Shown: positions 1-64,000 of the stretch, piece by piece | Layout: each line of letters begins with the position of its first letter | Position numbering within the stretch: the first letter of the stretch is position 1 | Virus record (IMG/VR): IMGVR_UViG_3300025010_000028 | Coordinates: 123,269 to 187,268 of that record | Source of the DNA: a virus | Direction: 5' to 3' (one strand) | Length of the DNA stretch: 64,000 nucleotides | Notes under the pieces: generated by a model | What the model saw: the letters and a program-made list of their open reading frames with translations, nothing else | Told to the model about the DNA's origin: nothing | Databases searched by the model: none | Made by a program: the position numbers and the translations under genes

Positions 1-492
1 AAAAAGAATAATTTTGAAGCCTATGATTTAAGTATAGCGTGTAGTTTGTTAGGATTAGAACTCTTTAAAAATAGTATGAAGGTTAGTATTAAAAACCAGG
101 AAGATTTGATTGATCCAGAATTACAAATACTAGTAAATAGAATAAAACAGAAAGAAGAAATATTTATTGAAAAGAAATTAGAAAAAGTTCATATAGCTGA
201 AATTAAAGGGTATGTGGCCGGTATTGTATTTATTAATTCATTTACAGATTTTATTAGTATTTTAGGTAATAAAATATGTGAAAAATATCCTGAAATTGAT
301 GTTGCACTAATGATTGATTTAACATCGGGTAAGGTTGATTTAAGGAGTAATGAAAATGATGTCCATTTAGGTAAATGGGCTGAGAAACATTTTGGTGGTG
401 GAGGACATGCTAAAGCTGCCGGATTTATAATAAAAAATGATAAAGTTTTTACCAGTATAATTGGTATATTACAAGAATATTTAAATAGTTAA
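1..492 (+). CDS. DHH/DHHA1-family phosphoesterase, C-terminal part (5' truncated by window)
   Basis: The reading frame is open from base 1, so the gene begins before the window. The visible 163 residues end in the DHHA1 substrate-binding domain, recognised by GGGGHAKAAGF near the C-terminus and by the preceding hydrophobic strands. DHH/DHHA1 proteins with this ending include nanoRNases and pAp phosphatases that degrade short RNAs or nucleotide phosphates with Mn2+. The catalytic DHH half lies outside the window, so the substrate cannot be told. A strong terminator follows directly. Family confidence is high and exact function is open. Confidence 0.8.
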   Translation, partial: KKNNFEAYDLSIACSLLGLELFKNSMKVSIKNQEDLIDPELQILVNRIKQKEEIFIEKKLEKVHIAEIKGYVAGIVFINSFTDFISILGNKICEKYPEIDVALMIDLTSGKVDLRSNENDVHLGKWAEKHFGGGGHAKAAGFIIKNDKVFTSIIGILQEYLNS

Positions 493-543
493 ATATAATA
501 AAGGTGTAAAGTAAAAATACTTTACACCTTTATTATATTTTTA
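492..543 (+). terminator. Rho-independent terminator
   Basis: A 22-base perfect inverted repeat (492-513 with 518-539), core AAAGGTGTAAAGTA / TACTTTACACCTTT, is followed by T residues. It overlaps the stop codon of the DHHA1 gene and separates it from the next gene. Confidence 0.85.
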
Positions 544-562
544 GTATGGGAGATGAGGGCCT

Positions 563-808
563 ATGATTGATAATAAAAGTATTATTATAGATGAATTTGT
601 TGATAAAGTAGATGGTGTATGTGAAAGATTTAAATATTTCACTAAATTTTTTAATGATGAATTTCAGGATAAAGAGTTAATTGATATAATTAATAAACAT
701 ACTAAAGGTATGAAAAAAAGTAAATCTATTAAAGACATAAATAAATATTTAAAAGTTAAAAAAATATTAAAAGAAGATAAAAATAAGTTAAAGGTTGGAA
801 AGAAGTGA
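563..808 (+). CDS. Small basic protein, unknown
   Basis: 81 residues after a GGGAG ribosome site. The C-terminal half is lysine-rich (KKSKSIKDINKYLKVKK and following), which would suit binding to nucleic acid or to an acidic partner, but no domain is recognised. It sits directly before the next unknown gene, whose ribosome site overlaps its stop codon, so the two are probably co-translated. Confidence 0.6.
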   Translation: MIDNKSIIIDEFVDKVDGVCERFKYFTKFFNDEFQDKELIDIINKHTKGMKKSKSIKDINKYLKVKKILKEDKNKLKVGKK

Positions 809-813
809 TTAAT

Positions 814-1287
814 ATGTTTATATATTTTTTTCTTAATAAAAAATCAGGAATGTTTTTAGGTCATAGTGATAAAAAAAAATTAGTAGACTTATTTTTAGAG
901 AAAAGGGGTAAAAAACATTATAAGATAAAAAAAGTTAAAAAAAATAAATTACATAGATCATGTATTGAAGAATTAAGTAATTTTTCATCATATGAACTTA
1001 TATGCTTCGATGATAATATTCCTGTTTTTGAATATGAAGAAACCGCATTTGCTGAATCATTTCATCAGTTTTTAATAGATTTAGAAATTTCTATTATTGA
1101 TTTGAAAGAAATTATTAAATTTTTTAATCTTAGTGATAATGAAAGACATAAAGTTAAAAAAACTATTAAAAAATTTATGAATATACTCAAGATAATAATG
1201 GATGAAGATTACGGAATAGAAGAAAGTGAATTTTCTTATTTAGATAGAGAAAAAATGATAATGGAATTTATTGAAAGACGATATTAA
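814..1287 (+). CDS. Hypothetical protein
   Basis: 157 residues, unrecognised. ATG 814 is preferred over GTG 805 because AGAAGTG lies six bases upstream of it and itself contains the GTG. The N-terminus is hydrophobic and aromatic (MFIYFFLNKKSG), then comes a basic stretch, then a mixed, probably helical C-terminal half. Next to the basic 81-residue gene upstream. No function proposed. Confidence 0.6.
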   Translation: MFIYFFLNKKSGMFLGHSDKKKLVDLFLEKRGKKHYKIKKVKKNKLHRSCIEELSNFSSYELICFDDNIPVFEYEETAFAESFHQFLIDLEISIIDLKEIIKFFNLSDNERHKVKKTIKKFMNILKIIMDEDYGIEESEFSYLDREKMIMEFIERRY

Positions 1288-1290
1288 TAT

Positions 1291-1357
1291 TTTATCACTC
1301 TTATTTCTTATTTTCAACAATTAAATAAAGAAAATATAAGAAATGGAGAGTGATAAA
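1291..1357 (+). promoter_or_regulatory. Hairpin sequestering the ribosome site of the next gene
   Basis: 1291-1301 (TTTATCACTCT) pairs perfectly with 1347-1357 (AGAGTGATAAA). The pairing continues inward (1303-1315 with 1330-1344, one two-base bulge). The 3' arm contains the GGAGAG ribosome site of the gene at 1360. No U-run follows, so this fits translational control better than termination. The pairing is seen; the regulatory role is inferred. Confidence 0.6.
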
Positions 1358-1359
1358 AA

Positions 1360-2022
1360 ATGAGAATGCCTAAAATTGATAATTATGAAAATAAGAATAA
1401 AATTGAATATGTAAAAATAAATGAAATACCGACAACAACTCGTAATGTTATTATTATGAATGAGAAGGATAAAATTAAGCTTATAAAAACTATTGAAAGA
1501 ATAGTTCGAAGCTCGATGGAATATAAACAATATATACAATACTTAAGAGATGAAATTGATATGACTTTATGTTCTTTTTTTAACAATATTAATAATAAGA
1601 ATACCAAAAAAATTTCTATTGAGATTCATCATGAGCCATTTACTTTATTTGATTTAACACAAATAGTTTTAGATAAATGGGTTAATGAGGAAAAAGATAT
1701 AATCCCTTTATTAATAGCTGAAGAGGTTGTACTACTTCATTATAAAAATACTGTAGGTTTAATACCGTTATGTGTTACAGTTCATGAATTAGTTCATAAC
1801 GGTAAATTATTTATACCTTTACAAAATCTATTTGGTAATTTTGTATCTTTTATTGAAGAATATGAAAAGTATATATCTAAAGATTTATTATCATTACTTG
1901 AAGCTAAATTTAAAATATCTAAAGAACTTAGTGAACCTGATATGAGTATTTTAGAGAAAAAATATATTTATCTTGAAATAAAAGGATTTACCTTTCCACA
2001 AATTATTGAAGATGCTTCATAA
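1360..2022 (+). CDS. HNH-like protein, paralogue of 9464-10117
   Basis: 220 residues. Residues of the HNH nuclease type appear in order: IEIHHEPFTLFD, then an Asn in YKNTVGLIPLC, then VHELVH. The gap between the first pair of histidines and the Asn is longer than in ordinary HNH domains, so an insertion or a relative of the fold is likely. The minus-strand protein at 9464-10117 shares this pattern and the following FGNxVxFxxxY segment. Its ribosome site is buried in a hairpin, as is known for some phage homing endonucleases. A free-standing endonuclease is the best guess; a structural protein with a zinc fold is possible. Confidence 0.55.
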   Translation: MRMPKIDNYENKNKIEYVKINEIPTTTRNVIIMNEKDKIKLIKTIERIVRSSMEYKQYIQYLRDEIDMTLCSFFNNINNKNTKKISIEIHHEPFTLFDLTQIVLDKWVNEEKDIIPLLIAEEVVLLHYKNTVGLIPLCVTVHELVHNGKLFIPLQNLFGNFVSFIEEYEKYISKDLLSLLEAKFKISKELSEPDMSILEKKYIYLEIKGFTFPQIIEDAS

Positions 2023-2037
2023 ACAACGATAAGATAG

Positions 2038-2076
2038 TTTCCTTACTAGAAGAGCCCGTTTCTTCTAGTAAGGAAA
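2038..2076 (+). terminator. Perfect 16-bp hairpin, terminator-like
   Basis: 2038-2053 (TTTCCTTACTAGAAGA) pairs exactly with 2061-2076 across a 7-base loop (GCCCGTT). It follows the HNH-like gene. There is no proper U-run, so it may stabilise or process RNA rather than terminate. Confidence 0.55.
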
Positions 2077-2103
2077 TATATAAATAAAGGAGGTAAGGAT
2101 GTA

Positions 2104-2166
2104 ATGAAAGTATGTGGTTTTGTTTCCACAATCCCATTATATATTTGTTTAAAAAAATATAAATAA
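2104..2166 (+). CDS. Possible 20-residue leader peptide
   Basis: A strong GGAGG site at 2089-2093 precedes a start-stop pair (ATG TAA, 2099-2104) and then an ATG at 2104 opening a 20-codon frame (MKVCGFVSTIPLYICLKKYK). The ribosome site is far better than chance in this AT-rich DNA, so translation is likely. The product is a small hydrophobic-basic peptide of unknown role upstream of the RNase H gene. Confidence 0.35.
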   Translation: MKVCGFVSTIPLYICLKKYK

Positions 2167-2196
2167 AATGTAAAAAAAATATGAGGGGGTGTAAAA

Positions 2197-2784
2197 ATGA
2201 AAATAAGAATATTTACAGATGGTGGTGGATTTAAAAAGAGCAATAAGAAATTTACAGCGGTTTCTTCATATAGAATATTTAAAGATGATGAGTTATTACT
2301 TAAGGATGAAATAATTGTTGAAGATAAAACTAATAATTTTGCTGAAATTTACTCTATACAAAAATCTTTAGAATTAGTAAATGAATATATCTCTGTAAGT
2401 AAAATTGATAATTATACAATTGAACTATATACTGATTCTTTATTATGTGTAAAATCATTAACAGAATGGATATATAATTGGTTAAAAACTTCTGTTGAAG
2501 GAGTGTTATATACATCAAAGCTAACTATAGTGGCTAATCAAGAATATATTATTAAAGCTTTTAAATTATTAAATAAGTTAAAAAAAGTAAGAATATTTCA
2601 TATTAATTCACATATGCCTTTATATAAAACATATCAACAGCATAAGTATTTTAATAAATTTAATAAATGTGATATTAGTTATGAAGATTTTTTAGGAGCA
2701 TATTTAAATAATAAAGAGTGTGATAGAGCTATTAAAGAAGCTTATAAAAAGTATAAAATTAATCAAGAAGGAACACCTAAATAA
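2197..2784 (+). CDS. rnhA: Ribonuclease H (RNase HI fold)
   Basis: 195 residues. The RNase H catalytic carboxylates are visible in order: Asp8 in IFTDGG, Glu50 in NNFAEIYS, Asp80 in YTDS, and a C-terminal Asp176 in NKECDRAI, with a HINSH segment before the last. The family cuts the RNA strand of RNA-DNA hybrids, so removal of replication primers or transcripts is the expected role. A GAGGGGGTG ribosome site sets the ATG. The Nudix gene begins right after it. A relatively long loop before HINSH differs from short bacterial enzymes. Confidence 0.85.
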   Translation: MKIRIFTDGGGFKKSNKKFTAVSSYRIFKDDELLLKDEIIVEDKTNNFAEIYSIQKSLELVNEYISVSKIDNYTIELYTDSLLCVKSLTEWIYNWLKTSVEGVLYTSKLTIVANQEYIIKAFKLLNKLKKVRIFHINSHMPLYKTYQQHKYFNKFNKCDISYEDFLGAYLNNKECDRAIKEAYKKYKINQEGTPK

Positions 2785-2800
2785 TAAAAAATATGAGGGA

Positions 2801-3697
2801 GTGTTATATGAGGTGAGAGGGAACTTACAATATCTTGCAGAAGATTTATTTAATTATCCAATAAAGTCAGATGACTATAAAAGAATAAAAAATTCTATTG
2901 AAGCTCATTTATATAATGATTCTAAAAATTTAGAACAATTAGTTTGTATACCTAGTAAATTTAATATAAAAGCTATGAATGATAATAAAAATTATATTGA
3001 ATATGATGAAATAAGAAGAATGAACTCTTTAGTCGGCTTAGTTCATCCACATAATGGTCTTTCACTTCAATCAAAAGAGTATGATGAGGATATGAATATT
3101 GTAACTAAAGTATTTTCTAATGAAAATAAACCTTTATTTAAAAATGATAAAACTTTTTTAGAAGACGATGATTTTATTTTTATTCCTAGATTTAAAGCTG
3201 AATATGACTTACTTTATAAACAATTAGTAGTAGCGTGTTATATAACTGATAATAAAAACATTCTTCTTTTAGAATCACTTGATGGAAAAATGAAAAGTAA
3301 AATAACTATGATTCAAGGTCATGTTAAATTTACGCGTTCATGCTATCTTAAAAATCAATTTACAATATTAAGAGAAAATCTTATGCGGGAGATAGAAGAA
3401 GAATTAATATTAAAAGATGATATCTATTTACCAATACCATTATTACCAAGCTTTACATATAATGGATACATGACACTAACTGAAAGTGAACATTTTGGTT
3501 TAATATATCATATACAAGTTACTGATATTAATGATATTATAAATAAGATTCAAACTGGTGAACCGGAAAAACATAAGTTGGTTGTACTAGAAATTAGTGA
3601 TGACTTACTAAATAAACCTAATTTAGATACATGGGTTAAATTAGTTATAGATAATATTTTAACTTTTAAAAATCAATATGCACCTAAGATGATATAG
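2801..3697 (+). CDS. Divergent Nudix hydrolase
   Basis: About 298 residues. A C-terminal Nudix-type box is seen (GHVKF, then REIEEEL), but the distance between the conserved Gly and the REIEEEL helix is about nine residues longer than canonical, so activity is less certain. Nudix enzymes hydrolyse nucleoside diphosphates linked to another group (dNTPs, NADH, RNA caps). The roughly 150-residue N-terminal extension is unrecognised. Start is unsure: GTG 2801 or GTG 2813 are in frame, while the best-placed ATG (2808) opens only the two-codon frame ATG AGG TGA, whose stop overlaps GTG 2813. Confidence 0.7.
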   Translation: MLYEVRGNLQYLAEDLFNYPIKSDDYKRIKNSIEAHLYNDSKNLEQLVCIPSKFNIKAMNDNKNYIEYDEIRRMNSLVGLVHPHNGLSLQSKEYDEDMNIVTKVFSNENKPLFKNDKTFLEDDDFIFIPRFKAEYDLLYKQLVVACYITDNKNILLLESLDGKMKSKITMIQGHVKFTRSCYLKNQFTILRENLMREIEEELILKDDIYLPIPLLPSFTYNGYMTLTESEHFGLIYHIQVTDINDIINKIQTGEPEKHKLVVLEISDDLLNKPNLDTWVKLVIDNILTFKNQYAPKMI

Positions 3698-3705
3698 TTT
3701 TATTT

Positions 3706-3750
3706 AAATTAGCATTAGAGTTAAGAATTAAACTCTAATGCTAATTTAAT
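3706..3750 (+). terminator. Terminator after the RNase H-Nudix pair
   Basis: A 17-base perfect stem (AAATTAGCATTAGAGTT at 3706-3722 with 3731-3747) with an 8-base loop, just after the Nudix stop codon. Confidence 0.8.
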
Positions 3751-3766
3751 AATCTAATTATTAAAA

Positions 3767-3778
3767 TATATATTATTA
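3767..3778 (+). promoter_or_regulatory. Candidate phage promoter motif TATATATTATTA
   Basis: Exact copy of the recurrent 12-mer, between a terminator and the gene at 3815, ending 36 bases before its ATG. The same arrangement recurs across the window. Confidence 0.5.
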
Positions 3779-3814
3779 TTATAAATAAGAAATATTTGGG
3801 AGTGTGAGGGTTAG

Positions 3815-4753
3815 ATGGAAGTTTCAATTAATAAAAATGAATTTTTATTTGAAGTTTATGTAAATGACTTTGGTGATAATTATCATAGAGGTTCTGAAGA
3901 ACCTTCTACGGAACTAGAAAAATCCGCTAAAAAGATTAGGAGAAGATATAAAAACATAAATGACTATATGGTAGGTTTGATGGTTTATGATGAATATATG
4001 GATAAATTAGCTAAAAAACATGGTGGTATAGAAATATTAAAGATTAAAATAAGAAATGATATGATTAATGAATTTATTCCAGCTAAACCAAGAATGAGAA
4101 ACAATGTTATCAATAAATTTTTAATAAAGAATAAGATTATTCTAAGTAGAACTAAACATCTTTATCCTGATGAAGAAATTATTGATAAGTTATTATTAAT
4201 TAATAATGATGAGATACAAGAATTTAAATCTTCTAAAATAACCGATAAGGTTGTTTTAGAAATTATTAAAGATGGTGCTGTTACAGCAATTCCAGATAAA
4301 AAATTAAAGTCGATACATAACATAGATTTATTAGCTGAGTTCTTTGAAAGTAAAGAAAAAATTAAACAGTCTAAACAAAAAGAATATATTCCTAAACTGA
4401 ATGAATTAATGAATGGTAATTATTTTGATAAAATACAAGATACTACTAAACAGGATGAGGTCATTCATTATAATGGAAGGTTTGTTACTAGAGACACAGC
4501 TGAAGAATTAAGAGTTTATCAAAATCTTAATGATATGGGCTGGAATTCTATTAAACTTATGAAAGAGAAAGGTGTTAGTAAAAGGGCTACAAAATTGATA
4601 AAAGACAGAGAAAATAAAAAAAGAAAAAAGAAAAATAAAAAAAATGATAATTTTATGACAAGAGTTGTAACTGATAATAATTATAATAGTTTTGAAGACT
4701 TTCAAGAAGATATGTTAAATTTTACATCAGGTAATTTAGGTTTGAATGATTAA
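3815..4753 (+). CDS. Hypothetical protein with basic C-terminal segment
   Basis: 312 residues, unrecognised. Mostly charged and helical in character, with a strongly basic stretch near residue 270 (KKRKKKNKK) and an acidic-aromatic tail. It heads a probable operon with the kinase-like gene at 4799 and the gene at 6523. A scaffold or nucleic-acid-associated role is possible, but nothing in the sequence decides it. Confidence 0.65.
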   Translation: MEVSINKNEFLFEVYVNDFGDNYHRGSEEPSTELEKSAKKIRRRYKNINDYMVGLMVYDEYMDKLAKKHGGIEILKIKIRNDMINEFIPAKPRMRNNVINKFLIKNKIILSRTKHLYPDEEIIDKLLLINNDEIQEFKSSKITDKVVLEIIKDGAVTAIPDKKLKSIHNIDLLAEFFESKEKIKQSKQKEYIPKLNELMNGNYFDKIQDTTKQDEVIHYNGRFVTRDTAEELRVYQNLNDMGWNSIKLMKEKGVSKRATKLIKDRENKKRKKKNKKNDNFMTRVVTDNNYNSFEDFQEDMLNFTSGNLGLND

Positions 4754-4798
4754 ATCGAACCTTTAAATTTTATTAAAATAACGAAAGGATTTGTTATT

Positions 4799-6508
4799 AT
4801 GAAAAAAATAATTCGAAGTAGAATATTGGAATACTTTAACAAACAATTATTAGTAGATTTATATAATGTGTGTAAATCGGTTAAGATATCTGATAATAAT
4901 CAAAAAACTAATATAATGATTGAAGTATTAAATAAACATAAATTAGATTATGTTGAATTAGGACCAGGAACCAATCGTTTTGCTATTTTAATAGATAACT
5001 ATGTCTTTAAAATAGCATTAGATAAATGGGGTATTCAGGATAATTTAAATGAGTTCACAATGTCAGATGAATTACAACCTTATGTAATTAAAGTATATGA
5101 AACTAATGAACTTATATTGGCATGTGAGTATATTACTGTTATAAGTAAAGAAGAATTCATAGAACAAAAAGGAAATCTTCAATCAATTTTATCAATTTTA
5201 GCAGAATCCTATTTATTAGGAGATGTTGGAACAGTACCTAGAAATTATTTAAATTGGGGGTATAGAGATAATGGTGACTTAGTAATACTAGATTTTGCCT
5301 ATATTTATCGTATAAATGGGGATGAATTATTATGTTCCGTTTGTAACCAATTTGTTGATTATGACAATAATTTTCATGATTTAAAATGTCCTAAATGTAA
5401 TAAGAAATACACATTCATTGATTTAAGAAAGAAAATTTCAATGGAAATTGAAAGAAATGAAAATTATATTGCCAAACAAATGGCATATAAATTAACTAAA
5501 CCTCTAATGGAAGTAGAAAGTGACTCTAAAGAGGAAGTTATATCTAATATACAAAAGGAGGAAACTAACATGAAAAAAGATATTCATAATTTTGATTACG
5601 ATGAGGCTAATGATAAATATTTGGAAGCACTAGATTCTATTCCACTTATTAAAGGTAATATGAATGAACCCGCAGTAATAAAAATTGAAAATATTTTATC
5701 CCCAATAGATGTTATTGATAAAAGGCAGGAAAATTCTTGGTCTGACATGAAAAAAGACACAGCAGAGTGTAATATGAAAAATTATGCTGATGATTTTACA
5801 GAAGAGGAATTAATTTTATTAGAATATTTGAAAGTACCAGTTGATGAATTATTCTTTATTTCAATTAAAGCTAAAAATAAGTATCTAGAAATATTAAGAA
5901 ATAACTTAAGTGAAGACGAGATGGAATATTTAAATCAATCTAATGTTAATGTACGTAAAGATGAAATTTTTACAGATAATAACATTCTAGCTATCTTAAC
6001 TGAAGAACAATTAGAAGTATTAAGAAACCTTAAAACATATCTTCAAGAAACAGTAAAAAATATTGTTCCTCATGATGATAATGAGAAGCTTAGTTATATT
6101 TATAAAGAACCAATTTCAAGGGTAATTGTTGATATTGATATTTTATCTGATTATCCTTATAACATTGATAAAAAAGATGATTTAGAAAAAGCATATGAAG
6201 GTAGAAATGTAGGAGTATCAGTGACTGATGAGACAACATACCAATGCGATAATGACTCATTATCTATTACTGTTTTTAATCCTACTGAACATGGTAGCAC
6301 AATACCTAATCGACATGATAATGAAAATTTATCCTCTGTAGATGAATCAAATGGAGGATGTGAATTTACTTCATTATCTGTTCATGATTTAGGCAATGGT
6401 GTAACTATTTTAACAGATAAAATAGAATCAACTGAAGAAAATGATTCTGATGAAAGTGAAGAAATGAAAAAATTAAAAGAGGAACTGGGATTAACTAATA
6501 ATGACTAA
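4799..6508 (+). CDS. Protein-kinase-like fold with zinc ribbon and long acidic tail
   Basis: 569 residues. Residues 50-170 resemble a reduced protein kinase: a glycine loop (GPGTNRFAI, 55-63), a Lys in VFKIAL (about 71), a hinge-like ACEYI (108-112), and DNGDLVILDFAYIYR (157-171) where Asp165 would correspond to the DFG Asp. No HRD motif is clear, so it may be a pseudokinase. A zinc ribbon follows (CxxC at 179-182 and 197-200). Residues 230-569 are acidic and probably extended, with ESTEENDSDESEEMKKL near the end. The substrate is unknown. Co-oriented with flanking unknown genes. Confidence 0.5.
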   Translation: MKKIIRSRILEYFNKQLLVDLYNVCKSVKISDNNQKTNIMIEVLNKHKLDYVELGPGTNRFAILIDNYVFKIALDKWGIQDNLNEFTMSDELQPYVIKVYETNELILACEYITVISKEEFIEQKGNLQSILSILAESYLLGDVGTVPRNYLNWGYRDNGDLVILDFAYIYRINGDELLCSVCNQFVDYDNNFHDLKCPKCNKKYTFIDLRKKISMEIERNENYIAKQMAYKLTKPLMEVESDSKEEVISNIQKEETNMKKDIHNFDYDEANDKYLEALDSIPLIKGNMNEPAVIKIENILSPIDVIDKRQENSWSDMKKDTAECNMKNYADDFTEEELILLEYLKVPVDELFFISIKAKNKYLEILRNNLSEDEMEYLNQSNVNVRKDEIFTDNNILAILTEEQLEVLRNLKTYLQETVKNIVPHDDNEKLSYIYKEPISRVIVDIDILSDYPYNIDKKDDLEKAYEGRNVGVSVTDETTYQCDNDSLSITVFNPTEHGSTIPNRHDNENLSSVDESNGGCEFTSLSVHDLGNGVTILTDKIESTEENDSDESEEMKKLKEELGLTNND

Positions 6509-6522
6509 AAGGAGTGTGGAAC

Positions 6523-7182
6523 ATGGGTTGTATAGTTAGAATTAATTCAAAAGAATTTATTGGGGATTTTTTAAAAAATTTTGACCCAAATAAATTTCAA
6601 TTTTTATTATTATCACATAATGTTACAACTAAAGGAAAGAAAGGAAAGTATTCTAATGTAATGGCTATTAAAGCATTAATACCCCCACCTCATGTTGCGT
6701 CATTATCTATTAATGATGGTATGACAAAAACTTATAAAAAGAAATACTATGAGTATCTTAAAAAAGATGACAATAATTTATTGGTTTCAACTATTGTTAA
6801 GGGTGCTCTTAGTAATATGAATGTTATTTTATTATGTTCAAAGTCAGAAGATGAATTTGGATATCTTAAAATGTTATGTGAATTCATTGAGAATGAGTAT
6901 AAGTTGAAAACATATTCATATAAGAAGTTAAAGAAAGATGTGAATAAAGTTACTAAGATACCAAACAAAGAACAGGTTATCAATAATTTAACGGATATTG
7001 TCAATAAGTTAAAACCATCTGATATAATGTCACCAGATGTAAATAAGGATAAACTTATTAAGAGATTAAAATCAATGGAAAGGGAAGAACTATATAAATA
7101 TTGTAAAACAAACTTGATGAAAGTTGATAAACATGATAAAAAGAAAGACCTTATTAAAATTATAGTAAAGGCGATTTGTTAA
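6523..7182 (+). CDS. Hypothetical protein
   Basis: 219 residues. ATG 6523 is chosen because AAGGAGTG lies just upstream; an in-frame GTG at 6514 falls inside that site. The N-terminal half is a mixed domain (MGCIVRINSKEFIGDFLKNF); the C-terminal 60 residues are lysine-rich and helical (KLIKRLKSMEREELYKYC), resembling a small SAP/HeH-like DNA-binding helix pair, which is a weak suggestion. Last gene before a terminator. Confidence 0.6.
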   Translation: MGCIVRINSKEFIGDFLKNFDPNKFQFLLLSHNVTTKGKKGKYSNVMAIKALIPPPHVASLSINDGMTKTYKKKYYEYLKKDDNNLLVSTIVKGALSNMNVILLCSKSEDEFGYLKMLCEFIENEYKLKTYSYKKLKKDVNKVTKIPNKEQVINNLTDIVNKLKPSDIMSPDVNKDKLIKRLKSMEREELYKYCKTNLMKVDKHDKKKDLIKIIVKAIC

Positions 7183-7192
7183 TTTGAATAGT

Positions 7193-7226
7193 AAAGACCT
7201 TAGTATAAATACTAAGGTCTTTATTT
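7193..7226 (+). terminator. Rho-independent terminator
   Basis: 12-base stem (AAAGACCTTAGT at 7193-7204 with 7211-7222) followed by a T-rich run; closes the 3815-7182 block. Confidence 0.85.
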
Positions 7227-7293
7227 ATTAGAAAAATACTTTTATTTTAACAAATTATTAAAAATCTTATTTTTTTTAAAGGATTGATAATTT

Positions 7294-8055
7294 ATGAGTT
7301 TTTTATTTAAAAAACATTTTTATTTAAATAAAAATATTGAATATTTGATTTCAAACGAGATAATTGAATATGATATTAAATCAGCAGGATTTAATATCAT
7401 AAAGAAATTCAATCTTTTAGATTCTAATAAAATAAATTATTTAGAAACTTTAGATAGAAAACAAAAACAAGTTCAAATAGGTTTGTATATGAAAAATTAT
7501 AAAGAATTATTTAAAAGATTGAATGAGAAATTTATAGAAGTAAGAGAATGGTTTTTTAATAACAACAATCTCAAAGATGAGGATATTTTATCTATAAAAA
7601 AAGATGCTATTATAGTTACTAAAAGATGTCTTGTTACAGAATTAGATAATATTTCTTTTATTGAAAAGAATATTTATACATCTTATTATTATTTAAATGA
7701 AAATGAATTTTATTATAATAATAGTATTATTGATGTAAAAGGAATATCAGATACTACTTTAGAATATCATAGACAATATATGTTAGATTTTCTACATACA
7801 TTTTTTAAGATGAATGAATTATCTAAAAGAAAAAGAGTAGTAGAATTTTTAAAAGATTTTATTGATTATTATAAGAGAAGAAAATTATATATTGAATATT
7901 ATAGAGAACTAAATATACAATCATTATTTAGATTAAATGACCCAAAATATAATAAAGAAATAATTGGTGTTAAAGATACATCTTATGTTAATGATATAAA
8001 TATTAATTATAATTTTATACATTACTTAGTTCCTTTAATTAGTATTTTAATTTAA
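7294..8055 (+). CDS. Hypothetical protein, possible enzyme
   Basis: 253 residues, family not identified. Two acidic segments stand out: EYDIKSAG (about residue 25) and SIKKDAIIV (about 105). Their layout is reminiscent of the paired aspartates of polymerase palm domains, but the evidence is only pattern-level and I do not assign it. The rest is rich in Tyr, Lys and Phe. Preceded by a terminator and followed by the CYTH gene. Confidence 0.55.
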   Translation: MSFLFKKHFYLNKNIEYLISNEIIEYDIKSAGFNIIKKFNLLDSNKINYLETLDRKQKQVQIGLYMKNYKELFKRLNEKFIEVREWFFNNNNLKDEDILSIKKDAIIVTKRCLVTELDNISFIEKNIYTSYYYLNENEFYYNNSIIDVKGISDTTLEYHRQYMLDFLHTFFKMNELSKRKRVVEFLKDFIDYYKRRKLYIEYYRELNIQSLFRLNDPKYNKEIIGVKDTSYVNDININYNFIHYLVPLISILI

Positions 8056-8098
8056 TAATATTTTTTTTAATTATGTTAGTTAAAAGGAGGATACCAAA

Positions 8099-8782
8099 AT
8101 GTTAGAAAAAGAAATAAAGATTTTTAATCTTGGTACAGCTGAAGAAATTGAAAAGATTTTAATTGACAAAGGATGTCAATTTGTTAAATTGGAGGAACAA
8201 ACAAACTGGATATTTAAATATAAAAATAAAAGTATTAGATTAAGAAAAATATTATCTCTTATTGATAGATCTATAACATATGAACACACAACAAAATCTA
8301 TTGTTGAAAGAACGGAAAAACACAAAATTCAAAATGAAAGAACTATTATTATAAATTCAGATGTATTTGAAAAACTTATAATTAATTATAATAAAGAAAA
8401 ATTATTATATATTCCTATTTTAGTAGGAAATAAATTAAGAAAAAGTTTTAAATTAAATAATTTTTTATATGAAATAGATAAATGGAATAGTAGATTTATA
8501 TGTCCATATACTTATTTAGAAGTAGAAGCAATAAATCCTGAAATGAATTTAGACGAAGGTATTAAACAAATATTAAATGAGAACCAAATTGAATCAATTA
8601 TTACAACTACTTTGGGTATTGTTGAAATATTTAAATACTATCATAATGCTAATAAATTCTTTGATTTATTTAGTAAATGTAATATAATTAAAGATGATAT
8701 ATGGTGTGTAGATAGATTTATTAAAATTATTGACAAAGAACTTAATATAAAAGGACTCATTCAGACAGGAGTGGAATTATGA
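8099..8782 (+). CDS. CYTH-type (triphosphate tunnel metalloenzyme-like) protein
   Basis: 227 residues. The N-terminus carries the family signature ExExK as EKEIK (Glu3, Glu5, Lys7). Later segments fit the tunnel-lining strands: KSIRLRK, TTKSI, YEIDKWN and YLEVEA. CYTH/TTM enzymes act on triphosphates, inorganic tripolyphosphate, thiamine triphosphate or cyclic nucleotides with Mg2+ or Mn2+. The last 60 residues are an unrecognised extension. The stop overlaps the next gene's ATG. A link to the polyphosphate kinase at 29 kb is an inference. Confidence 0.7.
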   Translation: MLEKEIKIFNLGTAEEIEKILIDKGCQFVKLEEQTNWIFKYKNKSIRLRKILSLIDRSITYEHTTKSIVERTEKHKIQNERTIIINSDVFEKLIINYNKEKLLYIPILVGNKLRKSFKLNNFLYEIDKWNSRFICPYTYLEVEAINPEMNLDEGIKQILNENQIESIITTTLGIVEIFKYYHNANKFFDLFSKCNIIKDDIWCVDRFIKIIDKELNIKGLIQTGVEL

Positions 8783-9414
8783 TATTTAATAATAAGAAAA
8801 GAAAAGAGGGGTTAAATTTGTCAAGTAATAATAATATTGATGGGAAACTTATAGAAGAATCTATAAGTGATACAAAAACACATATTGATAAAGTTGCTAG
8901 TTTTATAAATTTAATTATAAGTGGGTTAAATGAAAGGGTTTTAAATCATGATAAAAGTAAAATGGAACAACCTGAATTAGATATTTTTGCTATATATGGA
9001 CCAAAACTTAAAGATTCTACTTATGGTAGTGAAGAGTATAGAAGTTTTTTAAAAGAAATGAAAGTTGCATTAGATTCACACTATTCTAAAAATAGACATC
9101 ATCCTGAATTCTATGATAAAAAAGAAAAATATTGTACTGAATGCGGATATGGATTGAATAATCTAAATAACCACTCATATTATAATAAATGTCCTAATTG
9201 TAATACTTCAAATCCTGAAATTAAAGAAAGATATACATTAAGAGGTATGAATCTTATTGATTTGGTTGAAATGATTTGTGATTGGAAAGCCGCTTCAATG
9301 AGACATAATAATGGTGATATTTATAAGAGTGTAATTGATAATAAAGAAAGATTTGGGATATCTGATGAATTAAGTCAAATTCTTTTTAATACAGTTAAAT
9401 TATTTGATAACTAA
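8779..9414 (+). CDS. DUF5662-like protein with inserted zinc ribbon
   Basis: 211 residues. The pattern matches the phage family DUF5662: a helix with HIDKV, LNHDKSK, YGSEEYRSFL, ALDSHYSKNRHHPE, then LIDLVEMICDWKAASMR and GDIYKSV. The histidine/aspartate layout suggests a metal-binding helical hydrolase-like fold, but the family's function is not established to my knowledge. A CxxC...CxxC ribbon (CTECG, CPNC) sits between the two halves. ATG 8779 overlaps the upstream stop; TTG 8818, with its own GAGGGG site, is an alternative start closer to the family core. Confidence 0.7.
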   Translation: MIFNNKKRKEGLNLSSNNNIDGKLIEESISDTKTHIDKVASFINLIISGLNERVLNHDKSKMEQPELDIFAIYGPKLKDSTYGSEEYRSFLKEMKVALDSHYSKNRHHPEFYDKKEKYCTECGYGLNNLNNHSYYNKCPNCNTSNPEIKERYTLRGMNLIDLVEMICDWKAASMRHNNGDIYKSVIDNKERFGISDELSQILFNTVKLFDN

Positions 9415-9420
9415 CTAATT

Positions 9421-9463
9421 AATTATAATACTAATAACTTAATAAGTTATTAGTATTATAATT
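9421..9463. terminator. Bidirectional terminator between convergent genes
   Basis: A 20-base perfect inverted repeat (9421-9440 with 9444-9463) lies exactly between the plus gene ending at 9414 and the minus gene ending at 9464. Confidence 0.85.
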
Positions 9464-10117
9464 TTAAAAAATAATTTCATCATTAGACCATGATTTAATA
9501 TTTTTTTTCAATTCAAGTACATTTTTATCAAATGATTCATACTTCTCAGATAATTCAATATATTTATTTATCTTCTGAATTTGTTCGGGATGAATTCCTG
9601 TTCTATATTTGTTTAAGAATGTAACTAAATTACCGAAAGCTTGTTTAAGATTAATAAAAATATTATTATCATGCACTTGTTGATGAACACTTTTAGATAA
9701 CATTACTACCTGAATATTATTGTTTTTATGTTCCTCTAATAAAGTATTGGATATAATAAAGGTATTTATTTTTTTATTTTTAGCTAAATAATAATCAGTT
9801 ATTATACATGCACAATCAAATAAAGTAAGTATCGGACCATGATGAAGTTCAATCTCAGCGCTTTCATCATCTATATTGGATAGAACTTGACATCTAGTTA
9901 AACCAATATCATTTTTTAAATATGAAATATATTTTTTATAAAAATTATCACCCCTTACTTGTTTTTCAACCGCTTTAATAAAAGATACAAAATTATCTAT
10001 ATTAGAAAAGTATTCTCCATTTTTATAAAAAGGTAAAGCAAATGCACAAGTATCCGAATCAATAATCGGTCTATTCTTAGTATTCTTAAATTTGATATTT
10101 GCTATGTTATTACTCAT
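9464..10117 (-). CDS. HNH-like protein, paralogue of 1360-2022
   Basis: 217 residues from the ATG preceded by AAGGAG. It shares with the 1360 gene the ordered pattern IELHHGP...FD, an Asn (HKNNNIQVVML), VHQQVH and AFGNLVTFLNKY. It is the only minus-strand gene in the first 32 kb, isolated between a bidirectional terminator and a divergent start region, which would suit an inserted free-standing endonuclease. Nuclease activity is inferred; spacing of the HNH residues is unusual. Confidence 0.55.
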   Translation of the reverse strand: MSNNIANIKFKNTKNRPIIDSDTCAFALPFYKNGEYFSNIDNFVSFIKAVEKQVRGDNFYKKYISYLKNDIGLTRCQVLSNIDDESAEIELHHGPILTLFDCACIITDYYLAKNKKINTFIISNTLLEEHKNNNIQVVMLSKSVHQQVHDNNIFINLKQAFGNLVTFLNKYRTGIHPEQIQKINKYIELSEKYESFDKNVLELKKNIKSWSNDEIIF

Positions 10118-10199
10118 ATAATACAACTCCTTAAAAAAGATTTTTGAAAGTACATTTCATTAATAGTATGTTTTTTATCAGAAGGGGGTTTAAATATAA

Positions 10200-12644
10200 A
10201 TGTATTTAATAGATAATATTTTTAATGAAATAAAATTAATTACATCTAGTATCACAATTAAATTTGAGAATGATGCTAAAGCATTAGATACTATTGATAC
10301 TTTAAAGGAAAGTGATAAATATGTATCTGCCGTATTGGGACTAGACTCTTTTAATACATATCGTCAATTTAATATTGAAGTAATAATAACTGCTGGTGTT
10401 ACCAACTTAGATTTAGCAAGAGAATATTCAGAAGATAAGTTAAAAATACCTTATAATTTAAGGGATACTATCTTACTGAAACAAAGAGAATATATTATAA
10501 ATAATTATATTGAAAATAATAATTATTATAGGACATTAAATGGTTTGCCAGATATAGATGATACCACTTTTATTTATTTAGATGAAGAAACTTGTATTGA
10601 ATTAAATTTAAATTATGGGATAGCTATTCATAATTATCCAGTTGAAGATATAAATACAATTAAAAATGTCGGTTTATTAGAAACAATAAAAAATAATTAT
10701 CCAGATAAAAAATATCTTAATTATCTTGGTTCAAATAAGATTGAAATTGCATATGCTAGAAAAGCTAAAAACTTATCTATACTACAAATGACAAAAGATA
10801 TATCTGATAGTACCTATATAAAATTTAATGATTTTTATAATCAGGCTAGAGAATATTTCATGACAGTAATTTATATAAAAGAATATAGTAAAACATATGA
10901 CTTGTATGATAATTTTATTGCATTGTGTATAATGTTTATGACCATTCAAAGAACTTTCTCTGATGTATTTAAAAGTGGTATTACAAGGGATTTTTATGAT
11001 TTGGAATCAATAAAAATGATGTTTGAATCTTATAATGTACCCTTTATATCTTATTTATCTTTAGTTCATCAAAGAATTATTTTAAAGAATTTAAATAATC
11101 TTCTACGATATAAATCAACAGATAAAGTATTATATGATTTGTGTTCTTTATTAGATTTTGAACGAGTGAGAATTTTTTCATATTATTTAATAAAACAGCA
11201 TAATTTAGATGAAAATAAAAATCCTTTATTTCTTTATAAGGAAGAAGATGATGGTTTAGGAAATATTACTCTTGTTGAAGATGTTGAACAAATGTATTCA
11301 TTATATTTTCAATTAGTGGATATAAATGAACGTAATGTAGCCCTTGCACTAGAAGACAATACTAATAGACTAGATTATGATGAAGTTGTTGCTGATGACC
11401 CATATTGGTTTGATGATGAAGTAAAAGTTCAATTATATAAGGAAGACTTTAATTTTATTGAAACTAAATATTTAAATATTCAAGTAATGTATAAGATGAC
11501 CGAAATGTTATTTGAAACTACATACTTTTTAAAAATGTTAATAGATAAAAAATCACAAGTTTCAACTATATTAATGAAATTACCTAAAATTTTTAGTAAT
11601 ACTGAATTTAAAATATTTGATGTTGTAGTATTTTTATTAGCATTAGTTTGTAAAAAAAATAAAATGGCTGGTAATATTTTATATACACCATCAAAAATAT
11701 TATCAGTAATGGGATTTAATTTTAAAAATGATTTTAATATAATACGTCAGTATATAAACGAAAATTCAGACTTAATAGATACTACTATTCTTGATTATAT
11801 AAATAATTTAAATATATCAAGTGCTAATGATATTAATTCCCTTTATGCTAATATTAAAGGTTTAAATGATTTTATTGTTACAAAAATAGCAACAAGCCAA
11901 AATATAGATGAATATAGAGCTTATACAAAATTATTTAATGCTTTAATGGTTTCTAATGAAAATAATGAAATATTTATAAAATCTAATGGTGAAATAGCTA
12001 TAACTTTTTTAGAATATTTAGAAGATTCTAATCTTGACATGTATAATATAATTAATTCTTCTGGTGATGAAAAAATATCTGAATATATTAGACATAGTGT
12101 ATTTAGATTAACTAAACTTGTTAGTGAATTAAAATATATGGATATGTTTTTAAATGATTCCAACACAGGTACAATAAATGCTTTAATAACACTTATAGAT
12201 TTCTTTAAATCATATACAACTGATATTACATCATTAAATATAGTTTATTTAATGAATAGTAGATACTTTAATATGGTCAGATTAATACATGATATTAAAA
12301 CTATTGATAAGGTATTAGGTAATGAAGATAATTTTAATTTTATATATAAAGATTGTAATAATGCAATTAGTATTAATATGGATAAAGATGTTAAATTATC
12401 TTTATTAGATAATTTTATTTCATTATATAATACTTTAAAGGTAAATGAAAAAATACTTAGTGATAATAAATATTTTGAAAATGATTCTGAAAGAACAGAA
12501 CAATCATTGATTAATCTTTTAATAAAAACAATTATTATTAATGATGATTGTAATATATTGACATCTAATAATATAAATTCTTTAATAATAAATAAAACAC
12601 CTTTATCATTAAAAGATAATATTAATATTATTCATGAATCATAA
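10200..12644 (+). CDS. Large protein, probably virion structural
   Basis: 814 residues, family not recognised. Low-complexity-free, asparagine/isoleucine-rich, with no catalytic motif or signal peptide visible. Size, position next to another probable structural gene and the AAGGGGG ribosome site suggest a late structural component (tail or baseplate), which is inference from context only. Divergent from the HNH-like gene at 9464. Confidence 0.5.
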   Translation: MYLIDNIFNEIKLITSSITIKFENDAKALDTIDTLKESDKYVSAVLGLDSFNTYRQFNIEVIITAGVTNLDLAREYSEDKLKIPYNLRDTILLKQREYIINNYIENNNYYRTLNGLPDIDDTTFIYLDEETCIELNLNYGIAIHNYPVEDINTIKNVGLLETIKNNYPDKKYLNYLGSNKIEIAYARKAKNLSILQMTKDISDSTYIKFNDFYNQAREYFMTVIYIKEYSKTYDLYDNFIALCIMFMTIQRTFSDVFKSGITRDFYDLESIKMMFESYNVPFISYLSLVHQRIILKNLNNLLRYKSTDKVLYDLCSLLDFERVRIFSYYLIKQHNLDENKNPLFLYKEEDDGLGNITLVEDVEQMYSLYFQLVDINERNVALALEDNTNRLDYDEVVADDPYWFDDEVKVQLYKEDFNFIETKYLNIQVMYKMTEMLFETTYFLKMLIDKKSQVSTILMKLPKIFSNTEFKIFDVVVFLLALVCKKNKMAGNILYTPSKILSVMGFNFKNDFNIIRQYINENSDLIDTTILDYINNLNISSANDINSLYANIKGLNDFIVTKIATSQNIDEYRAYTKLFNALMVSNENNEIFIKSNGEIAITFLEYLEDSNLDMYNIINSSGDEKISEYIRHSVFRLTKLVSELKYMDMFLNDSNTGTINALITLIDFFKSYTTDITSLNIVYLMNSRYFNMVRLIHDIKTIDKVLGNEDNFNFIYKDCNNAISINMDKDVKLSLLDNFISLYNTLKVNEKILSDNKYFENDSERTEQSLINLLIKTIIINDDCNILTSNNINSLIINKTPLSLKDNINIIHES

Positions 12645-12699
12645 AACAAATAAATAAGATGGTATTGAATCGTAAAGAAAGGGGTTGAATTTTTAAAAA

Positions 12700-13563
12700 A
12701 TGGATAAAGTAATTATGAAAAAAGATAGTCTCAATTCAAATAATATTTTGTCTTTTGAATTTAAACCAAGCGTATTACAAAGAACTAAAATTATAGGTGG
12801 TTATAATCCTAGAAAAAATGAAAATGGTATTACTGAATTGGGAGAGGTTCTTTTTGAAGAAGAGAATCAAATAATATTGGGCGGGGCTTTATATGTTTTA
12901 GAAAAAATATTTGGTGTAGCGTCTCCTTTAACAGTTGACTATTTAAATAACATTATGGGAATAGCAACAACTGGGGTTGCAGTAACTGATATATATCCTA
13001 AAGATAATGTAATATGTTTATTTGGTGTGGGAACTGGTGGTTGTGGGGATTCAATAACTTCTGTTGTAGATGTTAAATTTTATGAAAGAGAAATTTTTGA
13101 TATGGTACCATTTCGAGTTATTGATGGTGAACTTTCTCTGCAAGATGTTGATAAATATTGGTTTAAAACAATATTAGTTGATGGTAAAAAAGCCTATTAT
13201 TTAAAGAACTTTGAAGTAATACCTGAAATTAAAGTTCTTTGGAAAGATGCTGAAGGAGATGAAGATGGAACTGAGGTTGAGGCCGGAGTTCATAACACTA
13301 CACGTATTGAACCGATTGAAACATTTATTGAACTTATTTTAAAAATAAGTAAATTGGATGTAAGAGAATGGTTTGAACTTAATGGTAATATTGAACAGGC
13401 TAGAATAAATTCCATTGGTTTGTTTACAGGTATTAAAAGTTTATTGGCAGATGGTTCTTATGATTATAAACAAGTAAAATTATTTTCTAAATTAAATCTT
13501 GGGAATGAGTTATTACAATTTGCTAAAGATTTAACTATTATTTATCGTATTTATACATCATGA
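12700..13563 (+). CDS. Probable virion structural protein
   Basis: 287 residues, not assigned to a named family. Features: IIGGYNPRK near residue 30, a glycine-rich middle (LFGVGTGGCGD), and a compact mixed sequence without catalytic motifs. The composition resembles the beta-rich structural proteins of large tailed phages. Follows the 814-residue gene by 55 bases and is closed by a terminator, so the two likely form one late unit. Confidence 0.5.
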   Translation: MDKVIMKKDSLNSNNILSFEFKPSVLQRTKIIGGYNPRKNENGITELGEVLFEEENQIILGGALYVLEKIFGVASPLTVDYLNNIMGIATTGVAVTDIYPKDNVICLFGVGTGGCGDSITSVVDVKFYEREIFDMVPFRVIDGELSLQDVDKYWFKTILVDGKKAYYLKNFEVIPEIKVLWKDAEGDEDGTEVEAGVHNTTRIEPIETFIELILKISKLDVREWFELNGNIEQARINSIGLFTGIKSLLADGSYDYKQVKLFSKLNLGNELLQFAKDLTIIYRIYTS

Positions 13564-13568
13564 AAATT

Positions 13569-13616
13569 AAATTTATATAATTGATAAATATTTATCAATT
13601 ATATAAATTTTTTATT
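13569..13616 (+). terminator. Rho-independent terminator
   Basis: 20-base complementary arms (13569-13588 with 13591-13610) followed by a T-rich stretch, directly after the 12700 gene. Confidence 0.75.
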
Positions 13617-13675
13617 TTTATATAAACCAAAACAAAATTATAACCTATAATAAATATAAAGGAGATGTATAAATA

Positions 13676-14453
13676 ATGGATTTGATATCTCAAAAAGATA
13701 AAGAATATCTATTAAATTTAAAACCCGAGGATATAACTTTTGAATTATTAATAGAATTATTTGGTGATACTGTTAAAAAAGATATTAATAAGAAAATTAA
13801 TATTATTAAAAGTAGATTTAAAACATGGGATGAGTTTGATTTAAAACCAAGTGAGTATTTTAACAAAGATAAGGTTAGAACTAATATTGGTTTATTTATT
13901 TATAATAAATATATAATTGAAAGAAGCTTAGTTAATATTCTGGGATATATAAATGAAACTATAGATAAAAAAGTACTTTTAAAAATAGAAGATAAATTAT
14001 CTAAAGCATTACTAAATGATAAAATAGATACCAATATTATGGTTAAATATCTTAATGATATTCAATGGTTAGCACAACAATTTCATATTGTTATTTCTGG
14101 TTCATATACAATGAAATTATTTAAACCCAATCCTAAAGTTATTGATATGAAAAAAAAGTTAATAAAAGAAAATAAAGATAAATTAAAACAGGGTGATATT
14201 ATAACAGCTGTTAAAATTGAAAAAGAATTAATAAAATTAGCTGAAGAAGAATTAAAATATGACACTGGTTATGAACTTTATAAATCTGGTGCTAGAGGTA
14301 CTTTTAGTAATAACTATAAAAATACTAATATTATGAAAGGCCCTGTATATAATCCGTCTACAGGAGAGTTTGATTTTGTTGAAAATTGTTTAATGGAAGG
14401 TATAACAAAAGAAGATTTAGCTGTTTATGGTAATGCTATTATAACAGGTGCCT
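13676..14453 (+). CDS. RNA polymerase beta' subunit, C-terminal fragment, exon 1
   Basis: Joined 13676-14453 + 14797-15230 this gene encodes 403 residues of the C-terminal part of a multisubunit RNA polymerase beta' chain. Exon 1 shows SGARGTFSNNYKNTNIMKGP, the counterpart of the bacterial SGARG region, then EGITKEDLAVYG. The exon ends GGT GCC T, so the splice restores GAYPKAIGTADSGYF, which matches the bridge-helix/trigger-loop approach (TAxSGYL in bacteria). Split beta' genes are typical of phiKZ/AR9-type phages. Whether this belongs to the virion or the non-virion polymerase cannot be told here. The N-terminal partner is at 23584-26078. Confidence 0.85.
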
Positions 14454-14796
14454 ATAAATTATGGGCGGCATAATAGTAATATTATGTTTTACTCTTTTAA
14501 TTGTCGGGGAAGCTCTTAGAGCCTAAAACTACTAAATTATATTAGTAATAAGGTTTTAGGATTGAGTAATCCGCAGCTAAGTCTCATAAATATGAGAAAA
14601 GTTCAACGACTATCCCATTGGCTTTGAAATAAGCAATAGGAGTAGGGCCTAAGTAGGTGGGTGAGAATCCCTTAAATCGAAATGGAGAGCTCCTTATTAG
14701 AAATAATAAGGATGAAGATATAGTCTAGTATCTTATCGAAAGATAAGGAAGTTCATAAGAGAACTGCATAGATTAACGACCTATGTGAATATATAG
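14454..14796 (+). ncRNA. Group I intron 1 (family A), in beta' C-terminal gene
   Basis: 343 bases, no ORF. P1: the 5' exon end GCCU pairs with GGGC at 14463-14466 with a U-G at the splice site. The core shows AATTGTCGGGGAAGCTC, ATCCGCAGCTAAG, TTCAACGACTATCCC and AGATATAGTCT (P7 region). The last base is omega G 14796. Removal restores a 1212-base frame (divisible by three). Nearly the same core occurs in both helicase introns. Confidence 0.9.
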
Positions 14797-15230
14797 ATCC
14801 AAAAGCTATTGGAACAGCTGATTCAGGTTATTTTTCTAAAAAAATTATTGCAGCTTTACAAGCTGTTGTTTTAGATGATAAAGGGAGTAATTGTGGTTCT
14901 AAAGGATTAATGGATGTAATAATAACTAAAAATACTATTAACGACTATTTATATAGATATATTATGGAAGGGAACAAATTAATTTTATTAGATGATGATA
15001 ATATACATAAATATTTTGGAGTTAAAGTTAAAATGAGAACACCTATGGGTTGTATATCTAAGAAATTATGTCGTGTATGTGCTGGACTTATGTATGAGAA
15101 GTTAAATATAACTAATATTGGATTAACATCAGCAAGAGTTTCATCTACATTAGTTAATTTATCTATGAAGAAATTTCACAATAGTACATCCCAGATATCA
15201 CAAGTTAAATTAAATAACTTAATTATATAA
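14797..15230 (+). CDS. RNA polymerase beta' subunit, C-terminal fragment, exon 2
   Basis: Continues the gene at 13676. Key segments: GTADSGYFSKKIIAALQ, then DDKGSNCGSKGLMDV, then a cysteine pair CRVCAGL and IGLTSARVSSTLVNLSMKKF. These correspond in order to bacterial TANSGYL, the DCG segment and the IGEPGTQLTMRTFH region, with the last motif much altered, as in phage polymerases. The exon begins two bases into a Tyr codon completed by the splice. Confidence 0.85.
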
Positions 15231-15243
15231 GGGGGATGATAAT

Positions 15244-16287
15244 TTGAGAATGTATCAGTTGTTCCCAGATATTGGTTTAAAAAATTTATGTATAGAAATA
15301 ACAAATAAATGTATGTTAAATTGTATTCATTGTTCTTCTAAAGCTAATTCTAAGAGTAATGATATGTTATTATTTTCAGATGTAAAAAATATATTATTAG
15401 ATGCTGTTTCTGAAGGAGTTAAAAATTTATCCATATCAGGTGGAGACCCATTACTTCACCCTGAATTTAAAGAAATAATTTCTTTTGCTAAAAAATTAGG
15501 TTTACACATTACTGTTTATAGTTGTGGGATTATATATCATAATAACGAATTATCATCTATATCTGAAGATACTTTATTATTTTTTAAAAGAAATATTAAT
15601 AAGATTGTAATTAGTTTACATGGGTCAAATGATGATACAATATATAAAATTGTTAAAATTAAAAATGTGTTTAACACTATTATAAATTCAATTAAAAGTT
15701 GTCTAAAATATAATATTGAAACTGAAATTCATTTCGTTCCTATAAATATAAATTATATTGATTTTTTAGATTTAATAGATTTAGTTAATGATATTGGTAT
15801 TAAAAAAATAAGTTTATTAAGACTTGTTTCACAAGGTAGGTGTTTAAATAATGATGAATTAAAAGTTAGTGTGGATAATATGAAATCTTTATTAAAAGAA
15901 ATAACTATTAAAATTAGTAATGAAAAATATAAAAATTTATCTATTAGATATGGTTGTCCTTTTAATTGTATAACTGATGATAAAAATAATAAACCATGCT
16001 CAGTTGGTATTAATAAATTAAATATATCTGCTAAAGGTGATATATTTCCATGTGAAGCATTTAAATGGTTAGGTAATTTTATAACACCTAATAATATTTT
16101 AAAAACAAATTTATATAATATATGGAATTATGATAAACTTCTTATATTTTTAAGAACACGAAAAATACCAGAAATATGTGTAAATGAATGTGATAAAATA
16201 ATGAGATGTGGTGGTGGTTGTGTAGCTCAATTCTTTTTAGATAATATAGAATCAAGAAATCAACTAGTTAATTGGTTAAATAAATAA
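15244..16287 (+). CDS. Radical SAM enzyme with SPASM-like C-terminus
   Basis: 347 residues. The CxxxCxxC cluster motif is present as CMLNCIHC at about residue 24, followed by the SAM-binding segment LSISGGDPLLHPEF. The C-terminal third has a SPASM-type cysteine arrangement: CSVGINKLNISAKGDIFPC, then CVNECDKIMRCGGGC. Enzymes of this type modify peptides or protein side chains, or act as maturases. It lacks the short build of NrdG, so it is not the obvious activase of NrdD nearby. Start TTG 15244 follows GGGGGATGA. Immediately upstream of the ClpX-type zinc protein, a possible partner or substrate. Confidence 0.8.
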   Translation: MRMYQLFPDIGLKNLCIEITNKCMLNCIHCSSKANSKSNDMLLFSDVKNILLDAVSEGVKNLSISGGDPLLHPEFKEIISFAKKLGLHITVYSCGIIYHNNELSSISEDTLLFFKRNINKIVISLHGSNDDTIYKIVKIKNVFNTIINSIKSCLKYNIETEIHFVPININYIDFLDLIDLVNDIGIKKISLLRLVSQGRCLNNDELKVSVDNMKSLLKEITIKISNEKYKNLSIRYGCPFNCITDDKNNKPCSVGINKLNISAKGDIFPCEAFKWLGNFITPNNILKTNLYNIWNYDKLLIFLRTRKIPEICVNECDKIMRCGGGCVAQFFLDNIESRNQLVNWLNK

Positions 16288-16308
16288 AATATAAAGGAGA
16301 ATATTATT

Positions 16309-16647
16309 TTGAAAATACCTTTTATTAATAAAAATAGTAATATAAATACTAAATTATTACATTTAGATTCAAAAATTTTAGTTCCAGAAGAAAAGTATAT
16401 TGAAGATATTATTAATATTTTTAAAAATTGGGTTGAAAAAAATAAATTTAATCTTAAAAATATTTTTATTACTTCTACAAAAGCTAGTTATAGAGAAAGT
16501 GGTGTTTTTTGTTCTTTTTGTGGGGAAAAGAATTCTGATGAAAATATTATTATTTATTCTGAAAATGCTTCTATTTGTCAAAAATGTATTGATTTATGTA
16601 TTGAAACAATAAGTAATAATACAGAAGGAAAAGATAAAGATAATTAG
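16309..16647 (+). CDS. Stand-alone ClpX-type zinc-binding domain protein
   Basis: 112 residues from TTG 16309 (GGAGA site upstream). Residues 68-101 hold the ClpX zinc domain pattern: CSFCGEKN, then IIYSENASICQKCIDLC. In ClpX this N-terminal domain binds adaptors and some substrates. Here the ATPase is absent and a 67-residue unrelated N-terminus is attached, so a decoy or adaptor for host ClpXP is conceivable. The TAG stop is followed in frame by 14 more codons ending DLKEILTETTTLDD and a TAA, a protein-like acidic tail. Confidence 0.7.
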   Translation: MKIPFINKNSNINTKLLHLDSKILVPEEKYIEDIINIFKNWVEKNKFNLKNIFITSTKASYRESGVFCSFCGEKNSDENIIIYSENASICQKCIDLCIETISNNTEGKDKDN

Positions 16648-16713
16648 GACCTAAAAGAAATATTAACTGAAACAACAACTTTGGATGATTAATACAAAAA
16701 AGAGGAATAAATT

Positions 16714-17274
16714 ATGATAAAATTATTTTTTGATTGCGAATTCACAGGGCTCCATAAGGAGACTACTCTAATTTCATTAGGTATTATATCAGAAAATGAT
16801 GACAACTTTTATGCTGAGTTCAATGATTATAATAAATCACAAGTAGATAATTGGATACAAAAAAATGTTATTGATAAATTATGGGTAAATAGAAAAAATA
16901 TTATTGAACAAAAAGCAAAAATGCCAGATTATTATTTTTATGGTAGTAAAAAAGAGATAGTAATAGAATTAAAGAAATGGTTAAATAAATTTAATAATGA
17001 AGAAATTTTATTTGTTTCAGATGTATGTCATTATGACTTTGTATTACTTATTGATTTATTTGGTACAGCTTTTGACTTACCTAAAAATGTATGTCCAGCA
17101 TGTTATGATATTAACAATGACCTAATCAAATACTTTAATAAAGATGCTCGTAAAGCTTTTAATGTTACAAGAGAAGATTTATTAGATAAAAAAATTAATT
17201 CTGAAGCTTTAAAACATAATGCTTTATGGGATGCTGAAATAATCAAAGAGCTTTATTATAAATATTTTGTGTAA
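16714..17274 (+). CDS. DEDDh 3'-5' exonuclease
   Basis: 186 residues with the full DEDDh set: FDCEFTGL (Asp7, Glu9), an Asp in CHYDFVLLIDLF, and HNALWDAEI at the C-terminus. This small, single-domain form resembles exoribonucleases and DnaQ-like proofreading exonucleases, which remove 3' nucleotides with two metal ions. Located between the zinc protein and anaerobic ribonucleotide reductase, in the same direction. DNA versus RNA as substrate is not decided by the sequence. Confidence 0.8.
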   Translation: MIKLFFDCEFTGLHKETTLISLGIISENDDNFYAEFNDYNKSQVDNWIQKNVIDKLWVNRKNIIEQKAKMPDYYFYGSKKEIVIELKKWLNKFNNEEILFVSDVCHYDFVLLIDLFGTAFDLPKNVCPACYDINNDLIKYFNKDARKAFNVTREDLLDKKINSEALKHNALWDAEIIKELYYKYFV

Positions 17275-17306
17275 TAATTATAATTAAAAAATAAGGGGGA
17301 ATATAA

Positions 17307-17936
17307 ATGCAAGTTATGAAACGTGATGGTAGAATAGTTGATTTTAGTATTGAAACAGTGGCTAGTTGTATTTTTAAAGCAGCTCAGTCATTAGGAGGAA
17401 ATGATAATTCAACTTCTTTTAAATTAGCTTTAGAAGTTTATAATAGATTAGAAAATTTAGGTAAAGATATACATAATGTTGAAGACATACAGGATGTTGT
17501 TGAAACAGTCTTAATTGATAATGGGAAAGCTAAAACAGCAAAAGCATATATTTTATATAGAAATAATAGAACTCGTATTAGAGAAGGCCAAAGTGAATTA
17601 ATGGATTGTGTGGAAGATATAATAAAAGAAACTTCAAGAGAAAATGCAAATATTGGTACTGGACCAATGGCTAAAATGTTACAAATTGCAAGCGAAGCTT
17701 CAAGAAAATTTTATTTATCTAGAATGATACCTGAAGAAATATCAAATGCCCATAGAGAAGGTTATATTCATATACATGATTTAGATTTTTATGGAAAAAC
17801 TCTAACATGTTTACAAATACCTTTAAAAGAAATACTAACTAAAGGTTTTGATAATGGACATGGTTGGATTAGACCGCCTAAAAGAACAAGTAGTGCAACT
17901 GCATTAGCGGCTATAGTTTTACAAAGTGCTCAGAAT
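17307..17936 (+). CDS. nrdD: Anaerobic ribonucleoside-triphosphate reductase, exon 1
   Basis: Joined 17307-17936 + 18344-19729 the gene encodes a 671-residue class III reductase that makes dNTPs without oxygen. Exon 1 has an N-terminal ATP cone (KRDGRIVDFSIETVASCIFKA to about residue 95), then FYGKTLTCLQIPL with the first active-site-region Cys. It ends ALAAIVLQSAQN, and the splice restores QNDMHGGQSF, a conserved motif. The class III type indicates an anaerobic host. No NrdG activase is visible in the window, so either a distant phage gene or the host supplies it. Confidence 0.92.
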
Positions 17937-18343
17937 AATTAATTTGTTCCCTTGTACAGTAATGTACATTGAATAACCTGGTGAACCATCAATAGATGGG
18001 TGTCAGATATAATATCTGGCTAACGGTAAAAGTTAAATAAGTACTAGTTATATAGTAACGAATACACTTTCTAAGAGAGCCTACGGTCCTGAAATATGGA
18101 TAGCAGGTAATACCGTCGTAAGCTCTAATATTTTTAAAAATATTAGAGAAACGCTAACGACTATCGAAAGCTATACACATCTTTTCTGATGTTGAAAATA
18201 AGGTATCATTGATACACGAAGCGAGTAGAGTAGGGGTAATAAGGGTGAAAATCCCGATCCGAAGTGCCAGGGTACCTATATAAAAAATAGGTATATGATA
18301 TAGTCTAACCCGTTTGAAATACCTCAAAAGAGGCGGTACAGTG
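17937..18343 (+). ncRNA. Group I intron 2 (family B), in nrdD
   Basis: 407 bases, no ORF. P1: exon end GAAU pairs with GUUC (17946-17949) with U-G at the splice site. The core shares TAAGAGAGCCTACGGTCCTG and ATATGGATAGCAGG with the RNA polymerase intron at 24820, and has ATGATATAGTCTAACC near the 3' end. The last base is omega G 18343, after which GAT ATG CAC resumes the reductase frame. Confidence 0.9.
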
Positions 18344-19729
18344 GATATGCACGGTGGTCAATCATTTGCTTTCTTTGATAAGGATATGGCTGAATTTTTT
18401 GTTGATGCTAATGATAACGAGGCTTATCAAGCATGTGAAGCTCTTATTTATAATTTAAATAGTATGCATTCTAGAGCTGGAGCTCAGGTACCTTTCAGTA
18501 GTTTAAATATTGGTACTGATATGAGTGACGCAGGAAGAAAAGTGACAAAAAATATTTTACTTGCATATAAAGCCGGTTTAGGTAAGGGAGAAAATCCAAT
18601 TTTTCCAAATATTATTTTTAAAGTTAAAGATGGTGTTAATGTAGAACCAGGAGATCCAAATTATGATTTATTTAAATTAGCTTGTGAAATAGCTGGTACT
18701 AAATTAAATCCAACTTTTTCATTTATGGACTCTAGTTTTAATAAGCAATACACAGGTGATGCTGAAGTAGCTTATATGGGTTGTAGAACTAGGGTTATTG
18801 GTAATATTAATGGACCTGAAACTACAGATAAGAGAGGTAACTTATCATTTACAACATTAAATTTACCTAGACTTGCAATAAAAGCAAAAGGTAGTATTGA
18901 AAAGTTTTTTACATTACTTGAAAGTAAATCAAATCTTATATTTGATCAACTTAATCATAGATATGACATACAGAAGAATCTACTTGTAAGAGATATGCCT
19001 TTTATTATGGGTCAAGGTTTATATCTAGATTCTAACAAATTAGATTATAATGATAAGATAGAAGAATCTATCAAACATGGATCTATGTCAATTGGATTTA
19101 TTGGTCTTGCAGAAGCATTAGTATCTTTAACTGGTAAACATCACGGAGAAGATACTGATGTATATGAACTTGGTTTAAGTATTATAAAATTAATGAGAAA
19201 ATTTTGTGATAATGAAACAATTAAAAGAAAACTTAACTTTGTTCTATTAGCAACACCAGCTGAAGGATTGTCAGGTCGATTTTTAAGACTTGATAAAAAA
19301 CAATTTGGAATCATTCCAGGGGTTACTGATAAAGATTATTATACTAATAGTTTTCATATACCAGTAGGATATAATATTGGTTGGTTCAGTAAAATTATGT
19401 TGGAAGGGTCTTTTCATAAGTATTGTAATGCCGGTCATATTACTTATATTGAGTCATCATCTCCCTTTCTTTATAATACTGAAGCTGTAATTAATATTAT
19501 TAAATATATGAAAGAGTGTGATGTTGGGTACGGTGGGATTAATTTCCCAGTTGATTTTTGCCGTTCATGTAATTATTCGGGAGTATATCCTAAGGAATGT
19601 CCAAGCTGTAGTTCTGAAGACATTAATAGAGTAAGAAGAATTACAGGATATTTAAGTACAATAAATATGTTTAATAGTGCTAAGAAATCAGAACTTAAAG
19701 ATAGAGGAACGCATATTGATGGAGTATAA
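18344..19729 (+). CDS. nrdD: Anaerobic ribonucleoside-triphosphate reductase, exon 2
   Basis: Catalytic barrel and C-terminus of NrdD. Seen: DMHGGQSFAFFDKD, VPFSSLNIG, AYMGCRTRV with the thiyl-radical-type Cys, a zinc site of two CxxC pairs (CRSCNYSG, CPSC), and RRITGYLS with the glycyl-radical Gly near the C-terminus. All key residues are intact, so the spliced enzyme should be functional once activated by a radical SAM activase. Confidence 0.92.
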   Translation, partial: DMHGGQSFAFFDKDMAEFFVDANDNEAYQACEALIYNLNSMHSRAGAQVPFSSLNIGTDMSDAGRKVTKNILLAYKAGLGKGENPIFPNIIFKVKDGVNVEPGDPNYDLFKLACEIAGTKLNPTFSFMDSSFNKQYTGDAEVAYMGCRTRVIGNINGPETTDKRGNLSFTTLNLPRLAIKAKGSIEKFFTLLESKSNLIFDQLNHRYDIQKNLLVRDMPFIMGQGLYLDSNKLDYNDKIEESIKHGSMSIGFIGLAEALVSLTGKHHGEDTDVYELGLSIIKLMRKFCDNETIKRKLNFVLLATPAEGLSGRFLRLDKKQFGIIPGVTDKDYYTNSFHIPVGYNIGWFSKIMLEGSFHKYCNAGHITYIESSSPFLYNTEAVINIIKYMKECDVGYGGINFPVDFCRSCNYSGVYPKECPSCSSEDINRVRRITGYLSTINMFNSAKKSELKDRGTHIDGV

Positions 19730-19744
19730 TCATAATAATTAAGA

Positions 19745-19782
19745 CAAAGATATATGATAATTAATTATCATATATCTTTTAA
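19745..19782 (+). terminator. Terminator after nrdD
   Basis: AAAGATATATGATAAT pairs with ATTATCATATATCTTT around a short loop, followed by T-rich sequence. Confidence 0.8.
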
Positions 19783-19784
19783 TT

Positions 19785-19796
19785 TATATATTATTA
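19785..19796 (+). promoter_or_regulatory. Candidate phage promoter motif TATATATTATTA
   Basis: Exact copy of the recurrent 12-mer right after the nrdD terminator, 34 bases before the next ATG. Confidence 0.5.
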
Positions 19797-19830
19797 ATAT
19801 GAAAATAAAATAAATAGGAGATAATGAAAA

Positions 19831-20283
19831 ATGAGATTAGAAAGAATGATTAAATTTATGGAACAACACTCATTTTATGGAGTAATGGGAGGAAATGGAA
19901 AATTTATTGAACAGTATTTATATGGGAAATGTCATATATTCGCCCAAGCTCTTCATTTAGAACTTGGTTATAATATAAAACTTTTATTTGATTTAGAAGC
20001 AGAATTTGTTAATGAACAAAATAAAGAAACCACATATAGTAAAGCCTTAGTACATGCTTATTGTATTAAACCTGACGGAACATGTATTGATATTTCAGGT
20101 AAAATAAATTGTGACACTATTGAGTTCGAATATGGTGATTGTAATTCACCTCAATATGAATTACATTTTGAAGAAGAAGATTTTTTAAATTCATTGAATA
20201 GTATTAATATACTTACACCAACTATTGATGAACTTAATAAAGTAAGAAATTTTATTAGGAGATATACAGAATTTTATAATTAA
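19831..20283 (+). CDS. Putative papain-like cysteine hydrolase
   Basis: 150 residues. A possible Cys-His-Asp triad appears in the usual order: GKCHIFAQALHLELG (Cys about residue 34), ALVHAYCI (His about 76) and CIDISGKI (Asp about 88). This order matches papain-like/transglutaminase-like folds with peptidase or amide-transfer activity. No signal peptide. A related layout is seen at 46543. First gene of a block preceded by a promoter-like motif. The enzymatic role is inferred from the motif only. Confidence 0.5.
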   Translation: MRLERMIKFMEQHSFYGVMGGNGKFIEQYLYGKCHIFAQALHLELGYNIKLLFDLEAEFVNEQNKETTYSKALVHAYCIKPDGTCIDISGKINCDTIEFEYGDCNSPQYELHFEEEDFLNSLNSINILTPTIDELNKVRNFIRRYTEFYN

Positions 20284-20299
20284 TCTAGGAGGTTTTATT

Positions 20300-20755
20300 A
20301 TGTTAAATATAGAAATAGAAAATAACTTTCAAAGTAATAATGAAAATAGTAAATTATGTTTTGAATGTGGTGGTAAATGTTGTAAAAATTTAGGATGTCA
20401 CTTTTCACCTAAAGATTTCGAAGATATAGATTTTGAAACTTTAAAGGATTTAATTGAAAAAGACTATATATCAATTGATTGGTGGGACGGTGATATTTTT
20501 GATAAGGATAGAGACCGTACATTATATCTTAGAATAAGAAATAAAAATGCACCTATTGTCGATCCCTCTTGGGGTGGTGTGTGTATGTTATTAACAGAAC
20601 AAGGTTGTAGTTTACCATTTAATGAACGTCCGATGGGTGGAAGAGGTTTAATTCCAAGTATAGGGGAGTGTATAGTGGGATACTCAAAAGAAGATTGCTG
20701 TAAGGATTGGTATATTTATCAAGAACTATTAGAAAAATTAGTTAAATTATTTTAA
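20300..20755 (+). CDS. Cysteine-rich YkgJ-like metal-binding protein
   Basis: 151 residues with CFECGGKCCKNLGCHFS at residues 20-36 and two later cysteine sites, GGVCML...GCSLPFNERP and ECIVGYSKEDCC. This CxxCGGxCC plus GCxLxxxxRP layout resembles YkgJ-type putative zinc or iron-sulfur-binding proteins. Function in phages is unknown. Seventeen bases after the papain-like gene, so probably co-transcribed. Confidence 0.65.
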   Translation: MLNIEIENNFQSNNENSKLCFECGGKCCKNLGCHFSPKDFEDIDFETLKDLIEKDYISIDWWDGDIFDKDRDRTLYLRIRNKNAPIVDPSWGGVCMLLTEQGCSLPFNERPMGGRGLIPSIGECIVGYSKEDCCKDWYIYQELLEKLVKLF

Positions 20756-20760
20756 GTGAA

Positions 20761-20790
20761 AAAAATTATTAATTGGTATTAATAATTTTT
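20761..20790 (+). terminator. Weak AT-only hairpin
   Basis: AAAAATTATTAAT pairs with ATTAATAATTTTT, ending in T residues just before the ribosome site of the AAA+ gene; possibly an attenuating terminator. Confidence 0.45.
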
Positions 20791-20804
20791 AGGAGGTATA
20801 AATA

Positions 20805-22103
20805 ATGGATAAAACCATGGAATTAGCACTTGTTAACTTAGTTAATGAAGAATTGTTTGAACGTAGTGTTTATTTAGAAAAATATCAAAAGGTTGATTTT
20901 CAAGTACATAGTGAAGATATTATTAAAGATATCCTTCATGAATGTAAATTTAAAAATATAGGAAATGTTTATGATTACCCTGATATTCTCCCTCAACCAG
21001 AAATGATTAATGGTTATGAGTTATCATCTAATTTTAATATGTTTCAGCGTATTGCTATATCTAAAAAAATTAATTCTATTGTGTTATATACGGCTAATGG
21101 TTATTATTATATTCGATGCACTTTTTTAATTGACACTGAGTATTTAGAAACATTTTCAAAAAATGCAAAGATAATATTACAACGAGATACTAATACTAAT
21201 ATGTTTCGGGAAATTGATTTTAAATGTAGAAATAGAGAATATATTGAAATCTCTAATTCTTCTAATCATGAAAAGAGACCTGCTGATATTGTGAAGAAAA
21301 AAATTATTAAAGAAAAACTTATATTTACTGAAGATTCAACAATAACAGAAGTTATGAAAGATATTGATTTATTCTTTAAAGAGGAAACATATAATATGTA
21401 TAAAAAATTACAAATTACGTATAAGCGAGGGGTTATTTTATATGGTGAACCTGGTAATGGTAAAAGTGCTATGATACGGGAAATTATCAGGATATTACCT
21501 AGGATTTCTAAAATAGTAATAAACCCTAATATTAATGATATACCTAAAATTTTATCAATATTAATTAAATCACTAAATGGTAAAAAGGCTATTATTATAA
21601 TTGAAGATATTGATTCAATAATTAGTGGAAGAAATAGATCAGAATTTCTAAATATTTTAGATGGTATTGATGTTCAATCTGGAGTGTATATCATTGGTAC
21701 AACAAATTATCCTGATCATATTGATCCTGCCTTTATGAATAGATCTGGTCGTTTTGATCGCACATATAAAATTGATAACCCATCAGAAAATATACGCCGT
21801 GCATTTTTCCAAAATAGAAATATTGGAAAATTATTATCAGAATATAAAGTCTATAAAGATGATAATAAACCTGATAGTGATAATGCAGTTATAGAACTTT
21901 TTGTTAAATATAGTGATAATTTACCTATGGCTAATCTAAAAGAAATCATGACTGGTACCAAATATTTATTAGCATGTAATAATGATTTAACCATTGAAGA
22001 AGCGGTTGAAACAACATATAACATTCTAACTAAAAATAAAAATGAACATGTTAAAAGTTTTAATACTTATAAAGAAAAATTATTATTAAAAGAAATAATT
22101 TAA
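20805..22103 (+). CDS. AAA+ ATPase, BCS1/FtsH-like module
   Basis: 432 residues. Walker A is GEPGNGKS (from about residue 213), Walker B IIIIEDID, sensor GTTN, and the second region of homology MNRSGRFDR with arginine fingers. The N-terminal 190 residues are unrecognised and could select the substrate. Such ATPases remodel proteins or complexes. No protease domain or membrane segment is visible, so it probably acts as an unfoldase or assembly factor in the cytoplasm. Followed by four small unknown genes in the same direction. Confidence 0.8.
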   Translation: MDKTMELALVNLVNEELFERSVYLEKYQKVDFQVHSEDIIKDILHECKFKNIGNVYDYPDILPQPEMINGYELSSNFNMFQRIAISKKINSIVLYTANGYYYIRCTFLIDTEYLETFSKNAKIILQRDTNTNMFREIDFKCRNREYIEISNSSNHEKRPADIVKKKIIKEKLIFTEDSTITEVMKDIDLFFKEETYNMYKKLQITYKRGVILYGEPGNGKSAMIREIIRILPRISKIVINPNINDIPKILSILIKSLNGKKAIIIIEDIDSIISGRNRSEFLNILDGIDVQSGVYIIGTTNYPDHIDPAFMNRSGRFDRTYKIDNPSENIRRAFFQNRNIGKLLSEYKVYKDDNKPDSDNAVIELFVKYSDNLPMANLKEIMTGTKYLLACNNDLTIEEAVETTYNILTKNKNEHVKSFNTYKEKLLLKEII

Positions 22104-22125
22104 AAAAATAAAGGAGAGTGAACTT

Positions 22126-22395
22126 ATGCCTGTTTTTATAAGAGAGGGTAGTAAGACAAAGTATGCCTTTAATATTGGAGATTATATTCAATATATTGAT
22201 GGTATATATCATATAAAGCGTATAATTATATTTAATAAGATTAACGATAATGTTTTATTACTAAATCCTGATAATATGAAGGTTGAGAGTTCTTTTGACA
22301 GTATGCCTAAATTAAATGAATTTTTAAATAAACAGGTTATACTTGATTATGTTCCTTCACAGGATATAAGAATAATAGCTGGAAACGAAAAATAA
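22126..22395 (+). CDS. Hypothetical protein
   Basis: 89 residues after AAAGGAGAG. Beta-rich look (YAFNIGDYIQYIDGIYHIKRI), resembling a small barrel, but no family is recognised. Part of the run behind the AAA+ ATPase. Confidence 0.6.
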   Translation: MPVFIREGSKTKYAFNIGDYIQYIDGIYHIKRIIIFNKINDNVLLLNPDNMKVESSFDSMPKLNEFLNKQVILDYVPSQDIRIIAGNEK

Positions 22396-22418
22396 ATTAA
22401 AAGGGGGTATGTTATAAA

Positions 22419-22820
22419 ATGCATGTTAATGATAAAGCTGATAAAGATTTAATTGAACAACAAATAAATAATGCTTTAGATAAAGGCTGGGAACTAATTG
22501 AAAAAATATTTGGTAATGTTCCTACACCAGATTTAGAATTAACTGAAATTGAAAATAAACTTTTTAAAGATGTTACAAAAGAACAACTTATTCGTAGTAG
22601 ACAACATTTTCACGATCATAATACTAGACTTAGTAATGAATTATTTAGAGCTAATAATAGAATAAAAAATTTGTCAATTTGGATAAAAAATGAAATAGAA
22701 ATATTAATAGTTTTATATGAATCGGAAAAAGAAAATCATATGAAAGAAATTTATATGATTCAAAGAATAATGTTAGAACGCTCATTAATGGAATTAGAAA
22801 ATAGGAAAAACGAAGTATAA
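22419..22820 (+). CDS. Hypothetical helical protein
   Basis: 133 residues, strongly helical and charged, with likely coiled-coil segments (residues 45-130, ending LERSLMELENRKNEV). AAGGGGG ribosome site. Possibly an adaptor or small virion-associated protein; no family recognised. Confidence 0.6.
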   Translation: MHVNDKADKDLIEQQINNALDKGWELIEKIFGNVPTPDLELTEIENKLFKDVTKEQLIRSRQHFHDHNTRLSNELFRANNRIKNLSIWIKNEIEILIVLYESEKENHMKEIYMIQRIMLERSLMELENRKNEV

Positions 22821-22843
22821 ACTATTTTCTAAATGGAGGGTAT

Positions 22844-23068
22844 ATGATAGGTTTTGAGTTATTTATAGATGTTCATGATGTATCAAATAAATATGTTGAT
22901 ACTACTAAAACAACTACTAGATTGGTATTAAAAAATCCTATTGGTCATGAAACTGTAATAGCTTTTGTTCATTCAAATAATACTATTGAAGAAGTTTTAC
23001 AAAATAAAAAAGAATATGAAAAGCTATTATTAACTACAATTAAAGAGAATATGAACTGGAAAGAATAA
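22844..23068 (+). CDS. Hypothetical protein
   Basis: 74 residues, ATG behind GGAGGG. Contains a beta-like segment (TRLVLKNPIGHETVIAFVH) and a helical acidic end. Unrecognised. Confidence 0.55.
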   Translation: MIGFELFIDVHDVSNKYVDTTKTTTRLVLKNPIGHETVIAFVHSNNTIEEVLQNKKEYEKLLLTTIKENMNWKE

Positions 23069-23093
23069 ATAAAAATGGGGTGATGTTGAAAAA

Positions 23094-23453
23094 ATGGGTG
23101 AGAATAAAAAATTAATTTTAGAAATAAATAATACCACTGACTTTAATGTATTTTTAAAAAATGTTAATGAATTAAATGAAAATATATTAAAAGAAATTAT
23201 GAAAAAAACTGAGGTATTTGTAACTCCAGCTGGTGTAAAAAATAAAGAAATTTGTAAGAGAAATGTTAAAGAACAAATTTTAGAAATCCTTGATTATAAC
23301 TATAAAGAAGATAAGTGTGAGATTATGAAAGGTTTTAAAGAGGAAATAGAAAAAACTGGTGTTAATGATTTTTATGAACATCATTTTCATATATTATTGG
23401 TAATGGTAAAAGATATATTTAAATTGTTAAAAACTCCTTTTAAAATTCAATAA
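23094..23453 (+). CDS. Hypothetical helical protein
   Basis: 119 residues, mostly helical, with a histidine-rich spot (YEHHFHILLVMVKDIF) near the C-terminus. Unrecognised; last gene of the AAA+ block before a strong terminator. Confidence 0.55.
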   Translation: MGENKKLILEINNTTDFNVFLKNVNELNENILKEIMKKTEVFVTPAGVKNKEICKRNVKEQILEILDYNYKEDKCEIMKGFKEEIEKTGVNDFYEHHFHILLVMVKDIFKLLKTPFKIQ

Positions 23454-23460
23454 TTTTATT

Positions 23461-23503
23461 ATTGTTTATCAGAATATAATTTTCTGATAAACAATATTTT
23501 TTT
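23461..23503 (+). terminator. Rho-independent terminator
   Basis: ATTGTTTATCAGAA pairs with TTCTGATAAACAAT (23482-23495), followed by a long T run. Confidence 0.9.
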
Positions 23504-23508
23504 TATAC

Positions 23509-23520
23509 ATATATTATATT
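23509..23520 (+). promoter_or_regulatory. Candidate promoter motif variant ATATATTATATT
   Basis: Variant of the recurrent motif, between the terminator and the RNA polymerase gene, 63 bases before its TTG start. Confidence 0.4.
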
Positions 23521-23583
23521 TTAGTAGAGATTTAAAAGTCTAAGAACTTTTAAATAAGATAATTAAATGGAGGTGTATTATAT

Positions 23584-24819
23584 TTGAAACATGATGAAGT
23601 TAGACTAGTAAAATTAAATTGGGATGAGGAGTGTGAAAAGGATTTTATTATAGGAAAAGGTTTTGAAATAAAAGAACCTGCTTTTAAAGGTAAGCAGAAG
23701 AAATCTAAATATGGTATCCAATCACCTTTATTTGCTACAGATTTTGAAGATGATGATGCATTTGCTGAAAGATATACTTGTGAATGTGGTGAGTTAAAAG
23801 GTAGATTATATGATGAAGAAGAATGTTCTATATGTGGTACAATAGTTAAATTTAAAGATGTTGATTTAAAGATTACTGGTTGGATTAAATTAGGTGAGTA
23901 TTTTATAATACATCCAATATTTTACAGGATGTTAAAATCAATAATTGGAGAAAAGGGTTTCCTTGAAATTATTGAATATGATAAAGAATTTACTAAGGAC
24001 GGTCATATAATTAATAAACAAGGTAAAACTCCATTTAAAGGTATTGGTATTATGGAGTTCAAAGAAAGATTTGATGAAATAATGGATTATTATAGAGCCA
24101 AAAAGAAGAATAAGATTGAAATGATTGAAGAATTATATAAAGAGAAGGATAAAGTATTTGCTTCATGTATTCCAGTTTATTCATCTGTATTGAGACCCTC
24201 TCAATTTAAAGGAGAATCATTTTTCTATAATTCTATGGATAAGAAATATAATCCAATAGTTTCTTTAAGCAATCTATTAAAAGATAGAGACTTAATAGAA
24301 ACTAGAAAGAATAAAGACTGGGGGGATATAGATGAGAATAAAATTCTTAGTATAATTCAAAAGAAATTAATTGAATTATGTTATTTAATATTTAAACAGA
24401 TAGATCAAAGAAAAGGTCATATCAAATGGGAGATTCTCGGTGGTAAAATTAATTTTTCAGCCCGCTGCGTTGTAATACCTGATCCTGTTTTAAAAGCAAA
24501 TGAAATTAAATTAGGTTATTTGGCATTTTTAGAATTGTATAAATATGAGATAATAACTCATGTTTCTAGAATAAATGATATTTCTGAGAATGAAGCATAT
24601 GAATATTGGTATAAAGGTACCATTGTTTATAATAATAAAATATATGAAATAATGAAATATTTATTAAAGAAGTGGGAACCAAAAGTTCTTATCAATAGAA
24701 ACCCTACAATTAATTATGGATCTATGCTTTTAATGAAAATAGTTGATATTAAGAATGATAATACAGATCAATATACAATGAGTTTACCTATACAAATATT
24801 AAAGGTTTTAAATGCGGAT
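23584..24819 (+). CDS. RNA polymerase beta' subunit, N-terminal fragment, exon 1
   Basis: Joined 23584-24819 + 25899-26078 the gene encodes 471 residues of the beta' N-terminal half. TTG 23584 follows GGAGGTG. Seen in order: the zinc finger (CECGELKGRLYDEEECSICG, about residues 64-83), KINFSARCVVIPDPVLK (counterpart of the GKRVDYSGRSVIVVGP region) and LINRNPTINYGSMLLMK (counterpart of LLNRAPTLHRLG). The exon ends with AAT GCG GAT, so splicing joins NAD to FDGD and recreates the Mg2+-binding NADFDGD motif of the active site. A split beta' chain indicates a phiKZ/AR9-like transcription system; no beta subunit was found here. Confidence 0.92.
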
Positions 24820-25898
24820 CAATCTACCATCAAGGTCCGGCGTATCAGTAATGATATAGCGAGTTCTATGTGAACGCTTAACAAGCGGTGTGAGTAATAT
24901 TTTATTATTACTTGCTAACGGTATCAGTTAAATAAGATTACTTGTATGACAATTACAAGTCTTGTCTATATGACATGTCCATAAGCGAAAACACTGACTA
25001 AGAGAACCTACGGTCCTGAAATATGGATAGCAGGCAATACCGTGCCAAACTCCACTAGTTTATAAGGAAAAATAAGGAGGTGAAAATAAATATATGATAA
25101 TCAACATAAAACCTTACGGGTTTATATATGTTCTAACAAATAAAAACAATGGTAAAAAATATATCGGTCAAACTAAAAATATAATACGTAGAATTAATGA
25201 ATATAAAACACGTAAAGTTTTTTCTAATAAAAAATATAATTACACAATTATGAGAATTATTAATAAAATAGGTTTTCATAATTTTAGTTTTGAAGTAATA
25301 GATGATGCTTTTTCTAAAAAAGAATTATCCAGAAAGGAAAAATATTATATACTGTATTTTAATACAACAAATCCTGAATTTGGATATAATTCCCGCTTGG
25401 GTGATTTAAAAGGTTGTTTAAATCAAACGACCAAAGAATTAATGTCAAAATCTCATAAAGGTCTTAAAGAAACAGGTATTACAAAAAAGAAAAAATCAAA
25501 AAGGGTTATAGTATTTAGAGATAATAATTGTTATATTTGTGATAGTGGAAAATTATTTGGTAATTTTATTGGTAAGGGTAGAGATATAATTAGTCATTTT
25601 ATTTTAAATGGTTATCGTGTTTGTGGATGGTATGTTTTTAGATTAGATGATAACATTGATAGAAGTTATTTATATGAGAATCTTATGGATAAAAATTATA
25701 TTAAATTATATAAACTAGTGGAGATGGGTCTAGAGACTATTGAAAGCTTATATCAAGTAAAATATATTGAATATAAGTGAGTAAAGTACTGATCAGTTTG
25801 TGGGCTGGTTGGGAAGCACATAGCTCCTACAATAGTAGGATGAAGATATAGTCCATTCTGTATGAAAATACAGTTTATGTTTTATATAAAACATAATG
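24820..25898 (+). ncRNA. Group I intron 3 (family B) with GIY-YIG endonuclease gene
   Basis: 1079 bases. P1: exon end CGGAU pairs with GUCCG (24835-24839) with U-G at the splice site. The core has GCTAACGGTA, TAAGAGAACCTACGGTCCTG and ATATGGATAGCAGG, shared with the nrdD intron, and GATGAAGATATAGTCC near the 3' end. The omega G is 25898. The endonuclease gene lies in a peripheral loop, leaving the catalytic core intact. It splits the NADFDGD codons exactly after the first Asp pair (NAD|FDGD). Confidence 0.93.
25094..25780 (+). CDS. GIY-YIG homing endonuclease, intron-encoded
   Basis: 228 residues. GFIYVLTN and KKYIGQTKN form the GIY-YIG pair at residues 9-28 (GFI-YIG variant), and a conserved Glu lies in SRKEKYYI. 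A NUMOD3-type DNA-binding stretch is suggested by MSKSHKGLKET, and the C-terminal third probably contacts the target site. The expected role is to cut intron-free copies of the polymerase gene to promote intron homing. GGAGGTGA lies 12 bases upstream of the ATG. It is the only endonuclease gene inside the five introns. Confidence 0.9.
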   Translation: MIINIKPYGFIYVLTNKNNGKKYIGQTKNIIRRINEYKTRKVFSNKKYNYTIMRIINKIGFHNFSFEVIDDAFSKKELSRKEKYYILYFNTTNPEFGYNSRLGDLKGCLNQTTKELMSKSHKGLKETGITKKKKSKRVIVFRDNNCYICDSGKLFGNFIGKGRDIISHFILNGYRVCGWYVFRLDDNIDRSYLYENLMDKNYIKLYKLVEMGLETIESLYQVKYIEYK

Positions 25899-26078
25899 TT
25901 TGACGGAGATATTCTAAATATCATATCCTTGAAGTCTAAAAAACATATAAAAGCCTTTAATAAGACCTTTAACCCAGTGACCTCCATGTTTATTTCTAGA
26001 AATGATGGTTTATTTAATGATGATTTTAATCTATTAAAAGACCAGATCATTGGTCTATATGAATTTAACAATATTTAA
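25899..26078 (+). CDS. RNA polymerase beta' subunit, N-terminal fragment, exon 2
   Basis: 59 residues starting FDGDILNI, the catalytic-Asp segment, then ISRNDGLFNDD and DQIIGLYEF, which corresponds to the bacterial QDVVLGLYYMT segment. The protein ends there, the usual split point region of phage beta' fragments. The catalytic aspartates are intact after splicing. Confidence 0.9.
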   Translation, partial: FDGDILNIISLKSKKHIKAFNKTFNPVTSMFISRNDGLFNDDFNLLKDQIIGLYEFNNI

Positions 26079-26098
26079 AAAATAATAATTTAAAATAT

Positions 26099-26135
26099 CC
26101 TAATTATGTTATATTATTTATATAACATAATTAGG
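26099..26135. repeat. Perfect 15-bp inverted repeat
   Basis: CCTAATTATGTTATA (26099-26113) and its exact complement at 26121-26135, with a 7-base loop, lie between the polymerase gene and the next. No U-run follows; GGAGCG overlaps the 3' arm. Could be a terminator of an unusual kind, an RNA stabiliser or an operator. Confidence 0.6.
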
Positions 26136-26160
26136 AGCGTGAATAAAGGGAGGTAATTTT

Positions 26161-26514
26161 ATGATTAATGTTAAAGAATTAGTTGGAAAAATAATAGTAG
26201 AAATAAAACAGAATGGAAACGATGAATTATTTTTTTGTGAAAATGATGGTACCAAATATATAATGTATCATGCCCAAAAATGTTGTGAAACTGTTCTTAT
26301 TGAGGATATTATAGGAGACCTAAATAATTTAATTAATTCCCCTATAATAATGGCAGAGAAAATCACTAATAGAGATGATTGTAAACATGTAATTCATAGT
26401 TGTACATGGACCTTTTATAAATTTGCAACAATAAAAGGTTATGTTACTATTAGATGGTATGGTTATTCTAATGGTTATTATTCTGAATCAGTTGATTTTA
26501 TTGTTATACATTAA
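26161..26514 (+). CDS. DUF7448-like phage protein
   Basis: 117 residues. The pattern KYIMYHAQKCCETVLIED, IIGDLNNL and then TWTFYKFATIKGYVTIRWYG and NGYYSESVDF matches a widespread small phage family that I know as DUF7448, without established function. Paired cysteines (CC) are conserved in position. GGGAGG ribosome site. Stands alone between an inverted repeat and a promoter-like motif. Confidence 0.7.
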   Translation: MINVKELVGKIIVEIKQNGNDELFFCENDGTKYIMYHAQKCCETVLIEDIIGDLNNLINSPIIMAEKITNRDDCKHVIHSCTWTFYKFATIKGYVTIRWYGYSNGYYSESVDFIVIH

Positions 26515-26564
26515 AACTTTAAATTTAATAATATTTAAAAAATCGTATATTCTAATGTTATAAA

Positions 26565-26576
26565 TATATATTATTT
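26565..26576 (+). promoter_or_regulatory. Candidate promoter motif TATATATTATTT
   Basis: One-mismatch copy of the recurrent 12-mer, 37 bases before the probable start at 26614. Confidence 0.4.
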
Positions 26577-26613
26577 GCGTAATAAGTAAGAAAAATTTAA
26601 GGGGGAGAATGAA

Positions 26614-27027
26614 ATTAAACGAGGATACTTTAGGAAGATTCGTCTGGAGGTGAAGGTTGCCCGACTGATTGGGATAATCAGTAAGAGAGCACCTGAATTA
26701 ACAAAAGATGAATTAGAATATCTTATCAATAAAATTGATATAGATAACCAGTACCTAATTCGGGTGACAAATGATCCAATGAAATTTAACAAGTATTTAT
26801 TAGTTAGAGATAAGTTAACATTAATTATCCCTAAGAACTGTAATATTATATATAAAGGAGATGGTAAAACAAACTTTGATGTGAATACAAAGTATGTTGT
26901 TACAATATCTTCTAAAGATCCTAATGGGAGAGATATGTTAGCAATATATATCCCTAAGGGTGAATTTCAACCTTCACCTGAAGTTGATTATATTAAGAAA
27001 AATTTTGATATTAAAAAACTTAGATAA
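26614..27027 (+). CDS. Hypothetical protein with unusual start
   Basis: Up to 137 residues, unrecognised; beta-rich C-terminal half (KLTLIIPKNCNIIYKGDG, KYVVTISSKDPNGRDMLAIY). The frame has no ATG. The only good ribosome site (AAGGGGGAG at 26599-26607) is six bases before an in-frame ATT at 26614; GTG 26650 has no ribosome site. An ATG at 26609 opens a different 14-codon frame. ATT initiation or a frameshift near the start are both possible. Confidence 0.5.
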   Translation: MKRGYFRKIRLEVKVARLIGIISKRAPELTKDELEYLINKIDIDNQYLIRVTNDPMKFNKYLLVRDKLTLIIPKNCNIIYKGDGKTNFDVNTKYVVTISSKDPNGRDMLAIYIPKGEFQPSPEVDYIKKNFDIKKLR

Positions 27028-27056
27028 AATCAAACTTATGAGGTGAATCTCAATTT

Positions 27057-27185
27057 ATGATAGACCCAGAAGATAATGGCAGTGAATTAACAACAATTGA
27101 AAAAATTGGTTTTATTATTATTTGTTTATTTGGTATATTTTCTGTTGGTTATATTTGTGTATTATTATTTTTAAATGTAAAATAA
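27057..27185 (+). CDS. Small membrane protein
   Basis: 42 residues: a short acidic N-terminus (MIDPEDNGSELTTIEK), then one membrane span (IGFIIICLFGIFSVGY and following) and a short basic end. GAGGTGA ribosome site 11 bases upstream. The role is unknown; small spans of this kind occur in holins and host-takeover proteins. Confidence 0.6.
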   Translation: MIDPEDNGSELTTIEKIGFIIICLFGIFSVGYICVLLFLNVK

Positions 27186-27213
27186 GGATGATTTATCTCA
27201 TCCTTATTTTTTT
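27181..27213 (+). terminator. Rho-independent terminator
   Basis: AATAAGGATGA pairs with TCATCCTTATT (27198-27208), then a T run. Confidence 0.9.
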
Positions 27214-27275
27214 CCTTTATTTTTTATATCAAAACATTCATTTAATACATAATAAAAAATTAGGAGGTTAATTTT

Positions 27276-28520
27276 ATGGAATATGCTATGGCTCAAACAT
27301 CATTGGCCCATACATTTGGTAACATTACTTCTTTTATGACGGAATTTGTTAGGAGTTTATTTACTCCAAATTATTTTAAAACTATTCATATTAGTTCCAC
27401 TATAGCTTATAAACAGTTTAATATATTTCAAAATTCAAATAAAGAATTTATAAAAAAGAATAAACCTATATTAATAATTAAACCAAGAATTGAATTAGAT
27501 GATAGTGATACATTTCTTTACGGAACATATTTAACTACTAGAATTACAGATAATTTTATGGATATAGATTTTAGTAATCTACAACCATTTATTGAAGATA
27601 GAACAAAAGGAGTTTATATAAAATATTTATTAAATCGTATAAAAATGTATTTTGATGTAACTATAATAACAGATACTCAAATACAACAATTAAATCAAGC
27701 TAATTATTTAAAGAATAGAATAAGACAAGATAAACCATTTTTTTTAGAAACATGCTTAGAAAGTTATATTCCTAGAGGTCTTATGGAACTTTTAGCTAAA
27801 GATATAGGAATTGATTTATATACTATTGATGGAAGTATTAAAACTTTTTTAGATTATATGAATGGAGTATCAATATTTCCAATAACATATAAAGTAAAAA
27901 ATGCTTCAGCTAATGATGAATTTTTTAGATTTTATCCTGTTAATATTGATACAACTTTTTCTAATTTAACTATTGATGATGGAAATAAAAAAGGAATGAT
28001 TGCAGATTCATATGCGACAACTTTTACAGTTTCAACTGAATTTAATGGTGCTGGTTTGTATTATTATCTAACTCAATCATCAGGAATAATAACAGAAACT
28101 GATTTATCGATAGTTGATAATAAAAATCAAATAATACCAATGTTTACTATTAGTAATTTATTTACTGAACAAATTCCTACTGGATGGACGTTATATGCTT
28201 ATCCTTTATATAAGGTTGAAAATAATGATCAACCTGATTTAATGGATATAAAACAAGTATTAAATAAAAGTATATTAGCATCCATTGACTATTGTTTAAC
28301 CCATGGTATTCCATTAGAAACAATACTGAAGTTTTATGTTATGATGGATAATAAAATGTTAAATAGAGATATAGGTGAGTATGATATTGATTTTAGCACA
28401 TTAACTCTAATAACAAAAAATGTTAATACATATTCAACATATAGATTAATAATATATGTAAATGCTTTATATATAAATACATTAATGTTAGATGTATATG
28501 GATTTAATGAAGAAAAATAG
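27276..28520 (+). CDS. Probable virion structural protein
   Basis: 414 residues after TTAGGAGG. Starts MEYAMAQTSLAHTFGNITSF and contains IRQDKPFFLETCLESYIPR; the second half is beta-rich with YSTYRLIIYVNALYIN near the end. No catalytic motif or signal. Composition and length fit a tail or baseplate component of a large phage, but I do not recognise the family. Confidence 0.5.
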   Translation: MEYAMAQTSLAHTFGNITSFMTEFVRSLFTPNYFKTIHISSTIAYKQFNIFQNSNKEFIKKNKPILIIKPRIELDDSDTFLYGTYLTTRITDNFMDIDFSNLQPFIEDRTKGVYIKYLLNRIKMYFDVTIITDTQIQQLNQANYLKNRIRQDKPFFLETCLESYIPRGLMELLAKDIGIDLYTIDGSIKTFLDYMNGVSIFPITYKVKNASANDEFFRFYPVNIDTTFSNLTIDDGNKKGMIADSYATTFTVSTEFNGAGLYYYLTQSSGIITETDLSIVDNKNQIIPMFTISNLFTEQIPTGWTLYAYPLYKVENNDQPDLMDIKQVLNKSILASIDYCLTHGIPLETILKFYVMMDNKMLNRDIGEYDIDFSTLTLITKNVNTYSTYRLIIYVNALYINTLMLDVYGFNEEK

Positions 28521-28578
28521 AAATTTATTATATTATATACATTAAATTAATTTTTTATATAAAAAGGAGGTTAATATA

Positions 28579-28962
28579 TTGGTAATAATTATAGAAGTTG
28601 TATATGGTGAAAAATTTAGTGAGTTAGTTAAAAAAATTAAATCTAATAAAAACAAAAACCAACTACTTGTTATACCAGAATGATTTTATATTAATTTGGA
28701 AGAGGACAAGGTAGATTTATTAAAATATGCAAAAACTGAAATAATCAAAAACCGTAGTTATGGTTCAATAGGATATAAATCAGTGGACGAAAATACATTT
28801 AGAAAAAAAGTAAATTTAGGTGATACTATTATTTATAAATATGATAATGATTTAGGATATGGTATTGTAAAAGCAATTACTTGGAGAGGGGTTAACATAT
28901 CTACTAATCAGGGTGATAGATTTTTTAAATGGTGTCATGTTTTACAAATAAATAAAAAATGA
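28579..28962 (+). pseudogene. Small gene interrupted by in-frame UGA
   Basis: TTG 28579 sits behind AAAAAGGAGG and opens 34 codons ending QLLVIPE, then TGA (28681-28683), and the same frame continues for 93 more codons (FYINLEEDKVDLLKYA to VLQINKK) to TAA 28962. The downstream part has no ribosome site of its own (TTG 28696 is the first candidate), and its beta-rich domain (NLGDTIIYKYDNDLGYGIV) looks intact. Nonsense mutation, readthrough (Trp would fit) or sequencing error are the options. TGA is a normal stop elsewhere in the window. Domain unrecognised. Confidence 0.5.
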
Positions 28963-28980
28963 TTAAAATAATTATTTTAT

Positions 28981-29014
28981 AAAAGAAGATAACTATATAG
29001 TTATCTTCTTTTTA
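28981..29014 (+). terminator. Rho-independent terminator
   Basis: AAAAGAAGATAACTAT followed directly by its complement, then T residues. Confidence 0.85.
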
Positions 29015-29016
29015 TT

Positions 29017-29028
29017 TATATATTATAA
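29017..29028 (+). promoter_or_regulatory. Candidate promoter motif TATATATTATAA
   Basis: Near-exact copy of the recurrent motif between terminator and the polyphosphate kinase gene, 43 bases before its start. Confidence 0.45.
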
Positions 29029-29071
29029 CAGTGAATATTAATAAATAAATAAATATTAGGAGGTAATTGAT

Positions 29072-31195
29072 TTGACTTTAAATAATAATTTTACATCCTT
29101 ATTAAATAATGAAATAAAACAATTTAATTCTTTTAATAAGTCACATTTTTATATTAACAGAGAATTAAGTTGGTTAGATTTTAATAAAAGAGTTTTACAT
29201 CAAAGTATTAGAAATGAGGTACCTATATTAGAAAGATTAAAATTCTTAGGTATTTCATCTAGTAATTTAGATGAATTTATTATGGTTAGATTTGCATCTT
29301 TAGTAAATAATCTTATTAATGAAAGAAATGAAGATATATCTGGATTAAATTATGAGGATGAATATGATAAAGTTCTAGATATTATTAAAGAATTTAAATT
29401 ATTACAAAATAGTAGTTATAAAAATTTATTAAAAATCATTAACAAGAATAATATTCATATTTGCAAATACGATAATTTAACAAAGAAAGAGAAAGAATAT
29501 ATAGAAAATTTATTTAATAAAAATATTTACCCTCTTTTAACACCAATATCATATGATACTACTAAAGACTTCCCACCAATCAAATCTAAACAATTGAATA
29601 TAATTGTATCATTAGAGGATAAATATAATAATAATCTTCAAGTTATATCTATAATACCAATAGAACATCTTGACAGATTATATAAGATTGAAACTGATGA
29701 TGAAACAAATAAATATATCTTTCTTGAAGATATTATTTTTACATTCTTAAATAAAATATTTGTTAATAAAAATATTTTAAATAAAGGGTGCATGAGAATT
29801 TTAAAAGAAGCCAATACTGAAATGGAACATGATATAGACATTTATATTGTTGATAGAATGAAATCAACTCTCTTGTTAAGAGAATATAGTGATCCACTAT
29901 TTATGGAAGTAACAGATAACTTATCTAAACAAGTAATAAAGATATTAACGAAAATATTTAAATTAAATAAAAGTCATGTATTTAAGACTGATACTATATT
30001 AGATTATTCATTTTTTATTTCTATGCCAATTAAAAATCAAATTTTACAGTATGATGAATTTAGTTCTCAATATCCACAAGAATTAATAGGTGAACATGAT
30101 ATGTTTACAGCCATTGATAACAATGATATTTTATTACATCATCCGTATGAGAGTTTTAATCCAATAGTAAAATTTATTGAACATGCTTCTGTTGATATTA
30201 GTATTGTCGCCATTAAACAAACTTTATACAGAGTTTCTTCAATAGATTCACCTATAGTTGAAGCTTTATGTAAAGCATCTTTAAATGGTAAACAAGTTAG
30301 TGTTTTATTAGAAATAAAAGCTAGGTTTGATGAGAATAGAAATATATCTTTAATAGAAAAATTAAAATTAGCTGGTTGTAGAATAATTCATGGAATGGAT
30401 GATTTAAAAACTCATTGTAAATTTATAGTAGTTGTTAAAAGAACTCATAAAGGAGGATTAAAATTATATTCTCATTTAGGCACAGGTAATTATAATGATA
30501 AAACATCTGAGATTTATACAGATTTGTCTTATTTCACTTCTAATCAAAAGATAGGGGAGGACTTACTTAATATATTCAATATATTATCAGGTTTTTCTGA
30601 ACCATCTACAGATATAAATAAATTATATTTTGCTCCATATAATTTAAGAAATAAATTACATCAGTTAATAGATAATGAAATTAAACAAGCTAAAAATAAA
30701 AAGAAATCATGTATTACATTAAAATTAAATTCATTGTCTGACAAAGATATAATAAAGAAATTATACTTTGCATCTGAAAATGGAGTAAAGGTTAATATTG
30801 TTTGTAGAGGAATTTGTTCTATGAAACCTATTAATAAAAATATAACTATCAGAAGTATAATAGGTAGATATTTAGAACATAGCCGTATGTATTACTTTCA
30901 TAATACAGGAATTTATATTTCAAGTGCAGATTTACTTACTAGAAATTTAGATAGGAGGGTAGAAATTTTAATTCCTCTAGATGAGGAAAATATAAAAATA
31001 AAAGCTTTATCTATATTAACATATTACTTTAAAGATAGTGTAAATACATATGTTATGGATAAAGAAGGTAAATATTCTTTATTAAAGATTATTAACAATG
31101 TATTTAATATACATGAGTATTTTATGGATGAAGCTGTTAATAACTATAAATTACGGACAATTCCTAAAATGTCTAAAATAAAGAAAATAATATGA
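29072..31195 (+). CDS. ppk1: Polyphosphate kinase 1
   Basis: 707 residues, about the length of bacterial PPK1. N-terminal FYINRELSWLDFN, then LGISSSNLDEFIMVR, HHPYESFNPIVKFI, KQTLYRVSS (Mg2+-site Arg), LEIKARFDENRN (second Arg), LKTHCKF with the phospho-accepting His near residue 447, HLGTGNYND, and YLEHSRMYYF with the second active-site His near 602. All key residues are present, so the enzyme should make polyphosphate from ATP, or run in reverse. TTG start behind TAGGAGGT. This is unusual cargo for a phage; the neighbours are virion-type and small unknown genes, so it is not obviously part of a host operon. Confidence 0.92.
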   Translation: MTLNNNFTSLLNNEIKQFNSFNKSHFYINRELSWLDFNKRVLHQSIRNEVPILERLKFLGISSSNLDEFIMVRFASLVNNLINERNEDISGLNYEDEYDKVLDIIKEFKLLQNSSYKNLLKIINKNNIHICKYDNLTKKEKEYIENLFNKNIYPLLTPISYDTTKDFPPIKSKQLNIIVSLEDKYNNNLQVISIIPIEHLDRLYKIETDDETNKYIFLEDIIFTFLNKIFVNKNILNKGCMRILKEANTEMEHDIDIYIVDRMKSTLLLREYSDPLFMEVTDNLSKQVIKILTKIFKLNKSHVFKTDTILDYSFFISMPIKNQILQYDEFSSQYPQELIGEHDMFTAIDNNDILLHHPYESFNPIVKFIEHASVDISIVAIKQTLYRVSSIDSPIVEALCKASLNGKQVSVLLEIKARFDENRNISLIEKLKLAGCRIIHGMDDLKTHCKFIVVVKRTHKGGLKLYSHLGTGNYNDKTSEIYTDLSYFTSNQKIGEDLLNIFNILSGFSEPSTDINKLYFAPYNLRNKLHQLIDNEIKQAKNKKKSCITLKLNSLSDKDIIKKLYFASENGVKVNIVCRGICSMKPINKNITIRSIIGRYLEHSRMYYFHNTGIYISSADLLTRNLDRRVEILIPLDEENIKIKALSILTYYFKDSVNTYVMDKEGKYSLLKIINNVFNIHEYFMDEAVNNYKLRTIPKMSKIKKII

Positions 31196-31326
31196 TACTG
31201 TTTATGAGAAAAACGATAAAGGTTCAATTAAAGAATGGTTTAATAGAAACTTTTATAGTGACAGAATTTAGATTATCTAATCATATATTTAGTATGAAAT
31301 TAAGTGATGATGTAAAATATATATAG
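31192..31326 (+). CDS. Small hypothetical protein, possibly frameshifted
   Basis: 44 codons; ATG 31192 overlaps the polyphosphate kinase stop (ATGA). Sequence MILFMRKTIKVQLKNG, then a short strand-rich stretch ending DDVKYI and TAG inside a TA repeat (31317-31325). Two bases fewer in that repeat would continue the frame as EEMVLKNIGMNDFYSK, so a slippage frameshift is possible. Unrecognised. Confidence 0.4.
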   Translation: MILFMRKTIKVQLKNGLIETFIVTEFRLSNHIFSMKLSDDVKYI

Positions 31327-31399
31327 AAGAAATGGTATTGAAAAATATTGGAATGAACGACTTTTATTCAAAATAATTAATTAGGAGGTACTTTTTAAA

Positions 31400-31618
31400 A
31401 TGAGTATAGTATCTAATTATATTGAGATGGGTATTGATAAAGGAAGATACCATAAAACATTAGATGAAGCAATGATTAATGCCTTTTTTGATTGTGAAAA
31501 TAATACTACTTATGTATATAAAATAATTGATAAAATTAAGATATATACACGGGAAGATATAGTTAAATATTGGATGGATAATAATTTTCTAGGAAAATTT
31601 TTAACATTTTCATTATAA
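31400..31618 (+). CDS. Hypothetical protein
   Basis: 72 residues behind TTAGGAGG, unrecognised; begins MSIVSNYIEMGIDKG. Belongs to the run of small genes after polyphosphate kinase. Confidence 0.55.
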   Translation: MSIVSNYIEMGIDKGRYHKTLDEAMINAFFDCENNTTYVYKIIDKIKIYTREDIVKYWMDNNFLGKFLTFSL

Positions 31619-31734
31619 TATTTTACTATAGAACTATAATTGCAGAATGATTTAACATTAATTTAATTAAAAATGGGTAAATGTTTATAATAATATAATA
31701 AGAGTTACCTGAAAATAAAAGAGGGGGTATTTAA

Positions 31735-31998
31735 TTGTTTACAAATTGTGATTTAAAGAAAGCTGTTACTAATAATTGTTTAAGAGAAGACTATATTTGT
31801 AATGCAGATAAATGTAAAATTTATAAAATATGTAAATTAGTAATGTCTGATGTTTATAAAAGTAAATTAAAAGAATTAATAAGTAATGAGTTAAAAGAAT
31901 TATTGGAACAAGAAAATTTAGTAATTGAAAAATATAATAGTAAAAGTGGTAAAAATAGTGTATTATTTCAAGATAATTATATATTAGTAACTAAATAA
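31735..31998 (+). CDS. Small cysteine-rich protein
   Basis: 87 residues from TTG behind GAGGGGG. Cysteines cluster in the first 40 residues: FTNCDLK, NNCLRE, YICNADKCKIYKICK, which suits a metal site. A related pattern appears in the frameshifted gene at 63871. The C-terminal half is helical and charged. Function unknown. Confidence 0.6.
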   Translation: MFTNCDLKKAVTNNCLREDYICNADKCKIYKICKLVMSDVYKSKLKELISNELKELLEQENLVIEKYNSKSGKNSVLFQDNYILVTK

Positions 31999-32040
31999 AA
32001 TAAGATAAGATGATACTAAATATCATCTTATCTTATTTTT
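31997..32040. terminator. Bidirectional terminator between convergent blocks
   Basis: A 19-base perfect stem (31997-32015 with 32021-32039) between the plus block and the minus block starting here. Confidence 0.9.
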
Positions 32041-32538
32041 TTATTCATTACTTTTAACATTTTCAATTATATCCCTTATGTCAGATTGTGTCAATGTTGT
32101 CTTTTCGTTCAATAGAAATTCTAATTTTTCATATGATATTTTGTTATTATATCTTTTTTCGATGTTAGTTAAGAGTGTTCTGAATTCATTTAAATGTTCA
32201 TTTATGTCTTGTGCATGTTGTATTGATTGTTGTTCATGATTCATAAATAATTTCCAAACATCATCCTTTTCATTTATACAGTTATTAATTTTATCTGTCA
32301 AATTATGTATATTTTCGATCAGGTATTTTTGATGATTATTCATCATCTGCTGTATTAATGAAATACTTTCTTCAATATCTTTTACTGGTTTTTCATCTTT
32401 TTGAATTATAGTATCGAGTAAAAGTTTAAATTGTTCTAGTTGGGAGTTAAAAAGTTTATTGGTCATTTTTAAAAAAACCCATGCTATAATACCTAGAATC
32501 CCATATTGTAAAAATACATCAATACTGAGATTTTCCAT
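32041..32538 (-). CDS. Membrane-anchored coiled-coil protein, possible holin
   Basis: 165 residues from the ATG behind GGAGG (start MENLSIDVF). One N-terminal membrane span (YGILGIIAWVFLKM, residues 12-25), then about 130 residues of charged helix, likely coiled coil. The layout resembles BhlA/UviB-type holin-like proteins, although longer. It is the last gene of the minus structural block that also holds the endolysin, which supports a lysis or virion role. Inferred. Confidence 0.5.
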   Translation of the reverse strand: MENLSIDVFLQYGILGIIAWVFLKMTNKLFNSQLEQFKLLLDTIIQKDEKPVKDIEESISLIQQMMNNHQKYLIENIHNLTDKINNCINEKDDVWKLFMNHEQQSIQHAQDINEHLNEFRTLLTNIEKRYNNKISYEKLEFLLNEKTTLTQSDIRDIIENVKSNE

Positions 32539-32563
32539 AATAAAAACCTCCAAGGTTTATTTT

Positions 32564-33094
32564 TTAAATATCAAAAATAGAACCTTTAAGCACACTTTCT
32601 ATTTCACCATTTAATTCATTGACAGTTTTTTCAACATCTGTAAATGTAACTCTAAATGAAAATAACAATATATCTAGTATAGCAGCCATTTTTTCATATA
32701 AAGATTCATAAAATTTACTTGTGCATATAGAACCTATTGCATCAAATATTATCTGAAGATTATTTTCATGGATCTTTTTAAATTTTTCTATAAATATGTC
32801 AGGTATACCTTTTTTATTAATTTCATCCTCATAATCTTTTACAATTTCAATCAATAAATTTTGTATTTCAACTATATCACATTCTTTTGTTGTATTAACA
32901 GTTTTCTTAATGAAATCTTTTAGATGTTTATCGTATGAAAGAAATTTAATTTTTAAAAATTTACTAACAACTCTTTTTTTTATAGGATTAGTAATGGGAA
33001 TTTTGTCGATACCGATATTGACCCAATAATTTATGTTTGAAAAAAAGATATGCTCATTTAGGTCAGATTGTTCTTTCTTAAAAAAATTAAACAT
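32564..33094 (-). CDS. Hypothetical helical protein
   Basis: 176 residues, helical and charged, starting MFNFFKKEQSDLNE. No membrane span. Preceded by a minus-strand variant of the promoter-like motif at 33138-33150. Unrecognised. Confidence 0.55.
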   Translation of the reverse strand: MFNFFKKEQSDLNEHIFFSNINYWVNIGIDKIPITNPIKKRVVSKFLKIKFLSYDKHLKDFIKKTVNTTKECDIVEIQNLLIEIVKDYEDEINKKGIPDIFIEKFKKIHENNLQIIFDAIGSICTSKFYESLYEKMAAILDILLFSFRVTFTDVEKTVNELNGEIESVLKGSIFDI

Positions 33095-33137
33095 AATTTG
33101 ATAATAACCCCCTTTTTAATAAAATTTTTATATTATT

Positions 33138-33150
33138 GTTTTAATATATA
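33138..33150 (-). promoter_or_regulatory. Weak promoter-like motif TATATATTAAAAC
   Basis: On the minus strand, between a terminator and the gene ending at 33094; resembles the recurrent motif in its first nine bases. Confidence 0.3.
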
Positions 33151-33157
33151 GATAAGA

Positions 33158-33197
33158 ACATAAAGAATATATGTAAGTCTACATATATTCTTTATGT
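33158..33197 (-). terminator. Rho-independent terminator
   Basis: An 18-base stem (33158-33175 with 33180-33197) downstream of the minus gene ending at 33216. Confidence 0.8.
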
Positions 33198-33215
33198 TTA
33201 TAAAATTAATTAGCA

Positions 33216-33560
33216 CTAAGTTTTATAATTGATTAATTCAAACCAAATTTTATTATTAGTGTTTTCAGGTTGTGTTTCTGAAACTATAATTGCATCATCA
33301 AAGTTTATAGGTGGTGGGATATTTAATGTCCAACTATTAGCATTAAATACACCTGTGGTATTATCTGAATTACATTTTAATACTTCATATTTATTTGTAG
33401 TTTGATTTAATCTAATAATTAATTCATCTTTCATATACATTTTATTTTCTGTATACTCTTTTATATCTGTGTTACCAACGATATACGATTTTAAAATATC
33501 TAATAAATTAGCAGTAGATTTATAGTTTACTTTTTTTATAAATTTAAGAGATGGGGGCAT
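33216..33560 (-). CDS. Hypothetical structural-type protein
   Basis: 114 residues starting MPPSLKFIKKVNYKS. The middle reads DELIIRLNQTTNKYEVLK and the end is beta-rich with WTLNIPPPINFDDAIIV. In line with the flanking virion genes it is probably a small tail component; family unrecognised. Confidence 0.55.
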   Translation of the reverse strand: MPPSLKFIKKVNYKSTANLLDILKSYIVGNTDIKEYTENKMYMKDELIIRLNQTTNKYEVLKCNSDNTTGVFNANSWTLNIPPPINFDDAIIVSETQPENTNNKIWFELINYKT

Positions 33561-33575
33561 GGATTAATCACATCC

Positions 33576-34202
33576 TTATTCATTTATAATTAGGATATTA
33601 TATAAAATGCTTGCATTTTTTTCATTTACATCTAAAATATTTTTATTTAAAACAATAGATACTAATGAAATAATAAAATCCTCTAAATTTTCATCAGCAT
33701 TAATGTGCTGATTAAATTCTGTAATAATATTATTTAATTCAGATATTGGAACATCTAATATATGTGAAACTACGTGATTATCAACATCATGTTTTAATTC
33801 AAAAGTTATTATAGCATTAGGTTCAAATCCATTTAAAGATGTTAAATTAGATAATTCAATACAATCTAAATCAATCGATAATAATGTTCTAGCTAAATTT
33901 TTATTTTCATGAATTATTACAGGTGTTGATAATAAATTTAAACCATATGTTACCATTACTGGTAGTTCGTCATCACCTAAATCTAATGTATACATATCTC
34001 CGTTAATATCTAAATTTAAACAAATAATATTTGTAGTATCCACATGATTTTTTATTCTAGCTAATTTATCAAATGAAATAATATCTCCTGAAATTGTTTT
34101 ATTTAAAATTTGACCAGTACTTTTATGAATCATAACCTCTTCAGGTAAAGATATATTTTTATTTTCTCTTGATAAAAGTGAAACTGCAAAACGATTTGCC
34201 AT
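33576..34202 (-). CDS. Probable virion protein
   Basis: 208 residues starting MANRFAVSLLSRENKN. Beta-rich first half and helical end. Fifteen bases separate it from the next gene and AGGGTGAG sets the start, so it is co-transcribed with the large 34290 gene. Not recognised; a fibre-associated role is a guess from the neighbourhood. Confidence 0.5.
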   Translation of the reverse strand: MANRFAVSLLSRENKNISLPEEVMIHKSTGQILNKTISGDIISFDKLARIKNHVDTTNIICLNLDINGDMYTLDLGDDELPVMVTYGLNLLSTPVIIHENKNLARTLLSIDLDCIELSNLTSLNGFEPNAIITFELKHDVDNHVVSHILDVPISELNNIITEFNQHINADENLEDFIISLVSIVLNKNILDVNEKNASILYNILIINE

Positions 34203-34289
34203 TTAAATCTCACCCTCTTTTTAAAAGTTATTATAATAATGTTTTTTTATTTAAAAAGTTTACTTTAAGAGTAAAATAGAATTTAATTA

Positions 34290-36908
34290 TTATTTATCTG
34301 GATTTATTTCTAAAATATTATCGGGGTTAGTTTCTAAATCTGGTTTTATTATAAAATCAGATTCAATAAACACATTTGGGAATTCATTTCTGAACTCATC
34401 TATAATTTGTTCTAAATCGGGATTTATTAACATTTGTGATAAAATATTAGTATAGAAATTAAGTAATTCCATATCAAATAATGTGAATACATCTGATAAA
34501 ATATCTGGTAATGAATCTATAATATCACTATTTTGACTAGTAATATTATTTATAAATTCACCATTAGTTGTTAATAATGTATCAATAATTGTAGGAACAC
34601 AATCTTTTAATGAAATAAATTCATCATCTCTGTTTTTTTCAATTATAATAAAATTTTTAATAGTTTGTACATTTTTAATAATCATTTTAGTAGGTGATAA
34701 AATATGAATATTATTTCTATTTAATTTAATACCATTTAAATACAAATCATACCACTTTAAATTTAGTGGTCTACAAATAAGCCCATTTAAATCAATATAT
34801 CCATTATTATTTATTGTACTTTGATTATGAATTAATTTATATTTATATGGAGTCGTTTCGATTATAAATTTATCTCCAATATTTTTTTTCATAGTAAAAT
34901 TTATCGTAATTGTATTAAAATCTATGAATTTGATTATATATAAAGATGATGGTAAAAAATAACCATTTTTGTATATTCTAAATTGTCTTATATCATTTAT
35001 TAAATTTTCATTTTCTATTATAAAATAATTATTATTATTTTCATCTTGTTCTGTTAATATCTCCCACTCATATATTTTAGATTTTTTTATAACATATAAA
35101 GTTAGATTTTTTGTTAATAAATCTATATCCTTTAACTTAATAAATAATTGTTTATCTGATACAAAAGTATTATTATCTAGTAATTCAATATATTCATTAT
35201 TTTCATCTTTAACAAAGACAGAAAAAAGGGTTCTATCAATAAATGTTAATAAATCATTATCAATTATAAATACATCATTAATTGAAATTTCTGATGAATC
35301 TGAATTTTCTAATAATATAAATTCATCTAATGAATTTATATTAAGTGGTAACTCTATATATAAATTATCCATTTTTTCTATTTCTATTAAAGAATTTTCT
35401 GTAATAAGTGTTGTTGGAATATAATAATATTCGAATTTTTGTGTTTTATAAAATTTATCAGGAATATATAATTTTCCATCTATAAAAAATCTTAAATTAA
35501 AGAACTGTGAATTAAATTCATTTTTAAAAATAAATACATATCTAGGTTCACTAAAAGTTTCTTGTAAATTTTCATCTATAATTTCACTATAATTATCAAT
35601 CCTATATCTACTTTCTAAATCAATTTTTGATACATCTATATAGTATCCACCATATTCTAAAACTTGTCTAGTAAAATATGAATCTAATAATTTACTATTT
35701 AATTTTACCCAATCTTTTAAAGTTTTAATTTTATAATCAACATGTTCTAAATTACTTTCCACATAATCTTTTATATCATATATATATTCAGGTGGTGTAT
35801 ACGTTTTAATAATTTCAAGAATAGTTGAATCTTTATATTTATCTAAAATATTACTTGTATATTGATAATATAATTCTAAATCATTTTGGTATTTTTCAAC
35901 TACACTAAATGTGTCATTTGAATAAAAAATATAAAATGTTAAATTATCATTATTAATATTATTAATAACTTCATATATATTTGGATAATATAATTTTAAT
36001 TGAATATCATGAGCAAAATATTTTTTTCCATCAATATTTTTAAAAATCATTATATTTTCTATTGGAATTGGCATATCTTGAATTGGAATTTGAAAATATT
36101 TTTCAGTACCAACTAAATCTATTTGATCAAATAAATGTCTGAATCCAAATATATTAATATGGATTATTTTACTTTGGAAATCATTAAATGTATTATTAAA
36201 AAATTTTAAAAGTCCTTCAGAATTTTCAGTATCTGTTATAACAGATGGAAATAATAAAGAATTGTCATTAATAAAAGTAATATAATTACTTTCAGTATCT
36301 AAATTATTAACTATATTAAATCTATCTAATGATAATTGATTTGAATATTTTTTTAAAACATTAATATTTGTATTATATATACCATATTCACAGTTAGCTA
36401 TAAATATAACACTTATATCAGCGTCAATACTCATTAATTCATTAAAATATTCATATGGTATACCTGTTTGATTATTATTTGAATATATATCAAAAATAAT
36501 ATATGTGGTATCTTCTTTACATAAAATATTAATAGTATCAAACAATTTACCATTAATAAATACCATAAATGTTTTAGTAAAAATTTTTGGATTATTTGAT
36601 ATATCAAAAATAGTTAGCTCTTTATTAAAAAATAAAGATCTCCTATATAATACTTTATTTATATCACTAATAAAATTTTCATTAACAAAGGCAACATATT
36701 TTTTAGGATAATAACTTCTTGATTTATTGATATTATTTATTAATTTTAAATCACTCATTTTAAAATTAAATCGTTTATATCCAGCTAAATCTAATTGTAA
36801 TTTATAAAGATAATGAAATGAATTTTGTTTTATTTCTACTATAGTTTTTTCTATAGATTCTAAATCTAAAGTATTATTATTATAACTAAATTGTAAAATT
36901 TCTGTCAT
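34290..36908 (-). CDS. Large tail or fibre protein with repeated modules
   Basis: 872 residues, the largest protein in the window. Recurrent short modules of hydrophobic strand plus Asn/Asp-Gly are visible: VFINGKLFD, FFIDGKLYIPDKFY, RIYKNGYFLPSSLY and DLYLNGIKLNRNNI, each followed by predicted strands. This suggests tandem beta domains as in long tail fibres or their adaptors. No enzymatic motif. Located between small structural genes and the endolysin. Confidence 0.55.
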   Translation of the reverse strand: MTEILQFSYNNNTLDLESIEKTIVEIKQNSFHYLYKLQLDLAGYKRFNFKMSDLKLINNINKSRSYYPKKYVAFVNENFISDINKVLYRRSLFFNKELTIFDISNNPKIFTKTFMVFINGKLFDTINILCKEDTTYIIFDIYSNNNQTGIPYEYFNELMSIDADISVIFIANCEYGIYNTNINVLKKYSNQLSLDRFNIVNNLDTESNYITFINDNSLLFPSVITDTENSEGLLKFFNNTFNDFQSKIIHINIFGFRHLFDQIDLVGTEKYFQIPIQDMPIPIENIMIFKNIDGKKYFAHDIQLKLYYPNIYEVINNINNDNLTFYIFYSNDTFSVVEKYQNDLELYYQYTSNILDKYKDSTILEIIKTYTPPEYIYDIKDYVESNLEHVDYKIKTLKDWVKLNSKLLDSYFTRQVLEYGGYYIDVSKIDLESRYRIDNYSEIIDENLQETFSEPRYVFIFKNEFNSQFFNLRFFIDGKLYIPDKFYKTQKFEYYYIPTTLITENSLIEIEKMDNLYIELPLNINSLDEFILLENSDSSEISINDVFIIDNDLLTFIDRTLFSVFVKDENNEYIELLDNNTFVSDKQLFIKLKDIDLLTKNLTLYVIKKSKIYEWEILTEQDENNNNYFIIENENLINDIRQFRIYKNGYFLPSSLYIIKFIDFNTITINFTMKKNIGDKFIIETTPYKYKLIHNQSTINNNGYIDLNGLICRPLNLKWYDLYLNGIKLNRNNIHILSPTKMIIKNVQTIKNFIIIEKNRDDEFISLKDCVPTIIDTLLTTNGEFINNITSQNSDIIDSLPDILSDVFTLFDMELLNFYTNILSQMLINPDLEQIIDEFRNEFPNVFIESDFIIKPDLETNPDNILEINPDK

Positions 36909-36969
36909 TATTTTTTAACAACTCCTTTATATAAATATCTTTATATAATAGTTTCGGATTAAAATACAA

Positions 36970-37010
36970 AAAATAATATAATAGATTTATTAAATCTATT
37001 ATATTATAAA
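36970..37010 (-). terminator. Terminator after the endolysin gene
   Basis: TAATATAATAGATTTA pairs with 36991-37006; on the minus strand it is followed by a T-rich run. Confidence 0.8.
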
Positions 37011-37014
37011 AAAA

Positions 37015-37791
37015 TTAAGATGTTTTATTTGTAATTTCAATCACCCTAAGCATCCAAGTGATAATTCTGGCCATATCTTCAGTAAAACCAAGTTTACCAC
37101 CACCAATACCAAAAATAATACCAATTTCTTTCGCTTTATCTATATTTTCAATAGCCCAATGATTTTCAGGTACATCAGAGAAATATTTACTTTTTTTCAC
37201 ATTCTGAGGAATATTGTTCACCTCCCCATAAGTAATATCAGTAATTCCAATAAAATTAAGAAGTCCTTTTGCTATATATTTAGCTTCAGTTAGTAATTCG
37301 GGTTTAGTATCAAACAATTTATAGTCTTCAACATTATCTAGAAAACCGTATTCAATAATAATTGCAGGCATATCAGTGTACTTAATTACAGCATAATAGT
37401 CTCCGTTATTTCCTTTCTTTGAATATACCCCCCGAATATTTTGCCCAGTTCCTTCTGATATAATAGGAGTTATGAATTCAGCTAAGTGTTTACCTGGCCC
37501 ACCATTAACAGAATGAATTATTACTAATCCATCACCACCACCAGCGTTATGGTGGACTGAAATAAAATAGTCAGCCCCCCATGAATTAGCCATTATTGGT
37601 CTTTGATTTAAATCAACTGAAATATCCGTATCCCTCGAATACTTAACAAATTGACCATTTAATTGAAGAATTCTTCCAACTTCAAGACCAACTATTAAAT
37701 TTATTGATTTTTCTGTAATATAGGTATTTATTGCACCAGGATCTTTTCCACCATGTCCAATATCTATAAACCATTTTTTTGATAAAGACAA
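37015..37791 (-). CDS. Endolysin: N-acetylmuramoyl-L-alanine amidase with SLH domain
   Basis: 258 residues. The N-terminal Amidase_3 domain has its zinc and catalytic residues: DIGHGGKDPGA (His13), the Glu of ITEKSINL, SVHHNAGG and IIEYGFLDN. It cuts the bond between muramic acid and the peptide stem. Residues 205-250 (YFSDVPENHWAIENIDKA, then GIIFGIGGGKLGFTEDMARI) form one S-layer-homology domain that would bind pyruvylated wall polymer. No signal peptide, so a holin is needed. TTG start behind GGAGG. The SLH domain points to a Firmicute host. Confidence 0.88.
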   Translation of the reverse strand: MSLSKKWFIDIGHGGKDPGAINTYITEKSINLIVGLEVGRILQLNGQFVKYSRDTDISVDLNQRPIMANSWGADYFISVHHNAGGGDGLVIIHSVNGGPGKHLAEFITPIISEGTGQNIRGVYSKKGNNGDYYAVIKYTDMPAIIIEYGFLDNVEDYKLFDTKPELLTEAKYIAKGLLNFIGITDITYGEVNNIPQNVKKSKYFSDVPENHWAIENIDKAKEIGIIFGIGGGKLGFTEDMARIITWMLRVIEITNKTS

Positions 37792-37808
37792 ATTAACAAC
37801 CTCCTTTT

Positions 37809-38078
37809 TTAGAATAAGGAACTCCCACCATCTATGGTAAAATGCATCGAATAAATAGAATCTGCATTTCCACCATCCTCCTCATTATTAACATCTGTTA
37901 CTACACTTGTTCCACAATCTATTACAGTTTTTTTTATATCTAATGCTTGATTTAAACTAACTTTTCTATCAGTATTTAAAAAAACATCATCAACTGTATT
38001 AATTGGATAAACTATAGCATAATTTCCATCAGGTAATTTTACACGTTGAATTGCAGATATTTGAACTGGTTCTGGCAT
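37809..38078 (-). CDS. Small tail-fibre-type protein
   Basis: 89 residues (MPEPVQISAIQRVKLPDGNY start) with the C-terminus DSIYSMHFTIDGGSSLF, a style typical of small fibre-tip or adaptor proteins of phages. Directly upstream of the endolysin, 17 bases apart. No catalytic motif. Confidence 0.55.
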   Translation of the reverse strand: MPEPVQISAIQRVKLPDGNYAIVYPINTVDDVFLNTDRKVSLNQALDIKKTVIDCGTSVVTDVNNEEDGGNADSIYSMHFTIDGGSSLF

Positions 38079-38156
38079 ATTTCATCACCTCTCTATTAAA
38101 AGGTTTTATATACTTGTTTTATTTTTTAAATATTTTTATTTATTTGTTTGAAAAGA

Positions 38157-38206
38157 TTATTATAACAAGTTTTAAAGAATATTCTTTAAAACTTGTTATA
38201 ATAATA
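38157..38206 (-). terminator. Terminator after the propeller-like fibre gene
   Basis: A 24-base perfect inverted repeat (core TATAACAAGTTTTAAAGAA and complement) between the genes at 37809 and 38224. Confidence 0.8.
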
Positions 38207-38223
38207 AAATTTAAAATTAAATT

Positions 38224-39183
38224 TTATTGAATTTTTTTGTATCCTAATAATTGGTACAGATTTTCTAAATTATAAACTTTTTGAGAAACACCACCTGAAT
38301 AGATATAATCACCATCTTCTATTAAAGAATAAATAGCATTATCAATACTACTACATCCTTCTGCTACTATCAATAAATTTGATTTAAGTATTTTTAGTAT
38401 TTTTCCACTATTTCCTGCAATATAGAGGTAATCTCCATTTCCCACTATAGAAAATAACACAGTTTCATAAGTTTGAATTTGTTCCACAACAGACAAATTT
38501 GTTTTAAGCATTTTTCTTAATATTCCACTATTGTCAACTGTATAGATATAGTCTATATCTATTAATAAATCATAAATAGTATTACCATAGCCAGGATATT
38601 CTGCTACTACTTCTATTAAATCAGATTTATTTAGTTTTTTCACTTTTCCAGGTACATCTCCTGCAATATAAATATAATTTTCATCTTGATGTATAGCTTT
38701 AATAGTATTACCATAGTCAAGACTTTCCCCTACTTCTATTAAATCAGATTTATTTAGTTTTCGTACTTTATTATTAACACCATTATAAGAAGCTATATAA
38801 ATATATAATGCATCCTGAGTTAAAGTCTCACAAGTGCCTTTTAAAGTTTGTGTTACTTCTGATAAATCAGATTTATTTAGTTTTATTATTGCGTTAGCTT
38901 CAGCAGCATAAACAAATAAATCATCAACTATTATTTTTTTAATAGCACCACCATAAACAATACTTCTTGCCACTTCTGATAAATCAGATTTATTTAGTTT
39001 TATTATTGTGTTAAGAGTGACACCACCCACATAAATAAAATCTGTATCTTGAGCCAAACTATTAATAATTCCTCCATATGGATGATAACTTTCTTTTTTA
39101 GTAATTAAAGCTAACTTCATAACGGATTTATAATATGAATTATCAACATCTATTATTGAACCTAAAAAAATTCTATCACTCAT
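38224..39183 (-). CDS. Beta-propeller-like repeat protein, probable receptor-binding
   Basis: 319 residues composed of about seven repeats of near 41 residues, each with a strand pair such as FIYVGGV or YIYIAGD and the linker IKLNKSDLSEV. At the DNA level, at least four copies of a 28-base unit lie at 38611, 38734, 38857 and 38974. Repeat number and sequence fit a seven-bladed propeller. In the fibre cassette between a Mtd-like module and the small tail gene, binding to host-surface sugar is the likely role. Repeats this similar can gain or lose units by recombination. Confidence 0.7.
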   Translation of the reverse strand: MSDRIFLGSIIDVDNSYYKSVMKLALITKKESYHPYGGIINSLAQDTDFIYVGGVTLNTIIKLNKSDLSEVARSIVYGGAIKKIIVDDLFVYAAEANAIIKLNKSDLSEVTQTLKGTCETLTQDALYIYIASYNGVNNKVRKLNKSDLIEVGESLDYGNTIKAIHQDENYIYIAGDVPGKVKKLNKSDLIEVVAEYPGYGNTIYDLLIDIDYIYTVDNSGILRKMLKTNLSVVEQIQTYETVLFSIVGNGDYLYIAGNSGKILKILKSNLLIVAEGCSSIDNAIYSLIEDGDYIYSGGVSQKVYNLENLYQLLGYKKIQ

Positions 39184-39184
39184 A

Positions 39185-39508
39185 TTATGGTTCCACCACC
39201 TTTTCTAAAAATATTACACCATTTTCCATACCCCATTGATACTTTTCTTCTGTTACTGTATCAGTCACATCTATTGATAAATTATTTAAATTTGTAGTTA
39301 AAGTGTTAATACTACTATAAATTAAAGATATATCTTCTGAGTTAAATATATAGTTAAGCTCACTCCATTTAGCAACACCATTACCAACCTTAATTTTAAT
39401 AATATTATCAGAGCTAATTTCAATACCAATTTCACCTTTAGCTAATATAGGATCAATACTCTCCCAATTAACCATAGTAACTTTACGTTGTCGTATTAAA
39501 TAACTCAT
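39185..39508 (-). CDS. Tail-fibre module with Mtd-like N-terminal fold
   Basis: 107 residues. The segment VNWESIDPILAKGEIGIEIS...IKIKVGNGVAKWSELNYI matches the hyaluronidase/Mtd-type N-terminal module that attaches tail fibres to the baseplate. The same module starts the proteins at 59409 and 59799. The stop lies next to the ATG of the propeller gene, so the two may act as one fibre made of separate parts. Confidence 0.75.
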   Translation of the reverse strand: MSYLIRQRKVTMVNWESIDPILAKGEIGIEISSDNIIKIKVGNGVAKWSELNYIFNSEDISLIYSSINTLTTNLNNLSIDVTDTVTEEKYQWGMENGVIFLEKVVEP

Positions 39509-39537
39509 ATTTTTTTCACCTCTTTATAATTCGATGT

Positions 39538-39575
39538 ATTAAATTATTATTTATTAATAAATAATAATTTTTTAT
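39538..39575 (-). terminator. AT-only palindrome, probable terminator
   Basis: A 30-base palindrome (39541-39570) just downstream of the minus gene ending at 39572. Confidence 0.6.
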
Positions 39576-40516
39576 AAATTTAAAAAATATTGATATAATT
39601 TAGTTCCATTAGTTTGTACAATATCTTCTAAAATATATTGATTGTTTAAATAAGCACCAGTAATTACAGCCAATATATTATACATAAAATAAGGAAATGA
39701 CTCCAATGCTAATAAAGCTGAACCATCATACATATTAATGAATGATTCAAGATAATTTCTAACAGATAAATCTTTAAAATTCATCCCTAGCTCTGTTCTA
39801 ATTATCCCATTAATAAATGTGGATAAATCATTAAAATCTTCAATTTTAAAAATATCATTAACTTCACTAAGAATAAATTTATTACCTTCAACACAATTCT
39901 TTAAACAATAATTGAAAATCATATCATTATCAGTTTTATTCAATATATTTATTAAAAAGAATTTACTGGATAAGAAAATAATTTTATTAAATTTATTTCT
40001 ATCTACATTCAATGCATATTTTTTATTTAAAACTCTAGTAAACATATTTGCATATATTATAGAACCATAAGTCATTACAGTACTAGACACATTAATTGTA
40101 TTAGCATTTAAAAAACATAATTTAGCTACATAAGCAGATTCCATAATACAATATAATTTTTTAACATCTATATTAATATTTCTAGTCTCTTTATTCATAC
40201 TCCCATATAAATCAACCAATATTATTGTAATTATTTCATCCTTAGAATTTCGTGTTAAAAAAAATGGCAACGATGTAGGTAATTTAACATGATCAGGTGA
40301 ATACATTAAAATTAATCCACCTTTTTGAAAATCTTCTATTACTTTATATTTTAGAGGGAATTTAAAATTTTTATTAATAATGATAAAGGCTTCTTCTAGA
40401 TTTTTTTGTTCAAGTATTATACCTTCTTTAAATATTTTACTTATATTAGTTGATATAATATCACCTTTATTTAAATTTTTATAAATAAAAGTATCTTCTA
40501 ATGATTTGAAAGCCAC
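39572..40516 (-). CDS. Hypothetical protein
   Basis: About 314 residues. GTG 40516 is preferred over GTG 40528 because AGGAAGTGA lies eight bases upstream. Unrecognised: an N-terminal mixed region, then helices with asparagine-rich turns (MESAYVAKLCFLNANTINV). First gene of the minus block, divergent from the nuclease at 40637, so transcription of both probably starts in 40529-40636. Confidence 0.55.
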   Translation of the reverse strand: MAFKSLEDTFIYKNLNKGDIISTNISKIFKEGIILEQKNLEEAFIIINKNFKFPLKYKVIEDFQKGGLILMYSPDHVKLPTSLPFFLTRNSKDEIITIILVDLYGSMNKETRNINIDVKKLYCIMESAYVAKLCFLNANTINVSSTVMTYGSIIYANMFTRVLNKKYALNVDRNKFNKIIFLSSKFFLINILNKTDNDMIFNYCLKNCVEGNKFILSEVNDIFKIEDFNDLSTFINGIIRTELGMNFKDLSVRNYLESFINMYDGSALLALESFPYFMYNILAVITGAYLNNQYILEDIVQTNGTKLYQYFLNL

Positions 40517-40636
40517 AATATAATTCACTTCCTTTTTGTTTGTATTTATTAGTATGTTTTATAATACGTTTTTCATAAATTATTTTTCAGTCAACTATTA
40601 AATAAAGAAAATTTATTAGAAAGGATAATTTAAAAT

Positions 40637-41314
40637 ATGGGTAAATATAATAAGAATCATACTATTTATGTAAATGATAAAAATGAAGAAGTCCCTAGTG
40701 TTACCACTATATTACAATTATTAAATAAACCTAAGTTATTAAAGTGGGTTAATCATCTAGGATTTAAAAGACAAAGTTATGAATTAGTTATACAAGAATA
40801 TTCAGATATTGGTACCTTAGTTCACTATATTATTAATTGTATTCTATCTAATCAACCAATTGATAAAGATCTAATTAATAAAAAATATAGTAATTTATAT
40901 CATATACTAAATCCTAATTTTTTACATATTAAGGCGTTTAATATATGGAAGGATTTACATACAATAAAACCGATATATTTAGAAGAATCTTTAGTATCAG
41001 ATAAATTTGGAGGAACTATAGATTTTTATGGTAAAATAGATAATAAATTAACAATATTGGATTTTAAAACATCTAAAAATTTTTATTCAACAATGTTTTT
41101 ACAATTAGCTGGTTATTGTATGTTAATTGAAGAAAAAGGATTAAAAGTTGAAAAAGCAGGTATTTTAATTATTAATAATTCTGGATATAAGGAAAGGATT
41201 TTTACAAGAAGGAAACTAAATAATTATATAAAGGTTTTTAAACATTTATTAACCTTATTTCATTCATGGTATGAATTAAATTGTACTGATGAATGGGGGA
41301 ATATACTTGAGTAA
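40637..41314 (+). CDS. RecB/Cas4-like PD-(D/E)XK nuclease
   Basis: 225 residues. The nuclease motifs appear in order: GTLVHYIINC, YLEESLVSDKFGGTIDFYG, the catalytic LTILDFKTSK and QLAGYCMLIEE. This is the RecB-like exonuclease fold that degrades DNA ends. Next in the operon is an SbcD-like nuclease and then the replicative helicase, so a role in recombination-dependent replication or end processing is likely. Confidence 0.85.
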   Translation: MGKYNKNHTIYVNDKNEEVPSVTTILQLLNKPKLLKWVNHLGFKRQSYELVIQEYSDIGTLVHYIINCILSNQPIDKDLINKKYSNLYHILNPNFLHIKAFNIWKDLHTIKPIYLEESLVSDKFGGTIDFYGKIDNKLTILDFKTSKNFYSTMFLQLAGYCMLIEEKGLKVEKAGILIINNSGYKERIFTRRKLNNYIKVFKHLLTLFHSWYELNCTDEWGNILE

Positions 41315-42500
41315 TAAGGTTTATGTTGGAATTTCTATAGGTGATATTCATTTTGGTTCATCCATTAAATCAAAAGACTTATACTATCAATTACAAAAAG
41401 GATATTTAAACTATATCGAAAAATTAAAAGTAATAGATTTTATAGTTATAGTAGGAGATTTTTTTAATACTAAGATTTCAATGAATTCAGATCATGCCAA
41501 ATATTCTTTACAATTTATTTTTAGATTATTGGAAATTGCTTATAAAAAAAATATTAAGGTTAGACTAATAAAAGGAACTGAGTCTCATGATAATAAACAA
41601 TTAGAAATATTAGAAATATATACCAAAAATAATAAATATGATTTTAAAATAATTTACACTGTTGAAAGTGAATTATTATTTGATGATTTAAAAGTATTAT
41701 ATTTACCCGAAGAATATGTTGAAAATAAAGATGACTATTATAAAGAATATTTTGAGTCTAAATATGATATGATATTTGGTCATGGTTTATTTGGTGAAGT
41801 TGTTTTTGTTGCTAATAAACAAGAAAGTGAAATGACAATGAGTAAAGCTCCTATATTTAATTCAGATACTTTATTAAATATAACGGATGGATTAATAATG
41901 TTTGGTCATATACATGAATCACAAATAATAAAGGAACGTATATTTTATACAGGTTCTTTCTCTAGATGGTGTTTTGGAGAAGAAAATGATAAAGGATTTT
42001 ATTTATTCTCTTATTCACCTATTAGTAAAAGTTTTAATACTGAATTCATAATTAATAATTTAGCTAAAAGATATGATACTATCACTATAGATTATAACAA
42101 TAAATCTTTCTTTAATAACAGTGAAAAAGAACAAATAGATTATCTAATACAATTAGTTGATAGTTTAATAATAGATTATATTAGACTAATAATAAATATT
42201 CCAGAAGATTTTCATAATACTTTATTATTTACTAATATGATAAATGAAGTATTTAATAAGTATTCAAATGTAAAAGTTATTATTAATAATAATAGTAAAT
42301 TGAGACAAAAAAAAGAAACTGAAGAAAAGATAAATTTATTATTAGAGAAATATGGATTTATATTTAATAAGAATATATGTCCAGAAGAAAAGATTTCTAA
42401 TTTTATAAAAATAAAATATAATAAAGACATTACAGTAGATAAAATTAGATACTATTTATATCAACAGATACAGAGGAGGACATCTTTTAATGGTAAGTAG
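41307..42500 (+). CDS. SbcD/Mre11-like metallophosphoesterase (recombination nuclease subunit)
   Basis: 397 residues. TTG 41307 with GGGGGA six bases upstream is preferred over ATG 41289. Phosphoesterase motifs: ISIGDIHFGS, VIVGDFFN, IKGTESHDN (usually GNHD), GHGLFGE and FGHIHES. The family pairs with an SbcC/gp46-type ATPase to open DNA ends; none is seen in the window. The start overlaps the end of the upstream nuclease and the stop overlaps the helicase ATG, so translation is probably coupled. Confidence 0.85.
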   Translation: MSNKVYVGISIGDIHFGSSIKSKDLYYQLQKGYLNYIEKLKVIDFIVIVGDFFNTKISMNSDHAKYSLQFIFRLLEIAYKKNIKVRLIKGTESHDNKQLEILEIYTKNNKYDFKIIYTVESELLFDDLKVLYLPEEYVENKDDYYKEYFESKYDMIFGHGLFGEVVFVANKQESEMTMSKAPIFNSDTLLNITDGLIMFGHIHESQIIKERIFYTGSFSRWCFGEENDKGFYLFSYSPISKSFNTEFIINNLAKRYDTITIDYNNKSFFNNSEKEQIDYLIQLVDSLIIDYIRLIINIPEDFHNTLLFTNMINEVFNKYSNVKVIINNNSKLRQKKETEEKINLLLEKYGFIFNKNICPEEKISNFIKIKYNKDITVDKIRYYLYQQIQRRTSFNGK

Positions 42501-43343
42501 AAAAAAATTATTTAAGGTGGTTGAGAATGAAGTAAAAAAAATAAGCTTAAAATTTGATATTAGTATGTTAAATATGTTGATAGGTTTTTTATTTAAAAAT
42601 TCTTCACAAGTATCAAGAAAATCTTTAAATAATTTAAAGAATTTATTTGAAATTATAGATGAAAGAATATATGAAGGAAATGAAAAGATAGAATCGAGAA
42701 TTTATTTTATTAAAAGAGCTTTAGAAGCTCGTTTAGATAGAGGTTTTGAGAACGAAGATGCGATAATTAATTATTGTAGAACTGATACTTTCAACAAAGA
42801 AATAGAAGAGATTATAAAATCTTTACTCATATATAAGAAGATAAATTATGAAGAGATTAAATATATTAATAAAGCTATTGTTGATAGACTTAAATATGCA
42901 TATTTATTTAATTATAAGGATAGATTATATGAAAGTATTGAACGTCTTGATAGTGGTTCATATAATAGTTTTCAGGAAATAAATGAAGACTTAATTGATA
43001 TATGCAGTAAAATATTAAATCATAGTAGAAAAGTTTCAACTGTTGATAATACACAGACTTTTAGTTTAGAAGAAGGTGTATTTGAAGATGTCGTAACAGA
43101 TATAGTTAATGAGTTAAAAGATCCTGCACGTATATTAAAAACAGGTATACAAAAATTAAATCATATATTATCTCCAGGCTATATGAGTACATGCCTTTAT
43201 ACATATTTAGGTTTACCCGCTGGATTTAAATCTGGAATTCTTTTAAAAACAGCAATAGATATAAAGAAATATAACAAAGGTATGAAAGTTAAAAAACCTG
43301 GTAAAAAACCCTGCGTATTATTACTAACAATGGAAAACACGGT
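42490..43343 (+). CDS. DnaB-like replicative helicase, exon 1
   Basis: Joined 42490-43343 + 43701-44161 + 44554-44903 the gene is 1665 bases (554 residues). Exon 1 has a helical N-terminal domain, then the RecA-like core with Walker A GLPAGFKS (about residues 241-248) and VLLLTMENTV, the DnaB H1a-type segment. The Walker A replaces the usual Gly-Lys by Phe-Lys but keeps Lys-Ser. Splicing restores MENTVQESVERLFNM. It presumably unwinds DNA at the phage fork. Two introns in one helicase gene is the notable feature. Confidence 0.85.
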
Positions 43344-43700
43344 TAGATTATTGGCCGGTTCTTTTTTAATTGTCGGGAAAACTCTTAGAGTTCTTACTAC
43401 CAAACTTAGTATATTATTATATTAAGTGGCGAAGGGTAATTCCTTAGGTATGGTAACAAGGTAAGAGATTGAGTGATCCGCAGCTAAGATTCCTTATATA
43501 ATAAGGAATAAAGTTCAACGACTATCCCTTTGGATCTGAAATGATCAATAGGAGTAGGGCCTAAGTAGGTGGGTGAAATTCCCTTAAATCGAAATGGAGA
43601 GACTTTCTAAAAAGAAAGAAGATATAGTCTAGTATCCTAATGAAAGTTAGGGAAGTTCATAAGAGAACTGCATAGATTAACGACCTATGTGAATATAACG
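43344..43700 (+). ncRNA. Group I intron 4 (family A), first helicase intron
   Basis: 357 bases, no ORF. P1: exon end CGGU pairs with GCCG (43354-43357), U-G at the splice site. Core elements AATTGTCGGG, ATCCGCAGCTAAG, TTCAACGACTATCCC and AGATATAGTCT match intron 1 closely. The omega G is 43700. Confidence 0.9.
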
Positions 43701-44161
43701 TCAAGAAAGTGTTGAAAGATTATTTAATATGACTGTAACTTCAGACAATATTAGAAGTTTTACAGCTAAACAAGTAATAAAAAAATTAAAAGAAGATGGA
43801 GAATTAGTTTTATCAGATAGTAATGATATTGATATTATTATTAAATATTATTCTAATAGAGAAATATCAACAGCTGATTTATATACAATAATAGATGAAT
43901 TATCTGATGATGGTAAAGAAGTAATATCTTTGATTTTAGATTATATTAAAAGAATTAGACCTTATGAAAGAGCTAAAGATGAAAAAGAAGAATTAAAAAA
44001 TATAACTAATGAATTAAAGAATTTAGCCGTCGATAAAGATATACCTGTAATCACAGCCCATCAATTAAATAGGTCTGGTGCAATAAGTGTAGATTCAGCT
44101 TTAATGGCTAACAAAGAGGATTTAGCGAGATTTCTTGGACGTGGTAATGTGGGCTCTGCCT
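43701..44161 (+). CDS. DnaB-like replicative helicase, exon 2
   Basis: Carries the Walker B-type VISLILDYIKRI, the following IPVITAHQLNR (H3 segment) and GRGNVGSA at its end. The exon stops one base into a Trp codon; splicing gives GSAWEIVENSDW, close to the conserved end region of DnaB-family helicases. Confidence 0.85.
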
Positions 44162-44553
44162 TAATAAATAGGGCTTCATAATAGTAATATTATGTTATTA
44201 TTTCTTTAATTGTCGGGGAAGCTCTTAGAGCCTAAAACTACTAAATTATATTAGTAATAATATAATGGCTTGGACTAATCAACCAAGGTATAGTAACAAG
44301 GTTTTAGGATTGAGTAATCCGCAGCCAAGTCTCATATATATTATTATGAGAAAGGTTCAACGACTATCCCATTGGTGTTGAAATACACAACAGGAGTAGG
44401 GCCTATGTAGGTGGGTGAGAATCCTTTAAATCGAAATAGGAAACTCCATTATACTGATTATATAATGGATGAAGATATAGTCTATTATCTTAGTGAAAAC
44501 TAAGGAAGTTCATAAGAGAACTGCATAGATTAACGATCTATGTGAATTAAAAG
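44162..44553 (+). ncRNA. Group I intron 5 (family A), second helicase intron
   Basis: 392 bases, no ORF. P1: GCCU at the exon end pairs with GGGC (44171-44174). The first 30 bases after P1 (CATAATAGTAATATTATG) and the core are almost the same as in intron 1. The omega G is 44553. Frame and the restored GSAWEIVENSDW motif confirm both splice sites. An exact copy of the promoter-like 12-mer occurs inside (44335), probably by chance. Confidence 0.9.
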
Positions 44554-44903
44554 GGGAAATCGTAGAAAACTCAGACTGGACGTGTATTATCAATATAGAG
44601 AAAAAGAAAAATAATGATAATAATTATTACTTAACATTTAAAAGAGTTAAGATAAGATATAGGGATACTTATGAATTATCTTATTTCAATCATCCATTTG
44701 AAATGGGTAATAGAATTAGACTTATTGACGATGTTCATTTAGATCATTCATTATCCGAAGAAAGTCTATCAACAGATTTTGAAGGTGTTGATTTAAATAT
44801 AGATAAAAAAGGTAAAAGAAATGCAGTAGAAAGAAAAGTAATTAAAGAAGATAAGGAAGAAGATTTATTTGATTTTTCATCAGCATTAAATAAAAAAAAA
44901 TAA
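44554..44903 (+). CDS. DnaB-like replicative helicase, exon 3
   Basis: Starts with the IVENSDWTCIINIEK strand that closes the RecA fold, then FKRVKIRYRDTYELSYF and a charged, acidic tail ending LFDFSSALNKKK. The tail style resembles protein-interaction tails of phage helicases. Confidence 0.82.
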
Positions 44904-44928
44904 TAGTGAGATTAACTCACTATTATTT
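44899..44928. terminator. Terminator between convergent genes
   Basis: AATAGTGAG pairs with CTCACTATT (44916-44924); it overlaps the ends of the helicase gene and the minus gene ending at 44912. Confidence 0.7.
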
Positions 44929-45409
44929 TTCCTTTCTTTTTATTTTTTGGAGGATAACAATATAAAATCTTTTTACCCTCAGCCTTATATGATACTATAT
45001 TATAAGCTGAAATAAAATCTTTATTTTTATAATTTTTACTTAAAAATCCACTAATATTTGTCGCTAAAATGGAACACCCAACTAAACCAGCTTGAATTAA
45101 CGAACTACTTATATCACTAATCTTATATATATAAGTAGTATAACCCTCTGGTTTATGGAAAATACCAGTAAATATAAAGAATCCTTCACATACAGGAATA
45201 AGAGCATGTTCCTCCTGTTTAGTTAAATCATCTTTTATGGATATTGAAGTAATTTTCTTAAATTTTTCATCAGTTACTATTAATGAATGACCCAGTCTAT
45301 CATTGTAGCAAATCCCTGACTCCCATAAACATGGCAAACCGCTTTTACTCATAACAGTATATAAAAGTATTTGCTCATTTTCTATTGTTAAATTTATTTT
45401 TTTATTCAT
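44912..45409 (-). CDS. HALIPI-family protein, copy 3 of a tandem array
   Basis: 165 residues. Shares with its two upstream neighbours the core LPCLWESG...LIVTDEKF...HALIPV...FIFTG...YIYKI. This is the most diverged copy; the CG before HALIPI is replaced by EE. Overlaps the upstream copy by eight bases, so the array is translated as one unit. No known domain. The C-terminal half includes a predicted amphipathic helix (SSLIQAGLVGCSILATN). Function unknown. Confidence 0.7.
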   Translation of the reverse strand: MNKKINLTIENEQILLYTVMSKSGLPCLWESGICYNDRLGHSLIVTDEKFKKITSISIKDDLTKQEEHALIPVCEGFFIFTGIFHKPEGYTTYIYKISDISSSLIQAGLVGCSILATNISGFLSKNYKNKDFISAYNIVSYKAEGKKILYCYPPKNKKKGKIIVS

Positions 45410-45884
45410 AACATATTAAACCCTTTCTTTTATTATTCTTTGGTTTTATTACATAAAAAGGTTTTACACAAAATAAACTCTTTGATTTTTTAATAGCTGA
45501 ATTTTGAGCACTTTTAAATAAATCATTTTTTAACAACTTACTATATTGAATAGTGATATTGTTTAAATCAAAGTTATATAACAATAAAGTTTTTATAACA
45601 GAAGATTTCATATAAATACCAATGATTTTATATATGAAAATAAAAGACTTTGTTACTTCAATAATATGACACCCTATTTTTATAGGAATTAAAGCATGAT
45701 TCCCACAAATAGTAGATTTTGATTGGGGAACAATATAAACTGCTTTTAATTGTTCAAATTTTTTACCACATATTATTGTAGCTGAACCATCGTTATTAAA
45801 AACACCACCAGATTCCCATAAACATGGTGTTTTTTTATTAGATAAAGTTAAATCAAAATTCTTATGACTCAGTATATTATTCAC
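45402..45884 (-). CDS. HALIPI-family protein, copy 2 of a tandem array
   Basis: 160 residues, GTG start behind GGAGGA and overlapping the upstream gene's stop. Core: TPCLWESGGVFNNDGSATII, GKKFEQLKAVYI, ICGNHALIPIKIGCHIIEV, FIYKIIG. The CLWESGG motif and the CGxHALIP motif look like the conserved centre of a compact beta domain. Basic C-terminus (KPKNNKRKG). No function known to me. Confidence 0.7.
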   Translation of the reverse strand: MNNILSHKNFDLTLSNKKTPCLWESGGVFNNDGSATIICGKKFEQLKAVYIVPQSKSTICGNHALIPIKIGCHIIEVTKSFIFIYKIIGIYMKSSVIKTLLLYNFDLNNITIQYSKLLKNDLFKSAQNSAIKKSKSLFCVKPFYVIKPKNNKRKGLICYE

Positions 45885-46437
45885 ATTTAAATCCTCCGAA
45901 CTGTTTTACAACAACACCTTCAATTAGTTCTATTTTACTTTTATCATTAGTCCTTTTATTTTCTTTGTGATTAATAACTTTTTTATTTATAGGCTGTATA
46001 GCATAATATACTTTTTTGCACATTTTTTCTTGAGCTTTGTCTAAAGCAGCGTCAAAAGCTGCATTGAAATTCTCATTATCTGATAAATTAAAAAGGGATT
46101 TATCCATATTAGTTGTTAATATACAACTACCAAATAATTCCCCAACAGCAAGAATACCACTGGTATTAGTAACTTTATATACAAATAAAATGTAGTCAGG
46201 AGCGTGATATATTCCTTCAAATATATAACATCCAACCTCTATTGGTATAAGAGCGTGCTTCCCACAACTTTTAGAGTTTTTATTAATAAACTTTGCATTA
46301 AGTTTTTCAAAATTTTTACCTGTAATAATTTGAGATGAACCGATATCATCACTTAAACTACCACCCTTTTCCCATAAACATATAGCACCTGATTTAGTTT
46401 CTATAATTGGGAAATATTTTTTATTTTTAATATCCAT
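45877..46437 (-). CDS. HALIPI-family protein, copy 1 of a tandem array
   Basis: 186 residues, start ATG behind GGAGGTG. Core: AICLWEKGGSLSDDIGSSQII, GKNFEKLNAKFI, SCGKHALIPIEVGCYIFEG, LFVYKV. Longest copy, with an extra basic tail near VINHKENKRTNDKSKIELI. A promoter-like motif lies upstream at 46500-46511. Together the three genes form a coupled cassette from one duplicated ancestor. Confidence 0.7.
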   Translation of the reverse strand: MDIKNKKYFPIIETKSGAICLWEKGGSLSDDIGSSQIITGKNFEKLNAKFINKNSKSCGKHALIPIEVGCYIFEGIYHAPDYILFVYKVTNTSGILAVGELFGSCILTTNMDKSLFNLSDNENFNAAFDAALDKAQEKMCKKVYYAIQPINKKVINHKENKRTNDKSKIELIEGVVVKQFGGFKCE

Positions 46438-46499
46438 ATTGAACACCTCCAAGTGTAGGGAATGATAAGAACCCTATATAAATTTATTTGTATCTATTT

Positions 46500-46511
46500 A
46501 AATAATATATA
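46500..46511 (-). promoter_or_regulatory. Candidate promoter motif TATATATTATTT (minus strand)
   Basis: Minus-strand copy of the recurrent motif with one mismatch, about 63 bases before the HALIPI copy 1 start. Confidence 0.4.
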
Positions 46512-46542
46512 TTTATAATGTTTTTATATACTAAAACTAAAT

Positions 46543-47076
46543 TTAATAATTATATAAAATTTTTTCAGCCTCTTCATTAGTAAAGATAAAACCAAAATAA
46601 CCAATTCTTTTTACAGTAGTTTCTATTATAATACCACTTTTAATTTCAATACACCAAGAATGTTGCCTCCACATTCCATCTTCTGATAAAGCATACCCTG
46701 TACATAAAACAACTTTATCTTTATTAGTCTCCCATAAATATGCTGAGTTACTATGGCATCGTGAATCTTCTCCTTTAATTTTAAGACATTTATCTCCATA
46801 CCAAAATTCACCTTTATTTAGTATATTATCGACATTTTCTTCTGAAAATACCATACATGCTTCTTCACCACCAAATTCCAATAGCTTATCTCTTAGTATT
46901 AATATTTTTTTAATATTCACTATTTCATTAGGTAAAAATATATCTTCTATTTTTCTTACAAAACCACTGAACCAAAATTGATCACTTTCTTTAAGATTAT
47001 TTTTCCACTCTTCATCAATTGGTCTACAAATTAATGGTTTAATCATATCCTGTGGTGATTTAATAGAATTAAACAT
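46543..47076 (-). CDS. Putative papain-like cysteine hydrolase
   Basis: 177 residues. Cys-His-acidic order: SRCHSNSAYLWE, TGYALSEDGMWRQHSWCI and GIIIETTVKRIGY. This resembles a papain-like/NlpC-like fold family seen in phages and toxins, and the 19831 gene has a comparable layout (GKCHIFA, VHAYC, DISG). Substrate unknown. Upstream of the HALIPI array but with its own promoter-like motif. Confidence 0.5.
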   Translation of the reverse strand: MFNSIKSPQDMIKPLICRPIDEEWKNNLKESDQFWFSGFVRKIEDIFLPNEIVNIKKILILRDKLLEFGGEEACMVFSEENVDNILNKGEFWYGDKCLKIKGEDSRCHSNSAYLWETNKDKVVLCTGYALSEDGMWRQHSWCIEIKSGIIIETTVKRIGYFGFIFTNEEAEKILYNY

Positions 47077-47110
47077 AATTTATATCCTCCTTTTATAATT
47101 AATCCTTATC

Positions 47111-47122
47111 TATAATATATAA
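47111..47122 (-). promoter_or_regulatory. Candidate promoter motif TTATATATTATA (minus strand)
   Basis: Minus-strand variant of the recurrent motif, 35 bases before the start of the papain-like gene. Confidence 0.4.
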
Positions 47123-47134
47123 ATAAAAAAATTA

Positions 47135-47566
47135 TTATATACTATTATTACTTTTATTTTCTTTTATATTATTTTCTTCAAGAATCATTATTTCATTTAA
47201 CACAGATAATATATTAGTTGTAAATAATTTTATCTTTTTTAATGAAAATTGACTAATACTTAATACATTATTCATTCTTAAAATAGCTGACCATAGTTCA
47301 GTAGTACCATATAAATCAACACTTAAACTTTTTGGTTTAAATTTATATTTCTCATACTCAATATCACTGAATTCAATATTTTTAGTATATTTTTCTAAAA
47401 AGTATTTATATTTTTCAACTAAAGAACTATAGTTAAAAATTAAGATATTATTAGAACTATCTGAAAATGATGCTTTTAAATGTAACTTATTATGGGATAT
47501 ATCTAAAGAATTACCATATAACACAAGTTCTTCTATTGTATTACAATCATATATACTATTTATCAT
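47135..47566 (-). CDS. Hypothetical protein
   Basis: 143 residues; ATG 47566 behind AAGGGGTG is preferred over GTG 47578. Mixed sequence (MINSIYDCNTIEELVLYGNS) with an asparagine-rich end. Unrecognised. Directly after the 47568 gene, probably the same transcript. Confidence 0.55.
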   Translation of the reverse strand: MINSIYDCNTIEELVLYGNSLDISHNKLHLKASFSDSSNNILIFNYSSLVEKYKYFLEKYTKNIEFSDIEYEKYKFKPKSLSVDLYGTTELWSAILRMNNVLSISQFSLKKIKLFTTNILSVLNEIMILEENNIKENKSNNSI

Positions 47567-47567
47567 T

Positions 47568-48215
47568 TTAATAATCACCCCTTATATTAGTTTTGTATGT
47601 TCCAGTAGTTGTATACACACCAATAATATGACTTGATAATACACCATATGGGACATCATGGGTTGGTGGTAATGTAGCTATAACTCCCCATTCTTTTACT
47701 TGAGATACTTTTCCTGTTAATATTGAATATTCTTCATCAGCTCCACCAACACCATTTGCAAATTTTATAGTATCCCCAGATTGTATTCTATCTATTATTT
47801 CATGAGATGGGTTTCTAATAAAAATTTGATTGTTACCATCTACTTGATCTAAATTTAGTTCATCGTCAGTAATACCCATATTTCTTAAATTCATATTAAC
47901 TATTTTACAAATAAATCTAGTTTTCTTATGTATTTTAGAAGGATGGAATCTAAAGTTAGTATTTCTAAATCTCTCTAATGAAATATAATTTTGTGTAACT
48001 ATTGATTTATTTACAATTGGTTTGCAAGTTTCATCATTTAAAAAAATATTATTGTCGAAAATTATATTATTAGTTTTAGGTGTATCATCTATTGAAAACA
48101 TTGGCATAAATTTAGGTATATTAACTTTAAATGATTTGTTATATTGATTAGATTCTTCTAATAAAAAACAATATTCATCAGATTTAACTCCAAGGCTTTC
48201 TAAACCATTAAACAT
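47568..48215 (-). CDS. Probable virion or baseplate-associated protein
   Basis: 215 residues, start behind AGGGGGTG. A long extended N-terminus, then a beta-rich C-terminal barrel (DRIQSGDTIKFANGVGG, ILTGKVSQVKEWGVIATLPP). The barrel looks like an oligonucleotide/oligosaccharide-type fold, a weak suggestion. Divergent from the helicase at 48353. Confidence 0.5.
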   Translation of the reverse strand: MFNGLESLGVKSDEYCFLLEESNQYNKSFKVNIPKFMPMFSIDDTPKTNNIIFDNNIFLNDETCKPIVNKSIVTQNYISLERFRNTNFRFHPSKIHKKTRFICKIVNMNLRNMGITDDELNLDQVDGNNQIFIRNPSHEIIDRIQSGDTIKFANGVGGADEEYSILTGKVSQVKEWGVIATLPPTHDVPYGVLSSHIIGVYTTTGTYKTNIRGDY

Positions 48216-48352
48216 AATTTCACCCCCTAATTTTCATAGCAACTTTGTATTTATATAAATGTAATTGATTTTTAATATTTATTACACAATCATATAAAGG
48301 AATAGTGACTATTAACTTCCTACGTTAATAGAAGAGGTGATATAAAAAATAT

Positions 48353-49525
48353 ATGAGTGATGTATTATATAGTCAACAAAGTAATGCTGTAAAGAAAGTT
48401 GTTTTATGGAAAAAGAAACAAAATAAGCAGGTAATTGAGTTATCAGGACCTGCTGGTTCAGGAAAAACATTTATTGTACGTTATTTAATAAATGAATTAA
48501 GAATACCAATGAAAAATGTTTTATTTATGGCGTACATTGGTAAAGCAGCAATGGCTTTAATGCGACAAGGTATTAAAGCCCAAACTATACATAGTGTCAT
48601 TTATGATCTAGTAGATATTCCTATATTGGATGAAAATAATAATTTTATAAGAAAGAATGGCCGCATTCTTACAACCCTAACATTTGTTAAAAAAACTGAT
48701 TTACCTGATAATATTGAACTTTTAGTTGTTGATGAAGGTTCAATGATTGATGAAAAAATTGGAACCGATATCTTAAGTTTTAATTTACCGGTTTTAGTAT
48801 TAGGTGATTTGAATCAATTACCACCAATTTTTGGTAAACCTTTCTTCTTAAATAATCCGGACATTATATTAACTGAAATAATAAGACAGAAAAAAAATGA
48901 CCCCATTATTCATTTAAGCCAGCAAGCAATAAAACATAAATTATTAAAAGTTGGCCAATATGGGGATAATTGTTTTGTTATTAATAAAGAAGATATTACT
49001 GACAATATGTTAGTCAATAATGATATAGTTATTTGTGGTAAAAATAGAACTAGAGACAATATAAATAATTATGTGAGGGAAGGTATTAATAAAATAAATA
49101 AACCATTTCCAATTATCGGTGATAAAATTATATGTAGACAAAATAATTGGTCATTATCTATTTTAGAAAATATATCTCTTGTTAATGGATTGGTTGGATA
49201 TGTTAAAGATATCCATTTAGATACATATAATAAAAGATCAGTATGTATCGATTTTAGACCCGAATTTTTAACAGATGAATTTTTTAGAAGAATCCCAATA
49301 GATCATAATTACTTATTTAAGAGTTATGAGGAAAGAAAACAAAGTAAAAGAAGTTATGTTAATAGATTTGAATTCGCCCATGCTATAACAACACATCTAT
49401 CACAAGGTTCTCAATATAACAGTGTATTAGTTTATGATGAAAGAATGGGTAGTAAAGAATATTATTTTAAATGGCTATATACTGCTATAACTAGAGCTAT
49501 TAGTAGATTAATTATAGCGGTTTAA
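48353..49525 (+). CDS. RecD/Dda-like SF1B DNA helicase
   Basis: 390 residues. Walker A GPAGSGKT (about residues 31-38), FMAYIGKAAMALMRQG with the Ia segment, LLVVDEGSMID (motif II), VLGDLNQLPP (motif III), and near the end HAITTHLSQGSQYNSV and YTAITRA (motifs V and VI). Matches 5'-3' helicases such as Dda and RecD2, used in replication start and recombination. The divergent region before it has a CTATTAAC/GTTAATAG hairpin (48311-48333). Confidence 0.88.
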   Translation: MSDVLYSQQSNAVKKVVLWKKKQNKQVIELSGPAGSGKTFIVRYLINELRIPMKNVLFMAYIGKAAMALMRQGIKAQTIHSVIYDLVDIPILDENNNFIRKNGRILTTLTFVKKTDLPDNIELLVVDEGSMIDEKIGTDILSFNLPVLVLGDLNQLPPIFGKPFFLNNPDIILTEIIRQKKNDPIIHLSQQAIKHKLLKVGQYGDNCFVINKEDITDNMLVNNDIVICGKNRTRDNINNYVREGINKINKPFPIIGDKIICRQNNWSLSILENISLVNGLVGYVKDIHLDTYNKRSVCIDFRPEFLTDEFFRRIPIDHNYLFKSYEERKQSKRSYVNRFEFAHAITTHLSQGSQYNSVLVYDERMGSKEYYFKWLYTAITRAISRLIIAV

Positions 49526-49836
49526 TAAAAAGGGGTTATAAAGTTATACAATAATCCAAACTATTCCCCTTTCTTATGAAAAATAATTAGTTTGCTGTAG
49601 GCTATTGGTACTATAAAAAAATCTAAACGAGTAATAAGATATATTTAAAAGTATATTTTAAAGTAGCGGATGATTATAATTTCTTTTAAAATATATAGGA
49701 AAGGTATTAACCTCTGTTTTAAACAATAGTAAGGGAATGAAATATGAATCAATTGAACAAAAAGTTAAAAGATTAAAAGAATATTTTTCTTTATTTTATA
49801 GTAAAGAAAAATAATAAAAATAGGAGGGGAAAATAA
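49526..49836 (+). other. 311-base intergenic stretch with a remnant frame
   Basis: No convincing full gene. The first 50 bases hold AAAAAGGGG and CCCCTTTCTT, able to pair over a long loop. An open frame without a good start ends SKGMKYESIEQKVKRLKEY; its last 25 codons (49737-49814) follow GTAAGGG. Helix-like sequence after a stop suggests a decayed or very small gene. Confidence 0.4.
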
Positions 49837-50130
49837 ATGAGAATTGCTGATATACAGAATATTATCAATGATGGTGGTGGAGACAGTAGAGTATTAGGTT
49901 TTATATTTAATAACATTTCAAAAAAAGTATTTAAGAGAGATGAATTTGTTTTTGAAGAAGTTTTTCTTATTATAGGTGCTGAAAATACTGAAGTTATAAA
50001 GATGGAGGAAGAGGATAATAAAGGTAATGTATATTATGTATATAAACCTGTAGATACATTGGAATCAATAATAATGGTTCCTGAACCTACTGTTATTGAC
50101 ATAATTGAAAAAAGATATATTTTTGCTTAA
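49837..50130 (+). CDS. Hypothetical protein
   Basis: 97 residues after TAGGAGGGG. Starts MRIADIQNIINDGGGDSRVL; middle and end beta-rich (VYYVYKPVDTLESIIMV). Unrecognised single gene before a strong terminator. Confidence 0.6.
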   Translation: MRIADIQNIINDGGGDSRVLGFIFNNISKKVFKRDEFVFEEVFLIIGAENTEVIKMEEEDNKGNVYYVYKPVDTLESIIMVPEPTVIDIIEKRYIFA

Positions 50131-50135
50131 ATTTT

Positions 50136-50173
50136 ATATAATAAAGTATAAGTTAACTTATACTTTATTATAT
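50136..50173 (+). terminator. Rho-independent terminator
   Basis: A long palindrome centred on AGTTAACT (stem AATAAAGTATAAGTT and complement) after the gene ending at 50130. Confidence 0.8.
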
Positions 50174-50238
50174 ATTCATGTAAAAAATTAATAGTGTATA
50201 AACACTATTGTAAATTTAAAATTGATTAATTTTTTAAG

Positions 50239-50250
50239 TATATATTATTA
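50239..50250 (+). promoter_or_regulatory. Candidate phage promoter motif TATATATTATTA
   Basis: Exact 12-mer, 50 bases before the ATG at 50301. Confidence 0.5.
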
Positions 50251-50300
50251 AGCAAGATGTAATAAAATAATTTAATTTAAAAAATAGGAGGTTGAGATTA

Positions 50301-50774
50301 ATGAGTAAAGACAGAGACAGAAAACGTATTATTAGTAAACTTGAAAGACTGGAAGGGATGGAAAGAGACTTTCATAAAGAAAAGAAAAAAATAGCAATTC
50401 ATTGCTGTCACCAGAATGAAAAAGGTAAATTAAAAATTTATCCTTATGAAAAAGGTAAACCTGGTGATTATCAATGCAAATATTGTAAAACTGTATTTAA
50501 TATGAATCATATTAGTAAGGATGCATTGAAAGATGCTTTGAACACAATGCACAACGCAATTCAACAAATACGGAGTTTTGCCGATTGTGATAAAGATGAA
50601 AAAATTATCATGTTGCTAGGTGAGTTAGATTTCAATATGAATGAAACCAAGGAACTGTATGAGAGGTATGCCGATATTTATGGTAAACGAAATAAGAAGA
50701 AAAATGACAGAGATGACATTGGTTCTTACGGTGTTGGTTCTATTTCTTTTATTGGTGGCGGGAAAAGGAAATAA
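50301..50774 (+). CDS. Zinc-ribbon-like protein of unknown function
   Basis: 157 residues; ATG 50301 lies behind GGAGGTTGA, not the TTG at 50292. Basic N-terminus (SKDRDRKRIISKLERLEGM), then a likely zinc site (IHCCHQN...QCKYCKTVF), then helices and a glycine-rich end (GSYGVGSISFIGGG). The type suggests a nucleic-acid-binding or virion-associated protein; the family is not named with confidence. Confidence 0.6.
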   Translation: MSKDRDRKRIISKLERLEGMERDFHKEKKKIAIHCCHQNEKGKLKIYPYEKGKPGDYQCKYCKTVFNMNHISKDALKDALNTMHNAIQQIRSFADCDKDEKIIMLLGELDFNMNETKELYERYADIYGKRNKKKNDRDDIGSYGVGSISFIGGGKRK

Positions 50775-50784
50775 TTTTAATAAG

Positions 50785-50823
50785 AAATAGATGTGATATT
50801 TTATTATCACATCTATTTTTTTA
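50785..50823 (+). terminator. Rho-independent terminator
   Basis: AAATAGATGTGATA pairs with TATCACATCTATTT (50805-50818), then a T run. Confidence 0.9.
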
Positions 50824-50914
50824 TATTATTCTTTATAAAATAAATTTATGTTCAATAATGGTTTTTTATTAACCTAGGAACATTTACATATAAAAAAGAT
50901 AGGGGATGGTTTAG

Positions 50915-53278
50915 ATGTCTAAATTTATTGATGATATTATTGATCATAAAGAAAGTGATATTGAAAAAGTACAATGTAAACCAAATGTTTACATAGGTTA
51001 TCTTGGTGAAAAAGGTTCACTTCATCTAGTAAAAGAAACTATCAATAACTCTATAGATGAATGTATTAATGTTAATTCCCCTGGAAATGAAATTGATATT
51101 TATCTAGATGAAGCTGAAAATACAATTAAAGTTTTAGACAACGGTAGAGGTATTTTATTTGATAAGTTGGAATTACTATGTACTACATTACAATCTGGTA
51201 GTAAATTTACTAGAGAACAATCTAATCAAAGTGCTGGGGAGAACGGTGTTGGATTATTAACGATCAATTCATTGTCATATTTATTTGAAATAAGTTCAAT
51301 TAGATATGGTGAAAAATTTACTATAAGATTTGAAAATGGTAAAAAAATAGAAGAAAAACTAACAAAAGTGTCTAATAAAGATAAACATGGATTAACTATT
51401 ATTTTTAAACCATCACCATTTTACATGGGTGATGAATGTAATATAATAACAGAAGATTTAATAAATTGGATTGAAAAAATAATTTATTTAGTCACTCCTG
51501 ATATAAAAATTAACCTTAGTGTTATAAGAAAAGGAAAAGAATCTACTATACAAAAGAAATATAGAAATAAAAATGGTTTAGCTGATTATATAAAAAAATT
51601 ATGTAAAGAACCTTTATTAGATCCTATACATTTCTTTCAATCAATGAAAATAAAAGAATTTGATAAAGGAAATGAATACAATAGATTTATAGGATTAGAA
51701 GTTGCATTTACGTTTAATTCTAAAAATAATAATGGTGAAATGTTAGTTGACTCTTTTTGTAATTTTGTTAATACCATTGATAATGGTGTCCATGTTGATG
51801 CTGTTAAACAAGGTATTATACAATATTTAAGTAAACAAACAAGAGAAAGTTTAAGTCAAAGGGATTTAAAAAATATTGATATTGTATATAATGATATTAC
51901 ATCTAATTTGGTTCTTACTTTATTTTTAAGTACTGATATGCGTCCAGAATTTAGTGGGCAAGTAAAAGAAAAAATAACTAATAATTCTTTCTCTAAACCA
52001 TTAAGAGATATGACATATAAAGCATTAACTGAATATTTTAAAAATCATCCAAAAGAATTAAAGAAAGTTACTGATTATATTAAACTTATAGCCAGAGCTA
52101 GAACTCAAGCTAATAAAGTTCGTAATGCTGTTATTAAAGGTGATAGTGGGACGTTTGCTGATCATGCCTTGAAGAATTTCGTTAAAGCTAATAATAAAGG
52201 TGATCTTTATAGAGAATTATTTATTATTGAAGGAGATTCAGCTTTAGGAACAGCTAGACAAGGACGAGATACTAATACACAAGCATTGTTTTCAATATTC
52301 GGTGTACCTTTAAATAGTTTTAATCTAGAACTATATAAAGTATTAGACAATATTGAATTTAAAGAATTGGTTAAAAGGTTAAAATGTGGTGTTGGTAGTA
52401 ATTTTGATATTAAAAAATTACATTATAGAAAAATAATTATAATGTCAGATTCTGATGTTGATGGATATAGAATTAATTCTTTGATATGCGTATTCTTTTT
52501 AATACATTTACCTGAAATAATTAAACGAGGTTTATTATATAAAGCGGTTTCACCACTTTATGAAATTCATGATAAAGAAAAACCTTTCATATTAGATAAA
52601 AAGGAATATATTGAAGTATTTGAACGTAGAATTAGAGATAAAGTTAAACTTAGAGATAATGGAAAACTATTAAACACTGATGAAATGAAAGAATTCTTAT
52701 TAAAAAATAGAATGTATTTAGAAGAATTATATCGAGTTGCTAACCATTTTAATATACATCCTATTTTAATGGAATTTATTATTATTAATATTGATGACAA
52801 AGATGTTTTAAATGATTTAAAAGTAGTTTTCCCTGAAATGAATAAAGAAGATAATGTTATATCTGGCATTATTGAAGGTAAGTTTCAAATAGTTATTATA
52901 GATGAATTGTTTAGAAAAAGAATAAATGGATTAAAAATATTTATCGATAAAGTTAATAATAGAAAAATATATTATGATGTTAGTGTTGAAAATGAATATA
53001 GAAGAGTTATGTCTTTAGCAGAATTCTTCATATTATGTCAAAAATATAAACCTAAAATAAAAACTAGGTTTAAAGGATTAGGAGAATTAAAATCTAATGA
53101 TTTATGGGAAACAACAATGAATCCAAATAAAAGAATATTAATACAATTAACGATGAAAGATATTGAGAAAGAAGTTGAAAAGTTTAGAATTATACATGGT
53201 GAAGGAACTGATGCAATTAGTGAAAGAAAACAATTAATGAAAAACTTTAAGATAGATAGAGAAGATTTAGATAATTAA
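50915..53278 (+). CDS. Type II DNA topoisomerase B subunit (GyrB/ParE-like)
   Basis: 787 residues. GHKL ATPase: KETINNSIDE, VLDNGRGI, and AGENGVGLLTINSLS. The transducer follows, then the Toprim domain EGDSALG (about 439) and DSDVDG (about 512), then RFKGLGE and TTMNPNKR. The complete set suggests an active enzyme that works with the A subunit at 54963 to relax or supercoil DNA. Gyrase versus topoisomerase IV cannot be told. The A subunit lies 1.7 kb downstream, separated by two metallopeptidase-like genes and a small gene. Confidence 0.93.
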   Translation: MSKFIDDIIDHKESDIEKVQCKPNVYIGYLGEKGSLHLVKETINNSIDECINVNSPGNEIDIYLDEAENTIKVLDNGRGILFDKLELLCTTLQSGSKFTREQSNQSAGENGVGLLTINSLSYLFEISSIRYGEKFTIRFENGKKIEEKLTKVSNKDKHGLTIIFKPSPFYMGDECNIITEDLINWIEKIIYLVTPDIKINLSVIRKGKESTIQKKYRNKNGLADYIKKLCKEPLLDPIHFFQSMKIKEFDKGNEYNRFIGLEVAFTFNSKNNNGEMLVDSFCNFVNTIDNGVHVDAVKQGIIQYLSKQTRESLSQRDLKNIDIVYNDITSNLVLTLFLSTDMRPEFSGQVKEKITNNSFSKPLRDMTYKALTEYFKNHPKELKKVTDYIKLIARARTQANKVRNAVIKGDSGTFADHALKNFVKANNKGDLYRELFIIEGDSALGTARQGRDTNTQALFSIFGVPLNSFNLELYKVLDNIEFKELVKRLKCGVGSNFDIKKLHYRKIIIMSDSDVDGYRINSLICVFFLIHLPEIIKRGLLYKAVSPLYEIHDKEKPFILDKKEYIEVFERRIRDKVKLRDNGKLLNTDEMKEFLLKNRMYLEELYRVANHFNIHPILMEFIIINIDDKDVLNDLKVVFPEMNKEDNVISGIIEGKFQIVIIDELFRKRINGLKIFIDKVNNRKIYYDVSVENEYRRVMSLAEFFILCQKYKPKIKTRFKGLGELKSNDLWETTMNPNKRILIQLTMKDIEKEVEKFRIIHGEGTDAISERKQLMKNFKIDREDLDN

Positions 53279-53297
53279 AAGGAGATGTTATTTTATT

Positions 53298-53873
53298 ATG
53301 TCTTTTTATGAAGAATGTATTAAAGTTGTAAAGGATGAATTAAATAATTTTGAATTTGGAATAGTTACATCAATAATTTTAACATCAATTGGAAATAAAC
53401 ATTCTGAGTGTTATGATTATAATAATAAGAGTAAACGTCTTCCAAATTTCACACATGTAAGTTACAATCATCTTTCATGTTCTAATTTTTATGGTTTTGA
53501 AGCAAAAATAATAATAAAAACAGATGAATTAGAACTTACTAAAATTAGAAAGCCTGAATTATATGAAAAAATAAAAGACCACTATAAATTTTTAATTAAT
53601 AGTAGTATTACATTAAACGATAACACCTATTTTATTATTGCATTATTACATGAATTTGGTCATGTTGAGTATTTAGATAAATTTTATCATTATGGTTCAG
53701 ATGTATTTAAAAAGGTGACTTTTCAAAAGGTATATGCAAATGCCTTACAACTTATTTTTAATAATAAGAAAAGTGGTTCATTTTATGGTTTTAAACCTGA
53801 GGAAGTTTATGCTGATAAATATGCAATAGAAAACTTTTTTCTAATTTGGAATAAGGTTAAACATCTAATTTAA
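53298..53873 (+). CDS. HEFGH putative metallopeptidase, tandem copy 1
   Basis: 191 residues. The zinc-binding HExxH motif is ALLHEFGHVEYLD (His118, Glu119, His122), with a likely third ligand in PEEVYADKYA about 60 residues later. This layout resembles ImmA/IrrE-type or M48-type small metallopeptidases, but no family is certain. No signal peptide. It begins with MSFYEECIKVVKDELNNFEF, shared almost exactly with the next gene, so it is a recent duplicate. Substrate unknown. Confidence 0.65.
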   Translation: MSFYEECIKVVKDELNNFEFGIVTSIILTSIGNKHSECYDYNNKSKRLPNFTHVSYNHLSCSNFYGFEAKIIIKTDELELTKIRKPELYEKIKDHYKFLINSSITLNDNTYFIIALLHEFGHVEYLDKFYHYGSDVFKKVTFQKVYANALQLIFNNKKSGSFYGFKPEEVYADKYAIENFFLIWNKVKHLI

Positions 53874-53883
53874 TAAAATTTAT

Positions 53884-53910
53884 ATAAGGGTTTTATTTAA
53901 CCCTTATTTT
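53884..53910 (+). terminator. Terminator, repeated unit 1
   Basis: AAGGGTT/AACCCTT stem then T run; part of an intergenic block duplicated at 54552. Confidence 0.75.
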
Positions 53911-53915
53911 TTAAA

Positions 53916-53927
53916 TATATATTATTA
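53916..53927 (+). promoter_or_regulatory. Candidate phage promoter motif TATATATTATTA
   Basis: Exact 12-mer directly after the terminator, 32 bases before ATG 53960. Confidence 0.55.
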
Positions 53928-53959
53928 TTGTAAATATAAATTTATAGGGGGTGCTTTTA

Positions 53960-54541
53960 ATGTCTTTTTATGAAGAGTGCATTAAAGTTGTAAATGATGA
54001 ATTAAATAATTTTGAGTTTGGAATAGTTAAAAATATAGCACTGTCATCAGAAGAAAATGAACATAATATTCTTAATTTTACTGGTAAAAAGAAACTTCCT
54101 AATTATACTCAGGTTTTTATTAGGGAGTATACTGATATATATGAAGCAACAATTATTGTTAGAACTGATCAATTATCATATTTAAAAAATAAATTTCCTG
54201 AATATTATCAACATGAAATCGAAAGATTTAATGTATTTTTAAAATCTATTAATTTAGAGTTAACTGAAGAAACTTACTTTTTGATATCTTTATTACATGA
54301 ATTTGGACATATGGACTATTATGACTGTCTTTATAAATATGCTAAGACTGTACCAACTGGTAAAATACTAGATAATACATTTAATAATCTATTAAATTTA
54401 ACATTTAATTTTCCTACTTTAAAAGAAAAAGTAGGAAGAATAAGAATAATTCATAAATTTCACCCTGAAGAAATATATGCCGATAAGTTTGCATATGAAA
54501 GATTCCTACCTATTTGGAATAAAGTTAAACATCTAGTTTAA
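53960..54541 (+). CDS. HEFGH putative metallopeptidase, tandem copy 2
   Basis: 193 residues, ATG 53960 (GGGGGTG upstream) gives the same MSFYEEC start as copy 1. Active site SLLHEFGHMDYYDCLYKYA; third-ligand region HPEEIYADKFAYERF; ends IWNKVKHLV, almost the same as IWNKVKHLI in copy 1. The middle has diverged, which would suit different targets. Each copy has its own terminator and promoter-like motif. Confidence 0.65.
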   Translation: MSFYEECIKVVNDELNNFEFGIVKNIALSSEENEHNILNFTGKKKLPNYTQVFIREYTDIYEATIIVRTDQLSYLKNKFPEYYQHEIERFNVFLKSINLELTEETYFLISLLHEFGHMDYYDCLYKYAKTVPTGKILDNTFNNLLNLTFNFPTLKEKVGRIRIIHKFHPEEIYADKFAYERFLPIWNKVKHLV

Positions 54542-54551
54542 TAAAATTAAT

Positions 54552-54578
54552 ATAAGGGTTTTTTAACCCTTATTTTTT
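54552..54578 (+). terminator. Terminator, repeated unit 2
   Basis: AAGGGTT/AACCCTT stem with T run, near-identical to the block at 53884. Confidence 0.75.
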
Positions 54579-54581
54579 AAA

Positions 54582-54593
54582 TATATATTATTA
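54582..54593 (+). promoter_or_regulatory. Candidate phage promoter motif TATATATTATTA
   Basis: Exact 12-mer, 30 bases before ATG 54624, followed like the previous one by TTGTAAATATAA. Confidence 0.55.
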
Positions 54594-54623
54594 TTGTAAA
54601 TATAATTTATAAGGGGTGTTAGA

Positions 54624-54869
54624 ATGAAAAAATATAATGATTTACCCAAAATAGTAGTTGTTAAAGAAACTGTATTAAGTTTAATTGTTTGTGCGTCTAT
54701 ACCACCTGAAAATATTAATGAAATACCTGATATGGTATTTGAATTATTAAGAAGTCCTGGGACTAATCATGGTAGATGGGAATTACCAGATTTTCAAAAA
54801 AATCCTGAAACACAACCTTTAGAGTGTAATGATTATGAAGGTCGTTGGCACTATTTTCTAATATGCTAA
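54624..54869 (+). CDS. Hypothetical protein
   Basis: 81 residues behind AAGGGGTG. Segments CASIPPENINEIPDMVFELL and GRWELPDFQKN, ending NDYEGRWHYFLIC; a compact domain with two or three conserved-looking Cys/Trp positions. No known function. Shares the duplicated regulatory block with the metallopeptidase genes. Confidence 0.55.
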   Translation: MKKYNDLPKIVVVKETVLSLIVCASIPPENINEIPDMVFELLRSPGTNHGRWELPDFQKNPETQPLECNDYEGRWHYFLIC

Positions 54870-54883
54870 AAAACTTTACATTA

Positions 54884-54915
54884 AATAAGGGGTTTTATTT
54901 AACCCTTATTTTTTT
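54884..54915 (+). terminator. Terminator, repeated unit 3
   Basis: AATAAGGGGTT and AACCCTTATT with a T run; third related copy in 1 kb. Confidence 0.75.
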
Positions 54916-54918
54916 ATT

Positions 54919-54930
54919 TATATATTATTA
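54919..54930 (+). promoter_or_regulatory. Candidate phage promoter motif TATATATTATTA
   Basis: Exact 12-mer after the terminator, 32 bases before the topoisomerase A gene. Confidence 0.55.
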
Positions 54931-54962
54931 ATTTATAATAAAATATAGGGAGATGGAGATTT

Positions 54963-57317
54963 ATGTTTGATAAAAATGTTAAAATAGAAAATATTGGTGA
55001 TATATGTACCCATTATATGCAAATATATGGTGCTAATACAAATCTTATGAGACACATACCCTTTGCTGAAGATGGATTAAAGATAGGAGAAAGAAGAATA
55101 TTATATACATTATATGAATTAGGCTGCTCATATAATGATAGATTTAAAAAAGTGTCAACACTTGTAGGTCAGGTTTTAGCATATCATCCTCATGGTGATA
55201 AACCTGTTTATGATACACTAGTCAAATTAGCTCAACCTTGGCATAATATTCAATGCTTTATTGAAGGTAGTGGAAACTTTGGTAATCCTATTGGTGACTC
55301 AGCTGCGGCTTCTCGTTATATTGAAGCCCGTTTAAGTTTTTATTCTTATAAATGTTTCTTTGAGGAATTTAATAAAAATATTGTTGATATGAAACCTAAT
55401 TATAGTGGTGATTTATTAGAACCAGAATATTTACCAGCTAAATACCCAAACGTATTAATTAATGATAGTTTTGGTATAGGGTATGGATTAAGCTGTTCAT
55501 TACCAACATATAATTTTAGAGAAGTCTGTGAATTAACATTGAAATTAATAGATGACCCAGATTATGAAAATATTACTTTAATACCAGATTCACCAACCGG
55601 TGCTCTTATAGTTGATGAAAATAATTTTAAAGAATTATCCGAAACCGGTAAGGGCAAGTTTAAAATGAGGGCTAGTTTTGATTTAGATGAAGTTAATAAT
55701 ATTATTACTGTTACATCGTGTCCTTTAAGAGTTCATTTAAAAGATGTCTTAAAGGATCAGATAATTGCTTTATTTGATGAAGGAAAATTACCTGGATTAA
55801 AAGATATTAAAGATGAATATTCAGAAAGAAATGGCATTAAATTAAGACTATTTCTTAAAAAAGAAGTTGACCCAATTTCTATTATTCATACCTTATATAG
55901 AAAAACTGATCTTGAAAAGACATATCCTGTTAATTTTAAACTAATTGATGATTATGAAGATAAAGATTTTAATATCAGAATGTTACTATTATCTTGGATT
56001 GATTTTAGAAGAGATACTAAAAGAAGAATTTATAATCATAAGATAACTAAGGTAAGAGAAAGACAACATATATTGAAAATATTATTGTTTATCTTAAATG
56101 AAGAAAATGGTGAGAAGACTTTAAGAATTATTAAAAAATCTGAAAATAAAGCCGAGATTGTTAATAAATTAATGTCAGCTTTTGATATAACTTCTTTACA
56201 GGCTGAGAATATATCTGAAATGAGAATGAGCGCTTTCTCTAAAGAATCATATAAAAAATATAAGAAAGAAATGATAGATATTAATGAAAAGATTGAAAAA
56301 TATGAAAAGATTGTTAAATCAGTAAAAAGAATTGATAAAATAATTAAAAATGAGTTAGAAGAAGGAATAAAATTATTTGGTGAAGATAGAAAGAGTAGAG
56401 TTATTTCTATTGAAGGAGAAACTAAAATACAAGACACTAATCATTTAATAGTTTTTACTTTTAATGGATTTGTGAAAAAATTATCTGATAAATCTACTTC
56501 TATAGGCAATATATCTCAGGGGGATTACCCTATTGAAATAATAGAATCAAGAAACACATCAGACTTATTAATCTTTGATGAAAGTGGTAAGGTTTCAAGA
56601 TTACCTGTTCATATGTTAGACAATAGTATTATTACTAGTAATGGAGAGAAATTAAATAAATATTGTAATATAAATGGAAATATTAATACCATATTTCCTA
56701 AACCTACAATTGAATCAATATCTAGTATTAAAACACCAATTTATTTCTTAATGATTACAAAGAATGGTGTTATTAAGAAAACTCTAGTTAAGTATTATAT
56801 GAATATTAAAAGTGATTTAGTTGGACTAATTATTAAAGATAATGATATACTAAAATCAGTTAAATTACTAGCTGGTGATAAAGATGTTGTTATTTATACT
56901 AATAAAGGGTTTGGGGTTAGAATATCTTCATCTGATATTAGAGAAACAACTAGAATGTCTATTGGTATTAAAGCAATTGAATTAACTGAAAATGAAGAAG
57001 TAATTGGAATGGATATTGTGAATGAAAAGGATAAATATTTATTTGCTTTAACTAATAAAGGTACAGGTAAGAAATGTACCTTAAAAGAATTTAAAACTAT
57101 GGATAGAAATAGTAAACCATTAAGAATTATTAGTTTAGAAGATGATGAATATGTGGTAATGATTAAAACAGTTAAAGGTAATGAAGTATTCAAAGCATAT
57201 TTAAAAAATACTGTTGAAGAAATTAAAATAAATGATGTAATAGAATTACCTAGATTAAGTAAAGGGAGAAAATTAATATCAGTACGTAAAGGTGAAGTTA
57301 TTATTGACATAAGATAA
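54963..57317 (+). CDS. Type II DNA topoisomerase A subunit (GyrA/ParC-like)
   Basis: 784 residues. Breakage-reunion domain: DGLKIGERRILYTLYELG, YHPHGDKPVYDTLVKLAQPW, GNFGNPIGDSAAASRYIEAR with catalytic Tyr119 (matching E. coli GyrA Tyr122), then the tower and coiled coil. The C-terminal 280 residues carry strand repeats (DLLIFDESGKVSRL, YFLMITKNGVIKKT) of the beta-pinwheel type, without a clear gyrase box, which favours a topoisomerase IV-like action. Partner of the B subunit at 50915. Confidence 0.92.
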   Translation: MFDKNVKIENIGDICTHYMQIYGANTNLMRHIPFAEDGLKIGERRILYTLYELGCSYNDRFKKVSTLVGQVLAYHPHGDKPVYDTLVKLAQPWHNIQCFIEGSGNFGNPIGDSAAASRYIEARLSFYSYKCFFEEFNKNIVDMKPNYSGDLLEPEYLPAKYPNVLINDSFGIGYGLSCSLPTYNFREVCELTLKLIDDPDYENITLIPDSPTGALIVDENNFKELSETGKGKFKMRASFDLDEVNNIITVTSCPLRVHLKDVLKDQIIALFDEGKLPGLKDIKDEYSERNGIKLRLFLKKEVDPISIIHTLYRKTDLEKTYPVNFKLIDDYEDKDFNIRMLLLSWIDFRRDTKRRIYNHKITKVRERQHILKILLFILNEENGEKTLRIIKKSENKAEIVNKLMSAFDITSLQAENISEMRMSAFSKESYKKYKKEMIDINEKIEKYEKIVKSVKRIDKIIKNELEEGIKLFGEDRKSRVISIEGETKIQDTNHLIVFTFNGFVKKLSDKSTSIGNISQGDYPIEIIESRNTSDLLIFDESGKVSRLPVHMLDNSIITSNGEKLNKYCNINGNINTIFPKPTIESISSIKTPIYFLMITKNGVIKKTLVKYYMNIKSDLVGLIIKDNDILKSVKLLAGDKDVVIYTNKGFGVRISSSDIRETTRMSIGIKAIELTENEEVIGMDIVNEKDKYLFALTNKGTGKKCTLKEFKTMDRNSKPLRIISLEDDEYVVMIKTVKGNEVFKAYLKNTVEEIKINDVIELPRLSKGRKLISVRKGEVIIDIR

Positions 57318-57321
57318 ATAT

Positions 57322-57368
57322 AATCTATTCATATAATATAAATAATTATATGAATAGATTATTTTTTT
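57322..57368. terminator. Terminator between convergent blocks
   Basis: AATCTATTCATATAAT pairs with ATTATATGAATAGATT (57345-57360), then T residues. Confidence 0.85.
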
Positions 57369-57409
57369 ATAAATTATTTTATGAAACTGACACACCTTCG
57401 TTAGTTAAC

Positions 57410-58621
57410 TTACCAAGTAGCGCCGTTAACTTTATTGCCCAGTCCCAAAGCATTTAAAATAAGATAAAGCATAATATCATAACCCGCATCGTTAAGGTGT
57501 AATCCATCAGCAGAGAGTGTATCAAAACTAATACCTCTCGCATCAATATAATCTCTAAACAACTTAAATAAAGAAATATATTCTACGTTGTTTGCGGCTG
57601 CTATTGACATTATTGCATTGTCAACATCTTCCATATGAAAGGTATAAGTTGCATCATTTGTTACAGATGCTTGAATACTACTCATCAAGATTATTTTTTG
57701 ATTATCTATATCTACTCTGTCTAGAAAAAGCTGTAAATTTTCTAATAATGCACTGTAGGCACCTGATCCCCGGTCATTTGTTCCATACATACATATGATA
57801 ATATTATCAGTAGGACTGACTAGAGTATCCCAATATTGTCTCAAATACCCTGAGTGTGTGCCACGACAGGCGTTATTTGTTACCACACAATTAAATTTAG
57901 CTTCCATATAGGATTTAAAAAGATTAGCCCAACAATAACCATTAGGGTTACGGTTAAATCCAGAGATAATTAAATCCCCGTCTTCTATAAATCCAGTACC
58001 ACCCACACCATGAGTGATACTATCGCCAACAAGTTTAATGTTAACTGTGCTTGTACCAGTTAACATTAAACTATTTTGCACCAATTCGGCCATTGTATCT
58101 TTAATAGACTTGTATGGCTTATTTAAGAGTGATATATCCATTCTTTTTTTGTATTTTGTTGGAAGACTGATTTCAGTTCCAACAGCCACTTGAACATATG
58201 CTTTTCTGGCATAGTAGGTGGTATTGAAAGAGAAACGCACATATTCAGCATTTGCAGGTACAACATATGTCGAACTGGTTACAGTCGTAAAAACTATTCG
58301 TTTTTGATTCTTGTCGTAAGCTGCTACGATATAATAAACAACTGTACTTACTACCCCGGAGGTGTTCAAATATGAACATATTAAGTTATCTCCCGGTCTA
58401 ACCGGAATATAGCCTGTAGTCATATGTGTATCACTGTATGCAGTACCGTCTGTGCCACCTGTTTCCACTAAAATTCTGTGGTTAAGTACTTTTGCATCCG
58501 TATGGTCAAATAAATTTTTAACTTCTTTGATGAAATCTGTTTTATCTGGTGTGACGGATGCGGTAGTTAATTTACTACTGTCTATTGTGTTGGTTGCTAT
58601 TCCTATTTGCTTATATCCCAT
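57410..58621 (-). CDS. Tail-fibre protein with SGNH hydrolase domain
   Basis: 403 residues. An N-terminal fibre-type region (about 190 residues), then a GDSL/SGNH esterase: VGDSITHGVGG (nucleophile Ser), CRGTHSGYLRQY, MYGTNDRG and DGLHLNDAGYD (catalytic Asp-His). Such domains deacetylate surface sugars so that the phage can bind or pass capsule. The DNA of this gene and the next is visibly richer in G+C than the neighbours, suggesting recent acquisition, perhaps from a prophage. Start behind GAGGTGA. Confidence 0.82.
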   Translation of the reverse strand: MGYKQIGIATNTIDSSKLTTASVTPDKTDFIKEVKNLFDHTDAKVLNHRILVETGGTDGTAYSDTHMTTGYIPVRPGDNLICSYLNTSGVVSTVVYYIVAAYDKNQKRIVFTTVTSSTYVVPANAEYVRFSFNTTYYARKAYVQVAVGTEISLPTKYKKRMDISLLNKPYKSIKDTMAELVQNSLMLTGTSTVNIKLVGDSITHGVGGTGFIEDGDLIISGFNRNPNGYCWANLFKSYMEAKFNCVVTNNACRGTHSGYLRQYWDTLVSPTDNIIICMYGTNDRGSGAYSALLENLQLFLDRVDIDNQKIILMSSIQASVTNDATYTFHMEDVDNAIMSIAAANNVEYISLFKLFRDYIDARGISFDTLSADGLHLNDAGYDIMLYLILNALGLGNKVNGATW

Positions 58622-58634
58622 TATCTATCACCTC

Positions 58635-59036
58635 CTACGAAAATCTATGTAAGATGTAAGCGGTTGAACCAGCAACGGTGACTGTTGCACCTGGAGTTCC
58701 ACCAACTCCATCTTTCCATATACCAGTAGGAGGTACTGTAATAGGTATTTCGTTAACAGTAAAAACACCTGTATTAACTGTATCTGTATTTAAAATTTCA
58801 ATAGTTGTAATGTTTGCGGAAAAAGTGACTACGCCTGCGGTAGCATTTGCCTGCGTTTTTTCTTCCTGAAGTGTACTACCAGTTAGTTTACTATTAGTTT
58901 CTAGTGTTCCATCACTACTATGTTTCTGAGGTATAATTAACCCAGAAGATAATACTGAATAAGGAATTTGTTTTATAGCCATACTATTAGCAGGATCTGT
59001 ATAAAACACTTTCTTTGGTAAACCAAACATTAACAT
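58635..59036 (-). CDS. Small tail-fibre protein
   Basis: 133 residues starting MLMFGLPKKVFYTDPANSMA. Beta-rich, with TVNEIPITVPPTGIW near the C-terminus and ending ITVAGSTAYILHRFS-like sequence, typical of tail-tip or fibre-attachment proteins. Upstream of the SGNH fibre, same less AT-rich composition. No catalytic motif. Confidence 0.6.
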   Translation of the reverse strand: MLMFGLPKKVFYTDPANSMAIKQIPYSVLSSGLIIPQKHSSDGTLETNSKLTGSTLQEEKTQANATAGVVTFSANITTIEILNTDTVNTGVFTVNEIPITVPPTGIWKDGVGGTPGATVTVAGSTAYILHRFS

Positions 59037-59079
59037 ATCATAAATCTCCTTTCTTCTTTTATATTTATTTATATGTTGT

Positions 59080-59409
59080 TTATTCTATCTCTACACCAGA
59101 TATAGTGATAGTTATTGCATTTTCAGTTCCTTGTAAACCACTGATAAAGTCTCCTGATTGCATAGGTATATTGTATTTAAGACTTATAGATGATTTGAAA
59201 TCAAATTCTTCCATATTCATTATACGATTATCCAAACTAGCTACATCACCATTAGGTACTACTGATAATGTTAATGTACTCATATCAACACCATTATTAC
59301 ATAAAGTAATTCCTGTAATTATAGCTATTTTATTAACTGGTACCGTATATACAGTTTGTTCAGCTGTATTTATTCTCCCTCTATATAATACTTTAGGTGT
59401 AGTTACCAT
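59080..59409 (-). CDS. Small fibre-associated beta protein (paralogue of 61099)
   Basis: 109 residues; ATG 59409 overlaps the upstream stop (TAATG). Shares with 61099-61440 the pattern PKVxYRG, YTVP, TLSVVP, NRIxxxEE, IPMQxGDFISxxQGT, ITISGxE. A compact beta domain probably decorating or connecting fibres. Function inferred from context. Confidence 0.65.
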   Translation of the reverse strand: MVTTPKVLYRGRINTAEQTVYTVPVNKIAIITGITLCNNGVDMSTLTLSVVPNGDVASLDNRIMNMEEFDFKSSISLKYNIPMQSGDFISGLQGTENAITITISGVEIE

Positions 59410-59747
59410 TACCAATTAACCCCCATTAATTGTCTTATTTGATAATCATTAAATTTATTTGTTTGTGTTTCGATATCTGTAACATTTTTTAATGCTGCTT
59501 CAGTTGATATATGGGTATCTATTATATTTTGTATTTTTTTACTTATAAAAATAAAAATATTTTGAAACTCTATATTAGTACCTGACCATATTTTAGATAA
59601 TTCACTGTATATGCTAACACCATTACCAATTCTAATACTCACATTATCATTAACAATATCAATTCCTACATTTCCATTAGATAGAATAGGATTGATATTT
59701 TCCCAATTAACAATAATTTCATTTTCGTTTATAACTAAATAACTCAT
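59409..59747 (-). CDS. Tail-fibre module with Mtd-like N-terminal fold
   Basis: 112 residues: VNWENINPILSNGNVGIDI, VSIRIGNGVSIYSELSKIW, then a short helix and a tail ending YQIRQLMGVNW. Same module as at 39185 and 59799, but without a large C-terminal domain, so it may be a remnant or a separate collar part. Confidence 0.7.
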   Translation of the reverse strand: MSYLVINENEIIVNWENINPILSNGNVGIDIVNDNVSIRIGNGVSIYSELSKIWSGTNIEFQNIFIFISKKIQNIIDTHISTEAALKNVTDIETQTNKFNDYQIRQLMGVNW

Positions 59748-59798
59748 TTTTTATCACACCTTTTTGATAATTATAAAAAATAATTTTATTATTAAATA

Positions 59799-61067
59799 TT
59801 ATATTAGTGTGTTTCTTGTTTCACCTATAGTAAAATATAGATGTGTTCCATCATATTCCAAAAGACCATCTTGAACTGTAGCATATAATGCTGATGCCCT
59901 AAATTTTATTGGAGCCATTTCAAGAGCAATTGCTCCGGCATTACCATTTAATGTAGCAGCCCCACCAACTCCTGTACTCCCATATCCAATTGCAAAGAAT
60001 ATGAATACACCAGTACCAGAAAAACATGGAGTGGAAGTAGTCACAGCCATAATTTGAGATAATGTGGAAATACCAGTCGAATTTGTAATTAATACTGGCA
60101 CTGTTGTAGTATACATTGACAAAATAGCAAAAGTGGTACTAGCAGTATCAGATACTACTATTTGACCTTTAACTTGGTCTTGTGTGTGTATAAATGAAAC
60201 ACCACCTGCAATATCTAGACAAATATTATCAATATCATCTAATATTTGACATGTTGTTTTATCTAATAAAACTGTTCCCAAAGCTGTAGCTGCACTAGAA
60301 AAAGCTCTTGCCCCACCAGTACTTGTATATACTGTTAATACACCATCAGCAATTGATAATTTACTGTTAGCATTAGTATTAGTATAATTAATAGCATTTC
60401 CATCATTATCTGTTAAGCTTTCAACATTACACATTAACATTTGTACATTCTGAACATTAGTACCTTTAAAATCAATTACAATATCTAAATTATTTTGGAA
60501 TATGATTTTTTCTAAATACACAGTACCTGTTATATCTACAGTTACTTTTCCTCTGATATATGTTGAATATTTAGAAGGTGCAACTAAATTAACCCCTGCT
60601 TTTAATGTTAAATTTTCAATGTATGTTCCAGGAAATATAAATATTGTAGTTCCAGATGAAGCTTCATTAATTGCTTTACTAACTGTTAGATATGGTGTAC
60701 CTGCACTACCATTACCAGTTGTATCGTTACCATTTTTACCAACATATATATAGTTACTTGGTTCTACTTTCAAAGTTTCAACTATTTCATTAAGACTTAC
60801 AATATCTTGTATGATTACATCAATACTAGTATTAGTGTCTATTAAATCTTCTATCCTTTTATTTATTCCAATAAAAGTATTTTGAAATTCTGTAATAGTA
60901 CCTGACCACATTACATTTAATAAACTATATCTACTAATACCGTCACCTATTTTTAGTTTAACATTGGTGCCGTTGACTTCAATCCCAACATCACTCTTAG
61001 ATAGAATTGGATTAACAACCTCTGAATTAATAACAGTGTCATTCTGATTTATAATCAAGTAGCTCAT
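59799..61067 (-). CDS. Tail-fibre protein: Mtd-like module plus beta-helix
   Basis: 422 residues. Residues 1-60 are the Mtd-like attachment module (INPILSKSDVGIEV type). Then YIYVGKNGNDTTGNGSAGTP with TVSKAINEAS and IFIFPGTYIENLTLKAGVNL, the start of a right-handed parallel beta-helix as in DUF1565 and pectate-lyase-like fibres. The rest shows repeated short strands. A receptor-binding or depolymerase role is plausible; catalytic residues are not evident. Confidence 0.75.
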   Translation of the reverse strand: MSYLIINQNDTVINSEVVNPILSKSDVGIEVNGTNVKLKIGDGISRYSLLNVMWSGTITEFQNTFIGINKRIEDLIDTNTSIDVIIQDIVSLNEIVETLKVEPSNYIYVGKNGNDTTGNGSAGTPYLTVSKAINEASSGTTIFIFPGTYIENLTLKAGVNLVAPSKYSTYIRGKVTVDITGTVYLEKIIFQNNLDIVIDFKGTNVQNVQMLMCNVESLTDNDGNAINYTNTNANSKLSIADGVLTVYTSTGGARAFSSAATALGTVLLDKTTCQILDDIDNICLDIAGGVSFIHTQDQVKGQIVVSDTASTTFAILSMYTTTVPVLITNSTGISTLSQIMAVTTSTPCFSGTGVFIFFAIGYGSTGVGGAATLNGNAGAIALEMAPIKFRASALYATVQDGLLEYDGTHLYFTIGETRNTLI

Positions 61068-61098
61068 TAATTTAACACACCTTTCAATTTTTTAATAC

Positions 61099-61440
61099 TT
61101 AATATGCTAAAATTTCTTCACCTGAAATAGTTAGAGTTAGTGAACCGGCAGTTCCCTGTACTGCACTAATGAAATCACCAATTTGCATCGGAATCTCAAC
61201 TTCAATTGTTTCTGATTTACTAGCTGCAATCTCTTCAGCAACTTTTATACGGTTAGTTACTCCGGCAGTACCACCAGCAGGAACTACAGACAATGTTATT
61301 GTAGCAGCCACCGCCGTTGTATTGGTAATAATAATTTCTTTTACCAGTATTGGATTCCCATTTCCTTCAGGAACAGTATATATTTTTGCTTCTACAGCGC
61401 CAGGCTGACCACGATATATAACTTTTGGTTTAGTTAACAT
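61099..61440 (-). CDS. Small fibre-associated beta protein (paralogue of 59080)
   Basis: 113 residues starting MLTKPKVIYRGQPGAVEAKI, with ATITLSVVPAGGTAGVTNRI and IPMQIGDFISAVQGTAG. Clear paralogue of the protein at 59080-59409; together with the two Mtd-like modules it shows a duplicated pair (small beta protein plus fibre). AGGAGGCG start. First gene of the minus cassette. Confidence 0.68.
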   Translation of the reverse strand: MLTKPKVIYRGQPGAVEAKIYTVPEGNGNPILVKEIIITNTTAVAATITLSVVPAGGTAGVTNRIKVAEEIAASKSETIEVEIPMQIGDFISAVQGTAGSLTLTISGEEILAY

Positions 61441-61453
61441 TTTTATACGCCTC

Positions 61454-61564
61454 CTTAAATAAGTATTTTTTATTTAATTGTTTATTTAAAAAAATGTTTA
61501 AGTAAAAGAATTTACTTATTTAAGTAATAAAATTAATTTATTATAGTTAATTAAACAATTAAAT
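61454..61564. repeat. Two interleaved inverted repeats in a divergent start region
   Basis: CTTAAATAAGTA (61454-61465) pairs with 61513-61524, and ATTTAATTGTTTA (61472-61484) with 61552-61564. They alternate, as in a pseudoknot or paired operators, between divergent genes at 61440 and 61600. Confidence 0.55.
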
Positions 61565-61599
61565 AATAATTAAATATTTGAAAAGGAGGTGGTTTCATA

Positions 61600-62007
61600 A
61601 TGTATGATGTTGGTATACTTAATAAGTTTTCTATTTTATATAATGAATTAAAAAATAAAAATAGAAAACTTAGTGATATTAAGATTAATATATGTGAGAA
61701 CATGGAAATTAGTAAAACCAGTTATTATAGAATTCTTAGAGAATGTAGAGAAAAGAAATTTATTCATGATACATATCAAGAAAATATGAGAAACTTTTTA
61801 AATACTATAACAGGTAAAAAAAGTTCTGAACATAACGGATATATAACAACTGAATTATTATTAAAATGGATTGATGAGTTTTTAGTAAATTATGAAAAAG
61901 ATTTAAATAAAGAAAAAATTGATATAAATAATCCTGTACAAAAGATTATTTGTATATCTATTGAACAATTAAAAGATTTGGCTCAAGATTTTTTTTCATT
62001 AAAATAA
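61600..62007 (+). CDS. Helix-turn-helix-like protein
   Basis: 135 residues behind AAAGGAGGTGG. The segment LSDIKINICENMEISKTSYYRILRECREKKF reads as a helix-turn-helix, in the style of small terminase subunits or regulators. The rest is helical and charged. Stands next to a divergent control region with interleaved repeats, so a regulator is an attractive but unproven idea. Confidence 0.5.
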   Translation: MYDVGILNKFSILYNELKNKNRKLSDIKINICENMEISKTSYYRILRECREKKFIHDTYQENMRNFLNTITGKKSSEHNGYITTELLLKWIDEFLVNYEKDLNKEKIDINNPVQKIICISIEQLKDLAQDFFSLK

Positions 62008-62054
62008 ATATGGATAATTTATCCATATAATAGTAAATAGAGGGTGATAAATTT

Positions 62055-62366
62055 ATGGAAAATTTATTATGGGTTATATTAGCTCATTATCTTGCAGATT
62101 ATCCATTACAAGGAGATTTCCTTACACAAACTAAAGATAAACATTTTTCTAGTTTATTAGCACATAGTATAATTTATGGTTTAATACTTTCTTTATGTTT
62201 CAAATTTTTAGGTATATTTGCTTTATGGAAAGTGCCAATTTTAATTATATCACATATGATAATAGACTATGATAAAGCTAAAAATGGATATAAAAATCCA
62301 AAAGGTTATTTATTCATTGGTCAATCATTACATTTACTTATTAATTTTATTTTATATATGAACTAA
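62055..62366 (+). CDS. DUF3307-like membrane protein
   Basis: 103 residues. WVILAHYLADYPLQGDFLTQ and LLAHSIIYGLILSLCFKF, then IISHMIIDYDKAKNG and a last span. This His/Asp-bearing membrane pattern matches the DUF3307 family, common in phages and bacteria and of unknown function. Three to four membrane spans. Confidence 0.75.
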   Translation: MENLLWVILAHYLADYPLQGDFLTQTKDKHFSSLLAHSIIYGLILSLCFKFLGIFALWKVPILIISHMIIDYDKAKNGYKNPKGYLFIGQSLHLLINFILYMN

Positions 62367-62377
62367 ATTATTTCATA

Positions 62378-62418
62378 AATATATAGATGGAGTCATATGA
62401 CTCCATCTATATATTTTT
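62378..62418 (+). terminator. Rho-independent terminator
   Basis: AATATATAGATGGAGTCA pairs with its immediate complement (TGACTCCATCTATATATT), then T residues. Confidence 0.9.
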
Positions 62419-62444
62419 TATTTAATATAATTAAAATATTCACA

Positions 62445-62456
62445 TATATATTATTA
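62445..62456 (+). promoter_or_regulatory. Candidate phage promoter motif TATATATTATTA
   Basis: Exact 12-mer. A leader element (62472-62500) begins 16 bases after it, the same spacing as at 63294/63321. Confidence 0.55.
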
Positions 62457-62471
62457 TGAGGAAATAAATAA

Positions 62472-62500
62472 TATTCCCACCAATAGGGGAAATAAAAATA
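62472..62500 (+). promoter_or_regulatory. Conserved 5' leader element, copy 1
   Basis: TATTCCCACCAATAGGGGAA then ATAAAAATA; TTCCC can pair with GGGAA. Near-identical copy at 63321. Lies between promoter-like motif and the gene at 62548. Confidence 0.55.
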
Positions 62501-62547
62501 CTGTTGGGTAAATATCCTTTATGGATATATTATCAAAGGAGGGAATT

Positions 62548-63222
62548 ATGTCTAAAGTAGTTAGTGGTTGGGCCTATAAAATAGGCGAATTAGATTTATC
62601 AATGAATGTGAATTATAAATTTTATTTTATACCATTATTTTCATCTATATTTATAAATAGTGATTCTTCTTATATTCCAATATTAACTAATATTTTTAGT
62701 ATTATTGAAGCAATACATAGAGTGTCAACAATATATCCAACATTTCGTACTTCAAATAATTTAATAATAAATTTTACGTATATAACATCTCAATCATCAA
62801 ATAAAGAAATTGTAATACCACAAGGATATATAAAGAAAATAAGAGTAATAAACTATAGAGGAAAAGTGAATGAACAAAGAGGTTATGACTTAATATTATC
62901 TGATAAAGAAGAAATATGGTATAAAAAATATTGGACTAATTCATTTCAATCAGTATGTTGTTTTACGGGTTCTAAAAAAGATTGTATAATGTGTAGTATG
63001 TATAGATTACGATATGATAATATAAAAGATAACTTTATATTTATATGTGAAGGTGATGAATTGTGTGAATATGTTAGTTTTATTGAAATCGAAAAAGTAT
63101 TAATGAATTCTACTATTATTTCAAACAATATTGAACAGTTAGAAGTTGATATTACAAACAAAGATATGATTATTAAAAAATTACCTCAAAATAAACAACA
63201 AATTAATATGAATATAAGTTAA
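62548..63222 (+). CDS. Hypothetical protein
   Basis: 224 residues; ATG 62548 behind AAAGGAGGG is preferred over ATG 62521, which lies before that site. Beta-rich with aromatic residues, and a cysteine cluster VCCFTGSKKDCIMCSMY near the middle. Unrecognised. One of two genes with the conserved leader, so probably controlled together with 63378. Confidence 0.6.
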   Translation: MSKVVSGWAYKIGELDLSMNVNYKFYFIPLFSSIFINSDSSYIPILTNIFSIIEAIHRVSTIYPTFRTSNNLIINFTYITSQSSNKEIVIPQGYIKKIRVINYRGKVNEQRGYDLILSDKEEIWYKKYWTNSFQSVCCFTGSKKDCIMCSMYRLRYDNIKDNFIFICEGDELCEYVSFIEIEKVLMNSTIISNNIEQLEVDITNKDMIIKKLPQNKQQINMNIS

Positions 63223-63230
63223 AATATTTA

Positions 63231-63272
63231 AATAATATCTATGTTCCTTAATTGCATAGATATTATTTTTTT
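63231..63272 (+). terminator. Rho-independent terminator
   Basis: AATAATATCTATG pairs with CATAGATATTATT (63255-63267), then T residues. Confidence 0.85.
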
Positions 63273-63293
63273 AGTATATTTATTTAAAATAAA

Positions 63294-63305
63294 TATATAT
63301 TATTT
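63294..63305 (+). promoter_or_regulatory. Candidate promoter motif TATATATTATTT
   Basis: One-mismatch copy after the terminator, 16 bases before the second leader element. Confidence 0.45.
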
Positions 63306-63320
63306 AATTGAATAAAATAT

Positions 63321-63350
63321 TATTCCCACTAATAAGGGGAAATAAATATA
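63321..63350 (+). promoter_or_regulatory. Conserved 5' leader element, copy 2
   Basis: TATTCCCACTAATAAGGGGA then AATAAATATA; TTCCC/GGGAA pairing kept although the loop differs by one base. Same position relative to the promoter-like motif as copy 1. Confidence 0.55.
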
Positions 63351-63377
63351 CTTATTAGATTATTAAGGAGGTTTATT

Positions 63378-63845
63378 ATGATTAAAGTGACATTGAATAT
63401 ATTAACCTTAAATTCTGTTTTAACTGCATTGAGAAATGTGATGGAATTATCACATTTTGGTAGATATAAAATTCATGAAGGAAAAGAAATATTTTTAAGA
63501 AATGAATTACGGGCAAAAGTATCAAGACATCATTTAATTGGTTCTAAACTTTTTAGTAAAAAGAAACCAATGATATTCGTTACTTTTAATGGTAGTTCCG
63601 CAATGGTATTTTATGAAGGTGACAAATTTGAGTGGACTACAAATTCAGAAATAAAAATAAAAACCCCTAGTGGTGGAATGAAAATTGTAAAAATAAAGAG
63701 TATGACAAAAAAAGAACAACAAAGACTTGAATATGAGAGAAAAAATAATGAGGAATATTCAAGTCAATATTGGAACGATGTTGCAAAAGAAATGGATGAA
63801 CAATATGAAAATGATATGATGAGATTATTGGGTGATGATTTTTAA
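63378..63845 (+). CDS. Hypothetical protein
   Basis: 155 residues after AAGGAGG. A basic N-terminal half (LRNELRAKVSRHHLIGSKLF), a beta middle (KPMIFVTFNGSSAMVFYEGD) and a charged helical end with Glu/Tyr repeats. Unrecognised. Confidence 0.6.
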   Translation: MIKVTLNILTLNSVLTALRNVMELSHFGRYKIHEGKEIFLRNELRAKVSRHHLIGSKLFSKKKPMIFVTFNGSSAMVFYEGDKFEWTTNSEIKIKTPSGGMKIVKIKSMTKKEQQRLEYERKNNEEYSSQYWNDVAKEMDEQYENDMMRLLGDDF

Positions 63846-63870
63846 TATATAAAAGAAGGGGGTTTTATTT

Positions 63871-64000
63871 ATGTTTTTAGATATTGTTAATACTTGTTTT
63901 TGGTAGGTCTTGTATACAATTTCAAGAATTGTGTAACACTTCTGATTGTTTTATATATAAATTATGTAAAACAATAGACATGGAAAAAATGACAGAAAAT
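63871..64000 (+). pseudogene. Cysteine-rich small gene with apparent +1 frameshift (3' truncated by window)
   Basis: ATG 63871 behind AAGAAGGGGG opens MFLDIVNTCFW and then TAG. Dropping one T of the T5 run (63897-63901) joins to a frame reading GRSCIQFQELCNTSDCFIYK, then LCKTIDMEKM to the window end. That fused sequence resembles the cysteine-rich protein at 31735 (YICNADKCKIYKICK). Real frameshift, programmed slip or base-call error are possible. Confidence 0.5.

Follow-up and report, generated by a model that had tools for sequence, protein, structure and literature searches.

The polyphosphate kinase 1 gene (ppk1) described here comes, judging from its genomic setting and phylogeny, from jumbo phages of an uncultured AR9/phiR1-37-like lineage. 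It lies in a window of 64,000 nucleotides, the whole stretch of DNA that was analyzed, which forms the last 64 kb (positions 123269–187268) of a 187,268-b IMG/VR virus record (IMGVR_UViG_3300025010_000028). It is tempting to speculate that a large uncultured branch of RNA polymerase (RNAP)-encoding jumbo phages has since ancient times had PPK1 as a near-core early gene, that polyphosphate synthesis in the first minutes of infection is a general takeover or energy-buffer strategy of these phages, and that the ppk1 copies of two Vibrio phages and of contig G025 are later, independent acquisitions. We offer this broad picture tentatively, with doubt slightly outweighing belief.

The phage record and its kinase

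The record is rich in phage genes, including those for RNAP subunits, a divergent family B DNA polymerase (PF20286), a divergent DnaB, topoisomerase II, a major head protein, a tail sheath protein and virion structural proteins, and ppk1 thus sits inside a phage gene block, as the original prediction had it. PF20286 was absent from all 14 control genomes. The gene for a multisubunit RNAP beta′-type subunit (23584–24873, + strand) marks the AR9/phiR1-37-like lineage and a common gene order. At 187 kb the record is probably a fragment, the jumbo criterion being more than 200 kb; its nearest relative, G001, measures 250 kb. By RNAP and by the 414-residue protein encoded next to ppk1, the nearest cultured phages are phiR1-37, the AR9/PBS1 group, LPJP1 and Staphylococcus jumbo phages. 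Indeed, AR9/PBS1 (Bacillus), phiR1-37 (Yersinia), LPJP1 (Listeria), AH12 (Staphylococcus) and their relatives share with the window both the multisubunit RNAP and a homolog of the 414-residue protein, and tblastn detected no PPK1 in any of them.

The ppk1 open reading frame (29072–31195, + strand) begins with TTG, is free of internal stops and encodes 707 amino acids. A ribosome-binding site, AGGAGG (29058–29063, + strand), lies 8 nt 5′ of the start codon and is kept as GGAGG or GGGGG in two relatives, L009 and L010. The single protein chain contains four Pfam domains (PP_kinase_N, PP_kinase, PP_kinase_C_1 and PP_kinase_C), all above the gathering cut-off, scores 677 bits against the TIGR03705 "polyphosphate kinase 1" equivalog (cut-off 465.85), and matches E. 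coli PPK1 in the PDB over residues 25–665 (E 4.8e-96). Both active-site histidines are present, H448 and H603 corresponding to E. coli H435 and H592. Also kept are N65, R387, R418, H468, Y482, D484, R579, R629 and E631; in E. coli numbering, the full set of N45, R375, R405, H435, H454, Y468, D470, R564, H592, R621 and E623 is intact. An AlphaFold2 model of the protein has a mean pLDDT of 87.8, and its top Foldseek matches are the PPK1 structures 1xdo (TMq 0.85, E 3.1e-56), 9uuh, 9urj, 9uri and 2o8r. The claim of a full-length, 707-residue PPK1 with both active-site histidines is therefore borne out by the Pfam, TIGR03705 and PDB matches and by the unaltered H448 and H603, and structure prediction agrees with it, the confident model matching E. 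coli PPK1.

PPK1 is an oligomeric enzyme whose ATP-dependent synthesis of polyphosphate is reversible, and the window gene apparently encodes an ordinary, working example. It resembles bacterial PPK1 (E. coli Ppk, PDB 1xdo/1xdp; TIGR03705) in its four-domain architecture, catalytic residues and fold (TM 0.85), although the two proteins are 29% identical in structural alignment. As the activity is a prediction, one might imagine a catalytically dead PPK1 fold put to some other use, for example as a binding protein. However, all 11 catalytic positions are intact in the window PPK1 and in nearly all phage copies (the exceptions being H454 replaced by Q in three distant copies, with the L185 protein truncated in the tested frame), and the dN/dS of ppk1 is low (0.13–0.16), so that we regard a dead enzyme as highly improbable. 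We consider it quite likely that ppk1 yields an active PPK1 made early in infection. The L185 gene (about 8221–10186 of a 52-kb contig) is split over two overlapping frames, perhaps through a frameshift, an assembly error or a programmed event.

Transcription, inheritance and origins of ppk1

An intrinsic terminator with a 14-pair stem and a T tract (28981–29012, + strand), near-invariant in L009 and L010, ends the transcription unit upstream of ppk1. Directly 3′ of it stands the motif ATTTATATATTAT (29014–29026, + strand), which matches three early promoters annotated in the AR9 record, reading AAATATATATTAT. Downstream of the kinase gene, two small ORFs of 72 and 87 residues (31400–31998, + strand), possibly co-transcribed with it, come before a bidirectional intrinsic terminator (31997–32039) that closes both the ppk unit and a converging minus-strand unit. 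According to these predicted signals, ppk1 has its own transcription unit behind an AR9-type early-promoter motif. In this it is unlike bacterial ppk1 and, having no adjacent ppx, it is also unlike the E. coli ppk-ppx operon.

Across the window, 13 of 16 copies of the 9-mer TATATATTA fall 30–90 nt 5′ of an ORF, compared with 7% for scrambled words. Among the 13 related jumbo-phage ppk genes, 11 are preceded by the early-promoter motif, as against 1 of 82 comparison genes (80 bacterial and 2 from Vibrio phages), and the motif also precedes several more distant jumbo copies; the two relatives in which it is missing directly 5′ of ppk are G009 and G011. Under a first-order Markov model the chance of the motif per upstream region is 0.2–20%, so that any one occurrence counts for little but the combined pattern is strong. 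Such phages use a virion-carried RNAP to transcribe their early genes (PMC7598289), and we infer that ppk1 is an early gene. Further copies of the motif stand just before other genes (window 26565, 33150, 46511, 47121, 50239, 53916, 54582, 54919 and others), including a topoisomerase II subunit gene at 54963–57317, and provide a map of likely early genes.

The upstream neighbor of ppk1 encodes the 414-residue phage core protein (27276–28520, + strand; phrog_21946), whose phiR1-37 homolog, g272, has a structural-protein annotation. Between the two genes lies a putative 88-residue ORF (28696–28962, + strand) with related ORFs only in L009 and L010. The core gene stands immediately 5′ of ppk1 in IMG/VR relatives at 90, 87, 65 and 56–66% identity, and likewise in L030/L031, whose PPK1 is 41% identical. 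PPK1 was found in 11 of 12 other records retrieved via the core gene, the exception (G012) being a 125-kb fragment. In the 227-kb contig G008 each of the two genes stands near a different end, as expected for a circularly permuted genome, and in G011 about 20 kb separates them. Trees of PPK1 and of the 414-residue protein are broadly congruent, which fits a single early gain together with one loss or gap. The dN/dS of the core gene is 0.12–0.32 and, among close relatives, 0.12–0.13, near the value for ppk1; that of a fast-evolving 872-residue gene is higher, at 0.38–0.48. Taken together, these comparisons indicate that ppk1 is under purifying selection and has long been inherited vertically in the phage lineage, with a stable place beside a structural gene. 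The 414-residue protein was rejected as a functional partner of PPK1 because its homologs are structural or core genes of phages without ppk; its AlphaFold2 model is weak (pLDDT 66). No polyphosphate pathway partner was found among the genes flanking ppk1.

In a prevalence survey based on the divergent DNA polymerase, all seven contigs of at least 200 kb with at least 49% identity carry ppk. Those without it were a distant contig of 228 kb (27% identity) and 11 shorter fragments, which are uninformative because in G000 some 110 kb separates ppk from the polymerase gene. When single sequences were used in a first-pass scan, no bacterial relatives and no IMG/VR relatives of the Vibrio ppk were returned. 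Wider scans, which used degenerate patterns and were non-exhaustive, found PPK1 in many further large contigs; the IMG/VR contigs of at least 200 kb with ppk1 number 17, and all 17 carry the phiKZ-type DNA polymerase PF20286.

Phylogeny was also used to check for a host placement, a risk named with the original prediction, and the window PPK1 did not fall among host sequences. The 13 related jumbo-phage PPK1s form one clade (SH-aLRT 99) with no bacteria inside, and the nearest bacterial PPK1 among the bacterial sequences found is 41% identical to the window protein. In a 67-row tree, one branch separates 24 of 25 jumbo PPK1s from the bacteria, with a modest SH-aLRT of 92 and long branches present. 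These placements bear on the possibility that ppk1 is misbinned host DNA, or a host gene acquired recently and by chance that does nothing for the phage. The collections do contain contamination of this sort: MT835512 and "Acinetobacter phage MD-2021a" (CAKLQF/CAKLQH) are filed as phage, and their ppk matches sit among bacterial genes. We accept contamination for both, and for IMG/VR L032, which is called bacterial solely from its 63% GC, tree position and short contig. For the window record, however, the many phage core genes, the distance to any bacterial PPK1, the bacteria-free clade, the conserved synteny around ppk1 and the purifying selection all argue against it; we reject it there as barely conceivable.

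PPK1 genes in phages do not share a single source. The Vibrio phages vB_VcorM_GR7B and GR11A (MT366760 and MT366761; jumbo-sized at 208 and 195 kb, with a polyphosphate kinase annotated) also encode full-length PPK1 with the catalytic residues kept. Their proteins, however, are 31–33% identical to the window PPK1 and group near Acinetobacter/Verrucomicrobiota PPK1, and neither the divergent DNA polymerase nor a phage RNAP was found in these two genomes, unlike in the window record. A single clade of the jumbo group with GR7B/GR11A was rejected (p-AU 0.0007), which rules out one origin for the ppk1 of jumbo and Vibrio phages, and the PPK1 of G025 (L174) groups within Bacillota sequences in the 67-row tree. 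Phages have thus gained PPK1 more than once.

Polyphosphate during infection

We propose that the RNAP packaged in the virion would transcribe ppk1 at DNA entry, so that PPK1 would be present at the host-takeover stage, and that the enzyme would then polymerize the gamma-phosphate of ATP into polyphosphate. This polymer would serve as a reversible phosphate and energy buffer, from which PPK1 would regenerate ATP/NTP while the genome is being replicated. Higher polyphosphate levels would probably also tilt host physiology (nucleoid silencing, proteolysis and stress responses) toward the phage. Among the roles that the original prediction suggested for polyphosphate are an energy or phosphate store, a chaperone and a modulator of host stress and Lon, all of which would be candidates. 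The PPK reaction is near equilibrium, at about 70% ATP and 30% ADP (PMC9520863), and neither Ppx/GppA nor PPK2 was detected in 17 records including G000, the absence of other polyphosphate genes from the window record being provisional because that record is probably a fragment. For these two reasons PPK1 itself could return phosphate as ATP/NTP, and its reverse reaction is the only way of regaining ATP for which a phage gene was detected. Matches to DHH phosphoesterases in some relatives are weak, and the DHH proteins near the Vibrio ppk were dropped as candidate exopolyphosphatases because of weak matches and a DHHA1 domain in one of them.

In the most economical and most likely reading, PPK1 would make polyphosphate from ATP early on and could itself hand phosphate back to ADP, although an early ATP-consuming polymerase could be costly. 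The proposal as a whole, combining an active early PPK1, net forward synthesis and a buffer role, stands for us evenly poised between acceptance and doubt, and the sequence by itself cannot choose between forward synthesis, net reverse action and a takeover effector. Perhaps, for instance, PPK1 works mainly in reverse, converting stored polyphosphate and (d)NDPs into NTPs for phage transcription and replication soon after the phage enters hosts that are starved and rich in polyphosphate. The reaction can run both ways and is close to equilibrium, ATP is favored when polyphosphate and ADP are supplied (PMC9520863), early timing suits the energy demand, and the anaerobic ribonucleotide reductase encoded by the record points to anaerobic hosts. 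However, the kinetics of PPK1 enzymes favor synthesis (PMC9520863), PPK2, which would be better suited to the reverse reaction, was not detected, and the host would need a polyphosphate store. We consider a mainly reverse role unlikely.

Or, perhaps PPK1 is a host-takeover tool, with polyphosphate as an effector that silences or condenses the AT-rich DNA of the host together with nucleoid proteins such as Hfq, or that redirects proteases and stress responses. The early promoter before ppk1 would fit such a role, and polyphosphate-Hfq silencing in E. coli might point there (PMC10954037). The phage genome, however, is itself about 76% AT and open to the same silencing, and the silencing work concerns E. 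coli, whereas the probable hosts are other bacteria; a primary takeover function is, in our estimation, quite unlikely. We favor early synthesis with later return of phosphate by the same enzyme.

The conserved, probably early gene suggests that these jumbo phages change how the cell handles phosphate polymers and energy as infection begins. Polyphosphate is among the most widespread stress and storage polymers of bacteria, and our searches found no described phage shown to control it. The conserved early jumbo-phage PPK1 makes such control directly testable, and the Vibrio phages GR7B/GR11A provide cultured systems with an independent ppk1. Control of this kind would, for one defined group of phages, widen the phosphorus-related auxiliary genes of viruses (phoH and pstS) to the metabolism of phosphate polymers.

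Virus-encoded ppk is said to have been reported by Li et al. in 2025 (Water Res 268:122678). Virus-encoded ppk1/ppk2 has been described from metagenomes, namely sediment and activated-sludge viromes, whose viral contigs carry ppk, as here, in the role of an auxiliary metabolic gene; a statement of lineage-wide, early-promoter ppk in RNAP-encoding jumbo phages was not found there (PMC13188868). The original view of PPK1 as nonstandard phage cargo thus holds for cultured phages, but a virus-encoded ppk1 is not wholly new, given these metagenomic genes and the annotated kinase of GR7B/GR11A. The conservation of the gene within its lineage and its place behind the early promoter were not part of the original prediction. 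No literature on jumbo-phage PPK1 was found, and it appears that the kind is already known and that the conserved early ppk1 of RNAP-encoding jumbo phages is undescribed so far.

Further features of the record

AR9, PBS2 and phiR1-37 have uracil-containing DNA. The window record has matches to ThyX and thymidylate kinase; uracil in DNA is not readable from sequence, so these give no verdict either way. The anaerobic ribonucleotide reductase, NrdD (18314–19729, + strand; E 4.8e-148), is matched from profile position 101 onward and gives a hint that the host is anaerobic; nrdD/nrdG are also encoded by GR7B.

Two group I introns were detected in the window (43310–43652 and 44152–44505, + strand). 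The ORFs at 42490–43425 and 43729–44181 are pieces of the divergent DnaB helicase gene, which both introns appear to interrupt. Rfam gave no introns above threshold in the other 120 kb of the record. The repeated words AGAACTGCATAG and GATATAGTCT, possibly intron ends, occur before about 8–10 ORFs across the record. In the nearest relative, G001 (IMGVR 3300025000_000053), the divergent DNA polymerase is matched at two sites, 14.1–15.8 kb and 242.0–244.0 kb, one of them split.
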